Assembly (NCBI GenBank): GCA_015064735.1
Contig: SVRP01000002.1
Span: 18,591-82,590 of the forward strand
Source: Oscillospiraceae bacterium
GTDB taxonomy: Bacteria > Bacillota > Clostridia > Oscillospirales > CAG-272
Direction of reading: 5' to 3'
Length of the DNA: 64,000 nt
Positions 1 through 64,000 of the stretch are shown piece after piece. The first letter of the stretch is position 1. Each line of letters opens with the position of its first letter. The position numbers were made by a program, and so were the translations under genes. Below the pieces are notes generated by a model that did no database searches, was not told the origin of the DNA, and was given only the letters and a program-made list of their open reading frames with translations.

Positions 1-1
1 A

Positions 2-1156
2 CACTGCGGAATAAGAAAAAATAAATCCAAAAGAGATATTGCACTTATTTACAGCGAGATACCTGCAAATGCAGCGGCGGTTTATACCCAAAATCTTGTA
101 AAGGGCGCTCCTTTGATTGTTACTAAAAATAACATTTCAGACGGAAGAGCTCAGGCAATGATATGTAATAGCGGTAACGCAAATACTTGTAACGCAAACG
201 GAATTGAGATTGCCGAGACCATGTGCGAGCTTCTTGCAAAGGAAATGAACATATCGGCAAAGGACGTTATAGTAGCGTCTACAGGTGTTATCGGACAGCC
301 TTTGGATATTACTCCTATTGCAAACGGAATTCCCGCGCTTGTAGCCGGCTTGGGCGATAACAGCGAATATGCATGCGAAGGAATAATGACAACCGATACA
401 AAGAAAAAGGAAATTTCCATTGAATTTGAAATCGGCGGTGTAAAGTGTAAAATGGGCGGAATTGCAAAGGGAAGCGGTATGATTCATCCCAACATGGCAA
501 CTATGCTCGTTTTTGTAACCACAGACTGTGCTATTTCCTCGGAAATGCTTGAAAAGGCATTGAAGGAAGATGTAAAATCGTCCTTTAATATGGTGAGCGT
601 TGACGGCGATACCTCAACTAACGACATGGTTTCTATTATGGCAAACGGAATGGCAGGAAATGCTGAAATAACCGAGGACGGAGAAGCATTTTATACATTC
701 TGTGAGGCGCTTCATGCGGTTACCGCTTATCTTTGCCGCATGATTGCGGGAGACGGTGAGGGTGCTACAAAGCTTCTTGAGTGTATTGTTACGGGAGCTT
801 GTGATAATGCCAATGCAAAGATAGTCGCAAAATCGGTTATTTGCTCGTCGCTCTTTAAGGCGGCAATGTTTGGTGCGGACGCAAACTGGGGACGCGTTCT
901 CTGTGCTATCGGATACAGCGGCGCAAACGTAGATATAAATGCAGTTGACGTTACCTTCAAGTCCTCAAAGGGAGAGATAACCGTGTGCGTAAACGGTGCA
1001 GGTGTTGATTTCTCGGAAGAAAAGGCAAAGGAAATACTTCTTGAGGATGAAATTCAGATACTCATCGAGCTTAATACGGCAAACGGAACGGCAACCGCAT
1101 GGGGCTGCGACCTTACTTACGATTACGTAAAAATAAACGGAGATTACAGAACATAA
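2..1156 (+). CDS. argJ: Bifunctional glutamate N-acetyltransferase / amino-acid acetyltransferase ArgJ (5' partial)
   Basis: Frame stays open upstream of the listed ORF to the window edge (HCGIRKNKSKRDIALIYSEIPANAAAVYTQNLVKGAPLIVTKN). Motifs ICNSGNANTCN and KGSGMIHPNMATML; followed by argB-argD-argF. Confidence 0.95.
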   Translation, partial: HCGIRKNKSKRDIALIYSEIPANAAAVYTQNLVKGAPLIVTKNNISDGRAQAMICNSGNANTCNANGIEIAETMCELLAKEMNISAKDVIVASTGVIGQPLDITPIANGIPALVAGLGDNSEYACEGIMTTDTKKKEISIEFEIGGVKCKMGGIAKGSGMIHPNMATMLVFVTTDCAISSEMLEKALKEDVKSSFNMVSVDGDTSTNDMVSIMANGMAGNAEITEDGEAFYTFCEALHAVTAYLCRMIAGDGEGATKLLECIVTGACDNANAKIVAKSVICSSLFKAAMFGADANWGRVLCAIGYSGANVDINAVDVTFKSSKGEITVCVNGAGVDFSEEKAKEILLEDEIQILIELNTANGTATAWGCDLTYDYVKINGDYRT

Positions 1157-1175
1157 GCTCTTGCTTGGAGGAAAT

Positions 1176-2048
1176 ATGGATATAAATAACAATCAACGCG
1201 CGCAGATACTTGTGGAAGCGTTGCCTTACATAAAGAAATATTACAATAAAATTATCGTTGTAAAATACGGCGGTAACGCAATGATAAACGAGGATCTTAA
1301 GGAAGCGGTAATGGGAGATATCGTTTTGCTGTCTCTTATTGGAATTAAGGTGGTTCTCGTTCATGGCGGAGGCCCGGAAATAACCGAAATGCTTGGTAAG
1401 ATAGGGAAGAAGACCGAATTTGTTAACGGTTTGAGAGTAACCGATAAGGAGTCCGTTGATATAGTACAGATGGTTCTCGCAGGAAAGATAAATAAAAATC
1501 TTGTAAATCTTCTCCAAAGCAAAGGCGGCAAGGCAATCGGTCTTTGCGGAATTGACGGGCACATGATAAAAGCAGAAATGCTTGATGAGCGTCTTGGATA
1601 CGTCGGTGAAATAACTGATGTAAACGTACAGCCTATTCTTGACGTTCTTGAAAAGGGCTACATTCCCGTAATTGCTACCGTCGGATATGACAATGAGGGT
1701 AACAGCTATAACATAAACGCAGATACCGCGGCAGCAAGAATTGCCGGTCAGCTTAAGTGCGAAAGTCTTATTTCCATGACCGATATTGCAGGCATTTTGA
1801 GAGATAAGGACGATCCCTCGACTCTTATTTCGGAAATCAACGTAAGTGATGCGCCACAGCTCATAAGAGAAGGCGTAATAAGCGGCGGAATGATTCCGAA
1901 AATAAATTGTTGTATAGAAGCCATTCGTCGCGGTGTCGGTAAGGTGTTTGTTATCGACGGAAGAATTCCTCATGCAATTTTGATAGAAACCTTGACTGAT
2001 GAAGGTATCGGCACAATGTTTACTTCGGGGAGTGCATATGAACATTAA
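1176..2048 (+). CDS. argB: Acetylglutamate kinase
   Basis: VVKYGGNAM and LVHGGGPEI motifs. GGAGG precedes the ATG at 1176, which is preferred over the TTG at 1161. Confidence 0.95.
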   Translation: MDINNNQRAQILVEALPYIKKYYNKIIVVKYGGNAMINEDLKEAVMGDIVLLSLIGIKVVLVHGGGPEITEMLGKIGKKTEFVNGLRVTDKESVDIVQMVLAGKINKNLVNLLQSKGGKAIGLCGIDGHMIKAEMLDERLGYVGEITDVNVQPILDVLEKGYIPVIATVGYDNEGNSYNINADTAAARIAGQLKCESLISMTDIAGILRDKDDPSTLISEINVSDAPQLIREGVISGGMIPKINCCIEAIRRGVGKVFVIDGRIPHAILIETLTDEGIGTMFTSGSAYEH

Positions 2049-3201
2049 AGAGCTTGATAAGGAATATATTGCCCCCACGTATGCGAGATTTCCGCTCTGC
2101 CTTGTTTCGGGTAAGGGTTCTCGTGTTATAGATGATGAGGGAAAAGAGTATATTGATTTAGGTACAGGTATTGCTGTAAACGGGTTTGGATATTCGGATG
2201 AAGAATGGATAGGTGCCGTAACCGAACAGCTTAGAAAGGTTCAGCATACGTCGAATCTTTACTTTAGCGAGCCTTGCGCGCGACTTGCGGAACAGCTTTG
2301 CGTTCGCACGGGTATGAAAAAGGTTTTCTTCTCAAATTCGGGCGCTGAGGCAAACGAGTGTGCGATTAAGGCGGCGAGAAAGTACGGGGAAATAAACAAG
2401 GGCGCGGAATATACAACAATAATAACCTTAAAGGACAGTTTCCACGGAAGAACTCTTACAACTCTTGCGGCAACAGGTCAGGATGTATTTCATAAGGATT
2501 TTCTTCCACTAACCGACGGATTCGTATATGCCGAGGCTAATAATATTGAAAGCGTAAAAGAACTTGCAAAAGAAAACAAGTGCTGCGCCGTTATGTTTGA
2601 GGTCGTTCAGGGAGAAGGCGGTGTACGTCCTCTTACAATAGAGTTCCTTAAGGCTTTGGAAGCATTTGCTAAGGAGCAAGACCTGCTTTTGATAGCTGAT
2701 GAGGTACAGACAGGAAACGGAAGAACTGGTAAACTTTACGGTTATATGAATTTCGATATAACTCCTGATATCGTATCCACCGCAAAGGGATTGGGCGGAG
2801 GCTTGCCTATTGGCGCCACAATGCTCGGAGAAAAAGTGCAGGATGTGCTTGGAGCAGGTATGCACGGTTCGACCTTTGGCGGAAATCCCGTTTGCTGCGC
2901 AGGAGCGCTTAACGTAATTTCCAGACTTACAGATGAACTTCTCGAGGGAGTAGTCGAAAGAAGTAACTATATTTTCAGCGAGCTTAACGGCGCAAAAGGA
3001 ATAAAAAGTGTAAGCGGTCTTGGACTTATGATCGGAGTTGAAACCGAAAAGGATGCAAGTGAGGTTATTACTACTTGCAGAAACAAAGGCGTTATAGTTA
3101 TAAAGGCAAAGCATAAGGTTCGCCTTTTGCCTGCGCTTAATATAGATATGGACGACCTGAAAAAGGCAATTAAAATACTTAAGGAGGCATGCGCGGAATG
3201 A
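2038..3201 (+). CDS. argD: Acetylornithine/succinylornithine aminotransferase
   Basis: Class III PLP aminotransferase (FFSNSGAEANECAIK, LLIADEVQTGNGRTG, STFGGNP). The ATG at 2038 overlaps the end of argB. Confidence 0.95.
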   Translation: MNIKELDKEYIAPTYARFPLCLVSGKGSRVIDDEGKEYIDLGTGIAVNGFGYSDEEWIGAVTEQLRKVQHTSNLYFSEPCARLAEQLCVRTGMKKVFFSNSGAEANECAIKAARKYGEINKGAEYTTIITLKDSFHGRTLTTLAATGQDVFHKDFLPLTDGFVYAEANNIESVKELAKENKCCAVMFEVVQGEGGVRPLTIEFLKALEAFAKEQDLLLIADEVQTGNGRTGKLYGYMNFDITPDIVSTAKGLGGGLPIGATMLGEKVQDVLGAGMHGSTFGGNPVCCAGALNVISRLTDELLEGVVERSNYIFSELNGAKGIKSVSGLGLMIGVETEKDASEVITTCRNKGVIVIKAKHKVRLLPALNIDMDDLKKAIKILKEACAE

Positions 3202-4100
3202 AGCATCTTTTGAAATTAATGGATCTGTCGGAGCAGGAGATAAATGAAATACTCAACCTTGCAGATCAGCTCAAATATGAGAAAAAGAACGGAATCAAGC
3301 ATCATATACTTGAAGGAAAGACCTTGGGACTTATATTTTCCAAGGCATCTACACGTACCCGAGTTTCCTTTGAGGTAGGTATGTATGACCTTGGCGGCTC
3401 TGCGCTTTTCCTCAGTGCGCGTGATCTCCAGATTGGTCGCGGAGAACCTGTGGAGGATACTGCAAGGGTTCTTTCGAGATATCTCGACGGTATCATGATT
3501 AGAACGTTTGCGCAATCCGAGGTTGAAGATCTTGCAAAATACGGTTCTATTCCGATAATAAACGGACTGACCGATTACTGTCATCCATGCCAGGTTCTTG
3601 CTGACCTTATGACGATTCGTGAGCATAAGGGAGTCATAAAAGGGAATAAGCTTTGCTATATCGGAGACGGCAATAATATGACCAACTCCTTAATAGTTGG
3701 CGGAATTAAAATGGGTATGACTGTATCTGTTGCTTGTCCTAAGGGATACGAACCTGATGCGGAGCTTATGAAGTGGGCGAGTGAGACCGGTAGATTCACC
3801 TGTACAGATAACGTTTTTGAGGCTGCTAAGAACGCAGATGTTCTTTATACTGACGTATGGGCGTCTATGGGACAGGAGGCAGAAGCTGAAGAAAGAAAGA
3901 GAATTTTCAAGGGCTACCAGATAAACTCTGATGTTATGGCGGTTGCTCATGACGATGCAATGGTTCTTCACTGCCTTCCTGCACATAGAGAAGAAGAAAT
4001 CACCGCTGAAGTCTTTGAATCTCATGCCAATGAAATTTTTGACGAAGCGGAAAATAGATTGCATGCACAAAAGGCTGTTCTTGTTAAGTGCCTTGCATAA
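3198..4100 (+). CDS. argF: Ornithine carbamoyltransferase
   Basis: FSKASTRTRVSFEVG, HPCQVLADLMT and MVLHCLPAHREEEIT. ATGA overlap with argD. Confidence 0.96.
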   Translation: MKHLLKLMDLSEQEINEILNLADQLKYEKKNGIKHHILEGKTLGLIFSKASTRTRVSFEVGMYDLGGSALFLSARDLQIGRGEPVEDTARVLSRYLDGIMIRTFAQSEVEDLAKYGSIPIINGLTDYCHPCQVLADLMTIREHKGVIKGNKLCYIGDGNNMTNSLIVGGIKMGMTVSVACPKGYEPDAELMKWASETGRFTCTDNVFEAAKNADVLYTDVWASMGQEAEAEERKRIFKGYQINSDVMAVAHDDAMVLHCLPAHREEEITAEVFESHANEIFDEAENRLHAQKAVLVKCLA

Positions 4101-4132
4101 TTGTTTTGCCGTAATTTTTTATAATAAAAATA

Positions 4133-4169
4133 GGGGCGACTGCAGTTGCAGTTGCCTCTTTCTTTTTTT
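4133..4169 (+). terminator. Intrinsic terminator after argF
   Basis: GGCGACTGCA/TGCAGTTGCC inverted repeat followed by TCTTTCTTTTTTT. Confidence 0.8.
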
Positions 4170-4292
4170 GAAATTCAATGGTCAAAAAAATAAATCCAAG
4201 CAATGACACAATTTTGTTATAACATAACATTTTTTGTTTATTATGCACATTTTGTCTTTTGCTTTTTTGTCAGACTGAACAATCAAAAGTAA

Positions 4293-4321
4293 TTGACAAA
4301 ATGCTAAAAAAATGGTATAAT
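4293..4321 (+). promoter_or_regulatory. Sigma-A-type promoter for the 4375 gene
   Basis: TTGACA (4293-4298), 17-nt spacer, TATAAT (4316-4321). Confidence 0.85.
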
Positions 4322-4374
4322 GCAGTGGGAATAAGTAGTAGTTTTACTTATAACAATTTTTTAAGGAGGAATTT

Positions 4375-5913
4375 ATGAAAAAAACAGTGAAAATTTTAGC
4401 AATGCTCCTGGTTCTCCTCATGATCGTTCCTGTAATCGTATCATGCGGCAAGGATAAGGGCGGCGCAACCGGGAATACAGATGCAAACTCTGATGTTCTC
4501 GGCGGTGATGACAGTTCATCAAGCGAGATTATTACCGACCAGTACGGTCAGCCTGTTGTTGATGACGGTATTAGAGACACCTTTGACGGTGAAACGGTAA
4601 CGGTTCTCATCAGATCGGCTGAGCAGTATATGAGAGAGTGGACATCTGACACTAAAGAACCCGATACTCTCCAGACAGCTATCTTCAAGCGTAACGCAGA
4701 CGTTCAGACTCAGCTTAACGTAAGACTCAATCTTTATAAGAATACCGAATCTGATGAAAAGATGAACGACCTTATTCTGAGAGATTTCAAGAGCGGAGCA
4801 GGTCAGTTCCATATCATAAGCAACTATGCGGCATACTCCGGAACCATGAACAACATCGGAGGATTTATGAACCTTCGTAACGCTCAGCTTTATAATATGA
4901 ATCTTGACCAGCCTTACTGGAATCAGAATTTCATAAGCGAAGCAGAGTGCTACGATAAGCTCTTCCTCGCGGTTGGTGACGTTAACCTTTCCGTTTTCGA
5001 CCGTTGCCACGTTGTATTCTTTAACAAGGCAAAGGCTACCGAGCGTCTCGGTGACTTCGACCAGCTCTACCAGATGGTTCTTGATAAGGAATGGACGTAC
5101 GACGTCCTTTACGAGATGGTTGCTGATATCCACGAGGATAACGGTACCACCGACGAAAGCGATGACTTCTACGGACTCGCATCGATTAGGGGCTCTGAGT
5201 TCTGCGACGGTTTCCTTTATGCGTTCAATGCAAAATTGACACAGAAGGACGGAGATACCGACAAGAGAGTCCTCGTAAGCGATACCAACTACACCAAGAC
5301 TTCGAATGCATTTAGTAAGGTTGCTGAGTTCTGGGCTACCGACGGAACCATAGTAATCGAGGGCTCCGGAGCAAACTATGATTTCTTTACTCAGGGTCAT
5401 GCGCTCTTTGACATCGACGTAGTTTACCACTATGAATCGGGTCTTGAGAAACTCAAGAACATGGAAGACGGATTCGGTGTTCTTCCTATGCCTATGTATG
5501 ATACCGACCAGGGCGAGTATTACACCGGTGTACAGGATGCTCACAACATAATGGGTGTAGCTTACAATACTACCTTTGATTACGGCTTGATAAGTGCTGT
5601 TATGGAGAAGTTTAACTCTCTCAGCTACTCAAGTGTTCGTCCTCTCTACATAGAGAAGATCGTTAAGGGACAGATCCTTGACAAGAACTCTTCCGAGGTA
5701 TTTACTCTTATTATTAACGGCGCTCGTTGGGACTATGCTGATATTTACCGCGGTGCTTGCGGCTCTATCCGTCAAAATCTTTGGAGAGGACCTCTTGGTA
5801 AGCTTCTCAGCACCCCCGGTTCTACCGACTTTTCTCAGGCATATACGGCAAACTCCACCAGCTTGACCGAAAGCCTTGACGAATTCGATAAATTCATAGA
5901 AAAGGCATTCTGA
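4375..5913 (+). CDS. Lipoprotein, extracellular solute-binding-protein-like
   Basis: Lipoprotein signal MKKTVKILAMLLVLLMIVPVIVSCGK, Ser/Asp-rich linker (GGDDSSSSE), then a periplasmic-binding-like sequence. SD AAGGAGG. No ABC permease genes nearby. Confidence 0.75.
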   Translation: MKKTVKILAMLLVLLMIVPVIVSCGKDKGGATGNTDANSDVLGGDDSSSSEIITDQYGQPVVDDGIRDTFDGETVTVLIRSAEQYMREWTSDTKEPDTLQTAIFKRNADVQTQLNVRLNLYKNTESDEKMNDLILRDFKSGAGQFHIISNYAAYSGTMNNIGGFMNLRNAQLYNMNLDQPYWNQNFISEAECYDKLFLAVGDVNLSVFDRCHVVFFNKAKATERLGDFDQLYQMVLDKEWTYDVLYEMVADIHEDNGTTDESDDFYGLASIRGSEFCDGFLYAFNAKLTQKDGDTDKRVLVSDTNYTKTSNAFSKVAEFWATDGTIVIEGSGANYDFFTQGHALFDIDVVYHYESGLEKLKNMEDGFGVLPMPMYDTDQGEYYTGVQDAHNIMGVAYNTTFDYGLISAVMEKFNSLSYSSVRPLYIEKIVKGQILDKNSSEVFTLIINGARWDYADIYRGACGSIRQNLWRGPLGKLLSTPGSTDFSQAYTANSTSLTESLDEFDKFIEKAF

Positions 5914-6033
5914 TTTGCCGGAAAAACCAAATTAAAACAAAAACTACTTGTTCGTTTGCCGGAGTGAAATGCAGCTTTTCATAGATGCGTAGTGTACGCA
6001 GAGAAGGGGAAGGCTGTAAACTTTAGCATCAAT

Positions 6034-6080
6034 CAGTGGGTCCAACTGCAATTGCGGTTGGACCCACTGTTCTTATATAT
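6034..6080 (+). terminator. Strong hairpin / probable terminator after the 4375 gene
   Basis: CAGTGGGTCCAACTG...CGGTTGGACCCACTG stem of about 15 bp followed by TTCTTATATATT; the T-tract is weak. Confidence 0.6.
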
Positions 6081-6203
6081 TCAATATAATTATGTAAGTA
6101 TTTTATCAAGCTAATGATACAAATTTGCTATAAAATAACCGTTTTTGGGTATTGTGTATATTTTGACGTTTGCTTTTTTGTTAGACTACACAAATAAAAA
6201 TAA

Positions 6204-6232
6204 TTGACAATTTCCATAAAAAATGATATAAT
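6204..6232 (+). promoter_or_regulatory. Sigma-A-type promoter for the 6286 gene
   Basis: TTGACA (6204-6209), 17-nt spacer, TATAAT (6227-6232). Resembles the 4293 promoter region. Confidence 0.85.
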
Positions 6233-6285
6233 AGAGCGAGAGAAAAGTAGTATTTTTACTCATAATTACTTTTAAGGAGGAATTT

Positions 6286-8115
6286 ATGAAGAAGTCAATT
6301 TTTAAAAGGGTTCTCGTGGCAATGCTTGCAGCTATTATGCTTCTCAGCATAGTTTCCTGTAATAAAAATGCCGCAGAGGAAAACTTGAACACACCCTCGG
6401 GTGATGATACTACGACGACTGCCGATACGTCGGTATATTTTGACATAATAAAAGACGGCAAATGTATTCCCATCCGTTACGGTGCAGGAGCAACCGGCGC
6501 GGAAATTCAGATTGCCAAGGGCGTTGCCGATAAAATAGGCAGAGCAACCGGTGCTGCCGTTGAATTGGATATATCTGTGTCTTACGATGCAAATAAGCTT
6601 GAAATCATTGTCGGACATGGCGCTGCCGCAGATTATCCCGAGGTTGAGCAGGCAATTTCCGAGCTCGGATACGGCGAAGGCCTTGCAAAGATGATCGGCA
6701 ATAAGCTGGTCATAGTAGGTGCCGATACTGAGTCTATCGAGCTCGTAATAGATGAAATGGTCAAGGTATTCATGAATACCAAGGATGAAAACAACAACGT
6801 CAGGGTATCCGATAAATTCATCGTATCTCAGTGCGTTAACGAAATGATCGCCAAGATGCCTTTTTACGACGGATATACTCCTACGGTTGTTGACCGAAAC
6901 GACGGTTGCTATTCCTTTGAATTCAAGACCAACAAGAACGCTTTCGAAAAATACCTTAAGCTCTTGACAGACAGCGGATTTGAGCTTTACGCAAGCAATA
7001 CCATTGATGAAAACGTTTACAATACGTACGTAAACGAGGAAACGGGAATAGTTGCTACGTCGATTTACGCTGAATTTAACGGTCAGTGCAGACTTCTTAT
7101 GGAATGGCTCGACAATACCGAGCTTCCCACAAAGGCTGAGGACAACAAGTATACTCCCGTAGAGGGACTTGAATCCTCGATTACCCAGATAGGACTGTGG
7201 TATGCAAACGGAAATACCCCTCTTATATCTCCTCCTAACGCTGAGGGAAGAGAATACTACAACTACTTCAACGGTATGAGCTATGCTATCCGTCTTGCCG
7301 ACGGAAGCTTCATAGTTGTTGACGGTGGACACGACAATCCTGTTTCGGCGCAGAATCTTTATAATATTCTTAAGGAACAGGCTCCCGACCCCGACAATAT
7401 TGTAATCGCAGCATGGTTTATTTCTCATGACCACAGCGACCATACCGGAATTTTCGGCAATTTCATTGGAAAATACAAGGATGTAGAAATAGAAAGATTT
7501 ATCTACAATTTCCCCGGTGAAGAACTTGGCAACGAGGAAGGGATGGGCAAGAAGCTCAGAAGCCTTATCAAAGGGTTCTACCCCAATGCAAAAATAATTA
7601 AGGCGCATCCCGGACAGGAATTCAATATCCGAAACGCAAAGATAACCATGCTCTACACCATGGACGTATACTTTAAGGATACGCTCAGCGATACCAACAA
7701 CGCAAGCATCGTATGGAAGATGGAGCTTAACGGCAAGACCTTCATGTGTCTTGGCGATTACTCCGAGGGCGGTGATACACTGCTGAATCTTTATTCCGCC
7801 GAAACACTGAAGAGCGATATCGTTCAGGTCGCTCACCACGGTATAAGCGGCATGTCCAATGAAGTGTATGTGAAGATAGCTCCTGAATACGCGCTTTGGC
7901 CTGTTGCAAACTTTGAGCTTGACTGGCCCGAACTCGGAGGACCTATTAAAATAGACGATACGTGGGAGGGCGAGATGAACAAATACATTCTCGATATGCC
8001 CGATGAAAAGGTATTCGTTGCTCGAGATAATGTAAGCATTATCGGTATTAGTAATAGTGGCAATATTACAACAAGCGTATATGAAACTGTAAGCGAATAT
8101 CTTGGTGTAGAATGA
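6286..8115 (+). CDS. Secreted lipoprotein with ComEC-like metallo-beta-lactamase-fold domain
   Basis: Lipoprotein signal (MLLSIVSCNK); metal-binding motif SHDHSDHTG; FMCLGDYSEGGD; ComEC-like VAHHGISG. The N-terminal region resembles an accessory alpha/beta domain (EIIVGHG...ELGYGEGLAKMIGNKLVIVG). Confidence 0.85.
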   Translation: MKKSIFKRVLVAMLAAIMLLSIVSCNKNAAEENLNTPSGDDTTTTADTSVYFDIIKDGKCIPIRYGAGATGAEIQIAKGVADKIGRATGAAVELDISVSYDANKLEIIVGHGAAADYPEVEQAISELGYGEGLAKMIGNKLVIVGADTESIELVIDEMVKVFMNTKDENNNVRVSDKFIVSQCVNEMIAKMPFYDGYTPTVVDRNDGCYSFEFKTNKNAFEKYLKLLTDSGFELYASNTIDENVYNTYVNEETGIVATSIYAEFNGQCRLLMEWLDNTELPTKAEDNKYTPVEGLESSITQIGLWYANGNTPLISPPNAEGREYYNYFNGMSYAIRLADGSFIVVDGGHDNPVSAQNLYNILKEQAPDPDNIVIAAWFISHDHSDHTGIFGNFIGKYKDVEIERFIYNFPGEELGNEEGMGKKLRSLIKGFYPNAKIIKAHPGQEFNIRNAKITMLYTMDVYFKDTLSDTNNASIVWKMELNGKTFMCLGDYSEGGDTLLNLYSAETLKSDIVQVAHHGISGMSNEVYVKIAPEYALWPVANFELDWPELGGPIKIDDTWEGEMNKYILDMPDEKVFVARDNVSIIGISNSGNITTSVYETVSEYLGVE

Positions 8116-8147
8116 ATTGCCGTAAATTGATTTAAGGAGAGACTCTC

Positions 8148-11100
8148 ATGAAAAGAATTTTATCATTGTTTCTTGCAGTGTTAATGGTAATGGCAATCGC
8201 AGTAACGGCGATACCTACAGCCTTCGCAGCAGGAAACACCACAGAAGGTGCTGACGATGCTTATTTCAAAATAGGCGATCAGTACTACACCACACTTAAG
8301 GCTGCCCTTACGGACGCAAAGGACGGCGACACTATCGAGATGCTTAAGAACTTCGATGACAGCACTACGGCAAATCTCGGTACGTATTCCAAAAACCTTA
8401 CCATTAACGGTAACGGATTTACTTACACTGCGAAGAAGAATACAAACGCGTATTGGTTCTACATCAGCGGTGGAAAGACTCTTACTATCAATAATCTTAA
8501 TCTGATAGCACAGAGTGGTGTAGGAATAAACGGAGCAGGTGGAACTATCAACCTCAATGACTGTAACTTCCTTACCACCCACAGAATGGCGATAAGAACC
8601 AGCGGCGCTAAGTACGCTGAGTTCAATCTTAACAACACCGTTCTTGAGATCAACAGCGATACCAACGCAAACGGCGCTCAGGCTGAGCCTCTCGTTTACC
8701 TTGACGGAACCGATTACAACATCCTTAACCTTACCGGTACCTCTAAGCTCATTAGAAGCACCAAGACCACCGGCAACCGTGGTAACTGCTCGATAATCAA
8801 CGTTGTAGGCGGCGCCGGATACGTCGAGATCAATCTTGGCTCTGAGGCTGAAATCGTAATGAATCAGGCAACCGGAGCAACCAACGCACCTATAGGTATT
8901 CACCACAACGCAGCCAACGTAGTTGCGCTCAATCTTGAGAACGGCTCTACCTTCAGAGTTAATTCCAAGATACAGACCGCGCCTGTTTTCCTTAGCGTGG
9001 AAAACAACGGAAAGGGCTATGCTGTAAACGATAAGGGTTGTAACTGGCTCGTTTCGGACGAATCGGCAGCTCCCACTACTACGTACCTGTCCGACCTCAC
9101 CACTTTTGAGGAGCTTGCTACTTCTCCTGAGACAGGTTATACCGCTTACACTACCGTAATTCCCGAAGCAAACAATTCCGACGATATTATCCGCTACTTT
9201 AACGGTACTTCTGTACTGTATACTTATGACCTTAAGGTTGCTATGAGCGGAGCAGTGAACGGCTCCTCTATTATCTTCCTCGGCGACGTTACCCAGAAGT
9301 CTGAAAACGGTATGTGCAGTACTTCCTCAAAGGCTGTTTCTTTCATAGGAAACGGATACACCCTTACGCTTAACGACAACACCGCGGGCGGAACCTTCCC
9401 CTTCCAGACGACAAAGAATACCACTATCGCGAACTTTGAAAAGATAGCTACAACTACCGGTGGACTTCAGGTACATAATGGAACTACCGTAGTAACCAAC
9501 ACCGTGATTGAATCGGGTAACAGAGCGGGCGCTAAGATGTCCGGTGGCGCAGGAACAAACGCTCACCTGATCGTTAAGGATGCTGAAATATGCACCAACG
9601 CAAGCGCGCCTAACACCGAGGCTGTAGTTATATTTGAAAATGCCGGAACATATACGCTTACTCTCAGAGAAGGCGCAGAGCTTCGCAGAAACAACCCCAG
9701 CAAAGGCAACGTTGAAAGTCAGGCATCTGTTCTCTATGCTGCAAATGCGGCCGGAAACTATACCATAAATATGGAGAGCGGCTCCAAGATGGCTACCGCG
9801 CCTATGTCCGGTAATGCGGCATGCTCTGTTATAGCGTTTAACAACACTGCGGGTAAGATGACAATAAACATGGAGGAGGGAGCATATCTCGTTTCCGAAT
9901 CCTCTGTACTTACCACTCTTCATTTCGTATATGCCAATGTTGGAGCAAAGATAAAGCTCAATGCTCCCGCAGACGCGTTCCTCGCAACTTCTGCAACAAC
10001 AACCGTACCGAACTATAACGAGGGTGCTGAGTACGGTGGATACACCGGCACGTTTGCAAAGAAAGAAACCTCTGACGTACCCGGTTACGACCAGTACGTT
10101 CTTACAAGAGGTAAGGCAAGCGCGAATAAGTTTAAGGTTGTAAACGCGTTCGGTGATACCGTATACGTTGATACAATGGCAAAGGTATTTGCGTTCTCCA
10201 CTGCAACCGTAACTATGCTTGAGGACGTGAACGAGAGCGGAAGCGGATATACCGTTGCTGCAGGCAAAAATATAACTCTTGACCTTAACGGTAAGAAGTA
10301 TACCAATACCGCTTCGAGCTATGTTATTGGTTCTATGAAGGGTAACCTTACCATTAAGAACGGTACCTTCAGTGTTAAGAGAGGTATTGTAGTTCAGGCA
10401 GGCGGCGTTCTTAACTTCGACGGCGCAACTGCATCCTCCACAGAAAGACCTCTTATTAAGCTCAACGGAGCAGGAACCACCACTGCTAATATCAACAACT
10501 CTAACCTTAGCATAAATGCAAACGGCGAGAACCTTATTCTTATAGAGCAAGGAACCGACGGCTTCCTTAACGTAACCGGCAACTCTGTTCTATCTCATGT
10601 TGGCGCGGCTGCAGGTCGTCCTAATTGTTCGGTAATCACCGTTCAGCAGAATAATGTTACAGACGCGGACGTTGACGCGACCATCACAATCGGAGCGGGC
10701 GCAAAGCTTCACTCCGCATACGCTTTGGACAACAGTAACAAGACCAACGCGGGAGCTTGTATTCTTGATATGACCTACGGTAAGATTGATATAATTCTTG
10801 AAAAGGATTCTATCCTTGCAATCGACCGTAAGTTTGCGGCAGAGACGTACTTCATCTGGGAATCCAGAACTAGCGGTTCTTCTACTAACGCAGATACCGG
10901 TGTTACAACCACCAAGAACGGTAAGACGACTATTACCGACAAGGGAGCTATTTACTCCGCAAATGCAACCGCATTGGCTAACGGTGTACATTTCCCCGCA
11001 ATCGCAAAGAGCGGTGAAACCCAGATGGGCTTCCTTGGCAGCGACGGTAAGTTTTATCACACAGGTAAGAACGTTGCTACAGCAGAGGAAACCGTAACCT

Positions 11101-13289
11101 TCTCGCCCATATACTATGGCACAGACGACTTTGGATTGGTATACGGTGCATCACTCCGTACGATCAAGAACGAGATTGGAATACGTTTTTCCGGATATTT
11201 TTCGGATTTACTTAAGAATACTTTAGGAAACAACGTTACGTTTGGAATGGCAATAGCTCCCGGAAAAACTACAGCCGATGACCCTGTTGCAAATACCTCG
11301 AATCTCTTCGTAAAGAGTACTAAAAATCAAACAAAACGTACCATTGCAGGAAAAACATACGAAAATGTATATCATGTAGCAGTAATTTATCCCTATAATT
11401 TTGAGACCCTAAACGAGGCTACAAAGACTAATGCATATTTTCTTTCCCTTGCAACCCGTGCGTATTTTGAGATAACCTATGCTGACGGATCAACTGTAAA
11501 GTATTACACAACGCTTACATCGGATAATATTCGTTGTATGGCACAGATCGCTCAGAATCTCGATGACACAGGAGAAACTAACGACGTAATAACAGACATT
11601 GTAAATACAATCCAAACGACAAACGTTGAAAAGTATTATAACTATTTAATCAAAAACGGCACCGGTGTGGGGGTTGTATATCCTTCAGGTGCATCTGATG
11701 AAGTAATGGCTGCCGCAAACAAGATTGCTGCGAAGCTTGGTGTAACTGCAAAGGTTGCAGGTACATACAATGCAAACACAGTTGAGATAGTGGTGGGCAA
11801 TGTAAACTATACTGAGGTTACGTCTCTTACTTCGGCACTCGGATATTTTGAGGGTGCGGTTAAAGTATCGGGTAAGAAGGTAGTCGTTGCCGGATATGAT
11901 GATACATGTATTGCTCTTGCTGCAGATAAGCTCATTGCAAACATTTCTAAGAAGACTCTTTACAATGGAGACGTAATTATAAGCAAGACCTACGAAGAGC
12001 ATGTTTCTTCAAATACAACGGTATCCGAGCTTCCCAGAATTTCCGGATATACTCTTGATATGGTAGATACCGCAGACAACTGTTATATGCTTGAGCTTGG
12101 AACTTCATCTTCTGCTACAAGTGGAAAGTTCAGTACGTTCAAAATGGCTCTTGAAAATGACGGATATAGCCTTTACGCGTATAAGACTATAGAAAAGAAC
12201 AGTTACTACACCTACACTAACGGTAAGGTTATTGTAACCTTGTTGTCCTTTACTCCTTCATCAAGTACTCAGTATACACACAGGCTTCTTGTTGAACCTT
12301 ATGAAAAGGGAAAGCTTCCTACTAAGGTTGCGGACAATAAGTATACTCCCATAAGCGGACTTGAATCTACTATAACTCAGGTAGGTTTGTGGTATGCAAG
12401 TCCCAGCAAGCCCCTTATAGATCCTCCCAATAGTGAAGGAAGAGAATTCTACAACTACTTTAACGGAATGAGCTATGTGATTCGTCTTGCTGATGGAAGC
12501 TTTATTGTTGTGGACGGTGGACACAATAACCCCGTTTCTATACAGAATCTTTACGATATTCTTAAGAAACAGGCACCCAATCCTGACAATATTGTGGTAG
12601 CAGCATGGTTCTTATCTCATAATCATGATGACCATATCGGATTTTTCTCCGGATTTGCAAGTAAGTTTAATGATATTACCGTTGAAAGATTTGTCTATAA
12701 TTTCCCTGCGGGATCAGCAAGTAAAAATTTCACCGACAATGTAATCAAGTACTATCCCGAAGCATCTATAATCAAGGCGCACCCCGGACAGGAATTCAAT
12801 ATCCGAAACGCAAAGATAACTATGCTCTATACAGCAGATGTGTATACCAAAGAAACGATGACAGATACGAATAACGCGTCTATTGTATGGAAGATGGAGC
12901 TTAACGGTAAGACCTTTATGTGTCTTGGTGATTACTCTGAAAGCGGTGATACTTTGATGAAACTTTATACTGCAACTACATTGAAGAGCGATATCGTACA
13001 GGTTGCTCACCACGGTATAAGCGGTATGTCAAATGACGTGTATGTGAAGATAGCTCCCGAATACGCATTCTGGCCGGTAGCTAACTTCCAACTTGATTGG
13101 AACGGTATTGGCGGAAATAAACCCATCGACCTTACTCAGGGTTCAAAGTATACCATGAACAAATACATTCTTGATATGCCCGATGAAAAGGTATTTGTTG
13201 CACGTGATGATGTAGCCGTAATGACTATCAGCGGTGGAAAAGTAACCACTAATGTCTACGATACTGTTTCTGCGTACGTTAATAATTAA
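8148..13289 (+). CDS. Large secreted protein: repetitive beta-helix-like modules, a GASLR...GIRF domain, an accessory alpha/beta domain and a C-terminal ComEC-like MBL domain
   Basis: Signal peptide MKRILSLFLAVLMVMAIAVTAIPTAFA. Three repeated LTINGNG/ITLDLNGK-type modules. C-terminal SHNHDDHIG, CLGDYSESGD and VAHHGISG. The last ~555 aa are paralogous to the 6286 product. Confidence 0.85.
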   Translation: MKRILSLFLAVLMVMAIAVTAIPTAFAAGNTTEGADDAYFKIGDQYYTTLKAALTDAKDGDTIEMLKNFDDSTTANLGTYSKNLTINGNGFTYTAKKNTNAYWFYISGGKTLTINNLNLIAQSGVGINGAGGTINLNDCNFLTTHRMAIRTSGAKYAEFNLNNTVLEINSDTNANGAQAEPLVYLDGTDYNILNLTGTSKLIRSTKTTGNRGNCSIINVVGGAGYVEINLGSEAEIVMNQATGATNAPIGIHHNAANVVALNLENGSTFRVNSKIQTAPVFLSVENNGKGYAVNDKGCNWLVSDESAAPTTTYLSDLTTFEELATSPETGYTAYTTVIPEANNSDDIIRYFNGTSVLYTYDLKVAMSGAVNGSSIIFLGDVTQKSENGMCSTSSKAVSFIGNGYTLTLNDNTAGGTFPFQTTKNTTIANFEKIATTTGGLQVHNGTTVVTNTVIESGNRAGAKMSGGAGTNAHLIVKDAEICTNASAPNTEAVVIFENAGTYTLTLREGAELRRNNPSKGNVESQASVLYAANAAGNYTINMESGSKMATAPMSGNAACSVIAFNNTAGKMTINMEEGAYLVSESSVLTTLHFVYANVGAKIKLNAPADAFLATSATTTVPNYNEGAEYGGYTGTFAKKETSDVPGYDQYVLTRGKASANKFKVVNAFGDTVYVDTMAKVFAFSTATVTMLEDVNESGSGYTVAAGKNITLDLNGKKYTNTASSYVIGSMKGNLTIKNGTFSVKRGIVVQAGGVLNFDGATASSTERPLIKLNGAGTTTANINNSNLSINANGENLILIEQGTDGFLNVTGNSVLSHVGAAAGRPNCSVITVQQNNVTDADVDATITIGAGAKLHSAYALDNSNKTNAGACILDMTYGKIDIILEKDSILAIDRKFAAETYFIWESRTSGSSTNADTGVTTTKNGKTTITDKGAIYSANATALANGVHFPAIAKSGETQMGFLGSDGKFYHTGKNVATAEETVTFSPIYYGTDDFGLVYGASLRTIKNEIGIRFSGYFSDLLKNTLGNNVTFGMAIAPGKTTADDPVANTSNLFVKSTKNQTKRTIAGKTYENVYHVAVIYPYNFETLNEATKTNAYFLSLATRAYFEITYADGSTVKYYTTLTSDNIRCMAQIAQNLDDTGETNDVITDIVNTIQTTNVEKYYNYLIKNGTGVGVVYPSGASDEVMAAANKIAAKLGVTAKVAGTYNANTVEIVVGNVNYTEVTSLTSALGYFEGAVKVSGKKVVVAGYDDTCIALAADKLIANISKKTLYNGDVIISKTYEEHVSSNTTVSELPRISGYTLDMVDTADNCYMLELGTSSSATSGKFSTFKMALENDGYSLYAYKTIEKNSYYTYTNGKVIVTLLSFTPSSSTQYTHRLLVEPYEKGKLPTKVADNKYTPISGLESTITQVGLWYASPSKPLIDPPNSEGREFYNYFNGMSYVIRLADGSFIVVDGGHNNPVSIQNLYDILKKQAPNPDNIVVAAWFLSHNHDDHIGFFSGFASKFNDITVERFVYNFPAGSASKNFTDNVIKYYPEASIIKAHPGQEFNIRNAKITMLYTADVYTKETMTDTNNASIVWKMELNGKTFMCLGDYSESGDTLMKLYTATTLKSDIVQVAHHGISGMSNDVYVKIAPEYAFWPVANFQLDWNGIGGNKPIDLTQGSKYTMNKYILDMPDEKVFVARDDVAVMTISGGKVTTNVYDTVSAYVNN

Positions 13290-13364
13290 AACTCGTAAGT
13301 AGTTCATAGAAATCATTAAAGTAGTAATTTTGACACATTTGCAACAAATTAAGGCGGTATCAAT

Positions 13365-13646
13365 ATGAAAAAGATATTGGTTTGTTTACTTATCCTTTGC
13401 TTGGTTTCGACAATCGTTTGCGCGTGCGAAAGCAGAGATAATACTGAAACTAATAATGACGGGTCAATCACAGTAGATGGCGATTCCAATTCTTCCGATG
13501 ACGGTGGAACAAATGATTCTGATACGTATGGAGAATCTAACAGCTCCTCTGACGACGGAAGCTCCGATTCCTCGGATACTGAAGCGGTTGATTATGATGA
13601 TACTGCAACCGCGCTTCCAAATTGGTTTGAAAAAACCGAAGCATAA
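13365..13646 (+). CDS. Small acidic Ser/Asp-rich lipoprotein
   Basis: MKKILVCLLILCLVSTIVCACES lipobox-like signal, then a low-complexity S/D/G tail. Paralogue of the 16252 product. Confidence 0.7.
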   Translation: MKKILVCLLILCLVSTIVCACESRDNTETNNDGSITVDGDSNSSDDGGTNDSDTYGESNSSSDDGSSDSSDTEAVDYDDTATALPNWFEKTEA

Positions 13647-13659
13647 TAATTTTTAAAGA

Positions 13660-13698
13660 AAATTGCTTGTATTTGTGTAATACAAGTGCAAGCAATTT
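13660..13698. other. Intergenic hairpin with an overlapping alternative stem
   Basis: AAATTGCTTG (13660-13669) / CAAGCAATTT (13689-13698); alternative CTTGTATT (13666-13673) / AATACAAG (13679-13686). No strong T-tract follows. Confidence 0.55.
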
Positions 13699-13732
13699 CT
13701 AATAAAAACAAAAAGAAAGGAACTTATAGCTT

Positions 13733-16231
13733 ATGAAAAAGTATTTATCACTCTTTCTTGCTATCGTAATGGTTTTAACCATTGCAATCCCCGTATTTGC
13801 GGCTGACGAGAATAGCCCGTTCAAAATAGGAGATATCTATTATGACACTCTTCTCGAAGCTGTAGCTGCGGCAGAAGACGGCGACACCATCGAAATGCTC
13901 AAGGATTACACGATGGACGGTGTAACCCAGAACCAGATTAAAATCACAAAGAGCATTACCATTGATGGAGGTAACCACACGTTAACCTTCAATGCCAGCG
14001 CGGCTAACGTATTCCCAATATTGGTTGATGCTGCCGGAAAAGTAGTAACAATTCAGAACTTTGCGGAAATTACGTCTTCCGGTGGCGGTATTTCGGTTGG
14101 AAACGGTACTCTTAACCTTAACGGCGTTACCGTAACAGGTAAGGGACGTGCTGCTGTTAAAACTCAGAATGGTAGCGCTGCAAAGGCTATCAACGTTGAA
14201 AATTCTACTATCAGAATGGCGCTTGACGCAGGTAAGACCGAGGCTACCATGATCCTCTCCGGAGGTCAGGCATCTACTCTTACTCTCGGAAACGGCGCAG
14301 TTGTTGAAAAGGCAAGTAAGGCTAATAGCGCGACAATGTCTCAGTCCTCGGTTATCTACTTCCTGGATAACGGTGCTCACTCTATCGTGATGAACTCCGG
14401 CTCCAAGATAATCGCAAAGCAGGCAGTTGACCACAACGCAACTACCGTTATCGGACTTGCCGATGCTAAAGGCGCAAACGCTATTACGATAAATGAAGGC
14501 GCGCATTTTGTCGTAGAAACTTCGATTCCTACCGTATATTTCCTTAGCTCCAACGTTGGTGGTAATACGACTATTACCGCTCATGATAATGCCTTCCTTG
14601 TTAAAGAAGACCTGACCCCCACTCTTCCCGGTTATACCGCGGATATGACACACGGTGGAACGGCATACAACTGGGAGGAGAGCACTTCTTCCGTTGCCGG
14701 ATATAAGGCTTACAAGATGGTTGAAAATACCAACGTTGATTATAACTTTGAAATTATAAAAGGCGAGGATTCTGCTAATTTCGCGGGTTCATTGAAGGAC
14801 GCGCTTAATCTCTCTACCGACGGTTCAACAATCAAGTTCCTTAAGGACTACACAAACGCTGATGTAGGAATAACCCTTTCCGGTAAGAGCATTACGGTTG
14901 ACCTTAACAACTTTAAGCTCGGAAACTCCAACGGCAGCAACTATTTTATTACTTCCCTTAAGTCCGGTCTTACCTTTAAGAACGGTACTGTTGAGACCAT
15001 TCGCGGAATTGTTGTTCAGGATGGCGGACATCTTGCGTTTGAAAACGTAACCGCTACTGCTATTCAAAACGGTTCTAGTGAAAGACCTATGGTTAAGCTC
15101 AGTGGAAAGGGCGCAACCAGGCTTACTGTAAACAATGCTACTCTTGAATTGAAGGGCACCAACGGTGAATCCTTGATTCTTTGCGAGCATGGAACTACCG
15201 CTACTATTAATGTTACCGGAAACTCTGTAATTAAGTACAGCGGTAACGTTAAGGGTAATGACCAAAACCACGTTGCGATAGCTGTTCAGAAGGGTAACAC
15301 CGACGGTACTAGCCTTACACTCAATGTAGGTGCAGGCTCCAGCCTTGTTGCTGCTCATATTGGCAATGCAGACAGAGCGGGAAAGATAGCTGCTATTATT
15401 GCTGACCAGACTAACGGAACAATTACCGTTAACCTCGAAGCAGGCGCAACTCTTAAGGCTGACCGTACTCTCGGTGCAGACAACGTAACTAAGACCGCGT
15501 TCATTAATCAGGTTGGTTCTTTGGGCCTTGAGGGTGAAAACTTTGTTAATGACAACGGAGCAAACTGGGTAATCAGCGCTGACGTTGCAAAGCAGGGAAT
15601 TGCTCTTCCCGCAAACGTATTTGGTTACAAGATAGGCGACAATATCGTTAATCTTGCAGAAGGAAACGTATACAAGAATGAAGCAGCTACCGAGGCTGTA
15701 ACAATTTCTGCTATATTCTACTCCTTCAAGCCCGAAATGATCAAGGGTGCAGCTATGAGACTTGAGCTTCCTTTCGGTCTCAGATTCGGCGCAACTATCA
15801 GTGCTGATGAATTTGAAGCGATAAAAGTTCTTGATCCTAACGCTGAGGTTGGATTTGTAGTTGCTAAGAAGGGCGACGCAGGCTCTAAATTTGATACTGC
15901 CACTATGATGGAAAGTAAATATAAGTTCATGCCTGCTACTACCGTTGTAAACGCTGATGGTACCGTAACCTTTGAGACTAACGTATATATTGGCGAGGAT
16001 AGCGTAATTACTTCCGCTGATAAGTCCGGCTTCAAGACAAACGTTGCTGCAAAGGCGTACGTTAAGGCTACCATCGGAGGTCAGGAAGTATACTACTTTG
16101 CGGATTACAGCATGGCTGAAAACAGCCGTTCCTTGTACAACGTTGCTCAGTCCTACGTGGCAGACACTGTAGACGGTTCTACCGAAAACATTGTTGCTAA
16201 CTACATCATCGCTGTTAGCGAAGCAAAATAA
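13733..16231 (+). CDS. Secreted beta-helix-like surface protein with C-terminal GAAMR...GLRF domain
   Basis: Signal peptide MKKYLSLFLAIVMVLTIAIPVFA. Modules parallel those of the 8148 product (FKIGDIYYDTLLEAVAAAEDGDTIEMLKDY; RGIVVQDGG). No MBL domain. Confidence 0.8.
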   Translation: MKKYLSLFLAIVMVLTIAIPVFAADENSPFKIGDIYYDTLLEAVAAAEDGDTIEMLKDYTMDGVTQNQIKITKSITIDGGNHTLTFNASAANVFPILVDAAGKVVTIQNFAEITSSGGGISVGNGTLNLNGVTVTGKGRAAVKTQNGSAAKAINVENSTIRMALDAGKTEATMILSGGQASTLTLGNGAVVEKASKANSATMSQSSVIYFLDNGAHSIVMNSGSKIIAKQAVDHNATTVIGLADAKGANAITINEGAHFVVETSIPTVYFLSSNVGGNTTITAHDNAFLVKEDLTPTLPGYTADMTHGGTAYNWEESTSSVAGYKAYKMVENTNVDYNFEIIKGEDSANFAGSLKDALNLSTDGSTIKFLKDYTNADVGITLSGKSITVDLNNFKLGNSNGSNYFITSLKSGLTFKNGTVETIRGIVVQDGGHLAFENVTATAIQNGSSERPMVKLSGKGATRLTVNNATLELKGTNGESLILCEHGTTATINVTGNSVIKYSGNVKGNDQNHVAIAVQKGNTDGTSLTLNVGAGSSLVAAHIGNADRAGKIAAIIADQTNGTITVNLEAGATLKADRTLGADNVTKTAFINQVGSLGLEGENFVNDNGANWVISADVAKQGIALPANVFGYKIGDNIVNLAEGNVYKNEAATEAVTISAIFYSFKPEMIKGAAMRLELPFGLRFGATISADEFEAIKVLDPNAEVGFVVAKKGDAGSKFDTATMMESKYKFMPATTVVNADGTVTFETNVYIGEDSVITSADKSGFKTNVAAKAYVKATIGGQEVYYFADYSMAENSRSLYNVAQSYVADTVDGSTENIVANYIIAVSEAK

Positions 16232-16251
16232 GAAAGGTTAGGTAATTGAAT

Positions 16252-16548
16252 ATGAAAAAATTATTAGCTTGTTTACTTATCCTTTGCTTGGTTTCTGCAA
16301 TCATATGCGCATGCGGCAAAAAGGATAATACCGAAACTAATAACGATGGTACAACTACATTGGCAGACGATTCTTCCAATATCGGTACTGATGACTCTGA
16401 TTCCGTTAGCGGAGATGATTCTTCTGACCTCGGCGGAGATGATTCTTCCAGCTCGGAAGAGTCCTCTGAGAAGCCTATTCCCGATATCTCCAAGGAGCCC
16501 GTTTCTCCTAACCCCGATGAGGACGGAAAGTGGTCTAACCCCTATTAA
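16252..16548 (+). CDS. Small acidic Ser/Asp-rich lipoprotein
   Basis: MKKLLACLLILCLVSAIICACGKKDNTETNNDG, closely similar to the 13365 product; GGDDSSSSEESSE tail. Confidence 0.7.
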   Translation: MKKLLACLLILCLVSAIICACGKKDNTETNNDGTTTLADDSSNIGTDDSDSVSGDDSSDLGGDDSSSSEESSEKPIPDISKEPVSPNPDEDGKWSNPY

Positions 16549-16591
16549 TAACGCTACGCTTTTAAGCGTACAAGCAACTGAATAACACTTT

Positions 16592-16635
16592 AGCCGCTCT
16601 TATTATCGTTCTTCGATGGTAAGAGCGGCTTTTGT
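16592..16635 (+). terminator. Intrinsic terminator at the end of the surface-protein cluster
   Basis: AGCCGCTCTTA...TAAGAGCGGCT stem followed by TTTGTCGTATTTTT. Confidence 0.8.
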
Positions 16636-16701
16636 CGTATTTTTGGACAATTTAATGCGAAATAATTTTTAAATTTTTGGCACGATTATAATTATTTTCT
16701 G

Positions 16702-16730
16702 TTGACTTTATTGTCGCATTATGTTATAAT
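16702..16730 (+). promoter_or_regulatory. Promoter of the ZTP riboswitch / purine operon
   Basis: TTGACT (16702-16707), 17-nt spacer, TATAAT (16725-16730). Confidence 0.85.
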
Positions 16731-16742
16731 TATTTTGTAGTT

Positions 16743-16825
16743 TTATGGGCGCTTTACAACCGGCGGATTTTGTGGAAATAACCACGGTGGGAGTTGAGCG
16801 CAATAACGCCGACCGCCTGGGCAAA
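16743..16825 (+). ncRNA. ZTP (pfl motif) riboswitch aptamer
   Basis: Characteristic ACCGGCGGATTTTGTGGAAATAACCACGGTGGGAG ... GCCGACCGCCTGGGCA, directly upstream of purE. Confidence 0.92.
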
Positions 16826-16860
16826 CCTGTTTGTGTAGGATAGGTTTGCCTATATTTTGT
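16819..16860 (+). terminator. Riboswitch expression-platform terminator
   Basis: GGGCAAACCT...AGGTTTGCC followed by TATATTTTGTTT. The 5' arm overlaps the conserved CCTGGGCA of the aptamer. Confidence 0.8.
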
Positions 16861-16874
16861 TTATGGAGGATTTT

Positions 16875-17369
16875 ATGAAAAAGATCGGTATTATCATGGG
16901 AAGCGACAGCGACCTTCCAATCGTTCAAAAGGCAATTGACGTTCTTAAGGAGTTTGAGGTACCCTTTGAGGTTCACGTTTTTTCCGCGCACAGAACGCCC
17001 GTTGAAGCGAAGGACTTTTCAGCTAACGCAAGAGCTAACGGCTTTGGCGCTATCATAGCTGCGGCAGGTATGGCAGCTCATCTTGCGGGGGCGGTTGCGG
17101 CAAATACCACTTTGCCTGTAATAGGTATTCCCGTAAGCTCTAAAAATCTCGGCGGCATGGAGGCTCTCCTTTCTACCGTTCAAATGCCCTCGGGTATTCC
17201 CGTTGCGACCGTTGCGATCGACGGCGCGGCAAATGCGGCTCTTCTCGCAATTGAGATGCTTGCAATAACCGATGGTACCCTTGCTGCTAAGCTCGATGCA
17301 AAGCGCGCCAAGGCAACCGAGACGGTTCTTGAAAAGAACAGAAATATCGAGCTTCAATTTAACAAGTAA
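16875..17369 (+). CDS. purE: 5-(carboxyamino)imidazole ribonucleotide mutase
   Basis: MKKIGIIMGSDSDLPIVQKA, AAAGMAAHLAGAVAANT, MPSGIPVATVAIDGAANA. GGAGG before the ATG at 16875. Confidence 0.95.
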   Translation: MKKIGIIMGSDSDLPIVQKAIDVLKEFEVPFEVHVFSAHRTPVEAKDFSANARANGFGAIIAAAGMAAHLAGAVAANTTLPVIGIPVSSKNLGGMEALLSTVQMPSGIPVATVAIDGAANAALLAIEMLAITDGTLAAKLDAKRAKATETVLEKNRNIELQFNK

Positions 17370-17402
17370 TTAATAAATGACATATAAAGGGAGAAAGAGA
17401 AA

Positions 17403-18443
17403 ATGAAAAGCTTTAGCGAAAGTTACAAGGCGGCAGGTGTTGACATCACAGCCGGCTACAAATCGGTTGAGTTAATGAAAGCTCATATCGCAAGAACCCG
17501 AAATGAGGGGTGCCTTGATGATGTCGGAGGTTTTGGAGGTTGCTTTGGTCTTCCTCTCGGAATCGAAAATCCCGTACTTGTATCAGGAACTGACGGTTGC
17601 GGAACAAAGGTGAAGATGGCTATACTTATGGACAAGCACGATACAATAGGAATAGATGCCGTTGCTATGTGTGTCAACGACATTATTTGCTGTGGCGCGA
17701 GACCTCTGTTTTTCCTTGATTATATAGCTTGCGGAAAGAATATTCCCGAGAAAATAGCCGCTATCGTTGGCGGTGTTGCGGAAGGATGCGTTCAGTCCGG
17801 AGCGGCTCTCATCGGCGGTGAGACTGCCGAACATCCCGGTATGATGCCTGAGAATGAATATGACCTTGCCGGTTTTGCAGTTGGAATCGTTGATAAGAAT
17901 AAAATACTTGACAACACCAAGACCGAGGAGGGGGACGTTGTTATTGCTCTTGCTTCAAGCGGAATCCATTCAAACGGATTTTCTCTTGTAAGAAAGGTAT
18001 TCGATATAGACAACAATCCCGATACGCTTTACGTTCCTTGCGAAGCTCTTGGCGGCGCAAGCATAGCAGAAACTCTTCTCACTCCTACCAAGATATACGT
18101 TAAGAGTGTTCTTGCTCTTCTTGAAAAGGTAAACGTAAAGGGAATCAGCCATATCACGGGAGGCGGATTCTACGAAAACATACCGAGAGCTCTTCCCAAG
18201 GGATATACCGCAAAGATAGACAGAAGCGCGGTTAAAGTTCTTCCTATTTTCGAGCTTATTGCAAAGACAGGCAACATTCCCGAGAGAGACATGTTCAACA
18301 CTTATAATATGGGCGTTGGTATGAGCATAACCGTTCCTGCAAATGAGGTCGATACGGCACTTGAGATTCTTAAGGCTTGCGGCGAGGATGCGTACGTTAT
18401 CGGTGAGATTGTCAAGTCTGATGAGGGTGTTATCCTTTACTGA
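17403..18443 (+). CDS. purM: Phosphoribosylformylglycinamidine cyclo-ligase
   Basis: ITAGYKSVE, GTDGCGTKVKMA, GGETAEHPGMM, HITGGGFYENIPR. Confidence 0.96.
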   Translation: MKSFSESYKAAGVDITAGYKSVELMKAHIARTRNEGCLDDVGGFGGCFGLPLGIENPVLVSGTDGCGTKVKMAILMDKHDTIGIDAVAMCVNDIICCGARPLFFLDYIACGKNIPEKIAAIVGGVAEGCVQSGAALIGGETAEHPGMMPENEYDLAGFAVGIVDKNKILDNTKTEEGDVVIALASSGIHSNGFSLVRKVFDIDNNPDTLYVPCEALGGASIAETLLTPTKIYVKSVLALLEKVNVKGISHITGGGFYENIPRALPKGYTAKIDRSAVKVLPIFELIAKTGNIPERDMFNTYNMGVGMSITVPANEVDTALEILKACGEDAYVIGEIVKSDEGVILY

Positions 18444-18458
18444 TAAAGGAGGCTCCAT

Positions 18459-19085
18459 ATGAAATCTAACGATAAAATAAAGGTTGCCGTTCTCGTATCG
18501 GGAGGGGGAACCAATCTACAAGCTATCATCGATGCTGAGGCGGCAGGAATAATCAAACACGGTACCGTTAGTCTTGTTATTTCTAACAATCCAAATGCGT
18601 ACGCTCTTGCAAGAGCGGCTAACGCGGGGATTTCAACGGTTGTTATTTCAAGCAAGGAATACAAGGAACAAGATGTGTTTGAGGAAAAGCTTATAAACAC
18701 ACTTAAAGAAAACGGAATAGAACTTATAGTCCTTGCCGGCTTTATGCGCATTTTGAGTGAGAAATTCACATCAAGATATTCCAGAAGAATTATAAACGTT
18801 CACCCGTCTCTTATTCCATCGTTTTGTGGAAAAGGATACTATGGGTTAAAGGTTCACGAGGCAGCGTTAGCATACGGAGTTAAGGTAACCGGTGCCACCG
18901 TTCACTTTGTAAATGAAATTCCCGACGGCGGTGAGATTATTCTTCAAAAGAGCGTTTACATTAAAAAAGGCGAGTCCGCAGAAAGTCTTCAGCAAAGAGT
19001 TATGAGACAGGCTGAATGGAAGATACTTCCCAAGGCACTTGAACTTGTCTCAAAGGAAATGTTGTCAGAAAAGAAAGGAAAATAA
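18459..19085 (+). CDS. purN: Phosphoribosylglycinamide formyltransferase
   Basis: VAVLVSGGGTNLQAIIDA, INVHPSLIPSF, GATVHFVNEIPDGGEII. Confidence 0.95.
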   Translation: MKSNDKIKVAVLVSGGGTNLQAIIDAEAAGIIKHGTVSLVISNNPNAYALARAANAGISTVVISSKEYKEQDVFEEKLINTLKENGIELIVLAGFMRILSEKFTSRYSRRIINVHPSLIPSFCGKGYYGLKVHEAALAYGVKVTGATVHFVNEIPDGGEIILQKSVYIKKGESAESLQQRVMRQAEWKILPKALELVSKEMLSEKKGK

Positions 19086-19086
19086 A

Positions 19087-19806
19087 ATGAGCATTTACGA
19101 TATTAATTGTATTGGAAAGCTATTGAATGAAAATACATATCCCGGAAGAGGAATTGTTATAGGTAAGACTCCCAACGGTAAAAAAGCAGTTTTTGCTTAC
19201 TTCATTATGGGAAGAAGTGAAAACAGCAGAAACAGAATATTTATTGAAAACGGTGATGACGTCGTTATACATCCCTTTGACGCTTCAAAGGTGGAGGATC
19301 CTTCCTTGATTATTTATTCTCCTATACGCAAGCTCGGCAACAAGCTTATTGTTACTAACGGAGATCAGACGGATACCGTATATGACGGACTTGTTGTAGG
19401 TAAGAGCTTTGAAGAAGCACTTCGCTCCCGTTGCTTTGAGCCTGATGCGCCCAACTTCACTCCCAGAATAAGCGGAATTCTTGATTTCGCTGATGCTGAT
19501 TTTACCTACAAAATGAGTATTCTTAAGAGCGGAGACGAAAAGGGAAGTGTGTGCAACCGTTATACATTTGAATATAATCCTATTAACGGTCTTGGACATT
19601 TCATTCACACCTACAACTGCGACGGAAATCCCATTCCCACTTTCACGGGAGAGCCCGAGCGCGTTGCAATGGTTGATGATATAGATGAATATACGAACAT
19701 TCTCTGGAAAAATCTTAATGAAAAGAACAAGATATCTCTTTATGTAAGATATATTGATCTTGAGACCGGTAAGACAGAAAACAGAATGATAAATAAGAAT
19801 GCTTGA
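19087..19806 (+). CDS. IMP cyclohydrolase, PurO-like
   Basis: NTYPGRGIVIG...YFIMGRSENSRNR resembles the archaeal-type IMP cyclohydrolase family; lies in the purine operon next to a stand-alone AICAR transformylase. Confidence 0.82.
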   Translation: MSIYDINCIGKLLNENTYPGRGIVIGKTPNGKKAVFAYFIMGRSENSRNRIFIENGDDVVIHPFDASKVEDPSLIIYSPIRKLGNKLIVTNGDQTDTVYDGLVVGKSFEEALRSRCFEPDAPNFTPRISGILDFADADFTYKMSILKSGDEKGSVCNRYTFEYNPINGLGHFIHTYNCDGNPIPTFTGEPERVAMVDDIDEYTNILWKNLNEKNKISLYVRYIDLETGKTENRMINKNA

Positions 19807-19815
19807 GGTGAAATA

Positions 19816-21000
19816 ATGAAAGAATTTGAATTGAAATACGGCTGTAATCCCAACCAAAAGCCTGCTAAAATTTTTATGAGCAATGACAAGGAGCTTCCCA
19901 TAGAGATCCTTTCCGGAAAGCCCGGTTATATCAATTTTCTTGATGCGTTTAACAGCTGGCAGCTCGTTAAGGAGCTTAAGGAAGCAACGGGAATGCCTTG
20001 CGCAACTTCTTTTAAGCACGTAAGCCCTACGTCCGCAGCGGTTGGTTTGCCTCTGTCTGATACTCTTAAAAAGGCTTGTTTTGTTGACGATATAGAGGGG
20101 CTTGATGAGTCTCCAATTGCTTGTGCATACGCAAGAGCAAGAGGAACCGACAGAATGTCCTCTTTCGGAGACTGGGTAGCTCTCAGCGACGTATGTGATA
20201 AAACCACAGCCCTTATTCTTAAGAGAGAGGTTTCCGATGGAATCATTGCTCCCGGTTATACCGATGAGGCTCTTGAAATTCTTAAGTCTAAGAGAAAGGG
20301 TAATTACAACATTGTAAAGATCGACGCTGACTATACCCCCGATCCCGTAGAGCATAAGCAGGTTTTCGGAATCACCTTTGAGCAGGGAAGAAACAACTTT
20401 GAAATAAACAAAGAGCTTCTTTCCAATATCGTTACCGATAATAAAGAACTTCCCGAAAGCGCGGCACTTGACCTTATTATATCTCTCATTACTCTTAAGT
20501 ACACACAGTCTAACTCCGTATGCTTTGCGTACAACGGACAGGCAATCGGTGTTGGCGCGGGACAGCAGTCGAGAATTCACTGTACTCGTCTTGCAGGAAA
20601 CAAAGCGGATATATGGCACTTAAGACAGCATCCAAAGGTTTTGGCACTTCCTTTCCTTGATACTCTCGGTCGTCCCGACAGAGATAATACAATAGACGTA
20701 TATATTTCCGATGAGTGTGATGACGTTCTTGCCGAAGGCAGATGGCAGAATTATTTCAAGGAAAAGCCTGAAGCACTTACAGCAGAAGAGAAGAAGGAGT
20801 ACCTTTCCAAGATAACCGGTGTTTCTGTAGGAAGTGATGCATTCTTCCCCTTCGGCGATAACATCGAAAGAGCAAGAAAGAGCGGTGTTACCTACATCGC
20901 GGAGCCCGGCGGTTCCATTCGTGACGATAACGTTATCGAGGTATGTAACAACTACGGTATGGTTATGTGCTTCACCGGTATGCGCTTGTTCCACCACTAA
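19816..21000 (+). CDS. purH: Stand-alone AICAR transformylase (PurH transformylase part, no MGS-like cyclohydrolase domain)
   Basis: LKYGCNPNQKPAKI, ATSFKHVSPTSAAVG, SFGDWVALSD, AYNGQAIGVGAGQQSRIHCTRLAG, FFPFGDNIERA. Confidence 0.88.
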   Translation: MKEFELKYGCNPNQKPAKIFMSNDKELPIEILSGKPGYINFLDAFNSWQLVKELKEATGMPCATSFKHVSPTSAAVGLPLSDTLKKACFVDDIEGLDESPIACAYARARGTDRMSSFGDWVALSDVCDKTTALILKREVSDGIIAPGYTDEALEILKSKRKGNYNIVKIDADYTPDPVEHKQVFGITFEQGRNNFEINKELLSNIVTDNKELPESAALDLIISLITLKYTQSNSVCFAYNGQAIGVGAGQQSRIHCTRLAGNKADIWHLRQHPKVLALPFLDTLGRPDRDNTIDVYISDECDDVLAEGRWQNYFKEKPEALTAEEKKEYLSKITGVSVGSDAFFPFGDNIERARKSGVTYIAEPGGSIRDDNVIEVCNNYGMVMCFTGMRLFHH

Positions 21001-21023
21001 TAAAACCTGCGAGGTCTGTATAT

Positions 21024-22289
21024 ATGAAAATAATGGTAGTAGGTGGCGGCGGAAGAGAGCATGCCATCATTAAAAAAATTAAGCAAAGTCCTGCAGTTGA
21101 AGAGATTTACGTTCTTCCCGGAAATGCCGGAATGAATAAAGATGCTGTGTGTGTTAATATCGGAGCAAAGGATCTCGACGGCATTGTAAATTTTGCAAAG
21201 GAAAACAAGATCGATTACGCTATCGTAGCTCCCGATGATCCTCTTGTACTCGGAGCTGTTGACAGATTAAACGAAATTGGTATCCCTTGTTTTGGACCTA
21301 AAGCTAATGCTGCAATAATAGAGGGAAGTAAGATCTTTTCCAAAAATCTTATGAAGAAGTACGGAATCCCTACTGCAGGATATGAAGTTTTTACCGAAAT
21401 GGAGCCTGCGCTCAAGTATCTCGATAGCTCATCGTATCCTACGGTAATAAAGGCTGACGGTCTTGCACTCGGTAAGGGTGTGGTTATTGCAATGAATAAG
21501 GAAGAAGCCATTGACGCGGTCAAATCAATGATGGAGGATCGCATGTTTGGAGATAGTGGAAGCCGCGTTGTTATAGAGGAATTTCTCACAGGTCCCGAGG
21601 TATCTGTCCTTGCATTTACCGACGGAAAGACTGTTGTTCCTATGATTTCGTCTATGGACCATAAGAGAGCCCTTGATAACGACGAAGGACTTAACACAGG
21701 AGGAATGGGAACTGTTGCTCCCAATCCTTACTATACCAGCGATGTGGCAGAGCAGTGCATGAAGGATATTTTCCTTCCAACTATAAATGCAATGAATTCC
21801 GAGGGACGTACTTTCAAGGGGTGCTTGTATTTCGGTTTGATGTTGACACCCAAGGGACCTAAGGTAATCGAATACAATTGCCGTTTCGGTGATCCTGAAA
21901 CTCAGGTCGTTCTTCCGTTGCTTGAAAGCGATCTTCTTGAGATTATGATGGCATGTACAAACGGAACACTTACCACCGACATGGTTAAGTTTTCAGATAA
22001 GCATGCGTGCTGTGTAATCATGGCATCGGGGGGATATCCTAAGTCCTATAAGAGCGGCTTCGAAATTACCGCCGAGGACGGTATGACCGCAGATATCTAT
22101 TTTGCCGGAGCAAAAGAGACTGACGGCAAGCTTGTAACCGCAGGCGGACGTGTTCTCGGTGTAACCGCGGTTGATAAGGATCTTGAATCCGCAATTGCAA
22201 AGGCTTATGAAAACGTTAAAAAAGTTAACTTTGAGGGTGCACATTACCGCAAAGATATCGGTAAAAGAGCAATGGCTGCATCTAAATAA
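21024..22289 (+). CDS. purD: Phosphoribosylamine-glycine ligase
   Basis: MKIMVVGGGGREHAI, KADGLALGKGVVIA, NTGGMGTVAPNPYY, YNCRFGDPETQVVLP. Start set at the ATG at 21024. Confidence 0.96.
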   Translation: MKIMVVGGGGREHAIIKKIKQSPAVEEIYVLPGNAGMNKDAVCVNIGAKDLDGIVNFAKENKIDYAIVAPDDPLVLGAVDRLNEIGIPCFGPKANAAIIEGSKIFSKNLMKKYGIPTAGYEVFTEMEPALKYLDSSSYPTVIKADGLALGKGVVIAMNKEEAIDAVKSMMEDRMFGDSGSRVVIEEFLTGPEVSVLAFTDGKTVVPMISSMDHKRALDNDEGLNTGGMGTVAPNPYYTSDVAEQCMKDIFLPTINAMNSEGRTFKGCLYFGLMLTPKGPKVIEYNCRFGDPETQVVLPLLESDLLEIMMACTNGTLTTDMVKFSDKHACCVIMASGGYPKSYKSGFEITAEDGMTADIYFAGAKETDGKLVTAGGRVLGVTAVDKDLESAIAKAYENVKKVNFEGAHYRKDIGKRAMAASK

Positions 22290-22304
22290 AATATAGGAGT
22301 AAAT

Positions 22305-25300
22305 ATGGTTTACAGAGTTTATGTTGAAAAGAAAAAGGAGCTTGCAAACGAAGCACGCAATCTTTTCAATGAAGTAAGAAATCTTCTTTTTATAAACAAT
22401 CTTGAGGATTTGCGTTTGCTTAACCGCTATGACGTTGAAAATATCGACAAGCCCTTGTTCGATTATGCGGTAAATACCGTATTTTCCGAGCCTCAGCTTG
22501 ATATAGTAACGTATGAGCTTCCCAAGGATAACGCAACAGTTTTTGCTGTTGAATATCTTCCCGGTCAGTTCGATCAGAGAGCCGATTCCGCAGCTCAGTG
22601 TATTCAGCTTTTTTCTCAGGGAGAACGTCCTACCGTAAGAACCGCGAGAATTTACATTCTTTACGGTGCTCTTTCCGACGCAGAAATAAATGCAATCAAG
22701 AAGTATGTTATCAACCCCGTAGAAAGCCGCGAGGCTTCACTCGATACTGTTGAAACTCTTGCTGTCTCTTATGATATTCCTACGACAGTAAAGACACTTG
22801 AGGGATTTATAGATCTTGATGAAAACGGTCTTGCTGATTTCGTTAAGTCCTACGGTCTTGCAATGGATATTGATGATATTCGTTTCTGCAGAGATTATTT
22901 CAGAAGTGAAAAGAGAGACCCTACCATTACCGAGATCAGAATGATCGATACATACTGGTCCGACCACTGCCGTCATACCACTTTCCTCACAACCATTGAT
23001 AACGTAAGGTTTGAGGATGAACAGCTTGCAAAGGCTTACGATGAATATGTGGCGACAAGAAAGGCACTCGGCAGAACGAAGCCTATCAATCTTATGGATA
23101 TCGCAACTCTTGCGGTAAGACATCTCAAGAAGGAAGGCTTGCTTCCTCGTCTTGATGAATCCGAAGAGATTAATGCATGTACGGTTAAGATTAAGGTTGA
23201 TGTTAACGGCGAGGAACAGGATTGGCTGTTGCTCTTCAAGAACGAGACACATAACCATCCTACCGAGATAGAGCCTTTTGGCGGTGCTGCTACCTGTATC
23301 GGTGGAGCGATAAGAGACCCCCTTTCGGGAAGATCATACGTTTATGCAGCAATGCGTGTAACCGGTGCGGCAGACCCGAGAAAGCCTGTTGACCAGACTA
23401 TTCCCGGCAAGCTTCCCCAGAGAAAGATCGTAACGACCGCAGCTGCAGGATATTCGTCTTACGGTAACCAGATAGGACTTGCTACCGGTCAGGTTGACGA
23501 AATATATCACGACGGATACGTTGCAAAGCGTATGGAAATTGGTGCGGTTATTGCGGCGGCTCCCGCTAAGAACGTAAGACGTGAGGTTCCCGAGGACGGC
23601 GATATCGTTATTCTTCTTGGCGGAAGAACAGGTAGAGACGGTTGTGGAGGAGCAACAGGCTCGTCCAAGTCCCATACTCTCGAATCTCTTGAATCCTGCG
23701 GTGCAGAGGTTCAGAAGGGAAATGCACCCGAAGAAAGAAAACTTCAGAGACTTTTCAGGAATCCAGAAGCCTCTGCTATGATCAAACGTTGTAACGACTT
23801 TGGCGCAGGCGGTGTTTCTGTTGCTATCGGCGAACTTGCAGACGGTCTTTATATCGACCTTAATGCTGTACCCAAGAAATATGACGGTCTTGACGGAACA
23901 GAGCTTGCTATAAGCGAATCTCAGGAGAGAATGGCTGTTGTTGTCGAGAAGCAGGACGTTGAAAGATTCATTGCTCTTGCAGGAAAGGAAAACCTTGAAG
24001 CTACTGTTGTTGCACACGTAACCGCGGAGCCAAGACTCGTAATGAACTGGAACGGTCAGACGATCGTAAATATATCCAGAGAATTCCTTAACTCTAACGG
24101 CGCTGAAAAGCATATCGACATAGTTGCGGCTAAGCCCGAGCCCTTTAAGAAGGAGGTTAACGGAAGCTTTACCGACATGGCAAAGGCTCTTGCAACAGAC
24201 CTTAACGTATGTTCCAAGAGAGGTCTTGTAGAGCGTTTTGACTCTACTATCGGTGCGGGTACTGTTACGATGCCTTATGGCGGTAAGAATCAGAGCACTC
24301 CTTCTCAGGTTATGGTTAATAAGGTTTCTGTTGAAGGCGCAGTTACCGATACTTGTTCCTTTATGGCGTGGGGATATAATCCTTTTATTGCTGAAAAGAG
24401 CCCCTACCACAGTGCATATCTCGCTGTTGTTGAGTCTGTTTCTAAGCTTATTGCCGGCGGCGCTGAATTTAAGGATGTTTATCTTACGTTCCAGGAATAC
24501 TTTGAAAAACCTCTTAAGGATCCTAAGCGTTGGGGAAAGCCTTTGTCCGCTCTCCTTGGCGCGTTTATGGCACAGAAGGATTTTGGAATCGGTGCTATCG
24601 GCGGCAAGGACTCCATGAGTGGAAGCTTTGAGAAAATTGATGTTCCTCCTACACTCGTTTCCTTTGCGGTTACCACAGGTAAGGTTGATCATGTTGTAAC
24701 TCAGGAATTCAAATCTGCGGGACACAATGTATATATCCTTAAGCCTGAATATACGAACGACGGACTTCCTTGCGCAAAGTCGCAGATAGCCCTCTATGAT
24801 AAGGTCTACGGACTCGTTAAGAGCGGAAAGGCAGTTGCTGTTTATACGCCTACATACGGCGGTATTGCCGAGGGCGTTATGAAGATGTGCTTCGGTAACG
24901 ATATTGGATTTAAGTATGACACAAATCTCTCACTTGACGACATCTTTGGATATAATTACGGCGCATTTATCGTTGAAGCTGCTGACGGATGTGAGCTTGA
25001 TGAGACAAAGCTTGGTGTAACTACAGCTGAATGTGAGATCGCATGCGGCGAGGAAAAGGTATGCCTTAAGAGTATCTATACCGATTACGAGAATACTCTC
25101 GAGGGCGTTTATCCCACCAATGCGGCTGAATCCGATAAGGAGATCCCTGCATTCTCTTACGATAAGAAGAGCCGAGTTGCACCTGCAATACTTTGCAAGA
25201 AGCCCAAGGTGCTTATCCCTGTATTCCCCGGAACAAACTGCGAATACGATACTCAGAAGGCATTTATTAAGGCAGGTGCTGACGCTGAGATATTCGTTAT

Positions 25301-26000
25301 AAACAATCTTTCTTCCGCAGGAATTACAGAGTCTGTAAACGCTTTCGCACAGAAAGCAAGCGACGCACAGATAATCTTCATTCCCGGTGGTTTCTCGGGC
25401 GGAGATGAGCCTGACGGTTCAGGTAAGTTTATTACCGCATTCTTCCGCAACGGAGCGATAAAGGAAGAGGTTAACAAGCTTCTTAAGGTTAGAAAGGGAC
25501 TTATGTGCGGTATCTGTAACGGATTCCAGGCAATAATCAAGCTTGGTCTGGTTCCTTACGGTGAGATCATTGATACCGACGAAAACTGTCCTACCTTGAC
25601 GTTTAACAGTATCGGTCGCCATCAGTCCAGAATCGTTCGTACGAGAATTGCATCGAATATGTCTCCTTGGCTTGCAAAGACCGAGGTTGGCGATATTCAC
25701 TGCGTACCGATCTCTCACGGAGAAGGAAGATTCCTTGCATCTGATGAGCTTATTATGCAGCTTGCAAAGAACGGACAGATCGCAACTCAGTACGTTGATC
25801 TTGATGGCAAGCCTACCTCTGACATTCTTTATAATCCCAATAACTCTTGCTTTGCAATCGAGGGTATTACGTCTCCTGACGGTCTCGTATTCGGTAAGAT
25901 GGGACACTCGGAGCGTTACGACAACGGTCTTTATAAGAATGTTCCCGGTAACTATGAGAACAAGATGTTTGAGGCTGCTGTTGAATATTTCAATAAGTAA
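22305..26000 (+). CDS. purL: Phosphoribosylformylglycinamidine synthase (single chain with glutaminase domain)
   Basis: DTYWSDHCRHTTF, NETHNHPTEIEPFGGAATCIGGAIRDPLSGR; C-terminal VFPGTNCEYDT and GICNGFQ glutaminase motifs. Confidence 0.95.
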   Translation: MVYRVYVEKKKELANEARNLFNEVRNLLFINNLEDLRLLNRYDVENIDKPLFDYAVNTVFSEPQLDIVTYELPKDNATVFAVEYLPGQFDQRADSAAQCIQLFSQGERPTVRTARIYILYGALSDAEINAIKKYVINPVESREASLDTVETLAVSYDIPTTVKTLEGFIDLDENGLADFVKSYGLAMDIDDIRFCRDYFRSEKRDPTITEIRMIDTYWSDHCRHTTFLTTIDNVRFEDEQLAKAYDEYVATRKALGRTKPINLMDIATLAVRHLKKEGLLPRLDESEEINACTVKIKVDVNGEEQDWLLLFKNETHNHPTEIEPFGGAATCIGGAIRDPLSGRSYVYAAMRVTGAADPRKPVDQTIPGKLPQRKIVTTAAAGYSSYGNQIGLATGQVDEIYHDGYVAKRMEIGAVIAAAPAKNVRREVPEDGDIVILLGGRTGRDGCGGATGSSKSHTLESLESCGAEVQKGNAPEERKLQRLFRNPEASAMIKRCNDFGAGGVSVAIGELADGLYIDLNAVPKKYDGLDGTELAISESQERMAVVVEKQDVERFIALAGKENLEATVVAHVTAEPRLVMNWNGQTIVNISREFLNSNGAEKHIDIVAAKPEPFKKEVNGSFTDMAKALATDLNVCSKRGLVERFDSTIGAGTVTMPYGGKNQSTPSQVMVNKVSVEGAVTDTCSFMAWGYNPFIAEKSPYHSAYLAVVESVSKLIAGGAEFKDVYLTFQEYFEKPLKDPKRWGKPLSALLGAFMAQKDFGIGAIGGKDSMSGSFEKIDVPPTLVSFAVTTGKVDHVVTQEFKSAGHNVYILKPEYTNDGLPCAKSQIALYDKVYGLVKSGKAVAVYTPTYGGIAEGVMKMCFGNDIGFKYDTNLSLDDIFGYNYGAFIVEAADGCELDETKLGVTTAECEIACGEEKVCLKSIYTDYENTLEGVYPTNAAESDKEIPAFSYDKKSRVAPAILCKKPKVLIPVFPGTNCEYDTQKAFIKAGADAEIFVINNLSSAGITESVNAFAQKASDAQIIFIPGGFSGGDEPDGSGKFITAFFRNGAIKEEVNKLLKVRKGLMCGICNGFQAIIKLGLVPYGEIIDTDENCPTLTFNSIGRHQSRIVRTRIASNMSPWLAKTEVGDIHCVPISHGEGRFLASDELIMQLAKNGQIATQYVDLDGKPTSDILYNPNNSCFAIEGITSPDGLVFGKMGHSERYDNGLYKNVPGNYENKMFEAAVEYFNK

Positions 26001-26009
26001 ATTTAATAA

Positions 26010-26048
26010 AAAAGAACCAAGGTTGACACTTCAACCTTGGTTCTTTTT
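26010..26048. terminator. Bidirectional terminator between purL and the DUF624-like gene
   Basis: AAAGAACCAAGGTTGA CACT TCAACCTTGGTTCTTTTT. Confidence 0.9.
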
Positions 26049-26062
26049 CGCTTTTTTATATT

Positions 26063-27067
26063 TTATTCATTCTTGGCAGGTTCTTCATCTGAATCGATAT
26101 TGTCATCAAAGGAATTATCATCGGAGCTTTCATCAATGTAAGCTGCCTTGTAAGGAGCGATCATATACTTATCAATTATCGGGTATGCCGCATAAACCGA
26201 AATAAATCCGATAACGGCAACGATATAAAAGAAGGGAAGTATAAGAGGAATGGATATTCCAATAGGTAAAAGAAGAAAAACGAGGAAAATGTGGAAAACT
26301 ATAAGCAGAACAATTCCCAATATCGCTAACAAATTACGTAAAATGCCAAGCACTGAGAATATTAGCGCATTTTTGAGAAGCTTAAAGGTTTTTATATTAA
26401 ACGTAATGAGTATTTGATAAATATAAAAACGCATAAATATGTAGATTATCGATATTGCCAATATAAATCCAAAACGCAAGGATGCACCCGACATCCACAG
26501 AATATATAGGTCATATATCAACATAGCTGAACAAGCAAAGTCGATCATGCCAACAATCAAGCCCTGCTTCCAGTTTTTCTTTATACCGTGAAAATAATCG
26601 GAGAATATAAATACGGCATCACCTCTGTACATGCCTCTTAATACGTAGGCCGCTCCAACGTTTTGCCATCCAAAGGTTATGAATAAGAACAGTGCAAGTA
26701 AGCCTATTCCAATTATCATTCCCGGTGTAAATAATGGCGTTTCTACTTGCTTGCTTACCATATTAAGTTGATCGGTAATTACGGGAGAATCCACAACCTG
26801 CGATATACCGTATAAAGGTGCATATAAGCTATTGGTTGTGTTATATGTAGAAGAACCGAATATTACGATTGCCGCAACCCCTATTATCGGGAATATCTGA
26901 AATAACATTATGAAATTAAGGCGAACAAGCTTACCGAACTTTCTGAACAGTAATTTGAAGAAAAATCCAAGCGTTGGCTTGCGATTTTCGTCTTCATAAA
27001 CACCTTTTCCGTCTCGGTTCAAATCAAAAAGCTTGAACTTTTTTTTCTTCTTTTCATTCTTTTTCAA
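26063..27067 (-). CDS. DUF624 (YesL)-like membrane protein
   Basis: Multiple hydrophobic segments; LFDLNRDGKGVYEDENRKPTLGFFFKLLFRKFGKLVRLN and GLIVGMIDFACSAMLIYDLYILW typical of the family. Confidence 0.65.
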   Translation of the reverse strand: MKKNEKKKKKFKLFDLNRDGKGVYEDENRKPTLGFFFKLLFRKFGKLVRLNFIMLFQIFPIIGVAAIVIFGSSTYNTTNSLYAPLYGISQVVDSPVITDQLNMVSKQVETPLFTPGMIIGIGLLALFLFITFGWQNVGAAYVLRGMYRGDAVFIFSDYFHGIKKNWKQGLIVGMIDFACSAMLIYDLYILWMSGASLRFGFILAISIIYIFMRFYIYQILITFNIKTFKLLKNALIFSVLGILRNLLAILGIVLLIVFHIFLVFLLLPIGISIPLILPFFYIVAVIGFISVYAAYPIIDKYMIAPYKAAYIDESSDDNSFDDNIDSDEEPAKNE

Positions 27068-27105
27068 TTTTCTGATCTCTTTTCTTTTTTAATTAATTTA
27101 TGTAA

Positions 27106-27930
27106 TTACTTAGATGTTTGTCCAAGTTCATCGGCTCTTTTTGTACATGCACGCATCGCGTTTTCGATTATCATGTCAAAATTACAGCCATTAAGGGACT
27201 TTAATGCCTGCTCGGTAGTTCCGCCCTTGGATGCGACCTTGGAAATTAATATTTCGGGCGAATCCGAGGACTGCTTTAGCAAAAGTGCAGAGCCTATGAC
27301 CATATCGCAGATTGCATCAAGCAGACCGTTATCGGTAATACCTTGTGCAAGCGCTCCCTTGTATATTGCATTAATAAATTTAAAAACGTACGCGGGGGAT
27401 GACGACGTTACTCCGATTATTCTGTTCATTTCAGATTCGTCAATTATCAGAATACTACCTGCTGATTTAAATATATCGCACACAAAATTAAAGCTTTCAC
27501 GCGGTATATTGTTGTTTTCGCAAATTACGGACGTTCCTTTGCCAATAAGCATGGGAAGATTCGGAAGTACTCGCACGACCGCTGCATTTTTTAGAGCTGC
27601 AGATACACTGTTCGAAGTTATTCCGGCACCTATCGAAATGTAGTTCTTAGATTTACAGTCAGGAACATCAGAAATTTCACTCAAGACCTCAGGATAGTTC
27701 TGAGGCTTAACAGAAAGTAATACATAATTGGATGAGGAAACAGCTTCGGTGATGCTATTTGCCACTGTTATTTCAACGTTGTTGGAATTGAAATCAGCAT
27801 ATTGCTCAGTGTTTTTATCATAAAGAATAATTTGTGAAACAGAGACATCTGATGAAATAATTCCGGAAATAATAGATTTAGCCATATTTCCAACTCCAAT
27901 AATGGCTAAAACATTTTTGTTTTCAATCAT
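27106..27930 (-). CDS. proC: Pyrroline-5-carboxylate reductase
   Basis: IGVGNMAKSIISGI, LLSVKPQNYPEVL, AVVRVLPNLPMLIGKG, SSPAYVFKFINA. Confidence 0.92.
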   Translation of the reverse strand: MIENKNVLAIIGVGNMAKSIISGIISSDVSVSQIILYDKNTEQYADFNSNNVEITVANSITEAVSSSNYVLLSVKPQNYPEVLSEISDVPDCKSKNYISIGAGITSNSVSAALKNAAVVRVLPNLPMLIGKGTSVICENNNIPRESFNFVCDIFKSAGSILIIDESEMNRIIGVTSSSPAYVFKFINAIYKGALAQGITDNGLLDAICDMVIGSALLLKQSSDSPEILISKVASKGGTTEQALKSLNGCNFDMIIENAMRACTKRADELGQTSK

Positions 27931-27967
27931 ATTTTGTAGACTCCGAATTGTATGAAATGGTATTTTA

Positions 27968-28741
27968 TTATTTGTTATATCTTAATATTTCAAAGGCAAA
28001 AACTGCAGAAGCGGCAGCTGTGGAAAGTGATCCGCCAAACGTATTTCCGTAATCGATTCTAACTATCTTATCAGAGGCGTCAAGAACATTTCTTGAAATT
28101 CCTCTCTTTTCGCCCCCCAAAATAACAAGCAAAGGCTTAGAAAGGGAAGTGTCAAATAATGAAACAGAGTCCCTAATACCCGCACTTATTACAGTGTACC
28201 CTTTTGACTTAAAAATGGAAATTGCTTCCAGTGGGTCGGCGACAAACATATTCATCAGCTCCGATGTTCCTGCTGATGAACGCGCAACTATACCGGCAGC
28301 ACCCATCCAATTTCGTTCTCCAACTATAATTCCATCGACACCGGCGGCATAAAGAGAGCGAATTGAATATCCGAAATTATAAGGATCTTCGACACCTTCT
28401 AATATAAAATATACTCCATATTGGTTTACACATTCACTTGACAGTTTGTATAAACTACGGTTGCCGCACAATGCGATAATTCCGCCGTGCGTATTTCCAA
28501 CTGTAAGTTTATCAATATTTTCAGATTCAGTTATTTCGATTTCAAATCCAAGCTGATATGATTTAGCCTTAAGAAATGACAACTCTCGGGATTTTGCCTT
28601 GATTTTGGATTTGTCAAATAATATTTTTTGAATAGATCTATCGGTAATATTGTTTTCAAATCCTTTAATAACTGCCGATATTGAGGTCATACCTTCAAAT
28701 ACATTAGAATCCTCAAATTTCGAATTTTCTTTTTTTGTCAT
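27968..28741 (-). CDS. TrmH/SpoU-family RNA 2'-O-methyltransferase (RlmB-like)
   Basis: EGVEDPYNFGYSIRSLYAAGVDGIIV, VILGGEKRGISRNVLDASD, VRIDYGNTFGGSLSTAAA. Confidence 0.85.
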   Translation of the reverse strand: MTKKENSKFEDSNVFEGMTSISAVIKGFENNITDRSIQKILFDKSKIKAKSRELSFLKAKSYQLGFEIEITESENIDKLTVGNTHGGIIALCGNRSLYKLSSECVNQYGVYFILEGVEDPYNFGYSIRSLYAAGVDGIIVGERNWMGAAGIVARSSAGTSELMNMFVADPLEAISIFKSKGYTVISAGIRDSVSLFDTSLSKPLLVILGGEKRGISRNVLDASDKIVRIDYGNTFGGSLSTAAASAVFAFEILRYNK

Positions 28742-28815
28742 TGTTAATCCTTATTAATAATATTTGTCGGATAGACATATATTGTATTAAAAACAATTGT
28801 GAAAGCGAGTCTGTT

Positions 28816-29073
28816 ATGATATACACATCATCCGGCAAAGAAAGATGTATAATATTAGCTACGTATCTTGTTGAAAATAAAGCAACTGTAAGAAAGGTAG
28901 CAACGCATTTTGGGATAAGCAAGAGTACCGTACATAAAGACATAACGAATAATTTAAAAAGGATAAATACAGAGCTATATTTACAGGCAAAGGAAATACT
29001 TGAAATAAATAAGAAAGAACGTCATATACGTGGCGGTGAGGCTACAAGGCAAAAGTATCGCCAAAACAAGTAG
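28816..29073 (+). CDS. spoIIID: Sporulation transcriptional regulator SpoIIID
   Basis: RCIILATYLVENKATVRKVATHFGISKSTVHKDITNNLKRIN...RHIRGGEATRQKYRQNK. Start refined to the ATG at 28816. Confidence 0.92.
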   Translation: MIYTSSGKERCIILATYLVENKATVRKVATHFGISKSTVHKDITNNLKRINTELYLQAKEILEINKKERHIRGGEATRQKYRQNK

Positions 29074-29116
29074 TCGCAGGTATGTCCGTAAATAAATCCT
29101 AAAAAGCCATTCCCTA

Positions 29117-29146
29117 AATTATACAAAATTTGCATTTTGTATAATT
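29117..29146. repeat. 13-bp perfect inverted repeat downstream of spoIIID
   Basis: AATTATACAAAAT - TTGC - ATTTTGTATAATT. Confidence 0.75.
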
Positions 29147-29262
29147 ATGTTTGTGCCTTTATCTTATTTCGGTTAACATATATTTTACCATAATTTATAT
29201 CCAATGTCAAGTTGCTCTCCTCTACTTATTGCAATAAAATTTTTATAAATCACAAAAAGGTA

Positions 29263-29291
29263 TTGATTATTTACTGAATATTTGATATAAT
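29263..29291 (+). promoter_or_regulatory. Promoter of the 29332 gene
   Basis: TTGATT (29263-29268), 17-nt spacer, TATAAT (29286-29291); GGAGG before the ATG. Confidence 0.8.
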
Positions 29292-29331
29292 ACTGTTGTT
29301 ATAACAAAATATCATTTGGAGGAAAGAAAAA

Positions 29332-29766
29332 ATGGCATTAAAAATGAGATTTCTTTACTATTCCGGCAAGGCTAAAATCAAAAATATGGCTGAGCTTGTA
29401 AAGGTTGAATTTGACCTTGCGCAGAATCACAACGCTATCGACATTATCCCCCCTGCATATTCCTGTGAAAACGAAAGACTTGTTATTCTTGCAGTGTCCG
29501 GCAAGGGCGAGCCTGATGACGTGCTTCGCAGATTCTGTTCCGAGCTTAACAAGAAAAAGGCTCAGAACGTAGCTCTTCTCGTAGACGGCGATGAAAAAAT
29601 AGCAAACCGTCTTCTTGAAGTACTTAAGGAGACCGGTACAAACGTTTCTGATAACGTATTCTATGTTAACTCTTCCTTTAAGCTCTTTGGTGGCGGTAAG
29701 GTTACCGACGATGAAAAGAAGCAGCTTCTTGACTGGGTTCACGAGACTGTTAACAATCTTCAGTGA
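29332..29766 (+). CDS. Conserved hypothetical 144-aa protein, flavodoxin-like appearance
   Basis: Complete ORF with its own promoter, SD and terminator; alternating beta/alpha pattern. No family recognised with confidence. Confidence 0.6.
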   Translation: MALKMRFLYYSGKAKIKNMAELVKVEFDLAQNHNAIDIIPPAYSCENERLVILAVSGKGEPDDVLRRFCSELNKKKAQNVALLVDGDEKIANRLLEVLKETGTNVSDNVFYVNSSFKLFGGGKVTDDEKKQLLDWVHETVNNLQ

Positions 29767-29780
29767 CTAATATAATTAAA

Positions 29781-29815
29781 AGAATCGGGTGTTTGATCAC
29801 CCGATTCTTTTTTTG
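29781..29815 (+). terminator. Intrinsic terminator
   Basis: AGAATCGGGTG TTTGAT CACCCGATTCT TTTTTTT. Confidence 0.93.
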
Positions 29816-29891
29816 TTACAAGTTGTTTGATGTTTTGTATAATTATATGCTCATAATTTTTTAGTGATTTCAAAAAAAACATAAATATGTA

Positions 29892-29920
29892 TTGTATTAT
29901 TTGATAAAATGTGTTATAAT
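29892..29920 (+). promoter_or_regulatory. Promoter of the apgM-like gene
   Basis: TTGTAT (29892-29897), 17-nt spacer, TATAAT (29915-29920). Confidence 0.75.
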
Positions 29921-29954
29921 TATACGAATATATATTTACGGAGCGAGGTATATT

Positions 29955-31169
29955 ATGAAATACTTAGTTTTAATTCCCGACGGAATGGCTGATGAATCTA
30001 TAAATGCATTAGGTGATCTTACTCCTATGCAAAAAGCAAACAAACCTACAATGGACATGCTTGCTTCAAAATCAATTGTTGGAACCGTGTCTAATGTTCC
30101 TCAAGGAATGGTTCCCGAAAGCGATACTGCAAACATGGCAATTCTTTCTTTTGACCCTAAAATATATTCCAAGGGACGTTCACCTCTTGAGGCTGTAAGT
30201 ATGGGGATTGAAATGATGCCCGATGAAACAGCATACCGTTGCAACGTGGTAACCCTTACCGAAGAACAGGAAAATTACGAGGACAGAATTATACTCGACC
30301 ACAGCGCTGACGAGATAACAACCGCTGAGGCTGATAAGCTTATAAAGACACTTGAAGAAAAGCTTGGAAATGAATTACGTAAGTTCTATACCGGTGTTAG
30401 CTACAGACATTGTCTTATTTGGAAAAACGGTAATGATAAATACAATTTCATGCGTCCCCATGATATTCTCGGAAAAAGAATCGGAGACTATCTTCCCAAG
30501 GTTGAGGATGGCGGAGAAGAATTTCTCGAGCTTATGAAGAAGAGCTATGATATACTCAAGGATCACCCTGTGAATCTTGACCGTAAGGCTAGAGGCCTTA
30601 AGCCTGCAAACTCTGCATGGCTTTGGAGCCCCGGAAAGAAACCGCAACTTCCCTCTTTCAAGGCAAAATGGGGTCTTGATGCTGCTGTAATTTCCGCAGT
30701 TGACCTTATAAAGGGTATTGGACTTTGCGCTGAAATGAAATCTATTGATGTGGAAGGCGCAACCGGAAATGTACATACAAATTACGACGGCAAGGCTCAG
30801 GCGGCTATAGAAGCATTTAAGGAAGGCATCGAGCTTGTTTACGTTCACGTAGAGGGTCCCGATGAGTGCGGACACAGAGCAGAGATTGAAAATAAGGTTA
30901 GATCCATAGAGCTTATTGATCAGAAGATTCTCTTCCCTGTTTATGAATATTTAAAGAGTTGCGGAGAAGAATTCAAAATTATGATCCTCCCCGATCATCC
31001 CACGCCTATCCGTATCAGAACTCATTCTATTGATCCCGTTCCTTTTATGATATATTCTTCAAAGAAGGATATGAACGGTGTAACAACGTTTGATGAGTTC
31101 ACTGCACGAGCAACAAATTATTACATTCCTGACGGATATACACTTATGGGAGAGCTTGTAGAGAAATAA
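29955..31169 (+). CDS. ApgM-type cofactor-independent phosphoglycerate mutase family protein (possible alternative homoserine kinase)
   Basis: MKYLVLIPDGMADE, PESDTANMAILSFDP, YRCNVVTL, VEGPDECGHRAE, ILPDHPTPI. Start refined to the ATG at 29955. Confidence 0.85.
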   Translation: MKYLVLIPDGMADESINALGDLTPMQKANKPTMDMLASKSIVGTVSNVPQGMVPESDTANMAILSFDPKIYSKGRSPLEAVSMGIEMMPDETAYRCNVVTLTEEQENYEDRIILDHSADEITTAEADKLIKTLEEKLGNELRKFYTGVSYRHCLIWKNGNDKYNFMRPHDILGKRIGDYLPKVEDGGEEFLELMKKSYDILKDHPVNLDRKARGLKPANSAWLWSPGKKPQLPSFKAKWGLDAAVISAVDLIKGIGLCAEMKSIDVEGATGNVHTNYDGKAQAAIEAFKEGIELVYVHVEGPDECGHRAEIENKVRSIELIDQKILFPVYEYLKSCGEEFKIMILPDHPTPIRIRTHSIDPVPFMIYSSKKDMNGVTTFDEFTARATNYYIPDGYTLMGELVEK

Positions 31170-31203
31170 TTGAGATAATTTTCCTGTCTCGGAAAGGAGT
31201 ATC

Positions 31204-31851
31204 ATGTCAGACATGAACACAGATAAGGAATTTGATTCCGTGGAAAACGAAAAAGAAGAAAAAGAAGAATCGGCAGATTCCAAAGCACAACCCAATAAAA
31301 AAGGTGAAAAGAATTTTCTCAATGAATTTGTCGACTATGTTGAAATGTTTGCATTAGCCGTGTGTTTTGTTGTATTGACATTTACCTTCCTGTTCAGGGT
31401 ATGCACGGTAGACGGTGCATCTATGAACAATACCCTTTCTCACGGAGAAAGAATTATTATTTCTGATATGTTCTATACTCCTAAGAGAAACGATGTAGTT
31501 GTTTTTTACGAAAACGATACATTAAAGCGTCCCGTAGTCAAAAGAGTTATAGCCACCGAGGGAGAGTCGGTTGATATTGATTATTTCAGTGATACAATGC
31601 GTGTTACGGTAACGTCTGTTGACGGTAAAAAGACGGTTTTGGAAGAAGATTTTATTTTATACAATTATCAGAAATATTATGTAGATGAATCCTTTGTTGT
31701 TCCCGAAAACCATGTGTTTGTTATGGGTGATAACAGAAACGATTCAAGAGACAGCCGAGATCCTTCTATCGGATTTGTAGATGAGAGAACAATTCTCGGA
31801 AAGGTGATATTCAGAATAACTCCTATTTCAAATGCCGGAAGTATTAAGTAA
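31204..31851 (+). CDS. lepB: Signal peptidase I
   Basis: N-terminal TM segment, DGASMNNTL (catalytic Ser), RPVVKRVIATEGESV (catalytic Lys), VFVMGDNRNDSRDSR. Confidence 0.92.
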   Translation: MSDMNTDKEFDSVENEKEEKEESADSKAQPNKKGEKNFLNEFVDYVEMFALAVCFVVLTFTFLFRVCTVDGASMNNTLSHGERIIISDMFYTPKRNDVVVFYENDTLKRPVVKRVIATEGESVDIDYFSDTMRVTVTSVDGKKTVLEEDFILYNYQKYYVDESFVVPENHVFVMGDNRNDSRDSRDPSIGFVDERTILGKVIFRITPISNAGSIK

Positions 31852-31863
31852 AAGGAAAAAGAA

Positions 31864-32748
31864 ATGCCTTCACAAATGATACAGTGGTTTCCCGGACACA
31901 TGGCGAAAACAAGACGCCTTATTTCCGAGAATATTAAGAATGTTGATGCAGTAATTGAAATACTGGATGCAAGAATCCCGTATAGCTCAAGAAATCCGGA
32001 AATAGTTCGTCTTTGTAGTGATAAGCCGTCCATTATATTGCTTAATAAAGCATCGCTTGCAGATGACAGTGTTACAGATAGATGGGCAAGGTACTATACT
32101 AATGAGAACACGGTATGTATTAAAACCGATTGTATTACGGGAAAAGGATTGTCCCAGATTGCGCCCGAATTAAAAAAGCTATGCGAAAAGAAATTAGCAA
32201 AATATGAAGAAAAAGGAATGAACGGCAGAGCTATAAAGGCTATGGTTGTCGGAATTCCCAACGTGGGAAAATCCTCTCTTATCAACAAACTATCGGGAGA
32301 GAAAAAAACCAAGGTGGAAAACCGTCCCGGAGTTACTCTTGATAAGCAATGGGTAACTACTAATATCGGTATTCTTTTGCTCGATATGCCGGGAGTTCTT
32401 TGGCCAAAATTTGATGAAAGATCTGTTGGAGAGAATTTAGCAATAACGGGAGCAATAAAGGATGATATTCTTGATATAGAAGAAATTGCGATGGTTCTCT
32501 GCTCAAGATTGAGAACGCACTACCCCGCTCTGCTTTGCCAAAGATATAAATTAGATGCGGTTCCGTCCGCTTACGAAATGGATGATTATGACTTACTTGC
32601 ACTTATAGGAAAAAAGAGAGGCTTTCTTATTTCAGGCGGAGAGGTTAATATGGAAAGAACTGCTAATATGCTTATAGATGAGTATAGGGCAGCTAAAATT
32701 GGACAGATATCATTGGACATTATTAAGGACGTTGAAAGCAATGCTTGA
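31864..32748 (+). CDS. rbgA: Ribosome biogenesis GTPase YlqF/RbgA
   Basis: IQWFPGHMAKTRR, ILDARIPYSSRNPEI, VVGIPNVGKSSLINKL, circularly permuted GTPase motif order. Confidence 0.92.
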   Translation: MPSQMIQWFPGHMAKTRRLISENIKNVDAVIEILDARIPYSSRNPEIVRLCSDKPSIILLNKASLADDSVTDRWARYYTNENTVCIKTDCITGKGLSQIAPELKKLCEKKLAKYEEKGMNGRAIKAMVVGIPNVGKSSLINKLSGEKKTKVENRPGVTLDKQWVTTNIGILLLDMPGVLWPKFDERSVGENLAITGAIKDDILDIEEIAMVLCSRLRTHYPALLCQRYKLDAVPSAYEMDDYDLLALIGKKRGFLISGGEVNMERTANMLIDEYRAAKIGQISLDIIKDVESNA

Positions 32749-33340
32749 TTATAAAATTGAAAATGAGATGAGGGCTCTCGGATATGAGCATGTATGCGGA
32801 GTCGATGAGGCAGGCAGAGGACCTCTTTGCGGCCCCGTTGTTGCTGCAGCGGTTATTCTTCCGGATGGATTGTACATTGAAGGATTGAACGATTCCAAAA
32901 AGCTTACCGAAAAGAAAAGAGAAAAGCTATTTGACGAAATATGTAATTCAGCCATCGCCTATGCTATTGCGGAAGGCACGGTTGAGGAAATAAATAACAC
33001 CAACATTCTTGAAGCAACCCTGCTTGCAATGCGCAGAGCAATTTCTTCCCTTTCTGTAAAGGCTGATTTTGCTCTGATCGACGGAAATGTTTCAAGAGAT
33101 TTTCAACTCCCTGTAAAAGCCGTTATCCATGGTGATGCCATTTCCCCGTCTATTGCAGCAGCATCTATTCTTGCTAAGGTTACGCGAGACAGACTTTGTT
33201 ATGAGCTTGACCGTCAGTATCCCGAATACGGAATAGCGAAGCATAAAGGGTATGGAACTAAGGCTCATATGGATGCTTTGCGGAAGCATGGCACAGCGCC
33301 TATTTACAGAACGAAATTTATCAGATTTTTGCAGAATTAA
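32741..33340 (+). CDS. rnhB: Ribonuclease HII
   Basis: VCGVDEAGRGPLCGPVVAAAVIL, LNDSKKLTEKKRE, AAASILAKVTRDR, YGIAKHKGYGTKAH. The ATG at 32741 overlaps the rbgA stop. Confidence 0.95.
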   Translation: MLDYKIENEMRALGYEHVCGVDEAGRGPLCGPVVAAAVILPDGLYIEGLNDSKKLTEKKREKLFDEICNSAIAYAIAEGTVEEINNTNILEATLLAMRRAISSLSVKADFALIDGNVSRDFQLPVKAVIHGDAISPSIAAASILAKVTRDRLCYELDRQYPEYGIAKHKGYGTKAHMDALRKHGTAPIYRTKFIRFLQN

Positions 33341-33342
33341 CC

Positions 33343-33738
33343 ATGAAAACTACTGATATAGGCAGACTTGGAGAAAATCTTGCGGCAAAATATTTGCGAA
33401 AGAATAATTATAAAATCATTGAAGCTAATAAGCATCAGTCTCATAATGAAATTGATTTGATTGTTGCTGACAAGAACTATATTGTTTTTGTAGAAGTAAA
33501 AACTCGTTCAGTAAAAATATATGATGAGTATCTTCCCTACGGTACTCCCGCATCCGCCGTTACACAAGGAAAACGAAATCGAACTGTAACAGCTGCAAAA
33601 GAGTATTTGTCTGCAAACCGTTTTTCGAAACATGCAAAAAAGCAACCCAGAATAGATGTTGTAGAGATTTATCTTGAAAAAGATACGGCAAAGCTTCTCA
33701 AATTAAATCATATTGTAGATGCATTTGGAGCAAATTAG
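33343..33738 (+). CDS. yraN: YraN family (UPF0102) endonuclease-like protein
   Basis: GRLGENLAAKYLRKNNYKI, NEIDLIVADKNYIVFVEVKTRS. Confidence 0.88.
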   Translation: MKTTDIGRLGENLAAKYLRKNNYKIIEANKHQSHNEIDLIVADKNYIVFVEVKTRSVKIYDEYLPYGTPASAVTQGKRNRTVTAAKEYLSANRFSKHAKKQPRIDVVEIYLEKDTAKLLKLNHIVDAFGAN

Positions 33739-33774
33739 AATATTTAATATACATAAAAAGAAAGGCAAAGCAAA

Positions 33775-35253
33775 ATGAAATATTACAGTACAAGAGATGA
33801 AAATAAGATTGAATTTGACTCTGCACAGATAATTAAGCAGGGCTTGGCGGCTGACGGTGGACTTTTTGTTCCCGAGACTCTTCCTGCAATTACTGAAGAA
33901 GAAATAAACAGATTATGCGGAATGACATACCCTGAAAGAGCGGCATATGTGCTTTCGAAGTTTTTGACCGATTATACCTATGATGAGTTGGTTAATGATT
34001 GCAAGGAGGCATATAGCGAGACTTCTTTTGACGGAGGCGCGGCACCTCTCAAAAAGGTAACAGATAATATTTTTTCACTGGAGCTTTGGCACGGACCCAC
34101 AGCTGCGTTTAAGGATATGGCGCTTCAGATAATGCCCCGTTTGCTTTCAAGAGCGCTTGTTAAGACGGGCGAAATTAATACTGCGCTTATCCTTGTTGCA
34201 ACCTCCGGTGATACCGGTAAGGCAGCGCTTGAGGGATATAAGGATATCGACAGAATTAAGATAATCGTATTCTATCCCGTTGACGGTGTAAGTCAGGTAC
34301 AGAAGCTTCAGATGGCGACACAGACCGGAAATAACGTGAAGGTTTGTGCGATTAAGGGGAATTTTGACGATGCACAGACCGGCGTTAAGAAGATATTCTC
34401 AGATAATGATGCAAAAGCAAAGCTTCTTGAGAATAAATACGTTCTTTCCAGCGCTAACTCTATAAATTGGGGACGTCTTGCTCCTCAGATAGTATATTAC
34501 ATTTCTGCTTACTGTGATCTCATTAATCAAAAGGAAATCAAGTACGGCGAAACAGTAAATGTTTGTGTTCCTACCGGAAACTTTGGTAATATTTTTGCCG
34601 CATATATTGCGAAAAATATGGGACTTCCCCTTAATAAGCTTATATGCGCCTCTAATTCGAACAATGTTCTTACGGAGTTCCTTGAAACCGGAACCTATGA
34701 CCGTAACCGTAATTTCCACTTAACAATGTCTCCCTCAATGGACATCCTTATTTCAAGCAATCTTGAGCGCCTTATTTATTTTTCATCCGATGCAAAGACT
34801 ACGGCATCTTATATGGCTTCTCTTAATAAGGATGGTAAGTATACAGTTTCCAATGATATTAAGGACAAGATCAGCGAGACCTTTTCGGGTTATTACGCAA
34901 GTGAGGAAGAAACCGCAACCACTCTCAAAAAGTTCTATACCGATTATAACTATCTTGCTGATACCCATACTTCTGTAGCTCTTAATTGTGCTGAAAAGTA
35001 TATTGCAAAAAATAATGACGGTAAGAAGATGATAGTTGCTTCTACTGCAAGCCCCTATAAGTTTGCCGCTGATGTTTATAAGTCGATTACCGGATCGGTT
35101 GCTCCGGAAGGAACTAAGGCTCTGGATGCACTTTCCGAGCTTACGGGTACAGTAATAACAATTCCTTTGCGCGGTCTCTCCGAGAAGGAAGTTCGGTTTA
35201 CGGACATAATCGAAGCATCCGATATGCTTGAAGAGGTATATAAGTTTATGTAA
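33775..35253 (+). CDS. thrC: Threonine synthase
   Basis: MKYYSTRDENKIEFDSAQIIKQGLAADGGLFVPE, LELWHGPTAAFKDMALQIMP, LVATSGDTGKAALEGY, VPTGNFGNIFAAYIAKNMGLP. Confidence 0.95.
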   Translation: MKYYSTRDENKIEFDSAQIIKQGLAADGGLFVPETLPAITEEEINRLCGMTYPERAAYVLSKFLTDYTYDELVNDCKEAYSETSFDGGAAPLKKVTDNIFSLELWHGPTAAFKDMALQIMPRLLSRALVKTGEINTALILVATSGDTGKAALEGYKDIDRIKIIVFYPVDGVSQVQKLQMATQTGNNVKVCAIKGNFDDAQTGVKKIFSDNDAKAKLLENKYVLSSANSINWGRLAPQIVYYISAYCDLINQKEIKYGETVNVCVPTGNFGNIFAAYIAKNMGLPLNKLICASNSNNVLTEFLETGTYDRNRNFHLTMSPSMDILISSNLERLIYFSSDAKTTASYMASLNKDGKYTVSNDIKDKISETFSGYYASEEETATTLKKFYTDYNYLADTHTSVALNCAEKYIAKNNDGKKMIVASTASPYKFAADVYKSITGSVAPEGTKALDALSELTGTVITIPLRGLSEKEVRFTDIIEASDMLEEVYKFM

Positions 35254-35257
35254 CAAT

Positions 35258-35293
35258 TTTGGGTTGCCGTATATACTTTACGGCAACCCAATT
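35258..35293. terminator. Terminator between thrC and the DUF1540 gene
   Basis: TTGGGTTGCCGTA TATACTT TACGGCAACCCAA. Confidence 0.75.
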
Positions 35294-35304
35294 CAACTGT
35301 TAAA

Positions 35305-35490
35305 TTACTTTCTTTCCTTGAAAGTAGCGCATACAGTTTCAGTACTGCTCGTTGCATTGCAGGGACCGACAGAAATCTGTCCTGCCATACAGTAGGTCTC
35401 GCAATCGTGGTACATACAATTTTTTACATCACATTTTATTCCCTTAATGTGCTCCTTGCAACAACTGCGCTTGTCTTTTTCGTTATTCAT
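35305..35490 (-). CDS. DUF1540-like Cys-rich small protein
   Basis: IKGIKCDVKNCMYHDCETYCMAGQISVGPCNATSSTETVCATFK, with a typical Cys pattern. Confidence 0.8.
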   Translation of the reverse strand: MNNEKDKRSCCKEHIKGIKCDVKNCMYHDCETYCMAGQISVGPCNATSSTETVCATFKERK

Positions 35491-35592
35491 TTTATTATAT
35501 CCTCCTTCTTTGGGATACTTTTATTATTATCATAACCTGCTGTTTTATTCAAAACAGTAACTAATTATTATGTAATGAAAGGAGCTCTATGT

Positions 35593-36312
35593 ATGGCTCT
35601 GTTTGTCATGGCAGATCTTCATCTTGATGTCAAAAGCAACAAAAAATCAATGGAGATATTTGGAAACCGTTGGACTGACTATGTGCAAAAAATAAGAAAC
35701 AACTGGAAAAAGCTTGTAACAGAATTTGATACGGTTGTTATACCGGGAGATATTTCGTGGGCGCTTAACCTCGAAGAAGCAATATCTGATCTTAAGTGGA
35801 TAGATGAGCTTCCGGGTAGAAAGATTCTTTTAAAGGGAAATCATGACTTTTGGTGGGGTACTAATTTGAAGATGCAGAAATGCTTTTTTGACAATCAAAT
35901 AACAACTATTGATATTTTAAGCAATAATGCCATTGAATGTGAAAATTATATTATAAGTGGCTCACGAGGCTGGTTTACCGATAATTCTATGCAGACTGCC
36001 TACCAAAATGTTGATTACTCGAAAATAATAAACCGAGAAACAATACGGTTGCGAATGTCTCTTGAGTGCGCTAAAAAACTTCATGAAGAAACAGGTAAGG
36101 AAATTTTAACCTTTCTCCACTTCCCTCCTGTTTGGGGTGAGTTCAAATGTGAGGAGATAATATCGTTGCTAAACGAGTATAATATAAAACGGTGCTTTTT
36201 CGGACACATTCACAGCTGTTATACTGTTCCGTCAAGCTTTATAGACGGGAATATAAAATTCTCTATTATTTCTGCGGATTATCTTGATTTTATACCGCAA
36301 TTTATAGGATAA
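35593..36312 (+). CDS. Metallophosphoesterase
   Basis: MADLHLD, VIPGDISWA, LLKGNHDFWW, FFGHIHS. Confidence 0.88.
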   Translation: MALFVMADLHLDVKSNKKSMEIFGNRWTDYVQKIRNNWKKLVTEFDTVVIPGDISWALNLEEAISDLKWIDELPGRKILLKGNHDFWWGTNLKMQKCFFDNQITTIDILSNNAIECENYIISGSRGWFTDNSMQTAYQNVDYSKIINRETIRLRMSLECAKKLHEETGKEILTFLHFPPVWGEFKCEEIISLLNEYNIKRCFFGHIHSCYTVPSSFIDGNIKFSIISADYLDFIPQFIG

Positions 36313-36326
36313 TTTTGTAAAAGCTA

Positions 36327-36355
36327 TTGACAAAATGAGTGAAAAAAAGTAAAAT
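36327..36355 (+). promoter_or_regulatory. Promoter of tig
   Basis: TTGACA (36327-36332), 17-nt spacer, TAAAAT (36350-36355). Confidence 0.75.
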
Positions 36356-36404
36356 ATATACTGTATGTAAAAAATTATTTTTATCAAGCGGAGGTTTAAA
36401 CCAA

Positions 36405-37688
36405 ATGAGTTTAACAAAATCTGAAGTAATTGAAAAGAACAGGTACGAATTGCAGTTTTCTGTGGATAAGGCAACCTTTGATGCCGCTGTAACTGCAGTT
36501 TACCGTAAGCAGGCAAAGAACATCAGTGTTCCCGGTTTCAGAAAGGGTAAGGCTCCCCGTTCCGTAATCGAAAAGATGTATGGCACGGGTGTATTCTATG
36601 AGGATGCGATCAATGATCTTATTCCCGATGCATACACAGCGGCAGCTAAGGAATCCAATCTTGAAATCGTAGGTCAGCCCGAGTTCGATATCGTTTCTAT
36701 CGATGAGAACGGACTTTTACTTTCTGCAAAGGTATACGTAAAGCCCGATGTTGAGATCAAGGATTATTGCGGTATTGAAGTGGAAAAGAAGATTGAAGCT
36801 GTAACAGATGAGGATGTAGACAAGGAAATAGAGGTTATCCGTGAGAGAAATTCCAGAGAGATCGATGTAACCGATCGCGCAGCAGAAATGGGCGATACTA
36901 CCGTGATCGATTTTGAGGGCTTCTGCGACGGAGTAGCATTCGAAGGTGGCAAGGGTACTGATTATGCACTTAAGCTCGGCTCCGGTTCCTTTATCCCCGG
37001 ATTCGAGGAGCAGATCGTTGGAAAGAATATTGACGAAGAATTCGATGTAAACGTTACCTTCCCTGAAGAGTACCATGCTGCAGAGCTGGCCGGAAAGCCT
37101 GCTGTATTTAAGGTTAAGATTCATGCCATCACTCATGTTGAGCTTCCTGCTCTTGATGATGATTTTGCAAAGGATGTTTCCGAATTTGATACTCTTGATG
37201 AATACAAGGCAGATATTAAGGCAAAAATCGAAAAGAGACATGAGACCGCTGCTGATAATGCAGTTGAGGATAAGCTCGTTGAGGCTCTTATTGAAAAGCT
37301 TGAGGGTGATATTCCCGAGGCAATGTACGAAGCAGAGACTGAGAACTTTGTTCGCGACTATGATACAAGACTCCGTTCTCAGGGACTCGATCTTAAGACC
37401 TACTTCAAGTATACCGGAATGAATCTCGATTCTCTTCGCGAGCAGATGAGACCTCAGGCAGAGCGTCAGGTAAAGGCAAGACTTGCTCTTGAAAAGATTG
37501 CTGCTCTTGAGAATATCGAAGCAACTGAGGAAGATATCAACGAGGAATATAACAACATAGCAACTGCATACGGTATAGAGATCGAGCAGGTCAAGGAAAG
37601 CATAGAGGCTGATGCAATTGCGGCTGATATGAAGGTTAAGAAGGCTCTTGATTTCGTTAAGGAAAAAGCAGTTATCAAGGCGGAATAA
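36405..37688 (+). CDS. tig: Trigger factor
   Basis: VPGFRKGKAPRSVIEKMYG ribosome-binding signature, central FKBP-like domain, upstream of clpP-clpX. Confidence 0.95.
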   Translation: MSLTKSEVIEKNRYELQFSVDKATFDAAVTAVYRKQAKNISVPGFRKGKAPRSVIEKMYGTGVFYEDAINDLIPDAYTAAAKESNLEIVGQPEFDIVSIDENGLLLSAKVYVKPDVEIKDYCGIEVEKKIEAVTDEDVDKEIEVIRERNSREIDVTDRAAEMGDTTVIDFEGFCDGVAFEGGKGTDYALKLGSGSFIPGFEEQIVGKNIDEEFDVNVTFPEEYHAAELAGKPAVFKVKIHAITHVELPALDDDFAKDVSEFDTLDEYKADIKAKIEKRHETAADNAVEDKLVEALIEKLEGDIPEAMYEAETENFVRDYDTRLRSQGLDLKTYFKYTGMNLDSLREQMRPQAERQVKARLALEKIAALENIEATEEDINEEYNNIATAYGIEIEQVKESIEADAIAADMKVKKALDFVKEKAVIKAE

Positions 37689-37736
37689 AATTTAGTTAAT
37701 TATACGCGCAACAATTATTAGGAGGAAACTTTTATT

Positions 37737-38336
37737 ATGCATAATATTTACGACGCATTGGTTCCAATGGTAGTAGAACAGGATGGCAAGGGTGAACGCT
37801 CTTATGATATATTTTCAAGACTTCTTAATGACAGAATAATCTTCTTGTCCGACGAGGTTAATGATGCCACCGCATCTTTAGTTGTTGCGCAGCTTCTCTT
37901 TCTTGAAGCTAAGGATCCCGATAAGGATATAAGCTTTTACATTAATAGCCCCGGCGGTTCTGTTACCGCCGGTATGGCTATTTATGATACGATGAACTTT
38001 ATTAAGTGCGATGTATCAACAATATGTATCGGTATGGCCGCAAGTATGGGCGCATTTCTCCTTTCTGCAGGAACAAAGGGCAAGCGAATTGCACTTCCCA
38101 ACAGCGAAATAATGATCCACCAGCCTTTAGGCGGTGCAAAAGGTCAGGCTTCCGATATTAAGATTCAGGCGGAGCTTATTCTCCGCACCAGAGATAATCT
38201 TAACCGTATTCTTTCTGAGAATACAGGTAGATCTATTGAGGAAATTGCAAGAGATACCGAAAGAGACAACTTTATGACTGCTAAACAGGCACTTGAGTAC
38301 GGTCTTATTGATAAGATCCTTGACAGAAGAGCGTAA
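37737..38336 (+). CDS. clpP: ATP-dependent Clp protease proteolytic subunit
   Basis: [55 protein letters not shown]. Confidence 0.97.
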
Positions 38337-38365
38337 TTTAGAATTATCCCTGAAAGGAAGATCAA

Positions 38366-39685
38366 ATGGCAAATTCAAACAACGGCACGACCAATCTGCG
38401 TTATTGTACATTTTGCGGTCGTAGAGAGACACAGGTAAATTTCCTTATTCCCTCTCCTACCGGCGCATATATCTGCGATCTGTGCGTGGATTCATGCCGT
38501 CAACTAATTTATGAAAATACCGTAGCAAACGAGAACGATATAGGCGGATTAACATTTGAGACCCTGCCGAAGCCAAGGAAAATCAAGGAAACCCTTGACG
38601 AATATGTTATCGGTCAGGAAGATGCAAAAATCGCCCTTTCGGTTGCTGTTTACAATCACTATAAAAGAATTCTTTATAACGAAGAAAAAGAACTCGAGGA
38701 CGAAGACTCGTTCGCTGTAGATATCCAAAAGAGTAACGTATTGCTTATAGGCCCTACAGGCGTAGGAAAAACCTATCTTGCTCAAACACTTGCGAAGTCG
38801 CTGAAGGTTCCTTTTGCGATTGCGGATGCTACAACGTTAACCGAGGCAGGATATGTTGGAGAAGACGTTGAAAATATTCTTCTTCGCCTTATTCAAGCGG
38901 CTGATTATGATATAGAACTTGCTGAAAAAGGTATAATCTATATTGACGAAATTGATAAGATTGCAAGGAAAAGCGAGAATCGCTCTATAACACGAGATGT
39001 TTCGGGAGAAGGCGTACAGCAAGCGCTTCTCAAAATTCTTGAAGGAACGGTTGCAAACGTTCCTCCTCAGGGTGGTAGAAAACATCCCAATCAGGAATTT
39101 ATACAGATAAATACCGAAAACATTCTTTTTATATGCGGCGGTGCTTTTGAGGGATTAGATAAGCTTATCGAAAAGCGTCAAGGAAATCAGGCAATAGGCT
39201 TCTCAAGCGAAATAAAAAAGAAAGAAGAAAAGAAAAAAGAAGGTATCTTTAAGGATGTTATTCCCCACGATATTGTTAAATTTGGATTGATTCCCGAGCT
39301 TGTAGGACGTATCCCTATGATAGTAACCCTTGATGACCTTGACAAAAAGGCATTGGTTCGCATATTGCGTGAGCCTAAGAATTCTCTTCTTAACCAGTAT
39401 ATGAAGCTTTTTGAGATGGATGGTGTTGACCTTTCCTTTGACGATGCGGCACTTGAAGCAATCGCGGCAAAGGCAATTGAACGCAATACCGGAGCTAGAG
39501 GACTTCGCTCTATTATGGAAGAAATGATGATGTCCATGATGTACGAGATTCCTTCAAGAGAAGATGTTGAGAAAGTTGTTATAACAGAGGCTGTCGTAAG
39601 AAGAGAAGCTCTTCCTGAGTATGTTATAAAGGAAAAAGTTCTTCTTGACGATGCAAAGCCTAAAATAAGCGGTGAGCTTGAATAA
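38366..39685 (+). CDS. clpX: ATP-dependent Clp protease ATP-binding subunit ClpX
   Basis: N-terminal zinc-finger CTFCGR...[58 protein letters not shown]. Confidence 0.97.
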
Positions 39686-39686
39686 C

Positions 39687-39724
39687 AAAAAAGATAGCCC
39701 CATGTTGGGACTATCTTTTTTGTT
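39687..39724. terminator. Terminator after clpX (bidirectional appearance)
   Basis: AAAAAAGATAGCCCC...GGGACTATCTTTTTT. Confidence 0.85.
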
Positions 39725-39725
39725 A

Positions 39726-40667
39726 TTAATAAAATGTTGCAACTTCCTGCTTAGGAGAAACAGCGAATTCGGTTGATTCTACGTAAAGAACAGGACCTTG
39801 GTTTTTATAAAGGACAGTTTTTTCTATTTTGATACTTCCCTTTACGGTTATCCAATCCTTTGTTTTTAGATTTTGAGGAGTGTTAAATATGCAAACCATT
39901 CCACCGTATTGTATGTCGTCGGCACAACAAGTCATTATATGTCTGCCTATTATTACAGAATTTTTTTGAAGTCTTGTATCTGTGCAAACGATGCCCTTAA
40001 ACTTTACGGTTTTGCCGTTGTATTTAGACATATCCTCGGAAAGATCGCGGTAAAACAGAGCATAATCTTCATCCGCTATCTCGACTACGGGAGCATTAAC
40101 GTCAAAAGGAAGTGGATCCTCTATCTCATCATATTCAACGTGTCCATCCGGGTAATCGTAAACAATAGCCGCTCTGCGGGTTATTCCTCTTATTACCTTG
40201 TGAATTTCTTCTTTATCAATGTCATTGGGGGTTCTGTTCAAAACTATCATTTCGGCATCGGCAAGCTTATCGTATACAAGCTGACGCATATTGTTATTAT
40301 AGCTAATAAAGCTATTTGCGTCCGCAAACATAATATTTTGATATATTCCCCAGTCTGATGGCATGTTTGCGTAGAGAGTCTGTAAGGACCACATTCCGTT
40401 ATATTCGATAATGATCCTGTCGGTCTTATGCTCCTTGACAATATTTCTCAGATTGTCCTTTGTAAGCTCGGATTCATCTTCAATATATTTAATTCTTACG
40501 TTTTGACCCCAAAATTTAGAAGGGTCAAGCTCCTCTATTCCTTCTTCGCACATCAGAACCAGTGTTTTTTCGCCGCTGTTAAAGTTTTGGTCGTTTAGCG
40601 ACTCTTGTATCATGGAGGTTTTCCCTCCCTCCAGAAAGCCTGTAAACAGGTATACGGGCAGTTTCAT
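39726..40667 (-). CDS. CobW-like GTPase with C-terminal YcgQ/TIGR03943-like domain
   Basis: YLFTGFLEGGKTSMIQ P-loop, IIIEYNGMW, ADAEMIVLNR; C-terminal VKFKGIVCTDTRLQKNSVIIGRHIMTCCADDIQYGGMVC. Confidence 0.75.
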   Translation of the reverse strand: MKLPVYLFTGFLEGGKTSMIQESLNDQNFNSGEKTLVLMCEEGIEELDPSKFWGQNVRIKYIEDESELTKDNLRNIVKEHKTDRIIIEYNGMWSLQTLYANMPSDWGIYQNIMFADANSFISYNNNMRQLVYDKLADAEMIVLNRTPNDIDKEEIHKVIRGITRRAAIVYDYPDGHVEYDEIEDPLPFDVNAPVVEIADEDYALFYRDLSEDMSKYNGKTVKFKGIVCTDTRLQKNSVIIGRHIMTCCADDIQYGGMVCIFNTPQNLKTKDWITVKGSIKIEKTVLYKNQGPVLYVESTEFAVSPKQEVATFY

Positions 40668-40678
40668 AATAACCCCTC

Positions 40679-41770
40679 TTATTTAAACAGCTCACAAAGA
40701 GCGTCCTCGTTGATTTTGGAACCGATAACGCAGATCTTACCGATTGCAGAAGGTGCGCCGTGTCTTACATCGGGTTCTTCGGGAACATAGTCAAAATATA
40801 TCCATTCCCCGTCAATCCCCTCGACAAATCCTTTTGCTCTCAATATCATGCCGTACTTGTGTTCATCGTTAAGTGCTTCAAGAATATTGTGTATTCGCTC
40901 GTCGGTGAATTTTTTTACCGTTTCCGTGCCCCAACTTGTGAATACATCGTCCGCGTGATGATGATGGTGGTGCTCATGATCGTGATGATCATGACCGCAA
41001 CAGCACCCCCCGTCATGTTCATGGTGATGCTCATGTTCATGGTGATGCTCATGCTCATGTTCATGCTCATGATGATGCTCATGCTCATGTTCATGCTCAT
41101 GATTATGATCGTGATGATGTCCGCATACAAGACAAGTATCAGCATCTACAAGAGCCTGCAACTCATCTGCCAATGATATCTTATTTTCCATTGCATCTAC
41201 AAGCGTTGAAATATTAAGCTTATCTGCGGGAGTTGTAACTATCATTGCCGAAGAATTCTTCTCGCGAACAAGTGTAAGTGCCTCGGAGAGCTTGTGCTCG
41301 GTTGTTTTATCAGTGTGGCTGAAAACGATACAACCCGCATTGGAAATCTGGTCATTAAAGAACTCACCGAAATTCTTCATATACATTTTGCACTTATTAA
41401 CGTCAACGACAACGACCGCACTGTTTAGAACTGCATTTTCAAGATCCGCGGAAACAACCGCTTTGGTTACGTCGCTAAGTTTACCGACACCCGAGGGCTC
41501 TATTAAAATTCTGTCGGGAGTATATTCGGCAACTACTTTCTTTAACGCTTCGCTAAAGTCTCCAACAAGAGAACAGCATATGCAGCCCGAATTCATTTCG
41601 GCAATCTCGATTCCCGCATCCTTGAGAAAGCCACCGTCAACTCCGATCTCTCCAAATTCATTTTCAATAAGAACGATTTTTTCGCCTTTATATCCCTCTT
41701 TGATAAGTTTGTTGATAAGAGTCGTTTTTCCCGCACCGAGAAATCCGGATATAATATCTATCTTAGTCAT
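40679..41770 (-). CDS. COG0523 (CobW/ZNG-like) metallochaperone GTPase with long His-rich tract
   Basis: IISGFLGAGKTTLINKL, NSGCICCSL (CxCC motif), ILIEPSGVGKLSDV, His/Glu/Asp-rich tract. Confidence 0.9.
   Translation of the reverse strand: MTKIDIISGFLGAGKTTLINKLIKEGYKGEKIVLIENEFGEIGVDGGFLKDAGIEIAEMNSGCICCSLVGDFSEALKKVVAEYTPDRILIEPSGVGKLSDVTKAVVSADLENAVLNSAVVVVDVNKCKMYMKNFGEFFNDQISNAGCIVFSHTDKTTEHKLSEALTLVREKNSSAMIVTTPADKLNISTLVDAMENKISLADELQALVDADTCLVCGHHHDHNHEHEHEHEHHHEHEHEHEHHHEHEHHHEHDGGCCCGHDHHDHEHHHHHHADDVFTSWGTETVKKFTDERIHNILEALNDEHKYGMILRAKGFVEGIDGEWIYFDYVPEEPDVRHGAPSAIGKICVIGSKINEDALCELFK
40955..41125. repeat. Degenerate tandem repeat encoding the (H-E/H-D)n tract
   Basis: Repeated TGCTCATG/TTCATG/GTGATG hexamer-like units (reverse strand encodes HEHEHEHHHEHEHEH). 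Confidence 0.85.
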
Positions 41771-41791
41771 TTTATTACCTCGTAAAAACTT

Positions 41792-41828
41792 AAAGCAGAG
41801 GTTCTGAACAATAGTAACCTCTGCTTTA
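41792..41828 (-). terminator. Terminator of fba
   Basis: AAAGCAGAGGTT...AACCTCTGCTTT downstream of the fba stop. Confidence 0.75.
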
Positions 41829-41845
41829 TTATAATAAATTGCTGA

Positions 41846-42709
41846 TTACGCCTTGTTAACAGAACCGAAGAGTTCCATCTTTTCCTTAACAGTTGCCTTT
41901 ATTGCCTCAAAGCCGGGAGCCAGAACCTTTCTGGGGTCAAATCCCTTACCCTGAAGATCCTTGCCTGCCTCGATGTACTCACGGGTTGCGGCAGCAAATG
42001 CGAGCTGGCACTCAGTGTTTACATTGATCTTAGCAACGCCAAGAGAAATAGCCTTTTTGATCATGTCAGAGGGAATACCTGTACCGCCGTGAAGAACGAG
42101 GGGCATATCTCCGGTTTCCTGCTGAACCGCATCAAGGGTTTCAAAGGAAAGTCCCTTCCAGTTTGCGGGGTATTTACCGTGTATGTTACCGATACCTGCA
42201 GCGAGCATAGTAACGCCGAGGTCGGCAATCATCTTGCACTCCTTAGGATCTGCACACTCACCGGTTCCAACAACACCGTCCTCTTCGCCGCCGATGGCTC
42301 CAACCTCTGCTTCGAGAGAAAGACCCTTCTCTGCGCAAACCTTAACGAGCTCGGTGGTCTTTGCGATATTCTCCTCAATAGGATAGTGAGAACCGTCAAA
42401 CATTACGGAAGAAAATCCTGCTTCGATACACTTGTAGCACGCGTCATAAGAACCGTGGTCAAGGTGAAGCGCTACGGGAACAGTGATGTTAAGCTCCTCA
42501 AGCATACCGTTTACCATGCCCACAACGGTTTTATAACCGCACATATACTTTCCTGCACCCTCGGAAACACCGAGAATAACGGGAGAGTTAAGCTCCTGTG
42601 CAGTAAGAAGAATTGCCTTAGTCCACTCAAGGTTGTTGATGTTGAACTGGCCTACTGCATATTTGCCTGCTTTTGCTTTAGTTAACATTTCTTTTGCTGA
42701 TACTAACAT
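41846..42709 (-). CDS. fba: Fructose-1,6-bisphosphate aldolase, class II
   Basis: YAVGQFNINNLEWTKAI, ALHLDHGSYD, GFSSVMFDGSHYP, LEAEVGAIGGEEDGV, LVLHGGTGIP, INVNTECQLAF. Confidence 0.95.
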   Translation of the reverse strand: MLVSAKEMLTKAKAGKYAVGQFNINNLEWTKAILLTAQELNSPVILGVSEGAGKYMCGYKTVVGMVNGMLEELNITVPVALHLDHGSYDACYKCIEAGFSSVMFDGSHYPIEENIAKTTELVKVCAEKGLSLEAEVGAIGGEEDGVVGTGECADPKECKMIADLGVTMLAAGIGNIHGKYPANWKGLSFETLDAVQQETGDMPLVLHGGTGIPSDMIKKAISLGVAKINVNTECQLAFAAATREYIEAGKDLQGKGFDPRKVLAPGFEAIKATVKEKMELFGSVNKA

Positions 42710-42888
42710 TTTTAATATCTCCTTTAATTTTTATTACTAAAACATTATACACCATATAAATCCAAAAATCAAGTAGCACGCGAAAATATTTTGTCTTTTT
42801 TATCAAAAAATTAACAAATATTTTGTAGAAATTGTACGCAGGTAGTGGTATAATTATAATATACTCTATTATTCATAAAGGAGACCGT

Positions 42889-43110
42889 ATGGCTAATGAG
42901 CTAGACAGTATTCAGATGAAGAATACTTTAAAGGAAATTTACGATGCTCTTTGCGAAAAAGGATATGATCCGGCGCGTCAGATTGCGGGATACATACTCT
43001 CGGAAGACCCTGTTTATATAACAGATTGGAAAAATGCAAGAGGAAAAATTGTAAAAATAGACAGAGATAAGCTACTTATTGAACTTATAAATAATTATCT
43101 TAATGATTGA
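42889..43110 (+). CDS. ireB: IreB-family regulatory phosphoprotein (UPF0297), short N-terminus
   Basis: LKEIYDALCEKGYDPARQIAGYILSEDPVYITDWKNARGKIVKIDRDKLLIELINNYL. Start refined to the ATG at 42889. Confidence 0.88.
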   Translation: MANELDSIQMKNTLKEIYDALCEKGYDPARQIAGYILSEDPVYITDWKNARGKIVKIDRDKLLIELINNYLND

Positions 43111-43127
43111 CGGGAAAGGCGGTTAGT

Positions 43128-44474
43128 ATGGGAAAATCACGGATTTTACGCAGAATAACCGCCGTCTTTCTGTTTGTAGCTCTTTTGATGTCGGTATTTT
43201 CGATTAATTCATTTGCTGATAATGAAAATAACATTTTGCCCTTTCCTTCTGTTTCAGGTGCCGACTGCATCTATCTTTATAACTATGAAAGCGACCGCGT
43301 AGTATATAGCAATGTATCCAATGACAGAGAAATAATTGCACCTTCGGCTACTGTTAAAATGATGACAGGACTACTGGCAATAGAAATGCTTGACGGACGC
43401 TTTGATGAACAAATAAAATTAACAGAAGAGCTTTTGTCGGGTGTAGAGGGATATACCGTAAGATTTGAAAAGGATTCGGTTGTAACAGTCAAAGATCTTC
43501 TTTACGGATTAATATGCGGCGGCGGAAATGATGCCGCTATAGTCCTTGCAAGACTTTGCTCCGGATCTGTTGAAAGCTTTGTAAGTAAAATGAATGATAA
43601 AGCCAAGGAATGGGGATGTGCGCATACCAACTACATAAATCCTACGGGAATTGACGAAGTGGGAATGACGACTTCCCTTCATGATACGGTAATAATTTCC
43701 AAAAAAGCGGTAGAAAATTCCGAATTTATGAAAATGTGCTCCGCTCAATTCTATAAATATAAGCCCATCAATTCTGATGGTGAGAAAACTATTGCAAACA
43801 GAAATGCAATGATAAGCTCCTATTCTGCCGTCGGATATAAAAATTCAAAGGTAAAAGGATTAAATTCCGGAATGACCGATATGGGCGGATATTGTGTTTG
43901 CGCGTACGCTACCGACGGAACCGACTCTTATTTATGTATTGTTATGGGTGCTGTGGAAATATCTGACGGTACGATTTTATCCTATAAAATTGCCAATACC
44001 CTTTTGAACTATGCTTTTGAAAATTACTCTTACGAACTGATAGCCAAAAAGGGAGAAAAAATTGGCGAACTCGGTGTTGATCTTGCGCTACCGACAAACG
44101 GACGTGATGAAATGAGGGTTGACTGTATTCTATCCAAGGATATATACGCATATGCACCTACAGGCATTGGCTACAGAAAAGAACTTACTTATAAACCATT
44201 TTATTATGAGGACAGATTAACCGCTCCCGTTTTATCCGGTACAGAGGTTGGCGGCGTGGATATTTACTATGAGAATATCCTTATAGCAACGGGAAAACTT
44301 GTATCCAAAAATGACGTACAAGCCAGCGAGCTTCTCATTTCGATTGACAATATGAGAAAGGTTTTGACATCAAGAACCGTTATTGTTTTTGTAATCCTTA
44401 TTTTATCTTTCTCATTAGGTTGTTTTACGGTAAAGAAAATAAAAAAGAATAATAAAAACAAGGGCAGACGCTAA
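43128..44474 (+). CDS. D-alanyl-D-alanine carboxypeptidase (peptidase S11, DacF-like)
   Basis: Signal peptide, APSATVKMMTGLLAIE (degenerate SxxK region), CGGGNDAAIVLA (SxN-like position), C-terminal TM anchor. Confidence 0.82.
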   Translation: MGKSRILRRITAVFLFVALLMSVFSINSFADNENNILPFPSVSGADCIYLYNYESDRVVYSNVSNDREIIAPSATVKMMTGLLAIEMLDGRFDEQIKLTEELLSGVEGYTVRFEKDSVVTVKDLLYGLICGGGNDAAIVLARLCSGSVESFVSKMNDKAKEWGCAHTNYINPTGIDEVGMTTSLHDTVIISKKAVENSEFMKMCSAQFYKYKPINSDGEKTIANRNAMISSYSAVGYKNSKVKGLNSGMTDMGGYCVCAYATDGTDSYLCIVMGAVEISDGTILSYKIANTLLNYAFENYSYELIAKKGEKIGELGVDLALPTNGRDEMRVDCILSKDIYAYAPTGIGYRKELTYKPFYYEDRLTAPVLSGTEVGGVDIYYENILIATGKLVSKNDVQASELLISIDNMRKVLTSRTVIVFVILILSFSLGCFTVKKIKKNNKNKGRR

Positions 44475-44495
44475 AATGTCTGCCCTTATTCTTTG
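44460..44495. terminator. Terminator between the carboxypeptidase and CDF transporter genes
   Basis: AAGGGCAGAC GCTAAAAT GTCTGCCCTT ATTCTTTGTTTT. Confidence 0.85.
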
Positions 44496-44497
44496 TT

Positions 44498-45388
44498 TTA
44501 ATGATTGTGGTGATGATGACTGCATGAGGGTGTGTATTCTATATGGCAGTGAATATCATTACATTTTTCGTCTTCACGTTCAAGCTCGACCGTTACATGC
44601 CCTATTCCGTGCTCTTTTAGCTCATTTTGAACATTCTTTTTAGCCTTTTGTGGATCTCCGTCAAAAACCACATGCAGCGTTGCGTAGTTTTGATATCCGT
44701 CTATGCTCCATATATGAATATGATGCACGTCAATTACTTCATCAATCTCAAGTAAATGCGCCCTGATTTCTTCAATGCTTATATTTTCAGGAACCTTTTC
44801 CAATAATAAATTAAGAATCTCTTTCAAATTTTTTATTGCACTTATAAAAATTATTGCAGCTACAATGATCGACAGGATTGGATCGAGTAACGCGAAATCC
44901 GTGAATTTCATTGCTATAGCGCCAATGAGAACAACAATCCAGCCAAGTACATCTTCCAGCATATGAAGATGTACTGCTTTTTGATTTAGTGAATCACCTT
45001 CATGTGTAAACCAAGCAGCGCATAGATTAATTACAACACCAATTACTCCCAAAACAATCATTCCGTTATAATTGATTTGTGTCGGATTGATAATTCTTTC
45101 AATTGCGTTATAAATTACCAAAGCTGAACCTATAAGAAGAATAATCGTTGTAAGAAGACCGCCTATTACAGAATAACGGGCATATCCGTAAGTATAGTTT
45201 TTATCGGGTTCTCTTTTGCTCTTCTTCTCAAACAAGTATGATATTCCTATACTTATAGCATCACCCATATCATGCAATGCATCAGAAATAATTGACACAC
45301 TTCCTGTAAAAATGCCTCCTATAAATTCAAAAACAGAAAATAGAAGATTCACAATAAAGGCGATAAAAATATTTTTCTCCGTTTTCAT
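44498..45388 (-). CDS. Cation diffusion facilitator (CDF) family transporter
   Basis: SVSIISDALHDMGDAISIGISYLFEKK, YGYARYSVIGGL, HHIHIWSIDGYQNYATLHVV, His-rich C-terminus. AAGGAG precedes the ATG at 45388. Confidence 0.9.
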   Translation of the reverse strand: MKTEKNIFIAFIVNLLFSVFEFIGGIFTGSVSIISDALHDMGDAISIGISYLFEKKSKREPDKNYTYGYARYSVIGGLLTTIILLIGSALVIYNAIERIINPTQINYNGMIVLGVIGVVINLCAAWFTHEGDSLNQKAVHLHMLEDVLGWIVVLIGAIAMKFTDFALLDPILSIIVAAIIFISAIKNLKEILNLLLEKVPENISIEEIRAHLLEIDEVIDVHHIHIWSIDGYQNYATLHVVFDGDPQKAKKNVQNELKEHGIGHVTVELEREDEKCNDIHCHIEYTPSCSHHHHNH

Positions 45389-45430
45389 AGCTCTCCTTAT
45401 TGACAGGTCTTTTTTATTATGATACAATTA

Positions 45431-45521
45431 ATTCGTTATAGAACAACATGTTCATTAATATCATATACTACCCTATTAAAAATATCAATATATACTTAAT
45501 TGAAATAGTTCGATACCGAAC
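45431..45521. promoter_or_regulatory. Candidate TetR operators in the CDF/TetR divergent intergenic region
   Basis: ATTCGTTATAGAAC (45431-45444) and GTTCGATACCGAAC (45508-45521) match at 10 of 14 positions. Palindrome GAACAACATGTTC (45441-45453) overlaps the first. Confidence 0.5.
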
Positions 45522-45548
45522 ATTTTTGAAAAAATGTATGGAGAAAAA

Positions 45549-46100
45549 ATGGATAGACGGCAAAAGAAAACAAGAGAGGCTATAATTAATGCTTTCTGTG
45601 ATATATTATCGAAAAAACATTATAATCAAATTACAGTCGGAGAAATTATTCAACGCGCCGATGTAGGCAGAGCGACGTTTTATTCGCATTTTGAAACAAA
45701 GGATTTTTTACTTAAGGAGCTTTGTAAAGAGCTTTTTTGTCATATTTTTGATGCAACCCAAGCAAACGAGGAAAAACATAAGCATATATTTGAATGTAAT
45801 GCCCCTTCATCGGTATTTTTGCACTTATTGCAGCATCTGCAAAAAAACGATCATAATATATTAAATTTATTAGTTTGTGAAAATAATGATCTTTTTTTGA
45901 AATACTTTAAGGAAAATCTGAAGGAGCTTATAAAAAAACAACCTTCGGTATTTATTAAAGAAAAACCGAAGGAGTTACCGGATAGCTTTTGGCTCGATCA
46001 TGTATCGTCGGCATTTGTTGAAACAATTCATTGGTGGATAAAAAACGGAATGACCGAAACTCCCGAAACACTGGCGAAATATTTTATGATGATAATATAA
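45549..46100 (+). CDS. TetR/AcrR family transcriptional regulator
   Basis: N-terminal HTH: RRQKKTREAIINAFCDILSKKHYNQITVGEIIQRADVGRATFYSHFETKDFLLKEL. Confidence 0.9.
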   Translation: MDRRQKKTREAIINAFCDILSKKHYNQITVGEIIQRADVGRATFYSHFETKDFLLKELCKELFCHIFDATQANEEKHKHIFECNAPSSVFLHLLQHLQKNDHNILNLLVCENNDLFLKYFKENLKELIKKQPSVFIKEKPKELPDSFWLDHVSSAFVETIHWWIKNGMTETPETLAKYFMMII

Positions 46101-46107
46101 ATTAAAA

Positions 46108-46150
46108 TAAAGGGACCGTCTCAAATTTTCATTTGAGACAGCCCCTTTTA
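46108..46150. terminator. Hairpin terminator with TTTGAGACAGC core
   Basis: AAAGGGACCGTCTCAAA TTTTCA TTTGAGACAGCCCCTTTT. Confidence 0.8.
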
Positions 46151-46153
46151 AAA

Positions 46154-46732
46154 TTATTTTCTGGTTTGATTTTTTTTGTCGAACAAAGGTGCGATCATTC
46201 TGAAATTTTTGAATCCTGTATAATAAGCAATCCAAGATGTTACAAGTCCCGGTATTATAATGACGAAGAATGCCCACCACATATTTATTAGATAGAGTCC
46301 GCTTGAGAAACGAATACTCATAAGCAAACCTGTATACATTCCTTGGAAAATCATAGAGAATATTCCGGAAAGGAAGTTTATTGTACCTGCAACCTTTGAT
46401 GTATCCGGGAAAAGACTTGATACAAAATACAGTATTGCAATTAAGAAATTGGGAATATTGGATACAAGAGCAATTAAGAGACCTGTATGAGGTCTGTATT
46501 CCATTTTCCCAACATCAACAGATACTCTATCCTTTGCGCCTATTTCCCATGTGGTAATGTATACCAAGAAAAGATAAAATACAATTGCAAAAATGCTTAC
46601 CGATATAGCAAATCCTGTATTTCCCGAAGCAGTTGTTACCATAGAAAGCATTGCGCCAAAGAGAGATATGGCAAACTGATTTACGAGATTTTTTACTATG
46701 TTATATGAATACTTGTGAAAAAAAACTTTCAT
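46154..46732 (-). CDS. Membrane protein of unknown function
   Basis: Four or five hydrophobic segments; weak similarity in style to YesL-type proteins. Confidence 0.5.
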   Translation of the reverse strand: MKVFFHKYSYNIVKNLVNQFAISLFGAMLSMVTTASGNTGFAISVSIFAIVFYLFLVYITTWEIGAKDRVSVDVGKMEYRPHTGLLIALVSNIPNFLIAILYFVSSLFPDTSKVAGTINFLSGIFSMIFQGMYTGLLMSIRFSSGLYLINMWWAFFVIIIPGLVTSWIAYYTGFKNFRMIAPLFDKKNQTRK

Positions 46733-46844
46733 TACTTCCTCGCTGATTTGTAAATAGTTTTTTGTACGAATAATATTATATTACAAAAAAGAAGATTTTT
46801 CAATATAAATCCATAAAAATTTACACTTTAGCAACCAAAAGTGT

Positions 46845-47861
46845 TTATTTATCGTTTCCTATGCTTTTATTTACTGAAAGAGGATTGTGTTCCATAGCCT
46901 CTTCCATATTTCGGTTACTTACGTGTGTATATATCTGAGTCGTGTTTAACTGCTCGTGTCCCAAAATATCCTTTAAAACTCTGACATCTACGTTACCCGA
47001 TTGGTACATAAGAGTGGCTGCCGTATGTCGAAGCTTATGAACCGAATAATGCTTTGACTCAAGACCGGCCATATCAAGATATTTATATACCATCCACTGT
47101 ATGGTTTTAACACTCATTCTTTGTTCCCTATTACTTAAAAACAGAGCATTGGAATTTGCCCTTATATGCTTTTCGCCAAGTCTTTCGTCCATATATTCAG
47201 CCAATGCTTCTCTGCATGCTTCGTTGAGATATACGATACGCTGCTTATTTCCTTTTCCTGTAACTGTTAGAGAACGGAGCTGCTTGTCCACATCGGAAAT
47301 ATTTATACCTGCAAGCTCAGATACACGCATTCCGCAGTTCAAGAAAAGCGTGATAATGGAAAAATCTCTTATTCTCGAAGCGGAATCAGTGTCTTGTTTT
47401 ACTGCTTCAAGAAGAGCCAGACTTTCTTCCAAAGAAAGAAATTTAGGTAATGCCTGCTTCTTTTTGGGAGATTCTATATTTATTGCGGGGTTTTCTTCAA
47501 GCATCATTCTTTTTGTAGTCAAATACTTAAAAAAACCTTTTATAGATGAAAGCTTACGGGATTTTGCTGCCGCCATATTTCCTCTGTTATGGTCTGCGTA
47601 CGTTAGAAATTCGTATATATCCTCAACAGTTATATTTTTTATATAATCAAGGTCGATTTTACTTATATCTATTTTATCAAATGCCTCAGCATCAGAAAGA
47701 CTTATCTTGAGTTCTCTGGCCTTGAGAAATCTAAAAAAAGTGCGCAGATCAAGCATATATTCTGCAACGGTTTTTTCGGATGCGTTTTGTATTACCGTTT
47801 TATACGTAGCAAATTCACGTACAAGCGACGGCATTGTTTCCAGCGGAAAAATATTTGACAT
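46845..47861 (-). CDS. Tyrosine recombinase, XerC/XerD-like
   Basis: ITLFLNCGMRVSELAGI, VTGKGNKQRIVYL, VHKLRHTAATLMYQSG, LKDILGHEQLNTTQIYTHV. GGAGG before the ATG at 47861. Confidence 0.9.
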   Translation of the reverse strand: MSNIFPLETMPSLVREFATYKTVIQNASEKTVAEYMLDLRTFFRFLKARELKISLSDAEAFDKIDISKIDLDYIKNITVEDIYEFLTYADHNRGNMAAAKSRKLSSIKGFFKYLTTKRMMLEENPAINIESPKKKQALPKFLSLEESLALLEAVKQDTDSASRIRDFSIITLFLNCGMRVSELAGINISDVDKQLRSLTVTGKGNKQRIVYLNEACREALAEYMDERLGEKHIRANSNALFLSNREQRMSVKTIQWMVYKYLDMAGLESKHYSVHKLRHTAATLMYQSGNVDVRVLKDILGHEQLNTTQIYTHVSNRNMEEAMEHNPLSVNKSIGNDK

Positions 47862-47889
47862 TTTGTTCCTCCGTATATTGATATAGCTA

Positions 47890-47918
47890 ATTATATCATA
47901 AGTCAGAAGAAAAGTCAA
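47890..47918 (-). promoter_or_regulatory. Promoter of the xerC-like gene
   Basis: Reverse strand TTGACT, 17-nt spacer, TATAAT (+ strand ATTATA 47890-47895, AGTCAA 47913-47918). Confidence 0.8.
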
Positions 47919-47936
47919 GAATTATACAAAATATTG

Positions 47937-47964
47937 AAAAAAGCGGGAGAAAAACTCCCGCTTT
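47937..47964 (-). terminator. Terminator of spoIVA
   Basis: Reverse strand AAAGCGGGAG TTTTT CTCCCGCTTTTTTC. Confidence 0.88.
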
Positions 47965-47971
47965 AATATCT

Positions 47972-49450
47972 TTAAAGAAGTATGCAGATAAGTCCTCCGC
48001 TACCTTCGTTTATTATACGTTCAAGTGTTTCTGAAAGCTTTGTACGAGATTCCTCCGGCATATGTTCAAGCTTTGTGTGGAGTCCTTCATTAACAAGCTC
48101 ATACAAGCTCTTTCCAAACACGTTGGATTCCCATATTTTTCCGGGTTCTTCTTCAAATTCGGTAAGCAAATACTTGATAAGGTCCTGTGACTGCTGCTCT
48201 GTTCCTACAATAGGATTGATTTCTGTCTCGATATTTGCCCTGATAAGATGAATTGATTGTGCAGATGCCGACAGTTTAACCCCGTATCCGCCGGACTGTT
48301 TCACTATTTCCGGTTCTTCTAGGTGTAATTCATCAATAGTGGGCATGACTATTCCGTAGCCCTTCTCTTCTGCCATTGCAAGAGCTTCTGCAACGCGCTC
48401 ATACTGACATTTAGATTCGGAAAATTCACGTAAAAGCTTTATAAGATCACTTTCATCGTTAATTTCAAATCCTGTTAATTCGCTCAGCGTTGAATAATAC
48501 AGCGAATTATCGAAATAAATAGATACGTTTGTCTTACCTGTTCCGAGATCTATTTCTTCAATGTTATAACCTTCAATATATTCATTATTGTTTAACTCGC
48601 AAAGAGCAGATTTTATGTCTCCCGCTTTTTTTATTTTATCTGCGACTGCACAGACCGATGCTTTGACAGAAGATCTTAGCTTGTGCTCTGCAGGAAGTAT
48701 ATCCATCCATACAGGAAGCTCTATACTAAGCTCTGTAACGGGAAATTCATGTAGAACAAGCTCAAGAATGTGGCTTATATCTTCTGCGTTGAGATCGATA
48801 CAGCTTACAAGCGCAACGGGAACACCGTATTTTTCTTCAAGTTCATATGCTAACGATATAGCAGTATCCGAAGAGGGATCCGCTGAATTGAGTATCATAG
48901 CGAATGGCTTACCAATGCTCTTTAACTCATTGACTATTCTCTCCTCTGCCGGTGCATAGCTTTCGCGGGAGATCTCACCAATTGTTCCGTCTGAGGAAAT
49001 AAGCATTCCAATAGTTGAATGCTCTTTGATAACCTTTTCTGTTCCCATTTCTGCCGCTTCAACAAAAGGCATAGGAGCTTCCTGCCAGGGGGTATGTACC
49101 ATTCTTGGCTGACCGTTTTCAATAGTTCCCAAAGCTTCTGAAACAATATATCCAACACAGTCTATCATTTTTACACGGAGAGACGCGCAATCATCTATTT
49201 TAATACTTACAGCCTCATCCGGCACGAATTTCGGTTCGGTCGTCATAACGGTTTTCCCTGCAGCTGATTGGGGCATTTCATCTCTTGCTCTGTCTCTTGA
49301 ATATCCGTCCTCAATATTAGGAAGAACCAAAGATTCCATAAAACGCTTTATAAACGTTGATTTTCCTGAGCGAACAGGACCCACGACCCCTATATATATA
49401 TCGCCTCCCGTTCTTTGCGCTATATCACGGTAAATTGAATGTTCTGCCAT
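47972..49450 (-). CDS. spoIVA: Stage IV sporulation protein A
   Basis: IYRDIAQRTGGDIYIGVVGPVRSGKSTFIKRFME...VMTTEPKFVPDEAV; characteristic SpoIVA C-terminus. Confidence 0.96.
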   Translation of the reverse strand: MAEHSIYRDIAQRTGGDIYIGVVGPVRSGKSTFIKRFMESLVLPNIEDGYSRDRARDEMPQSAAGKTVMTTEPKFVPDEAVSIKIDDCASLRVKMIDCVGYIVSEALGTIENGQPRMVHTPWQEAPMPFVEAAEMGTEKVIKEHSTIGMLISSDGTIGEISRESYAPAEERIVNELKSIGKPFAMILNSADPSSDTAISLAYELEEKYGVPVALVSCIDLNAEDISHILELVLHEFPVTELSIELPVWMDILPAEHKLRSSVKASVCAVADKIKKAGDIKSALCELNNNEYIEGYNIEEIDLGTGKTNVSIYFDNSLYYSTLSELTGFEINDESDLIKLLREFSESKCQYERVAEALAMAEEKGYGIVMPTIDELHLEEPEIVKQSGGYGVKLSASAQSIHLIRANIETEINPIVGTEQQSQDLIKYLLTEFEEEPGKIWESNVFGKSLYELVNEGLHTKLEHMPEESRTKLSETLERIINEGSGGLICILL

Positions 49451-49500
49451 AATAAAATCCTCCCAAATATTTTTCAGTTAAAATATATGGGAGGATTATT
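49451..49500 (-). promoter_or_regulatory. Hairpin between coaD and spoIVA that includes the spoIVA Shine-Dalgarno
   Basis: Reverse strand AATAATCCTCCCATATATTTTAACTGAAAAATATTTGGGAGGATTTTATTATG. Core AATCCTCCCA/TGGGAGGATT pairs, and GGGAGG is the SD. Confidence 0.75.
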
Positions 49501-49504
49501 TTAT

Positions 49505-50002
49505 TTAGAACTTTTTTGATAATTTATTGATTACGGATATAGCCGCCTCGGGAAGATATCCGCTGAGATCCTTCCCTTGCGAAAGGTATTCTCTGACGAC
49601 GGTAGAGCTTATATACGACAGTTTTTCGTCGGCTTTAAGTAAAACCGTTTCAGCGTTGGGATAATGCTCTTTATTGTATTTTGCCATTTTGTTTTCATAT
49701 TCCAGGTCTATATTATTTCTGTAGCCCTTTACGATTGCATTTGCCGAAAGCTTTTGCGCCAATTCCCAAAGCATACCCTCTGAGGATATAACCTCTATGT
49801 TTTCAAATTCTGATAAAGCCGCTTTTGCGATCTCTACTCTTTCTTCAATTGAAAAAAGATATTTCTTTTCTCTGTTTATCATTACGGCAAAGTATACCTT
49901 GTCGTAGCATTGAGCCGCGCGTTTGGCAATATCTATATGGCCGTATGTTATAGGGTCAAAGCTTCCCGGTACAATTGCAATTTTTTTTTCGTTTTTTTTC
50001 AT
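49505..50002 (-). CDS. coaD: Phosphopantetheine adenylyltransferase
   Basis: IAIVPGSFDPITYGHIDIAKRAAQ, VKGYRNNIDLEYE, YISSTVVREYLSQGKDLSGYLP. Confidence 0.96.
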   Translation of the reverse strand: MKKNEKKIAIVPGSFDPITYGHIDIAKRAAQCYDKVYFAVMINREKKYLFSIEERVEIAKAALSEFENIEVISSEGMLWELAQKLSANAIVKGYRNNIDLEYENKMAKYNKEHYPNAETVLLKADEKLSYISSTVVREYLSQGKDLSGYLPEAAISVINKLSKKF

Positions 50003-50559
50003 TGGTTCACCTCAAGAACGGTAATCACTGTTTTGCTGTATTTTGATGCTTTTTTAACCTTATATATTGTTTCAAGCTCTTGATTACCGCTTATTAATCC
50101 TTCGAAATCGTTTTCACATATAATCAAGGAGGTGGCTTTAAGCATTTCTGATTTGTATAATTCGAGTAAAACCGGCGCGTATAATCCGGAAGCATACGGC
50201 GGATCAATAAATATAATGTCAAATTTATTACCCTTATTTCTCTTTATGAAGTCTATTGCTTCAGAATTTATCACAGTACATTGAGCGGACAATTTTGTCT
50301 TTGATACATTGTTCTCAATTATTTTTATTGCATTTTTTGAACGGTCAACCATTATCGCGTGTTCTGCGCCTCTGCTTACTGCCTCAAGCCCCATCTGACC
50401 CGACCCCGAAAAAAGATCGAGAATACGTCTTCCTTCTATGTCAAATTGTATCATGGAAAATATAGCTTCTTTTACTCGTTCCGCAGTAGGACGTGTTTCG
50501 TCCCCTTCAAGCGTGCTTAATTTAATTCCCTTTGCTTTACCGGTGATTATTCTCATCAT
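49999..50559 (-). CDS. rsmD: 16S rRNA (guanine(966)-N(2))-methyltransferase
   Basis: MRIITGKAKGIKL, TRPTAERVKEAIFSMI, LDLFSGSGQMGLEAVSRGA, IIFIDPPYASGLY. Confidence 0.94.
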   Translation of the reverse strand: MMRIITGKAKGIKLSTLEGDETRPTAERVKEAIFSMIQFDIEGRRILDLFSGSGQMGLEAVSRGAEHAIMVDRSKNAIKIIENNVSKTKLSAQCTVINSEAIDFIKRNKGNKFDIIFIDPPYASGLYAPVLLELYKSEMLKATSLIICENDFEGLISGNQELETIYKVKKASKYSKTVITVLEVNQ

Positions 50560-52418
50560 TTTTTACGCTCCCCTTTTTGATTGGAATGGAAATATTTATA
50601 AATATTATGCGCATCTGTCTGGGTTATACCGTCTACCCTTTCAAGAACGTCTGTAGATGCATTTTTTATTTCTGCCAGTGTTCCCATAGCTTTAAGAAGC
50701 TTCTTGGCTTTAACAGGACCAATTCCGTCTATATTTTCAAGAGAAGAACGCTTGAAGGTTTTTCTCTTAGCACTTGATGCCTTTCCTACAGAAAATCTGT
50801 GTACCTCGTCCTGAATTTTATATATAAGCATATAAACGGACTGCTCCCTTGCAATATTTATCTCGTCCTTTTCTGTACACAAGGCTCTGGTTTTGTGAAA
50901 TTCGTCTTTTACCATTCCGTATATAGGTACGCATATGCCGTGCTTGTTAGCGACTTCTTTTGCAACGGCTACATGTCCGTGTCCGCCGTCCACAAGAATA
51001 ATATCGGGATATTCGGAAAAACAGCCGTTACTGTCATTCTTTAAGTGTGAAAAACGCCTGTCCAATGCCTCTCTCATTGATGAGTAGTCATCGGGCTTAC
51101 CAACTACGGTTTTGATATTAAACGAGCGGTAATCGGCTTTGCTGGGGGTACCGTTTTTAAAAACAACCATACCTGCAGTTATGTTCTCCGCGCCAATGTT
51201 TGATATATCGTACGCTTCTATTCTTTCAGGAAGGACCTCTAATGCCAACAGTTCAGCAAGGGAAAGCAATGCTTTGTCATCTTTTTGTGCCTTGTTTTTT
51301 TCCTGCCTTACATGTTCTTTTGCATTTTCAAGTGCTTGCTTACAAAGCTCGCTGATATGACCTCTCTCGGGACGTCTTATTTCTACCTTGCTGCCTAGCT
51401 TGTGGCTTAAATATGCTTCAAGGTCGGTTTTGTCATCATTATCAAGCTCAAATGAAATAGCTATTAGCTTTGGTATAAATGAATTCATTTCATAATGCTC
51501 GACCAAAAAGGCACAAAGTGCTTCACTGTCGGTGATTGCGTCGGAGCTTATTAAGAAGTCATTTTTGTTTGTGAGTGCACCGTCTCGTATATACATGGAC
51601 GAAATACACGCAAATGAATCTTCAGAAAACAACCCGAATACATCTATATTTGAATCGGGAGAAGCAACTACGTCTTGCCTGTCAGTGAGCTTTTGCAATG
51701 CCTTTATGGTATCTCTGCATCTTGCTGCGGATTCATATTGTTCGTTTTCTGCGTACGCAAACATATTGTTTTCAAGCAATTGAATTGCATTTTTACTGTG
51801 TCCTTTGAGAATGTCTGCAGCACATTCAATTATTTTACCGTACTCCTCTGATGATACTTTTCCTGTGCAAACACCGCAGCATTTACCCATCTGATAATAT
51901 ATACAAGGACGTTCTTTTCCTATATCTTTGGGAAAGCTCCGTTTACACGTTGGGAGCCCAAGTGCTTTGTTAACCGTATCCAATATTGAATATACGGTAG
52001 ATACACCCGTAAATGGACCGAAATATGTGGCCTTATCTGCCATACGGCTGCGTGTAAAAATTATTTTTGGATATGCTCCCGATGTGATTTTAATATACGG
52101 ATATGATTTTGCGTCCTTTAATTTGATGTTATACTTTGGCGAATGCTTTTTTATAAGGGTATTTTCAAGAGCCAGAGCTTCTATCTCTGTTTTGCAAAGA
52201 ATATAGTCAAAATCCTCTGCAGTTGAAACCATTTTTGCCGTTTTAAAGCTTTTTTTGCTGTTTTGAAAATACTGCGACACTCTATTTTTGAGTTTTCTTG
52301 ATTTACCAACGTAAATTATCTTGCCGTCCTTATCCTTCATAATATAGACACCCGGACATGAAGGTAATTTATTAGCCTTTTCGAGTAATTCTTCAAATCT
52401 ATTGGCTGTTTTAGGCAT
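50556..52418 (-). CDS. uvrC: Excinuclease ABC subunit C
   Basis: LPSCPGVYIMKDKDGKIIYVGKSRKLKNRVSQYF, YDISNIGAENITAGMVVF, DIILVDGGHGHV, C-terminal helix-hairpin-helix region. Confidence 0.96.
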   Translation of the reverse strand: MPKTANRFEELLEKANKLPSCPGVYIMKDKDGKIIYVGKSRKLKNRVSQYFQNSKKSFKTAKMVSTAEDFDYILCKTEIEALALENTLIKKHSPKYNIKLKDAKSYPYIKITSGAYPKIIFTRSRMADKATYFGPFTGVSTVYSILDTVNKALGLPTCKRSFPKDIGKERPCIYYQMGKCCGVCTGKVSSEEYGKIIECAADILKGHSKNAIQLLENNMFAYAENEQYESAARCRDTIKALQKLTDRQDVVASPDSNIDVFGLFSEDSFACISSMYIRDGALTNKNDFLISSDAITDSEALCAFLVEHYEMNSFIPKLIAISFELDNDDKTDLEAYLSHKLGSKVEIRRPERGHISELCKQALENAKEHVRQEKNKAQKDDKALLSLAELLALEVLPERIEAYDISNIGAENITAGMVVFKNGTPSKADYRSFNIKTVVGKPDDYSSMREALDRRFSHLKNDSNGCFSEYPDIILVDGGHGHVAVAKEVANKHGICVPIYGMVKDEFHKTRALCTEKDEINIAREQSVYMLIYKIQDEVHRFSVGKASSAKRKTFKRSSLENIDGIGPVKAKKLLKAMGTLAEIKNASTDVLERVDGITQTDAHNIYKYFHSNQKGERKK

Positions 52419-52461
52419 CTATACTGTTCCTTTCCAATAAAAATCTAATAAAAAACAAAAA

Positions 52462-52482
52462 TGGGCTGTTTGGTAACAGCCC
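52462..52482 (-). terminator. Hairpin after the HPr gene
   Basis: TGGGCTGTT/AACAGCCCA stem; reverse strand continues into CATTTTTGTTTTTT. Confidence 0.8.
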
Positions 52483-52492
52483 AAAAATTGTA

Positions 52493-52756
52493 TTACTCAG
52501 CGAATCCTGTCTGAACAAGCTCTACCAATGAGTTAATTGCAGTTGCTTCGTCCTGACCGTCAGCTATTAAGGTAACTGTCATACCCTTTGCGATTCCCAT
52601 TGAAAGAACTCCCAAAAGACTTTTAGCATTTACCTTACGATCGTCCTTTTCTATCCAAATGGAAGATTTAAACGAATTAGCCTTCTGAATAAAGAAGGTA
52701 GCAGGTCTTGCATGCAAACCAATATTATTTGTAATAGTAACGTCTCTCTGCGTCAT
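52493..52756 (-). CDS. HPr family phosphocarrier protein
   Basis: NNIGLHARPATFFIQKA (catalytic His), NAKSLLGVLSMGIAKG (regulatory Ser region). Confidence 0.92.
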   Translation of the reverse strand: MTQRDVTITNNIGLHARPATFFIQKANSFKSSIWIEKDDRKVNAKSLLGVLSMGIAKGMTVTLIADGQDEATAINSLVELVQTGFAE

Positions 52757-52819
52757 AATGTTGCTCCTGTTCTGAATTAAACTATCTGCATTAGGTGGAC
52801 AATAATTACTTATACTAAT

Positions 52820-52848
52820 AGTATATCAAAAAATGTTTACAAAATCAA
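52820..52848 (-). promoter_or_regulatory. Promoter of the HPr gene
   Basis: Reverse strand TTGATT, 17-nt spacer, TATACT (+ strand 52843-52848 and 52820-52825). Confidence 0.7.
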
Positions 52849-52929
52849 TAGTTAAATATTGGTTATATTCAATAAACTTTTTTTAAAAAAATAGCAGAAA
52901 AGTCTTCATATTGTACACATTGTGTCGCT

Positions 52930-53490
52930 TTAGGAGATGTTGTTATCATCAATAGATGTAATTTCTGTAATTCTTATGGTAACGGTTACATACTCGGTTC
53001 TTATTTTTATCGTATCATTAGGAGAAATGGGTCTCTTTCCGTCGAGCAAGAAAACGTTTGCCTCTGAATATTTTCCAATGCATTTTAATCTTCCTGTAGC
53101 ATCGATACGTGTTTTGTCAGGATACGATATGGATTTTATATCAGATGAGTCATCCGGTACAACATATTTTGTTGCATTGGGAGTCGAAAGTGCGTTTTTT
53201 GATGTATCGGAAACGCCCAACAGTTCACCTAAAAATACTCCTTCTTCGTAAAAATAGAATTTATCTCCTATGCTGAAGAAGTCTGCCGTTGTATACTTTA
53301 TATCTTTTATTTCAAAATGTACGGCATATTCTTTCATGTTTTTACGTCCGTTTAACGTGTCAAGTAAGCTATATCTGAAATATACACCGACAAGAGACGT
53401 TATGATGAGCAATATGATAACTATGTCAAGCGCTTTTATTCTTGCTCTTTTAGGCTTTTTTGAGCCTTCAGCTACTATTTTTTCTTCCAT
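52930..53490 (-). CDS. DUF4330-like membrane-anchored protein
   Basis: Single N-terminal TM segment (ALDIVIILLIITSLVGVYFRY), extracytoplasmic beta-rich tail; adjacent to a paralogous ORF. Confidence 0.6.
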   Translation of the reverse strand: MEEKIVAEGSKKPKRARIKALDIVIILLIITSLVGVYFRYSLLDTLNGRKNMKEYAVHFEIKDIKYTTADFFSIGDKFYFYEEGVFLGELLGVSDTSKNALSTPNATKYVVPDDSSDIKSISYPDKTRIDATGRLKCIGKYSEANVFLLDGKRPISPNDTIKIRTEYVTVTIRITEITSIDDNNIS

Positions 53491-53512
53491 TATTTCCGTC
53501 TCCTTTCTTAAA

Positions 53513-54052
53513 TTAATTCAATGTATCATCTATACCTATACAGTAACCCTCACCGATAAAATTCGGGAATCTTACGTACATTTTTTCTCCAACGGCTATT
53601 CTGGTTCCGTTTACGTTATATCCTTCATCAGTAACGTACTTTGCAGTAGCCTCAATTGTAATCTGAAGGTTAAATCTGTCTCCATATTCAATTGGAGTCA
53701 ATTTTTCTGTATCCTTTTGTTCTATATACTCATATTCGGTATACTTTTCGTTGTTGTTTATACTAAAAACATTACCGATATTTGCCTTGGTAACCGAATC
53801 AATAACAATTTCACCTGCAAGAATATTGTCAAAAAAATCTTTATCAACATCTAATATTTCTATTGTATATTGAATTTTTCTATCCTGCGTTCTGCCTTTA
53901 TCCTTAAGCCAGGATGTAGATGGCAAAAAGTAAATAACAGCAATAACAATTGAAATGATAACGCAAATCAAAGCTACATCGACAAAGTTAAATTTGAACT
54001 TCTTTGTTTTAACCGATGATGATGATGCTTTTCCCTTTTTTTGTCCGTTCAT
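53513..54052 (-). CDS. DUF4330-like membrane-anchored protein
   Basis: FNFVDVALICVIISIVIAVIYFL single TM followed by a DUF4330-like domain. Start placed at the MNGQKK ATG (54052). Confidence 0.65.
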   Translation of the reverse strand: MNGQKKGKASSSSVKTKKFKFNFVDVALICVIISIVIAVIYFLPSTSWLKDKGRTQDRKIQYTIEILDVDKDFFDNILAGEIVIDSVTKANIGNVFSINNNEKYTEYEYIEQKDTEKLTPIEYGDRFNLQITIEATAKYVTDEGYNVNGTRIAVGEKMYVRFPNFIGEGYCIGIDDTLN

Positions 54053-54081
54053 AACAGTTCCTTTCATATATAAGCCTCAGT

Positions 54082-56028
54082 TTATTCATTTGAGGTAAAA
54101 TCTGCATTGGTATCGTAGCTATGTCTTCGAGTTTCATCGTTTCCTATTCTTGCGCAAGCACACCCAAGCGCAAGTATGATCCAGAACAAGAAGAATATGC
54201 GGTAATTGTACCATATATAGTCAAATAAACCGAAAATAAGCATTGAAACAATTGCGCAAATGCTTGCTGCTGAAACCATTTTCATGTTCTTTGATGATTC
54301 GTTTTTAATGTACTCAAAATTCATCTGCAAGAACAATAATATTACAACCGCAAAAGCGAGGAGTCCAAATATTCCCATTCCAAAGAGGATTTGTAAATAG
54401 AGACTATGGCTATGCTCTGCGGCTTCCATTCCGGCATAAGCATATGGGGGGTACATCTCCTGAAAAGCCGTCGGACCGTATCCAACTCCACCCCAGAAGA
54501 AGTCTGAGCAACCGCGAGCAGTTCCTCTCCACGTGTAAAATCTGTATACAGTCGAAGAGTCCGTCATATTTCCTATACTTAAAAATCTACGCGTAACAGA
54601 CGTGGGTAAGAAATATGATATAACGGGTACGAAAAACAAAGAAACAAACAAAAATCTTATTGTTTTTTTGCTGTATATCATAAAGAAAAGAAAAATACAG
54701 ATTATTGCTGAAAGCCAAGCTGCACGAGACCATGTGAGAATGATACAAAGTAATATGCTTAATACAGATATAAGTCCTAAAAGATTTGCTCGCCACCCTT
54801 TTGCTTTGAACAATGCATACATTGCAAAAGGAAGAATAATTACAAGATACTCAGCAAGAACATTTGGATTTTCAAACAAAGATACCGTTCTGCCCTTTAT
54901 ATCGTAAAAGTACTCTCTGTCTATCCATGCACCGGTAGTAAATATTCCAAGGAAATACTGTGCAATTCCAATGAATGCTACGACTGTACCCGAGGTAACA
55001 ATTGCCCAAACACAACGTCTTATCCACTCTGCAGTTCTCATTAAGTTTATTATCAGAAAATATCCGAGTATAAATTCACAAGTAAGAAGCGCTTCTCTAA
55101 ATCCGGTGGATCCTCCTGATGAAATTGTACCCGATAAGAAAATAAGCACCCCGAATACTAACACGGATAAGTCTATTAATTCAAATTTTATTATTCTCTT
55201 TCCGCGTATTATCTTTACAATATAACTTATAACAACTGTCAAAATAAGAATTCCGAGAACAACTGCCGGATTATCAAACAGTGAGAAAAACGGAAGCGCA
55301 AACAAAGCAATAATAACTCCGATTTCGGGTGCTATCATTACGAGCGCAAGAAGTATGATCAAAGCGAGAACGGCAAGGATTGTTAAGGGGTGTACCCATA
55401 TAGTAAGTACTCCCAAAAGCATTCCAAAAACAATCATGATGCCGTTTTTTGATTTTGCTTTTTCTACCTCAAAGGTTTCGTCTCTGAATCCGAGTGTTTC
55501 CTTAAAAACGGTTCCTAAAATACTGCTTTCTCCGATAGCTCCTATCAAATTTTTCGTTGACAGCAGCATGGGGACGGATATAATACATATTGTGACACCG
55601 ATGATTGCAACGCTTGTATCTGCTGTTTCGATTACGGGAAGGAACAGCCTTATAAGATACATTAAAGTAACGTAAAGACCAAACGAGAAGAACATGCTTC
55701 CGAAAGCCTTTAATGAAAACGAGGTCAGTTTCTTTCCTAAAGTTCCCATTCCGTTAAGCAATGCACTGCTTTCAAAGACCTTGGATAAATATTTCTTGAC
55801 TGTTCGTATATACAGTCTTGTTTTTGAGCTTTCTGAAAAATGTTTTTTTACAAATCCCTTTTCAAAGGATGCCTGTTCCTGCGTATATGCAGTAAAAATA
55901 TATCCAAACAATCCGTTACCGAGGGCTTTATAAATCGCATCAGAAAGTCTGTCAAGCCAAAAAAATATCCAACTTCTATGATTAGAAGCTCGAGACACAG
56001 CTGTCGCAGTTCCTTTATTCTTTTTCAA
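54082..56028 (-). CDS. O-antigen ligase/polymerase family membrane protein
   Basis: Many TM segments; RTVSLFENPNVLAEYLVIILPFA, LTWSRAAWLSA, AEHSHSLYLQILFGMGIFGL. Probable TTG start with AAAGGAGG. Confidence 0.82.
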   Translation of the reverse strand: MKKNKGTATAVSRASNHRSWIFFWLDRLSDAIYKALGNGLFGYIFTAYTQEQASFEKGFVKKHFSESSKTRLYIRTVKKYLSKVFESSALLNGMGTLGKKLTSFSLKAFGSMFFSFGLYVTLMYLIRLFLPVIETADTSVAIIGVTICIISVPMLLSTKNLIGAIGESSILGTVFKETLGFRDETFEVEKAKSKNGIMIVFGMLLGVLTIWVHPLTILAVLALIILLALVMIAPEIGVIIALFALPFFSLFDNPAVVLGILILTVVISYIVKIIRGKRIIKFELIDLSVLVFGVLIFLSGTISSGGSTGFREALLTCEFILGYFLIINLMRTAEWIRRCVWAIVTSGTVVAFIGIAQYFLGIFTTGAWIDREYFYDIKGRTVSLFENPNVLAEYLVIILPFAMYALFKAKGWRANLLGLISVLSILLCIILTWSRAAWLSAIICIFLFFMIYSKKTIRFLFVSLFFVPVISYFLPTSVTRRFLSIGNMTDSSTVYRFYTWRGTARGCSDFFWGGVGYGPTAFQEMYPPYAYAGMEAAEHSHSLYLQILFGMGIFGLLAFAVVILLFLQMNFEYIKNESSKNMKMVSAASICAIVSMLIFGLFDYIWYNYRIFFLFWIILALGCACARIGNDETRRHSYDTNADFTSNE

Positions 56029-56731
56029 GTCTGTTCCTCCTTTCAAATTCTTCGTATATATCGGGGCGATTTAGTTTTGTCCGCTCAATTGATTGCTCAT
56101 ATCTCCATTTATCTATGTTCCCGTGATGCCCGGATATCAAAACTTCCGGTACTGTTACACCGTGGAATTCGTAAGGCCTCGTATACTGCGGATATTCGAT
56201 AAGCCCACTTGAAATACTTTCTTTTTCATAGCATTCGGGATCGGACAGGACCCCTTCAACAAGACGTGCAACACTGTCCACCAAAATACAGGCGGGAATT
56301 TCACCGCCGGTGAGAACGAAATCTCCTATAGATACTTCTTCATCAACTATTTCGTCAATAATACGTTGATCGACGCCTTCGTAATGACCGCAAAGAATTA
56401 TAAGATGCTCGTATTTTGAAAGCTCCTCGGCTTTCTTTTGATTGAGAACCTTTCCCGACGGAGACATAAAGACAACCCGTCTTGAGCTTACCTCCGAATT
56501 ATTTTTACAAATATCCTCATAACATCTGTAAATTGGAGGAGCCATCATAAGCATGCCTTTGCCGCCGCCGTAAGGTGTATCATCTACTCTTCTATGCTTG
56601 TCCTCGGAATAATCGCGGATATTATGGGTTGATATTTCAATGAATCCGGCTTTTTGGGCTCTTCCTATAACACTTTCTCCAAGTACATATTCAACCAAGT
56701 CGGGAAAAAGAGTCATTATATCAAATTTCAT
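56015..56731 (-). CDS. trmD: tRNA (guanine-N1)-methyltransferase
   Basis: MKFDIMTLFPDLVEYVLGESVIGRAQ, DDTPYGGGKGMLM, LCGHYEGVDQRIID, SIGDFVLTGGEIPA. Confidence 0.96.
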   Translation of the reverse strand: MKFDIMTLFPDLVEYVLGESVIGRAQKAGFIEISTHNIRDYSEDKHRRVDDTPYGGGKGMLMMAPPIYRCYEDICKNNSEVSSRRVVFMSPSGKVLNQKKAEELSKYEHLIILCGHYEGVDQRIIDEIVDEEVSIGDFVLTGGEIPACILVDSVARLVEGVLSDPECYEKESISSGLIEYPQYTRPYEFHGVTVPEVLISGHHGNIDKWRYEQSIERTKLNRPDIYEEFERRNRLEKE

Positions 56732-56755
56732 AAGTCCTCCGATATACAATTACGG

Positions 56756-57265
56756 TTAGTCAAGCATGCCCGAAATAGGTGTAACGAATATTCCCTTTTT
56801 GATATCAATAGATTTAATAAATTCCGGAACGGCAGGAATCATTCGCTCTCCATCATCTGTTTTTACAACGTATATATCAGATGCGCCTCTGTTTATTACC
56901 TCAAGCAGTGTCCCATAGACCTTTCCGCTATTAGCATCTATTACATCCAAACCTGAAAGATCTGCGATGAAATATTCTCCCTCTTCAAGACGGAAATCCT
57001 TTCGGAGAGCATAAACAACGGTATTTTTTAGTGCCAATGCCTCATCCATAGACTTTACGTTGTTTAATGTAACTATGACAAACTGCTTAAATACAGAAGC
57101 TTTATCAACGGAACACTTTAAAAATTCTCCGTCCTTTTTGATATACAGTTTTTTGAGCATAGCCAATTCTTCGGGAGTATTGCACCAGGATTCTAGCTTT
57201 AATCCGCCATAACAACCATGTGTATTTATTATTTTTCCGCATTCAATATAAGAATTTGAAGACAT
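56756..57265 (-). CDS. rimM: Ribosome maturation factor RimM
   Basis: IINTHGCYGGLKLESW, EYFIADLSGLDVID, MIPAVPEFIKSIDIKKGIFVTPISGMLD; next to trmD. Confidence 0.92.
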   Translation of the reverse strand: MSSNSYIECGKIINTHGCYGGLKLESWCNTPEELAMLKKLYIKKDGEFLKCSVDKASVFKQFVIVTLNNVKSMDEALALKNTVVYALRKDFRLEEGEYFIADLSGLDVIDANSGKVYGTLLEVINRGASDIYVVKTDDGERMIPAVPEFIKSIDIKKGIFVTPISGMLD

Positions 57266-57452
57266 ATCTTTCTCCGAATATAATTTATTACTTTATTATA
57301 TCACATTTTATTATATATTTCAACCTTTTTGGAAATTTATTCTAAACAACTTAATTTATCAACAAATAATTTACAATTAAGACATTGTTTTTTTGGGAAA
57401 ATATGTTATAATACCATGAGTATGAATGTAATTTTTGGAGGATTATTTTATT

Positions 57453-57731
57453 ATGAATTTGTTACCTATACTTCTAATTGTTATTTTATTTGTTGTAATG
57501 TACTTCTTTACCATAAGGCCCCAGAAGAAGCAGGAAAAAATGATAAACGATATGCGAAACAATCTTCAGGTTGGTGATGAAATCACTACTATCGGCGGTA
57601 TTATTGGAAAGATAGTAAGCATAAAAGACGAAACCGTTTTAATTGAAACCGGACATGACCGTACAAAAATAAGAATATTGAGAACTGCCGTCAAGAACGT
57701 TGACGTTAAGGCAGAAGATGCTCAGGACTAA
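57453..57731 (+). CDS. yajC: Preprotein translocase subunit YajC
   Basis: Single TM, FFTIRPQKKQEKMINDMRNNLQVGDEITTIGGIIGKI. Confidence 0.93.
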   Translation: MNLLPILLIVILFVVMYFFTIRPQKKQEKMINDMRNNLQVGDEITTIGGIIGKIVSIKDETVLIETGHDRTKIRILRTAVKNVDVKAEDAQD

Positions 57732-57740
57732 TAAAAACAC

Positions 57741-57785
57741 AAAACCTGCAGAGAGTTATTTAATCTCTCTGCAGGTTTTTATTTA
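57741..57785. terminator. Terminator after yajC
   Basis: AAACCTGCAGAGAG TTATTTAAT CTCTCTGCAGGTTTTTATTT. Confidence 0.92.
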
Positions 57786-57822
57786 TTACTTATTTGCAAT
57801 AAGTTTTTAAAATATTTTTATA

Positions 57823-58722
57823 CTAAAGAGTCTTTATTCCCTTCGAATTAATGATCTGCTTTGCTAATTCAACCTGTGATGTATCCGGGATCCACTCCAT
57901 CTTTCCATTATCATTTTCACCTAAAAGGATTGATTTTGTTCCTCCGTAAGCATGATAAGGAATCAATTTAACACAGTCTAAATTTGATATAGTTCCTGCG
58001 ATATCGGCAATTTTCTCATAATGCTCTTTTTCAGTATTAATACCGTTTATAAGAATGCAGCGTAATTGAATCTTTGCTCCGCTTTTACTAACGTATGACA
58101 GATTTTCCAATATACGTTTATTTGATACTCCCGTATAGTACTTATGCCGCTTGATATCCGTATCCTTGATATCCCATAAAAACAGATCAACAAAAGGAAT
58201 GGCAGATTTTAAAATACCAATATCACAATATCCGCAGGTTTCAACTGCAGTTGATATCCCAAGTTCTTTGCAAATCTTTAAAAGATCTATTACGGCATCA
58301 CCTTGCATAAACGGTTCTCCTCCGGAAAGTGTAATCCCTCCATTATCGCCGTAAAACGCTAAATCCTTTTTTACTACTGACAATATGTCTTCGATTGACA
58401 TTTCCTTGCCGCATATTTCTATGGCTCCTGTTGGACAGTTATTTGCGCAATCATTACATATAACGCATCTACTTCGCTCTAACAAGTGTTCTTCATTAAC
58501 CGTATGTACCATATAAGCACAGGATAGTTCGCAGCTCTTACAGAAAATACATCTGTTTGAATAGAATAGAAGCTCTGATTGTGTTTTTTTCGTTTCCGGA
58601 TTATGGCACCACTTACATTTCAAAGGACATCCCTTTAAAAAAACGGTAGTTCGTATACCCGGTCCGTCGTGCATGCAAAAACGTTGTATTTCGGTTACTT
58701 TTAACATTAAATTAGTGCTCAT
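57823..58722 (-). CDS. Glycyl radical enzyme activase (radical SAM with ferredoxin-like insert)
   Basis: FLKGCPLKCKWCHNPE radical SAM motif; CIFCKSCELSC and CVICNDCANNCPTGAI clusters; GGITLSGGEPFMQ. Confidence 0.93.
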   Translation of the reverse strand: MSTNLMLKVTEIQRFCMHDGPGIRTTVFLKGCPLKCKWCHNPETKKTQSELLFYSNRCIFCKSCELSCAYMVHTVNEEHLLERSRCVICNDCANNCPTGAIEICGKEMSIEDILSVVKKDLAFYGDNGGITLSGGEPFMQGDAVIDLLKICKELGISTAVETCGYCDIGILKSAIPFVDLFLWDIKDTDIKRHKYYTGVSNKRILENLSYVSKSGAKIQLRCILINGINTEKEHYEKIADIAGTISNLDCVKLIPYHAYGGTKSILLGENDNGKMEWIPDTSQVELAKQIINSKGIKTL

Positions 58723-60841
58723 TTTGCTCTATCACCATATTCTGCCATTCCTTGTTTAAAGTTACGAATCGAGCATTCCATCCCGACACACGCACAGAGA
58801 GCGTCTGATAATTCTCGGGATGTTTTTGCGCTTCCTTCAGGATCGAAGCGTCCACAACATCAGGTTGCATAAAAAAGCCGCCAAGTGCGACAAAGCCTCG
58901 AATTAATGATATGAGCCCTTGCAGACCGTCTTCACCTTCAACACTTGATGGCAATAGTTTTATATCAAGCGCCGCTCCGGTAGCAAGTTTTGAAAGATCT
59001 GCTTTACAGTAAGAATTAATAATTGCCGTAGCTCCCTCTTTGTCCGTGTTTGGTGTAGGTGAACAGTTAGCAGCCAAAACATCTCCCACTTTTCTACCGT
59101 GAGGAGAGGCTAATCTTTTATCTGCCCATTCAAGCTGTCTGCCAAATGTGCTTACCCCCGCGGGAAATTTATAACCGCATTTTCCGTTAAATGAAACGCA
59201 GATATCAGCAAAATCAGAAAGCAAACGCGCAGCTATCGCATCAACCTCGTCATTATCATTACCATAATATTCATAATGATTCAATACGTATTGTCGCAGG
59301 ACCTCATTTCCCTCCCAATTATCCTTCAGTATTTTCAAAAACTCCTGAAGGGTGAGTTTACCTTCATCGTATACCAACTTTTTTATAACGTAAAGACTGT
59401 TGACCACATCGGCAAATCCACCAATGTGAGGTGAGTTTATATTGTATACAGGTCCACCCTCAAGATAAGAAAGTCCTTTTTCCACACATCCCTGCTCAAA
59501 AAGTGAAACAACTGTGCATGGCGGCTGTGTAGCCCATTTAAAATTCTTTGCGGGATCAACCGGACGAACAAATTTTTTCTCCCTGGATTTAAAAATCTCC
59601 TCAACATACGTAAAAAGATCCGTCTTAAAATGTGTATAAAGATCTTCAAAATCCGAAAAAAGTACCGTCTCTTCGTACCCGCGCAAGGTTTTTCGTTGAA
59701 GTATCTGTAAGGAATCAAAAGGCGAATATATAAAAAATGTCTTTCCGGGAATCTGTACCTCCCAACATCCATCGTTAGCGAATTTACGTGCTTCGCGTTC
59801 TTCATAACCGTCCTTTATCAGAGCTTGGATTATTAGATCTTCGTTATATACCGCAAGTATCCCTCCACCATATCGCATGACCTCAGCCACTCTTCGCAAA
59901 AGTTTTTCGTTAGTATTTTGATTTACACGAACGGTCGTTGGAAAATCGCTGATACCAAGCTCTTCCAAAATATCAAGAACAAGATAGGTTACTTCATTTG
60001 TGATTTCGTCTCCGTTTTCGTCAATTCCCGCAAGCAAAATGTTTTGGTAGTGCTGAGCATCACCGCTACCTATAAATTGACCGTTTACCCATTCACACCC
60101 TTTGATGAAGAAATGCGCCAGTATTTCTCTTGCCATGTCTATTGAAAGTGTGCCGTTTTCAAGATCCCTTTTCAGATAATCACCAAGTAAATAGTCTATA
60201 CGTCCGATCCCGGGCCAATTTCCGCACAAACGAATGAATGCAAATGTAAACCAAAGGCTCTGAACCGCCTCATAAAAGTTTGTTGCCGGCTCAAATGGCA
60301 CGCGTTTAAGAGCTTGATAGTTTTCACGGTAATCAGGGAGCTCACTTAATTTTTCAATATAACGACTGTGCCAAAGCGAAAAAGCATCAAGACAGTGCAA
60401 ACAGCTCTTTGAAAATTGCTCTTTTTCCGTGCCGAGATACTTCTCGTATGCGGCTTCAGCATTGGAACGTATGTAATTTATCCCTTTCTTGAGCACAGTT
60501 TCAAAATCTGCCGTCAAATGACTGTTGCTTGACCACAGTGATTTGCCTTGATACGTAGCAGGTATCTTATGTTGTATCGCCATGCCAAGTGTTGCAGCTC
60601 CGCTTATTTTCTCGCCATCACAAATTCGGATAGGCGCTTTTGCAGCAATTTCCTGAATTGCAATATCGTGTAGTTCAAGATCGGAAAAAAACTTGCAATC
60701 CTTTATGTAATCAAGCTCTACTGCATTTGTCTTTAAAGTGTCAAGACCGTATTTTCGGTTGAGTGAATCATAAGCGAATTTTCGCGTTTTTTCGGACAGA
60801 CGAATGGGGCGCTTATTCCCGTTTTGTGTATAAAATTCCAT
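58712..60841 (-). CDS. Glycyl radical enzyme, pyruvate formate-lyase-like family, substrate unknown
   Basis: C-terminal glycyl-radical loop VRVSGWNARF; putative thiyl loop NDGCWEVQ; activase gene directly downstream. ATG at 60841 with GAGGTG SD. Confidence 0.9.
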   Translation of the reverse strand: MEFYTQNGNKRPIRLSEKTRKFAYDSLNRKYGLDTLKTNAVELDYIKDCKFFSDLELHDIAIQEIAAKAPIRICDGEKISGAATLGMAIQHKIPATYQGKSLWSSNSHLTADFETVLKKGINYIRSNAEAAYEKYLGTEKEQFSKSCLHCLDAFSLWHSRYIEKLSELPDYRENYQALKRVPFEPATNFYEAVQSLWFTFAFIRLCGNWPGIGRIDYLLGDYLKRDLENGTLSIDMAREILAHFFIKGCEWVNGQFIGSGDAQHYQNILLAGIDENGDEITNEVTYLVLDILEELGISDFPTTVRVNQNTNEKLLRRVAEVMRYGGGILAVYNEDLIIQALIKDGYEEREARKFANDGCWEVQIPGKTFFIYSPFDSLQILQRKTLRGYEETVLFSDFEDLYTHFKTDLFTYVEEIFKSREKKFVRPVDPAKNFKWATQPPCTVVSLFEQGCVEKGLSYLEGGPVYNINSPHIGGFADVVNSLYVIKKLVYDEGKLTLQEFLKILKDNWEGNEVLRQYVLNHYEYYGNDNDEVDAIAARLLSDFADICVSFNGKCGYKFPAGVSTFGRQLEWADKRLASPHGRKVGDVLAANCSPTPNTDKEGATAIINSYCKADLSKLATGAALDIKLLPSSVEGEDGLQGLISLIRGFVALGGFFMQPDVVDASILKEAQKHPENYQTLSVRVSGWNARFVTLNKEWQNMVIEQNEH

Positions 60842-60860
60842 AATATCACCTCTATAATGT

Positions 60861-60889
60861 ATTATACAGAATAAAACTATATAAATCAA
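60861..60889 (-). promoter_or_regulatory. Promoter of the glycyl radical enzyme operon
   Basis: Reverse strand TTGATT, 17 nt, TATAAT (+ strand ATTATA 60861-60866, AATCAA 60884-60889). Confidence 0.8.
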
Positions 60890-60918
60890 TTGACAATATT
60901 ACGAAAAACATGTATAAT
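60890..60918 (+). promoter_or_regulatory. Promoter of the AraC-type regulator
   Basis: TTGACA (60890-60895), 17 nt, TATAAT (60913-60918). Confidence 0.85.
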
Positions 60919-60937
60919 ACTACTGAGGTGATATAAA

Positions 60938-61729
60938 TTGACAATAACCAACGCACATATAAAAACCTTTAAAAAATCCGGTTTCAATTCTGTTTACAAC
61001 GAAAATATCAAGCATATAAAAGTCTTGCCGTACTTGTCAATTGTACAATCCGTAGAGGGTAGCTATGATATTGCGATTGGAAGCGGTGAAACAAAACAGA
61101 CAGGTGAAGGTGGTTTTTTTATCGCCCCATCAGAGGTTCAACAAACAATAGTCCATCATGTAAATGCAGATAGTGGAAAGATGAGCGCAAGATGGATTTT
61201 TCTTGATGTGGAAATAAATAATATATACAAAATAGACACCCTTTATAAGTTTCCCGCTGTAATTGATAATGATTTAAAAATTAAATTTAATAAAATTTTT
61301 GACAGTATATTTGCAACGAATAATATTTTTGATAATTACGGGGATTGCTATAAGCTATTGGGAATTCTTCTGCAAATATCTACACCCATAGAAAAAGAGC
61401 CGCATAGTGGAATTAAAAACGCGGTTATCTATATAAAAGAAAATTATAGTAAGAACATAACAATTGAAAAGCTTGCGAAGCTGTCTCATATGTCCGAATC
61501 AAACTTTTATGCTACGTTTAAAAAAGTCTTTGGCAATTCTCCAATTTCGTATCTCAATCATTACAGATTATCTATTGCTGCGGCAAAGCTAAACGAATCT
61601 GATCAATCAATAAATGAAATCAGCTCCTCAGTAGGAATAACTGACCCATTATATTTCAGCAAATTGTTTAAAAAAACATACGGTATGTCTCCCAAAGATT
61701 ATCGCAGAATGTATCAGACAAAAACATAA
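60938..61729 (+). CDS. AraC family transcriptional regulator
   Basis: C-terminal double HTH: ITIEKLAKLSHMSESNFYATFKKVFGNSPISYLNHYRLSIAAAKL...GITDPLYFSKLFKKTYGMSPKDYRR. TTG start with GAGGTG SD. Confidence 0.9.
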   Translation: MTITNAHIKTFKKSGFNSVYNENIKHIKVLPYLSIVQSVEGSYDIAIGSGETKQTGEGGFFIAPSEVQQTIVHHVNADSGKMSARWIFLDVEINNIYKIDTLYKFPAVIDNDLKIKFNKIFDSIFATNNIFDNYGDCYKLLGILLQISTPIEKEPHSGIKNAVIYIKENYSKNITIEKLAKLSHMSESNFYATFKKVFGNSPISYLNHYRLSIAAAKLNESDQSINEISSSVGITDPLYFSKLFKKTYGMSPKDYRRMYQTKT

Positions 61730-61770
61730 CATATTATCAATACAATGGTTCCCCGATGACGGGATACAAG

Positions 61771-61875
61771 AATCCCGCCCGTGTCATCCTCGAACGAAGT
61801 CGCCACGCGAGATTCTTCGCTTCGCTCGAGAATGACAGAGCGTGGCGACGCAGTGAAGGATCTCGGGCGGGAATT
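61771..61875. repeat. Large nested palindromic repeat (REP/MITE-like)
   Basis: Outer TCCCGCCCG/CGGGCGGGA; middle GTCGCCACGC (61799-61808)/GCGTGGCGAC (61840-61849); inner ATTCTTCGCTTCGCTCGAGAAT. Confidence 0.8.
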
Positions 61876-61918
61876 TCTTTTATTCTATCAGCATCGCGTC
61901 CCCGGAACCGACAATACA

Positions 61919-61966
61919 GTAAAACGGTGCTGCCTCAACTATATTTGAGACAGCACCGTTTATCAT
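61919..61966. terminator. Hairpin terminator with TTGAGACAGC core
   Basis: AAACGGTGCTGCCTCAA CTATAT TTGAGACAGCACCGTTT. Confidence 0.75.
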
Positions 61967-61979
61967 AGTTATATGTCGC

Positions 61980-64000
61980 TTACTGAATCAATGTAACCTT
62001 ATATCCATTGTCCTCAATAACTTTCTTTATAGCCGAATCTTTTATGTCATTTTTAAAAGTAATAACAGCAGTTCCCTTTTCGTGGCTCACATCAGCCGAC
62101 TCAACACCTTTTATGCCTTCGAGTAACTGTTTTACACGAGCTTCGCAGTGCATACACATCATTCCGGTAATATAAATTGTTTTTTCATTTTTCATAGCCT
62201 TCATTTCCTTTTGCTTTTTATCTTTATTAAAATTCAAAAAATTAAGTCTAAGTGCGTTAGTTACCACCAAAAAGCTGGATACACTCATTGCCGCTGCGCC
62301 AAACATAGGGTTAAGCTCCCATCCCAGAAGCGTTATAAATGCGCCTGCCGCAAGCGGTATACCGATTATATTGTACGCAAACGCCCAAAATAGATTTTCC
62401 CGTATATTACGCCTTACAGCACGGCTTATTTTGATTGCCGAGACAACGTCAGACAGCCTGTTTTTTATAATAACCACATCAGCAGCCTCAATTGCAATAT
62501 CCGTACCGCTTCCGATAGCAATTCCAATGTCTGCTCTTGTAAGTGCGGGCGCATCGTTTATGCCATCGCCAACCATACAGACGAGTCCGGATTTCTGCAT
62601 ATCTCTTATAATCCGTTCTTTTTCTTGAGGTTTAATTTCCGCATAGTAAGAATTAACACCCGCCTGTTCACATACGGCAGCAGTAGTTCTTTCATTATCT
62701 CCGGAAATAATAATCGTGGTTATACCCATAGAGTTAAGCATGGAAATTGCATCTCTACTATCTTCTCTTATTGCATCCGAAACAAAAATTACACCTAAAA
62801 AATCTGACTCATTCGCAAAGAACAAAGGTGTTTGTCCTTTACTCGAATTGTTTATAGAATGATCAATGATATTCTGTGGTACTTTGGATTTTTTTCCTAC
62901 GTATGAAAGGTTTCCCGCATATATACGTGATTCATTAAGCAGTCCCGAAATTCCGCTGCCGGGAATATCCTCAAAATCAACAATCTTTTGTGGTGAAATT
63001 CCTTTTCCTTTACAATATTCCGACACAGCCTTGGCTAAGGGGTGCTCACTGTTTGCTTCAATTGATGCTGCAGCGAGCAACAGCTCATCAAGTGAAACGC
63101 AATCCGCTGTAATAACATCTATTACACTTGGATTTCCATTTGTAACAGTTCCCGTTTTATCAAGAGCAACCGTTTTTACTTTAGATAGATTTTCAAGAGC
63201 AGTTGCGTTTTTAAAAAGTACTCCGTTTTTAGCTCCAATACCGTTACCGACCATTATAGCGACAGGAGTTGCAAGTCCTAAAGCACAAGGACAGCTTATG
63301 ACCAGAACAGATATAGCTCTTGCCAATGAAAAACCAAAGGTCTTTCCAATTATTAACCATACGGTAAAGGTTACCAATGCTATAAGCATTACGGCGGGAA
63401 CAAACACCCCTGCAACCTTATCCGCAGTTTGGGCAATCGGAGCTTTAGTTGCAGATGCATCGTCTACTATTTTTATTATCTGTGCAAGAGTCGTATCCTC
63501 TCCTACCCGTGTTGCCTGACATTTTATAACACCCGATCTGTTTATTGTAGCGGAAGAAACACTGTCTCCCTCTCTTTTTTCCACAGGAATACTTTCGCCT
63601 GTAAGTAATGACTCATCAACGGTACTTATTCCCTCAATTATAACACCGTCAACGGGTATCTTATTCCCGGGACGGAGAACAAAAACATCTCCTACGGTTA
63701 CTACTTCCACAGGAACCGAAATTTCATGTCCGTCCCTTATAATAACTGCAGTATCGGGAGAAAGCTCCATTAAAGCCTTTATTGCATTTGTTGTTTTGCC
63801 CTTCGCCCTTGACTCAAGAAACTTACCAAGTGTTACAAGCGTAAGAACCATTGCCGCAGACTCAAAATAAAGCCCATGTAAATATTGGTGCATTATAGCT
63901 GAATTGCTTGTAAATGACATCAGAATAAGCAAAACAAAACTATACATAAATGCTGAAAGTGAGCCTATTGCCACAAGGGTATCCATATTTGGAGCAAGGT
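61980..64000 (-). CDS. copA: Copper-translocating P-type ATPase with C-terminal HMA domain (partial, N-terminus beyond window)
   Basis: [12 protein letters not shown] (frame continues to window end), [39 protein letters not shown]-terminal [17 protein letters not shown]. Confidence 0.93.

Follow-up and report, generated by a model that had tools for sequence, protein, structure and literature searches.

The locus described here raises the question of what reaction is catalyzed by a giant exported protein in which a metallo-beta-lactamase (MBL) domain stands behind a long repetitive N terminus, and whether such a protein is a single oddity. The window (the whole stretch of DNA analyzed, 64,000 nucleotides) encodes this secreted fusion protein, P0001, at 8148..13289; this and the other window features given below lie on the + strand. 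The open reading frame (ORF) has an ATG start, 1,713 codons, and no internal stops, and TTAAGGAG, which is Shine-Dalgarno-like, is located immediately 5' of the ATG.

P0001 begins with a Sec signal peptide of the signal peptidase I type without a lipobox (8148..8228), read directly in the sequence; the leader is MKRILSLFLAVLMVMAIAVTAIPTAFA/A, with cleavage, as judged by eye, after TAFA. Three modules of about 310 amino acids follow (residues 36 to 985): module 1 (8253..9182, residues 36 to 345), module 2 (9183..10112, residues 346 to 655), and module 3 (10113..11102, residues 656 to 985). These modules are mutually homologous (z = 13.6, 13.0, and 5.5; Smith-Waterman alignment, 200 shuffles). 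In the model, the modules were strand-rich with weak beta-helix matches, and a fold search with the N-terminal model (pLDDT 68, pTM 0.45) gave a single match with an E value of <0.001, to Ag43 (probability, 0.35), with PL6 lyases just above the threshold. These results are suggestive of a beta-helix fold, which the modules likely adopt. An earlier note on this DNA was right that the modules are repetitive, but the fold model behind the term beta-helix-like is weak.

The GASLR domain (11136..11564, residues 997 to 1139), detected with its own hidden Markov model (HMM; 20 proteins), had no Pfam match and was modeled by AlphaFold2 at a pLDDT of <50. It is followed by the alpha/beta adaptor domain GHN (11673..11948, residues 1176 to 1267), the small alpha/beta domain SAB (12030..12239, residues 1295 to 1364), after which an MBL domain nearly always comes next, and the MBL domain itself (12315..13283, residues 1390 to 1712), which was identified with Pfam, AlphaFold2, and Foldseek. 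GHN, SAB, and MBL were all modeled at high confidence, and the structure prediction that the earlier note had proposed recovered the MBL fold at a pLDDT of >90. The signal peptide, the three repetitive modules, the GASLR domain, and the C-terminal MBL that it had recognized are all present in an intact ORF; the region that it had taken for one alpha/beta accessory domain is alpha/beta but consists of two domains, GHN and SAB. The claim of surface exposure fared well as far as export is concerned, but the leader is of the signal peptidase I type without a recognizable anchor, whereas the product of the neighboring gene, P0002, is a lipoprotein. No lipobox, LPXTG/sortase signal, or SLH was seen in reading the P0001 sequence. 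P0001 may be anchored at the surface.

Each half of P0001 resembles a neighboring gene product. P0002 (6286..8115, 609 amino acids), a GHN-SAB-MBL lipoprotein, is 54% identical over 561 columns to the C-terminal third, and P0005 (13733..16231, 832 amino acids), which has beta-helix and GASLR regions without an MBL, shares 33% identity with the N-terminal two thirds. Therefore, P0001 is a natural fusion of its neighbors' types, and the GC content drops near 11 kb (from ∼0.47 to ∼0.41), consistent with two gene types having been joined. The same GC change could indicate that the ORF is chimeric through misassembly or that an unselected fusion happened once, and assembly of this region is difficult, as several contigs of the source metagenome-assembled genome (MAG) end within related beta-helix/GASLR genes. 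However, a paralogue that the source genome encodes on a different contig (C14, L022) aligns over P0001 residues 728 to 1713 with 49% identity and carries the same junction, further GASLR-MBL fusions are found in G001, G013, and L150, and the P0001 frame is open with a good ribosome site. Because the paralogue has the junction in common with P0001 and independent fusions are present in other genomes, an assembly artifact is excluded for practical purposes and was rejected, and the probability that the ORF is a chimera or a one-off is negligible. The check for a chimera at ∼11.1 kb that the earlier note had called for thus found none, and the suggested search for the same domain order showed that similar fusions recur in other genomes. 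Within the source genome (G000), contigs C14 and C30 end, and C15 and C21 start, inside beta-helix/GASLR genes; the MAG assembly is probably interrupted by the repeats of this family.

In a tree of 150 MBL domains, constructed with a quick method, the MBL of P0001 groups with those of P0002 and of a near-copy of P0002 on contig C24 (SH-aLRT, 99), which are its nearest relatives. The seven GASLR-MBL fusions fall in 7 separate places on this tree, kept apart by starred branches, and the fusion arose repeatedly. For the fusions in the window and on C14, one gain plus one loss instead of two gains is possible.

The MBL domain has the alpha-beta/beta-alpha fold of its superfamily and the metal ligands of that superfamily (HxHxDH with an Asp and a His), as indicated by Pfam, the model, Foldseek, and conserved residues. 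Pfam Lactamase_B matched the whole protein at 9e-5 and the domain alone at 8e-6, both above the curated cutoff. The HxHxDH motif (12618..12635) comprises H1491, H1493, D1495, and H1496, and is followed by N1575 (12870..12872), D1595, a putative bridging Asp in a GD motif (12930..12932), and H1621-H1622 in an HHG motif (13008..13013). D1456, H1491, D1495, H1496, N1575, D1595, H1621, H1622, and G1623 are invariant in 73 relatives; H1493 is conserved in 72 of the 73 and H1545 in 62. With Pfam above the cutoff and ligands conserved in 72 to 73 of 73 relatives, the earlier identification of a C-terminal MBL with a complete metal motif was correct, and P0001 is an exported, probably active metallo-hydrolase whose MBL is of the type found in ComEC and Pce. 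The best solved relatives by profile were the ComEC MBL (7e-10) and Pce (2e-9). Foldseek matched the ComEC MBL 9ic4 (E = 1e-13), Pce 2bib (E = 1.4e-11), and also the arylsulfatase 8gyg in a whole-model search in which the MBL dominated the matches.

The C-terminal MBL of ComEC/Rec2 (PDB 9ic4 and 9vc6) is the closest fold (TM of 0.77 to target) and has the NxxS, GD, and HHG blocks in common with P0001. The phosphodiesterase and nuclease activities of the ComEC MBL depend on metal, namely, Mn; its motif II is HxDxDH, its motif III contains an Asn, and the serine after its HHG is used for substrate (PMC8579336, PMC12455585). P0001 might thus be an extracellular ComEC-type nuclease that degrades environmental DNA or RNA for nutrition, biofilm release, or defense, as might also be expected from the best NCBIfam match (TIGR00361, ComEC/Rec2; partial, 1.3e-6), from weak matches of the defense MBL profiles LmuA, Avs1a, and RTasMBL, and from the many GHN partners that are EEP domains, a fold that includes nucleases. 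However, motif II is HxHxDH in 72 of 73 relatives rather than the HxDxDH of ComEC (PMC12455585), the residue after HHG is mostly Y, I, M, or W, so that the ComEC-type serine is absent, and the MBL domains have an acidic median pI of 5.15 (6 of 180 above 7.5), in contrast to the strong positive charge of the ComEC domain model (PMC5031224). The TIGR00361 score was 26.8 bits versus the 190 needed, and the HHGS block and the membrane channel with an OB fold of ComEC are absent; in the Pfam scan, P0001 lacked the competence transmembrane domain PF03772 and gave Lactamase_B only. Membership in ComEC was rejected on the basis of the motif, the missing domains, and a separate ComEC in the genome, and a ComEC-type nuclease seems unlikely. 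The source genome's own ComEC (G000:C26:215858-216673, L222) has a C-terminal region without MBL metal motifs, even though many secreted MBLs resembling those of ComEC and Pce are encoded in the same genome. A role in antiphage defense was also rejected, since the defense profiles gave short partial MBL matches only; P0001 is flanked by genes for SBP, MBL, and beta-helix proteins and, beyond these, by purine genes rather than by defense partner genes. A scan of viral contigs with P0001 found no relative that would point to a phage origin.

The closest known system is Pce/CbpE, the teichoic-acid phosphorylcholine esterase of Streptococcus pneumoniae (PDB 1wra, 2bib, and 12qj), which is likewise an exported modular MBL with a repeat module that directs the enzyme to the surface. 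Pce carries HxHxDH (PMC5031224), and its metal ligands D203 and H229 (PMC2916828) correspond to D1595 and H1622. The spacing of P0001 (H1545-30-N1575-20-D1595-26-H1621) agrees within one residue with that of Pce (H153-30-N183-20-D203-25-H228), and H153 as the Pce third-motif histidine, the putative equivalent of H1545, fits the spacing. The P0001 family also has the Asn at the position that ComEC and Pce have in common. However, the two MBLs are only ∼12% identical, and the MBL of Pce is N-terminal with choline-binding repeats at the C terminus, whereas that of P0001 is C-terminal behind the beta-helix, GASLR, GHN, and SAB regions. No choline-binding repeats were found in the Pfam scan of P0001. 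The Pce-like ligands and spacing, together with the missing HHGS serine, favor a phosphodiesterase or phosphorylcholine-esterase-like activity over a ComEC nuclease. Thus, of the activities listed in the earlier note, a metallo-hydrolase of the phosphodiesterase/phosphorylcholine esterase kind is favored, but a nuclease of the ComEC type does not fit the ligands and spacing, and the term ComEC-like is apt for the fold but not for the active site.

GHN domains provide further information on the likely chemistry. On other lipoproteins of these genomes they accompany EEP (∼15), alkaline phosphatase (2), calcineurin-like phosphoesterase (1), BNR (2), GDSL (1), GH43 (1), and DUF6528 (1) domains, with ∼10 lacking a clear partner. 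Phosphoesterases of unrelated folds dominate these partners, so the MBL is implicated in such chemistry by association; GHN also carries lipase, GH43, and BNR domains, so it is not a marker of phosphoesterases alone. GHN weakly resembles the N-terminal domains GH20b, GH67N, and NAGLU_N of glycosidases (best E values between 3e-3 and 3e-2, for a few of the 32 members; GH20b at 3e-4 in GHN protein L197), with all matches below the curated cutoff, but it is not attached to a GH20 or GH67 barrel. A GHN profile search of the PDB gave no convincing match. One GHN protein (L135 4272-7577) has alkaline phosphatase, dockerin, and LRR_5 domains, an arrangement in which cellulosome-like attachment of the adaptor is possible.

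It was also considered that the MBL might act on glycans or antibiotics by cleaving a bond that involves no phosphate (sulfate ester, lactone, acyl ester, or beta-lactam), because MBL folds are catalytically diverse, the arylsulfatase 8gyg is among the Foldseek matches, GHN is joined to a GDSL esterase and GH43 as well, and glycoside hydrolases occur among some MBL neighbors. However, the nearest profiles and folds are phosphodiesterases, most identified non-MBL GHN partners are phosphoesterases, and beta-lactamase models matched weakly (bla_class_B_core, 5e-4, 20 bits versus a cutoff of 100); this activity is improbable. The single LicD-type gene of the source genome allows for phosphodiester-linked decorations without fixing the substrate.

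The genes around P0001 form a neighborhood that recurs elsewhere. P0003 (4375..5913, 512 amino acids), a lipoprotein recognized with its own HMM and by adjacency, had no Pfam match; on reading its sequence, it resembles an extracellular solute-binding protein (SBP). P0004 (13365..13646, 93 amino acids) is a low-complexity lipoprotein. Sigma70-type promoters (TTGACA-17-TATAAT) precede P0003 (4293..4321, 12/12 match) and P0002 (6204..6232, perfect hexamers), and the two genes share a 188-bp leader that is 79% identical (window 4250-4386 and 6160-6296), suggesting coregulation or a duplicated strong promoter. Terminator-like hairpins follow P0003 (6034..6069) and P0005 (16592..16630); no strong + strand terminator was predicted between 8115 and 16592, so P0002, P0001, P0004, and P0005 may be cotranscribed. 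The P0002 gene and its leader have a second copy with 96% identity over 1.9 kb (G000:C24, L021 9655-11574), which stands alone between unrelated genes and appears to be a recent transposition or duplication. The gene that follows the fusion paralogue on C14 encodes a calcineurin-like phosphoesterase.

SBP-like lipoproteins of one sequence family adjoin MBL genes at many loci, with distances of 13 to 100 bp in several; the SBP-MBL-GASLR order recurs in L090, and the same three genes are adjacent in L092. In three related genomes, with fused genes taken as adjacent, 5/12, 4/14, and 3/5 GASLR genes were within 3 kb of MBL genes, more than expected from random placement (binomial P = 2e-4, 3e-3, and 2e-3). 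In G009, only 1 of 14 GASLR genes was within 1 kb of an MBL gene. The immediate MBL neighbors in a Pfam tally were diverse, including a few glycoside hydrolases and transporter parts, with no single partner.

P0001 does not stand alone. The source genome (2.1 Mb, 95% complete) has ∼18 MBLs of the P0001 family, and P0001 is only one of several independent fusions; the related genomes G009 and G018 have ∼20 and ∼23 such MBLs. These numbers point to an undescribed, greatly enlarged outer-surface hydrolase family rather than a single oddity. With up to 11 candidates scored per genome, 49 of 117 genomes from the order had a match at 1e-15, mostly one each and otherwise up to six, a maximum that leaves out the source genome. 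The relatives with names belong to MAGs of Clostridia, Oscillospiraceae, and Lachnospiraceae, and the guts of ruminants, deer, horses, and rabbits are the source of many of them. A 1,507-amino-acid ORF in G013:C180 (L069 3471-7994) has two complete GHN-GHN-SAB-MBL units in tandem, and two giant secreted proteins of 1,859 and 1,628 amino acids (L033 4809-10388 and L034 1302-6188; G000:C31) have GASLR without an MBL. The earlier note named no described system with this architecture, and a search of nonsubscription literature likewise found no described family that has it. The nearest described counterparts of the N terminus are the putative adhesive beta-helix proteins of Pectate_lyase_5 (PF20585), which P0005, homologous to the N terminus of P0001, matched at 2.9e-4, but its 21.4 bits are below the cutoff of 24.3, P0001 itself had no match to this model in the Pfam scan, and P0001 is fused to an enzyme. 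A binding role for the stalk may be proposed from this subthreshold match.

These results suggest that P0001 is probably an exported, adhesin-targeted dinuclear metallo-phosphodiesterase with an SBP-type lipoprotein partner. The beta-helix modules and the GASLR domain would tether the enzyme to a polymer or surface. GHN, whose relatives are located ahead of the catalytic barrels of carbohydrate-active enzymes, would present the substrate. A two-metal site of H1491, H1493, D1495, H1496, D1595, and H1622, with N1575 and/or H1545, would activate water and cut a phosphodiester in the manner of Pce. Membrane-anchored MBL lipoproteins such as P0002 would do the same at the cell surface, with P0001 complementing its paralogues, and the co-encoded SBP-type lipoprotein may catch the released product. 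Candidate polymers are a teichoic-acid-like or other phosphodiester-decorated glycan, a phospholipid headgroup, a nucleotide, or phytate. The variation at H1545, and the hydrolysis of sulfates or lactones by MBLs of similar fold such as 8gyg, count against a phosphodiesterase.

On a tentative view, P0001 belongs to an undescribed, lineage-expanded, outer-surface phosphoester-harvesting system of herbivore-gut Clostridia. In this system, metallo-phosphoesterases of unrelated folds (MBL, EEP, alkaline phosphatase, and calcineurin-like) would be carried by lipoproteins on one GH20b-like adaptor; their genes would be grouped with those of a dedicated SBP-type lipoprotein and of beta-helix/GASLR surface proteins, to which the enzymes have been fused more than once. 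What is new beyond a single protein is the family as a whole, its recurring fusions, and the adaptor that the enzymes have in common; the earlier interpretation was right in outline but too narrow. Because ComEC is the best NCBIfam match, albeit far below the cutoff, many such proteins are likely named automatically as ComEC-like or plain MBL, and gut genomes may thus conceal a large family of extracellular enzymes. A specific, testable prediction on chemistry and substrate capture follows from the common adaptor, the recurrent fusions, and the paired SBP. That ∼2-Mb genomes devote about 20 genes to one hydrolase family implies that the herbivore hindgut contains an abundant, unnamed resource or surface decoration, a phosphoester or something similar, and, if the system is as proposed, herbivore-gut Clostridia would have a swappable enzyme set for phosphate-decorated polymers.
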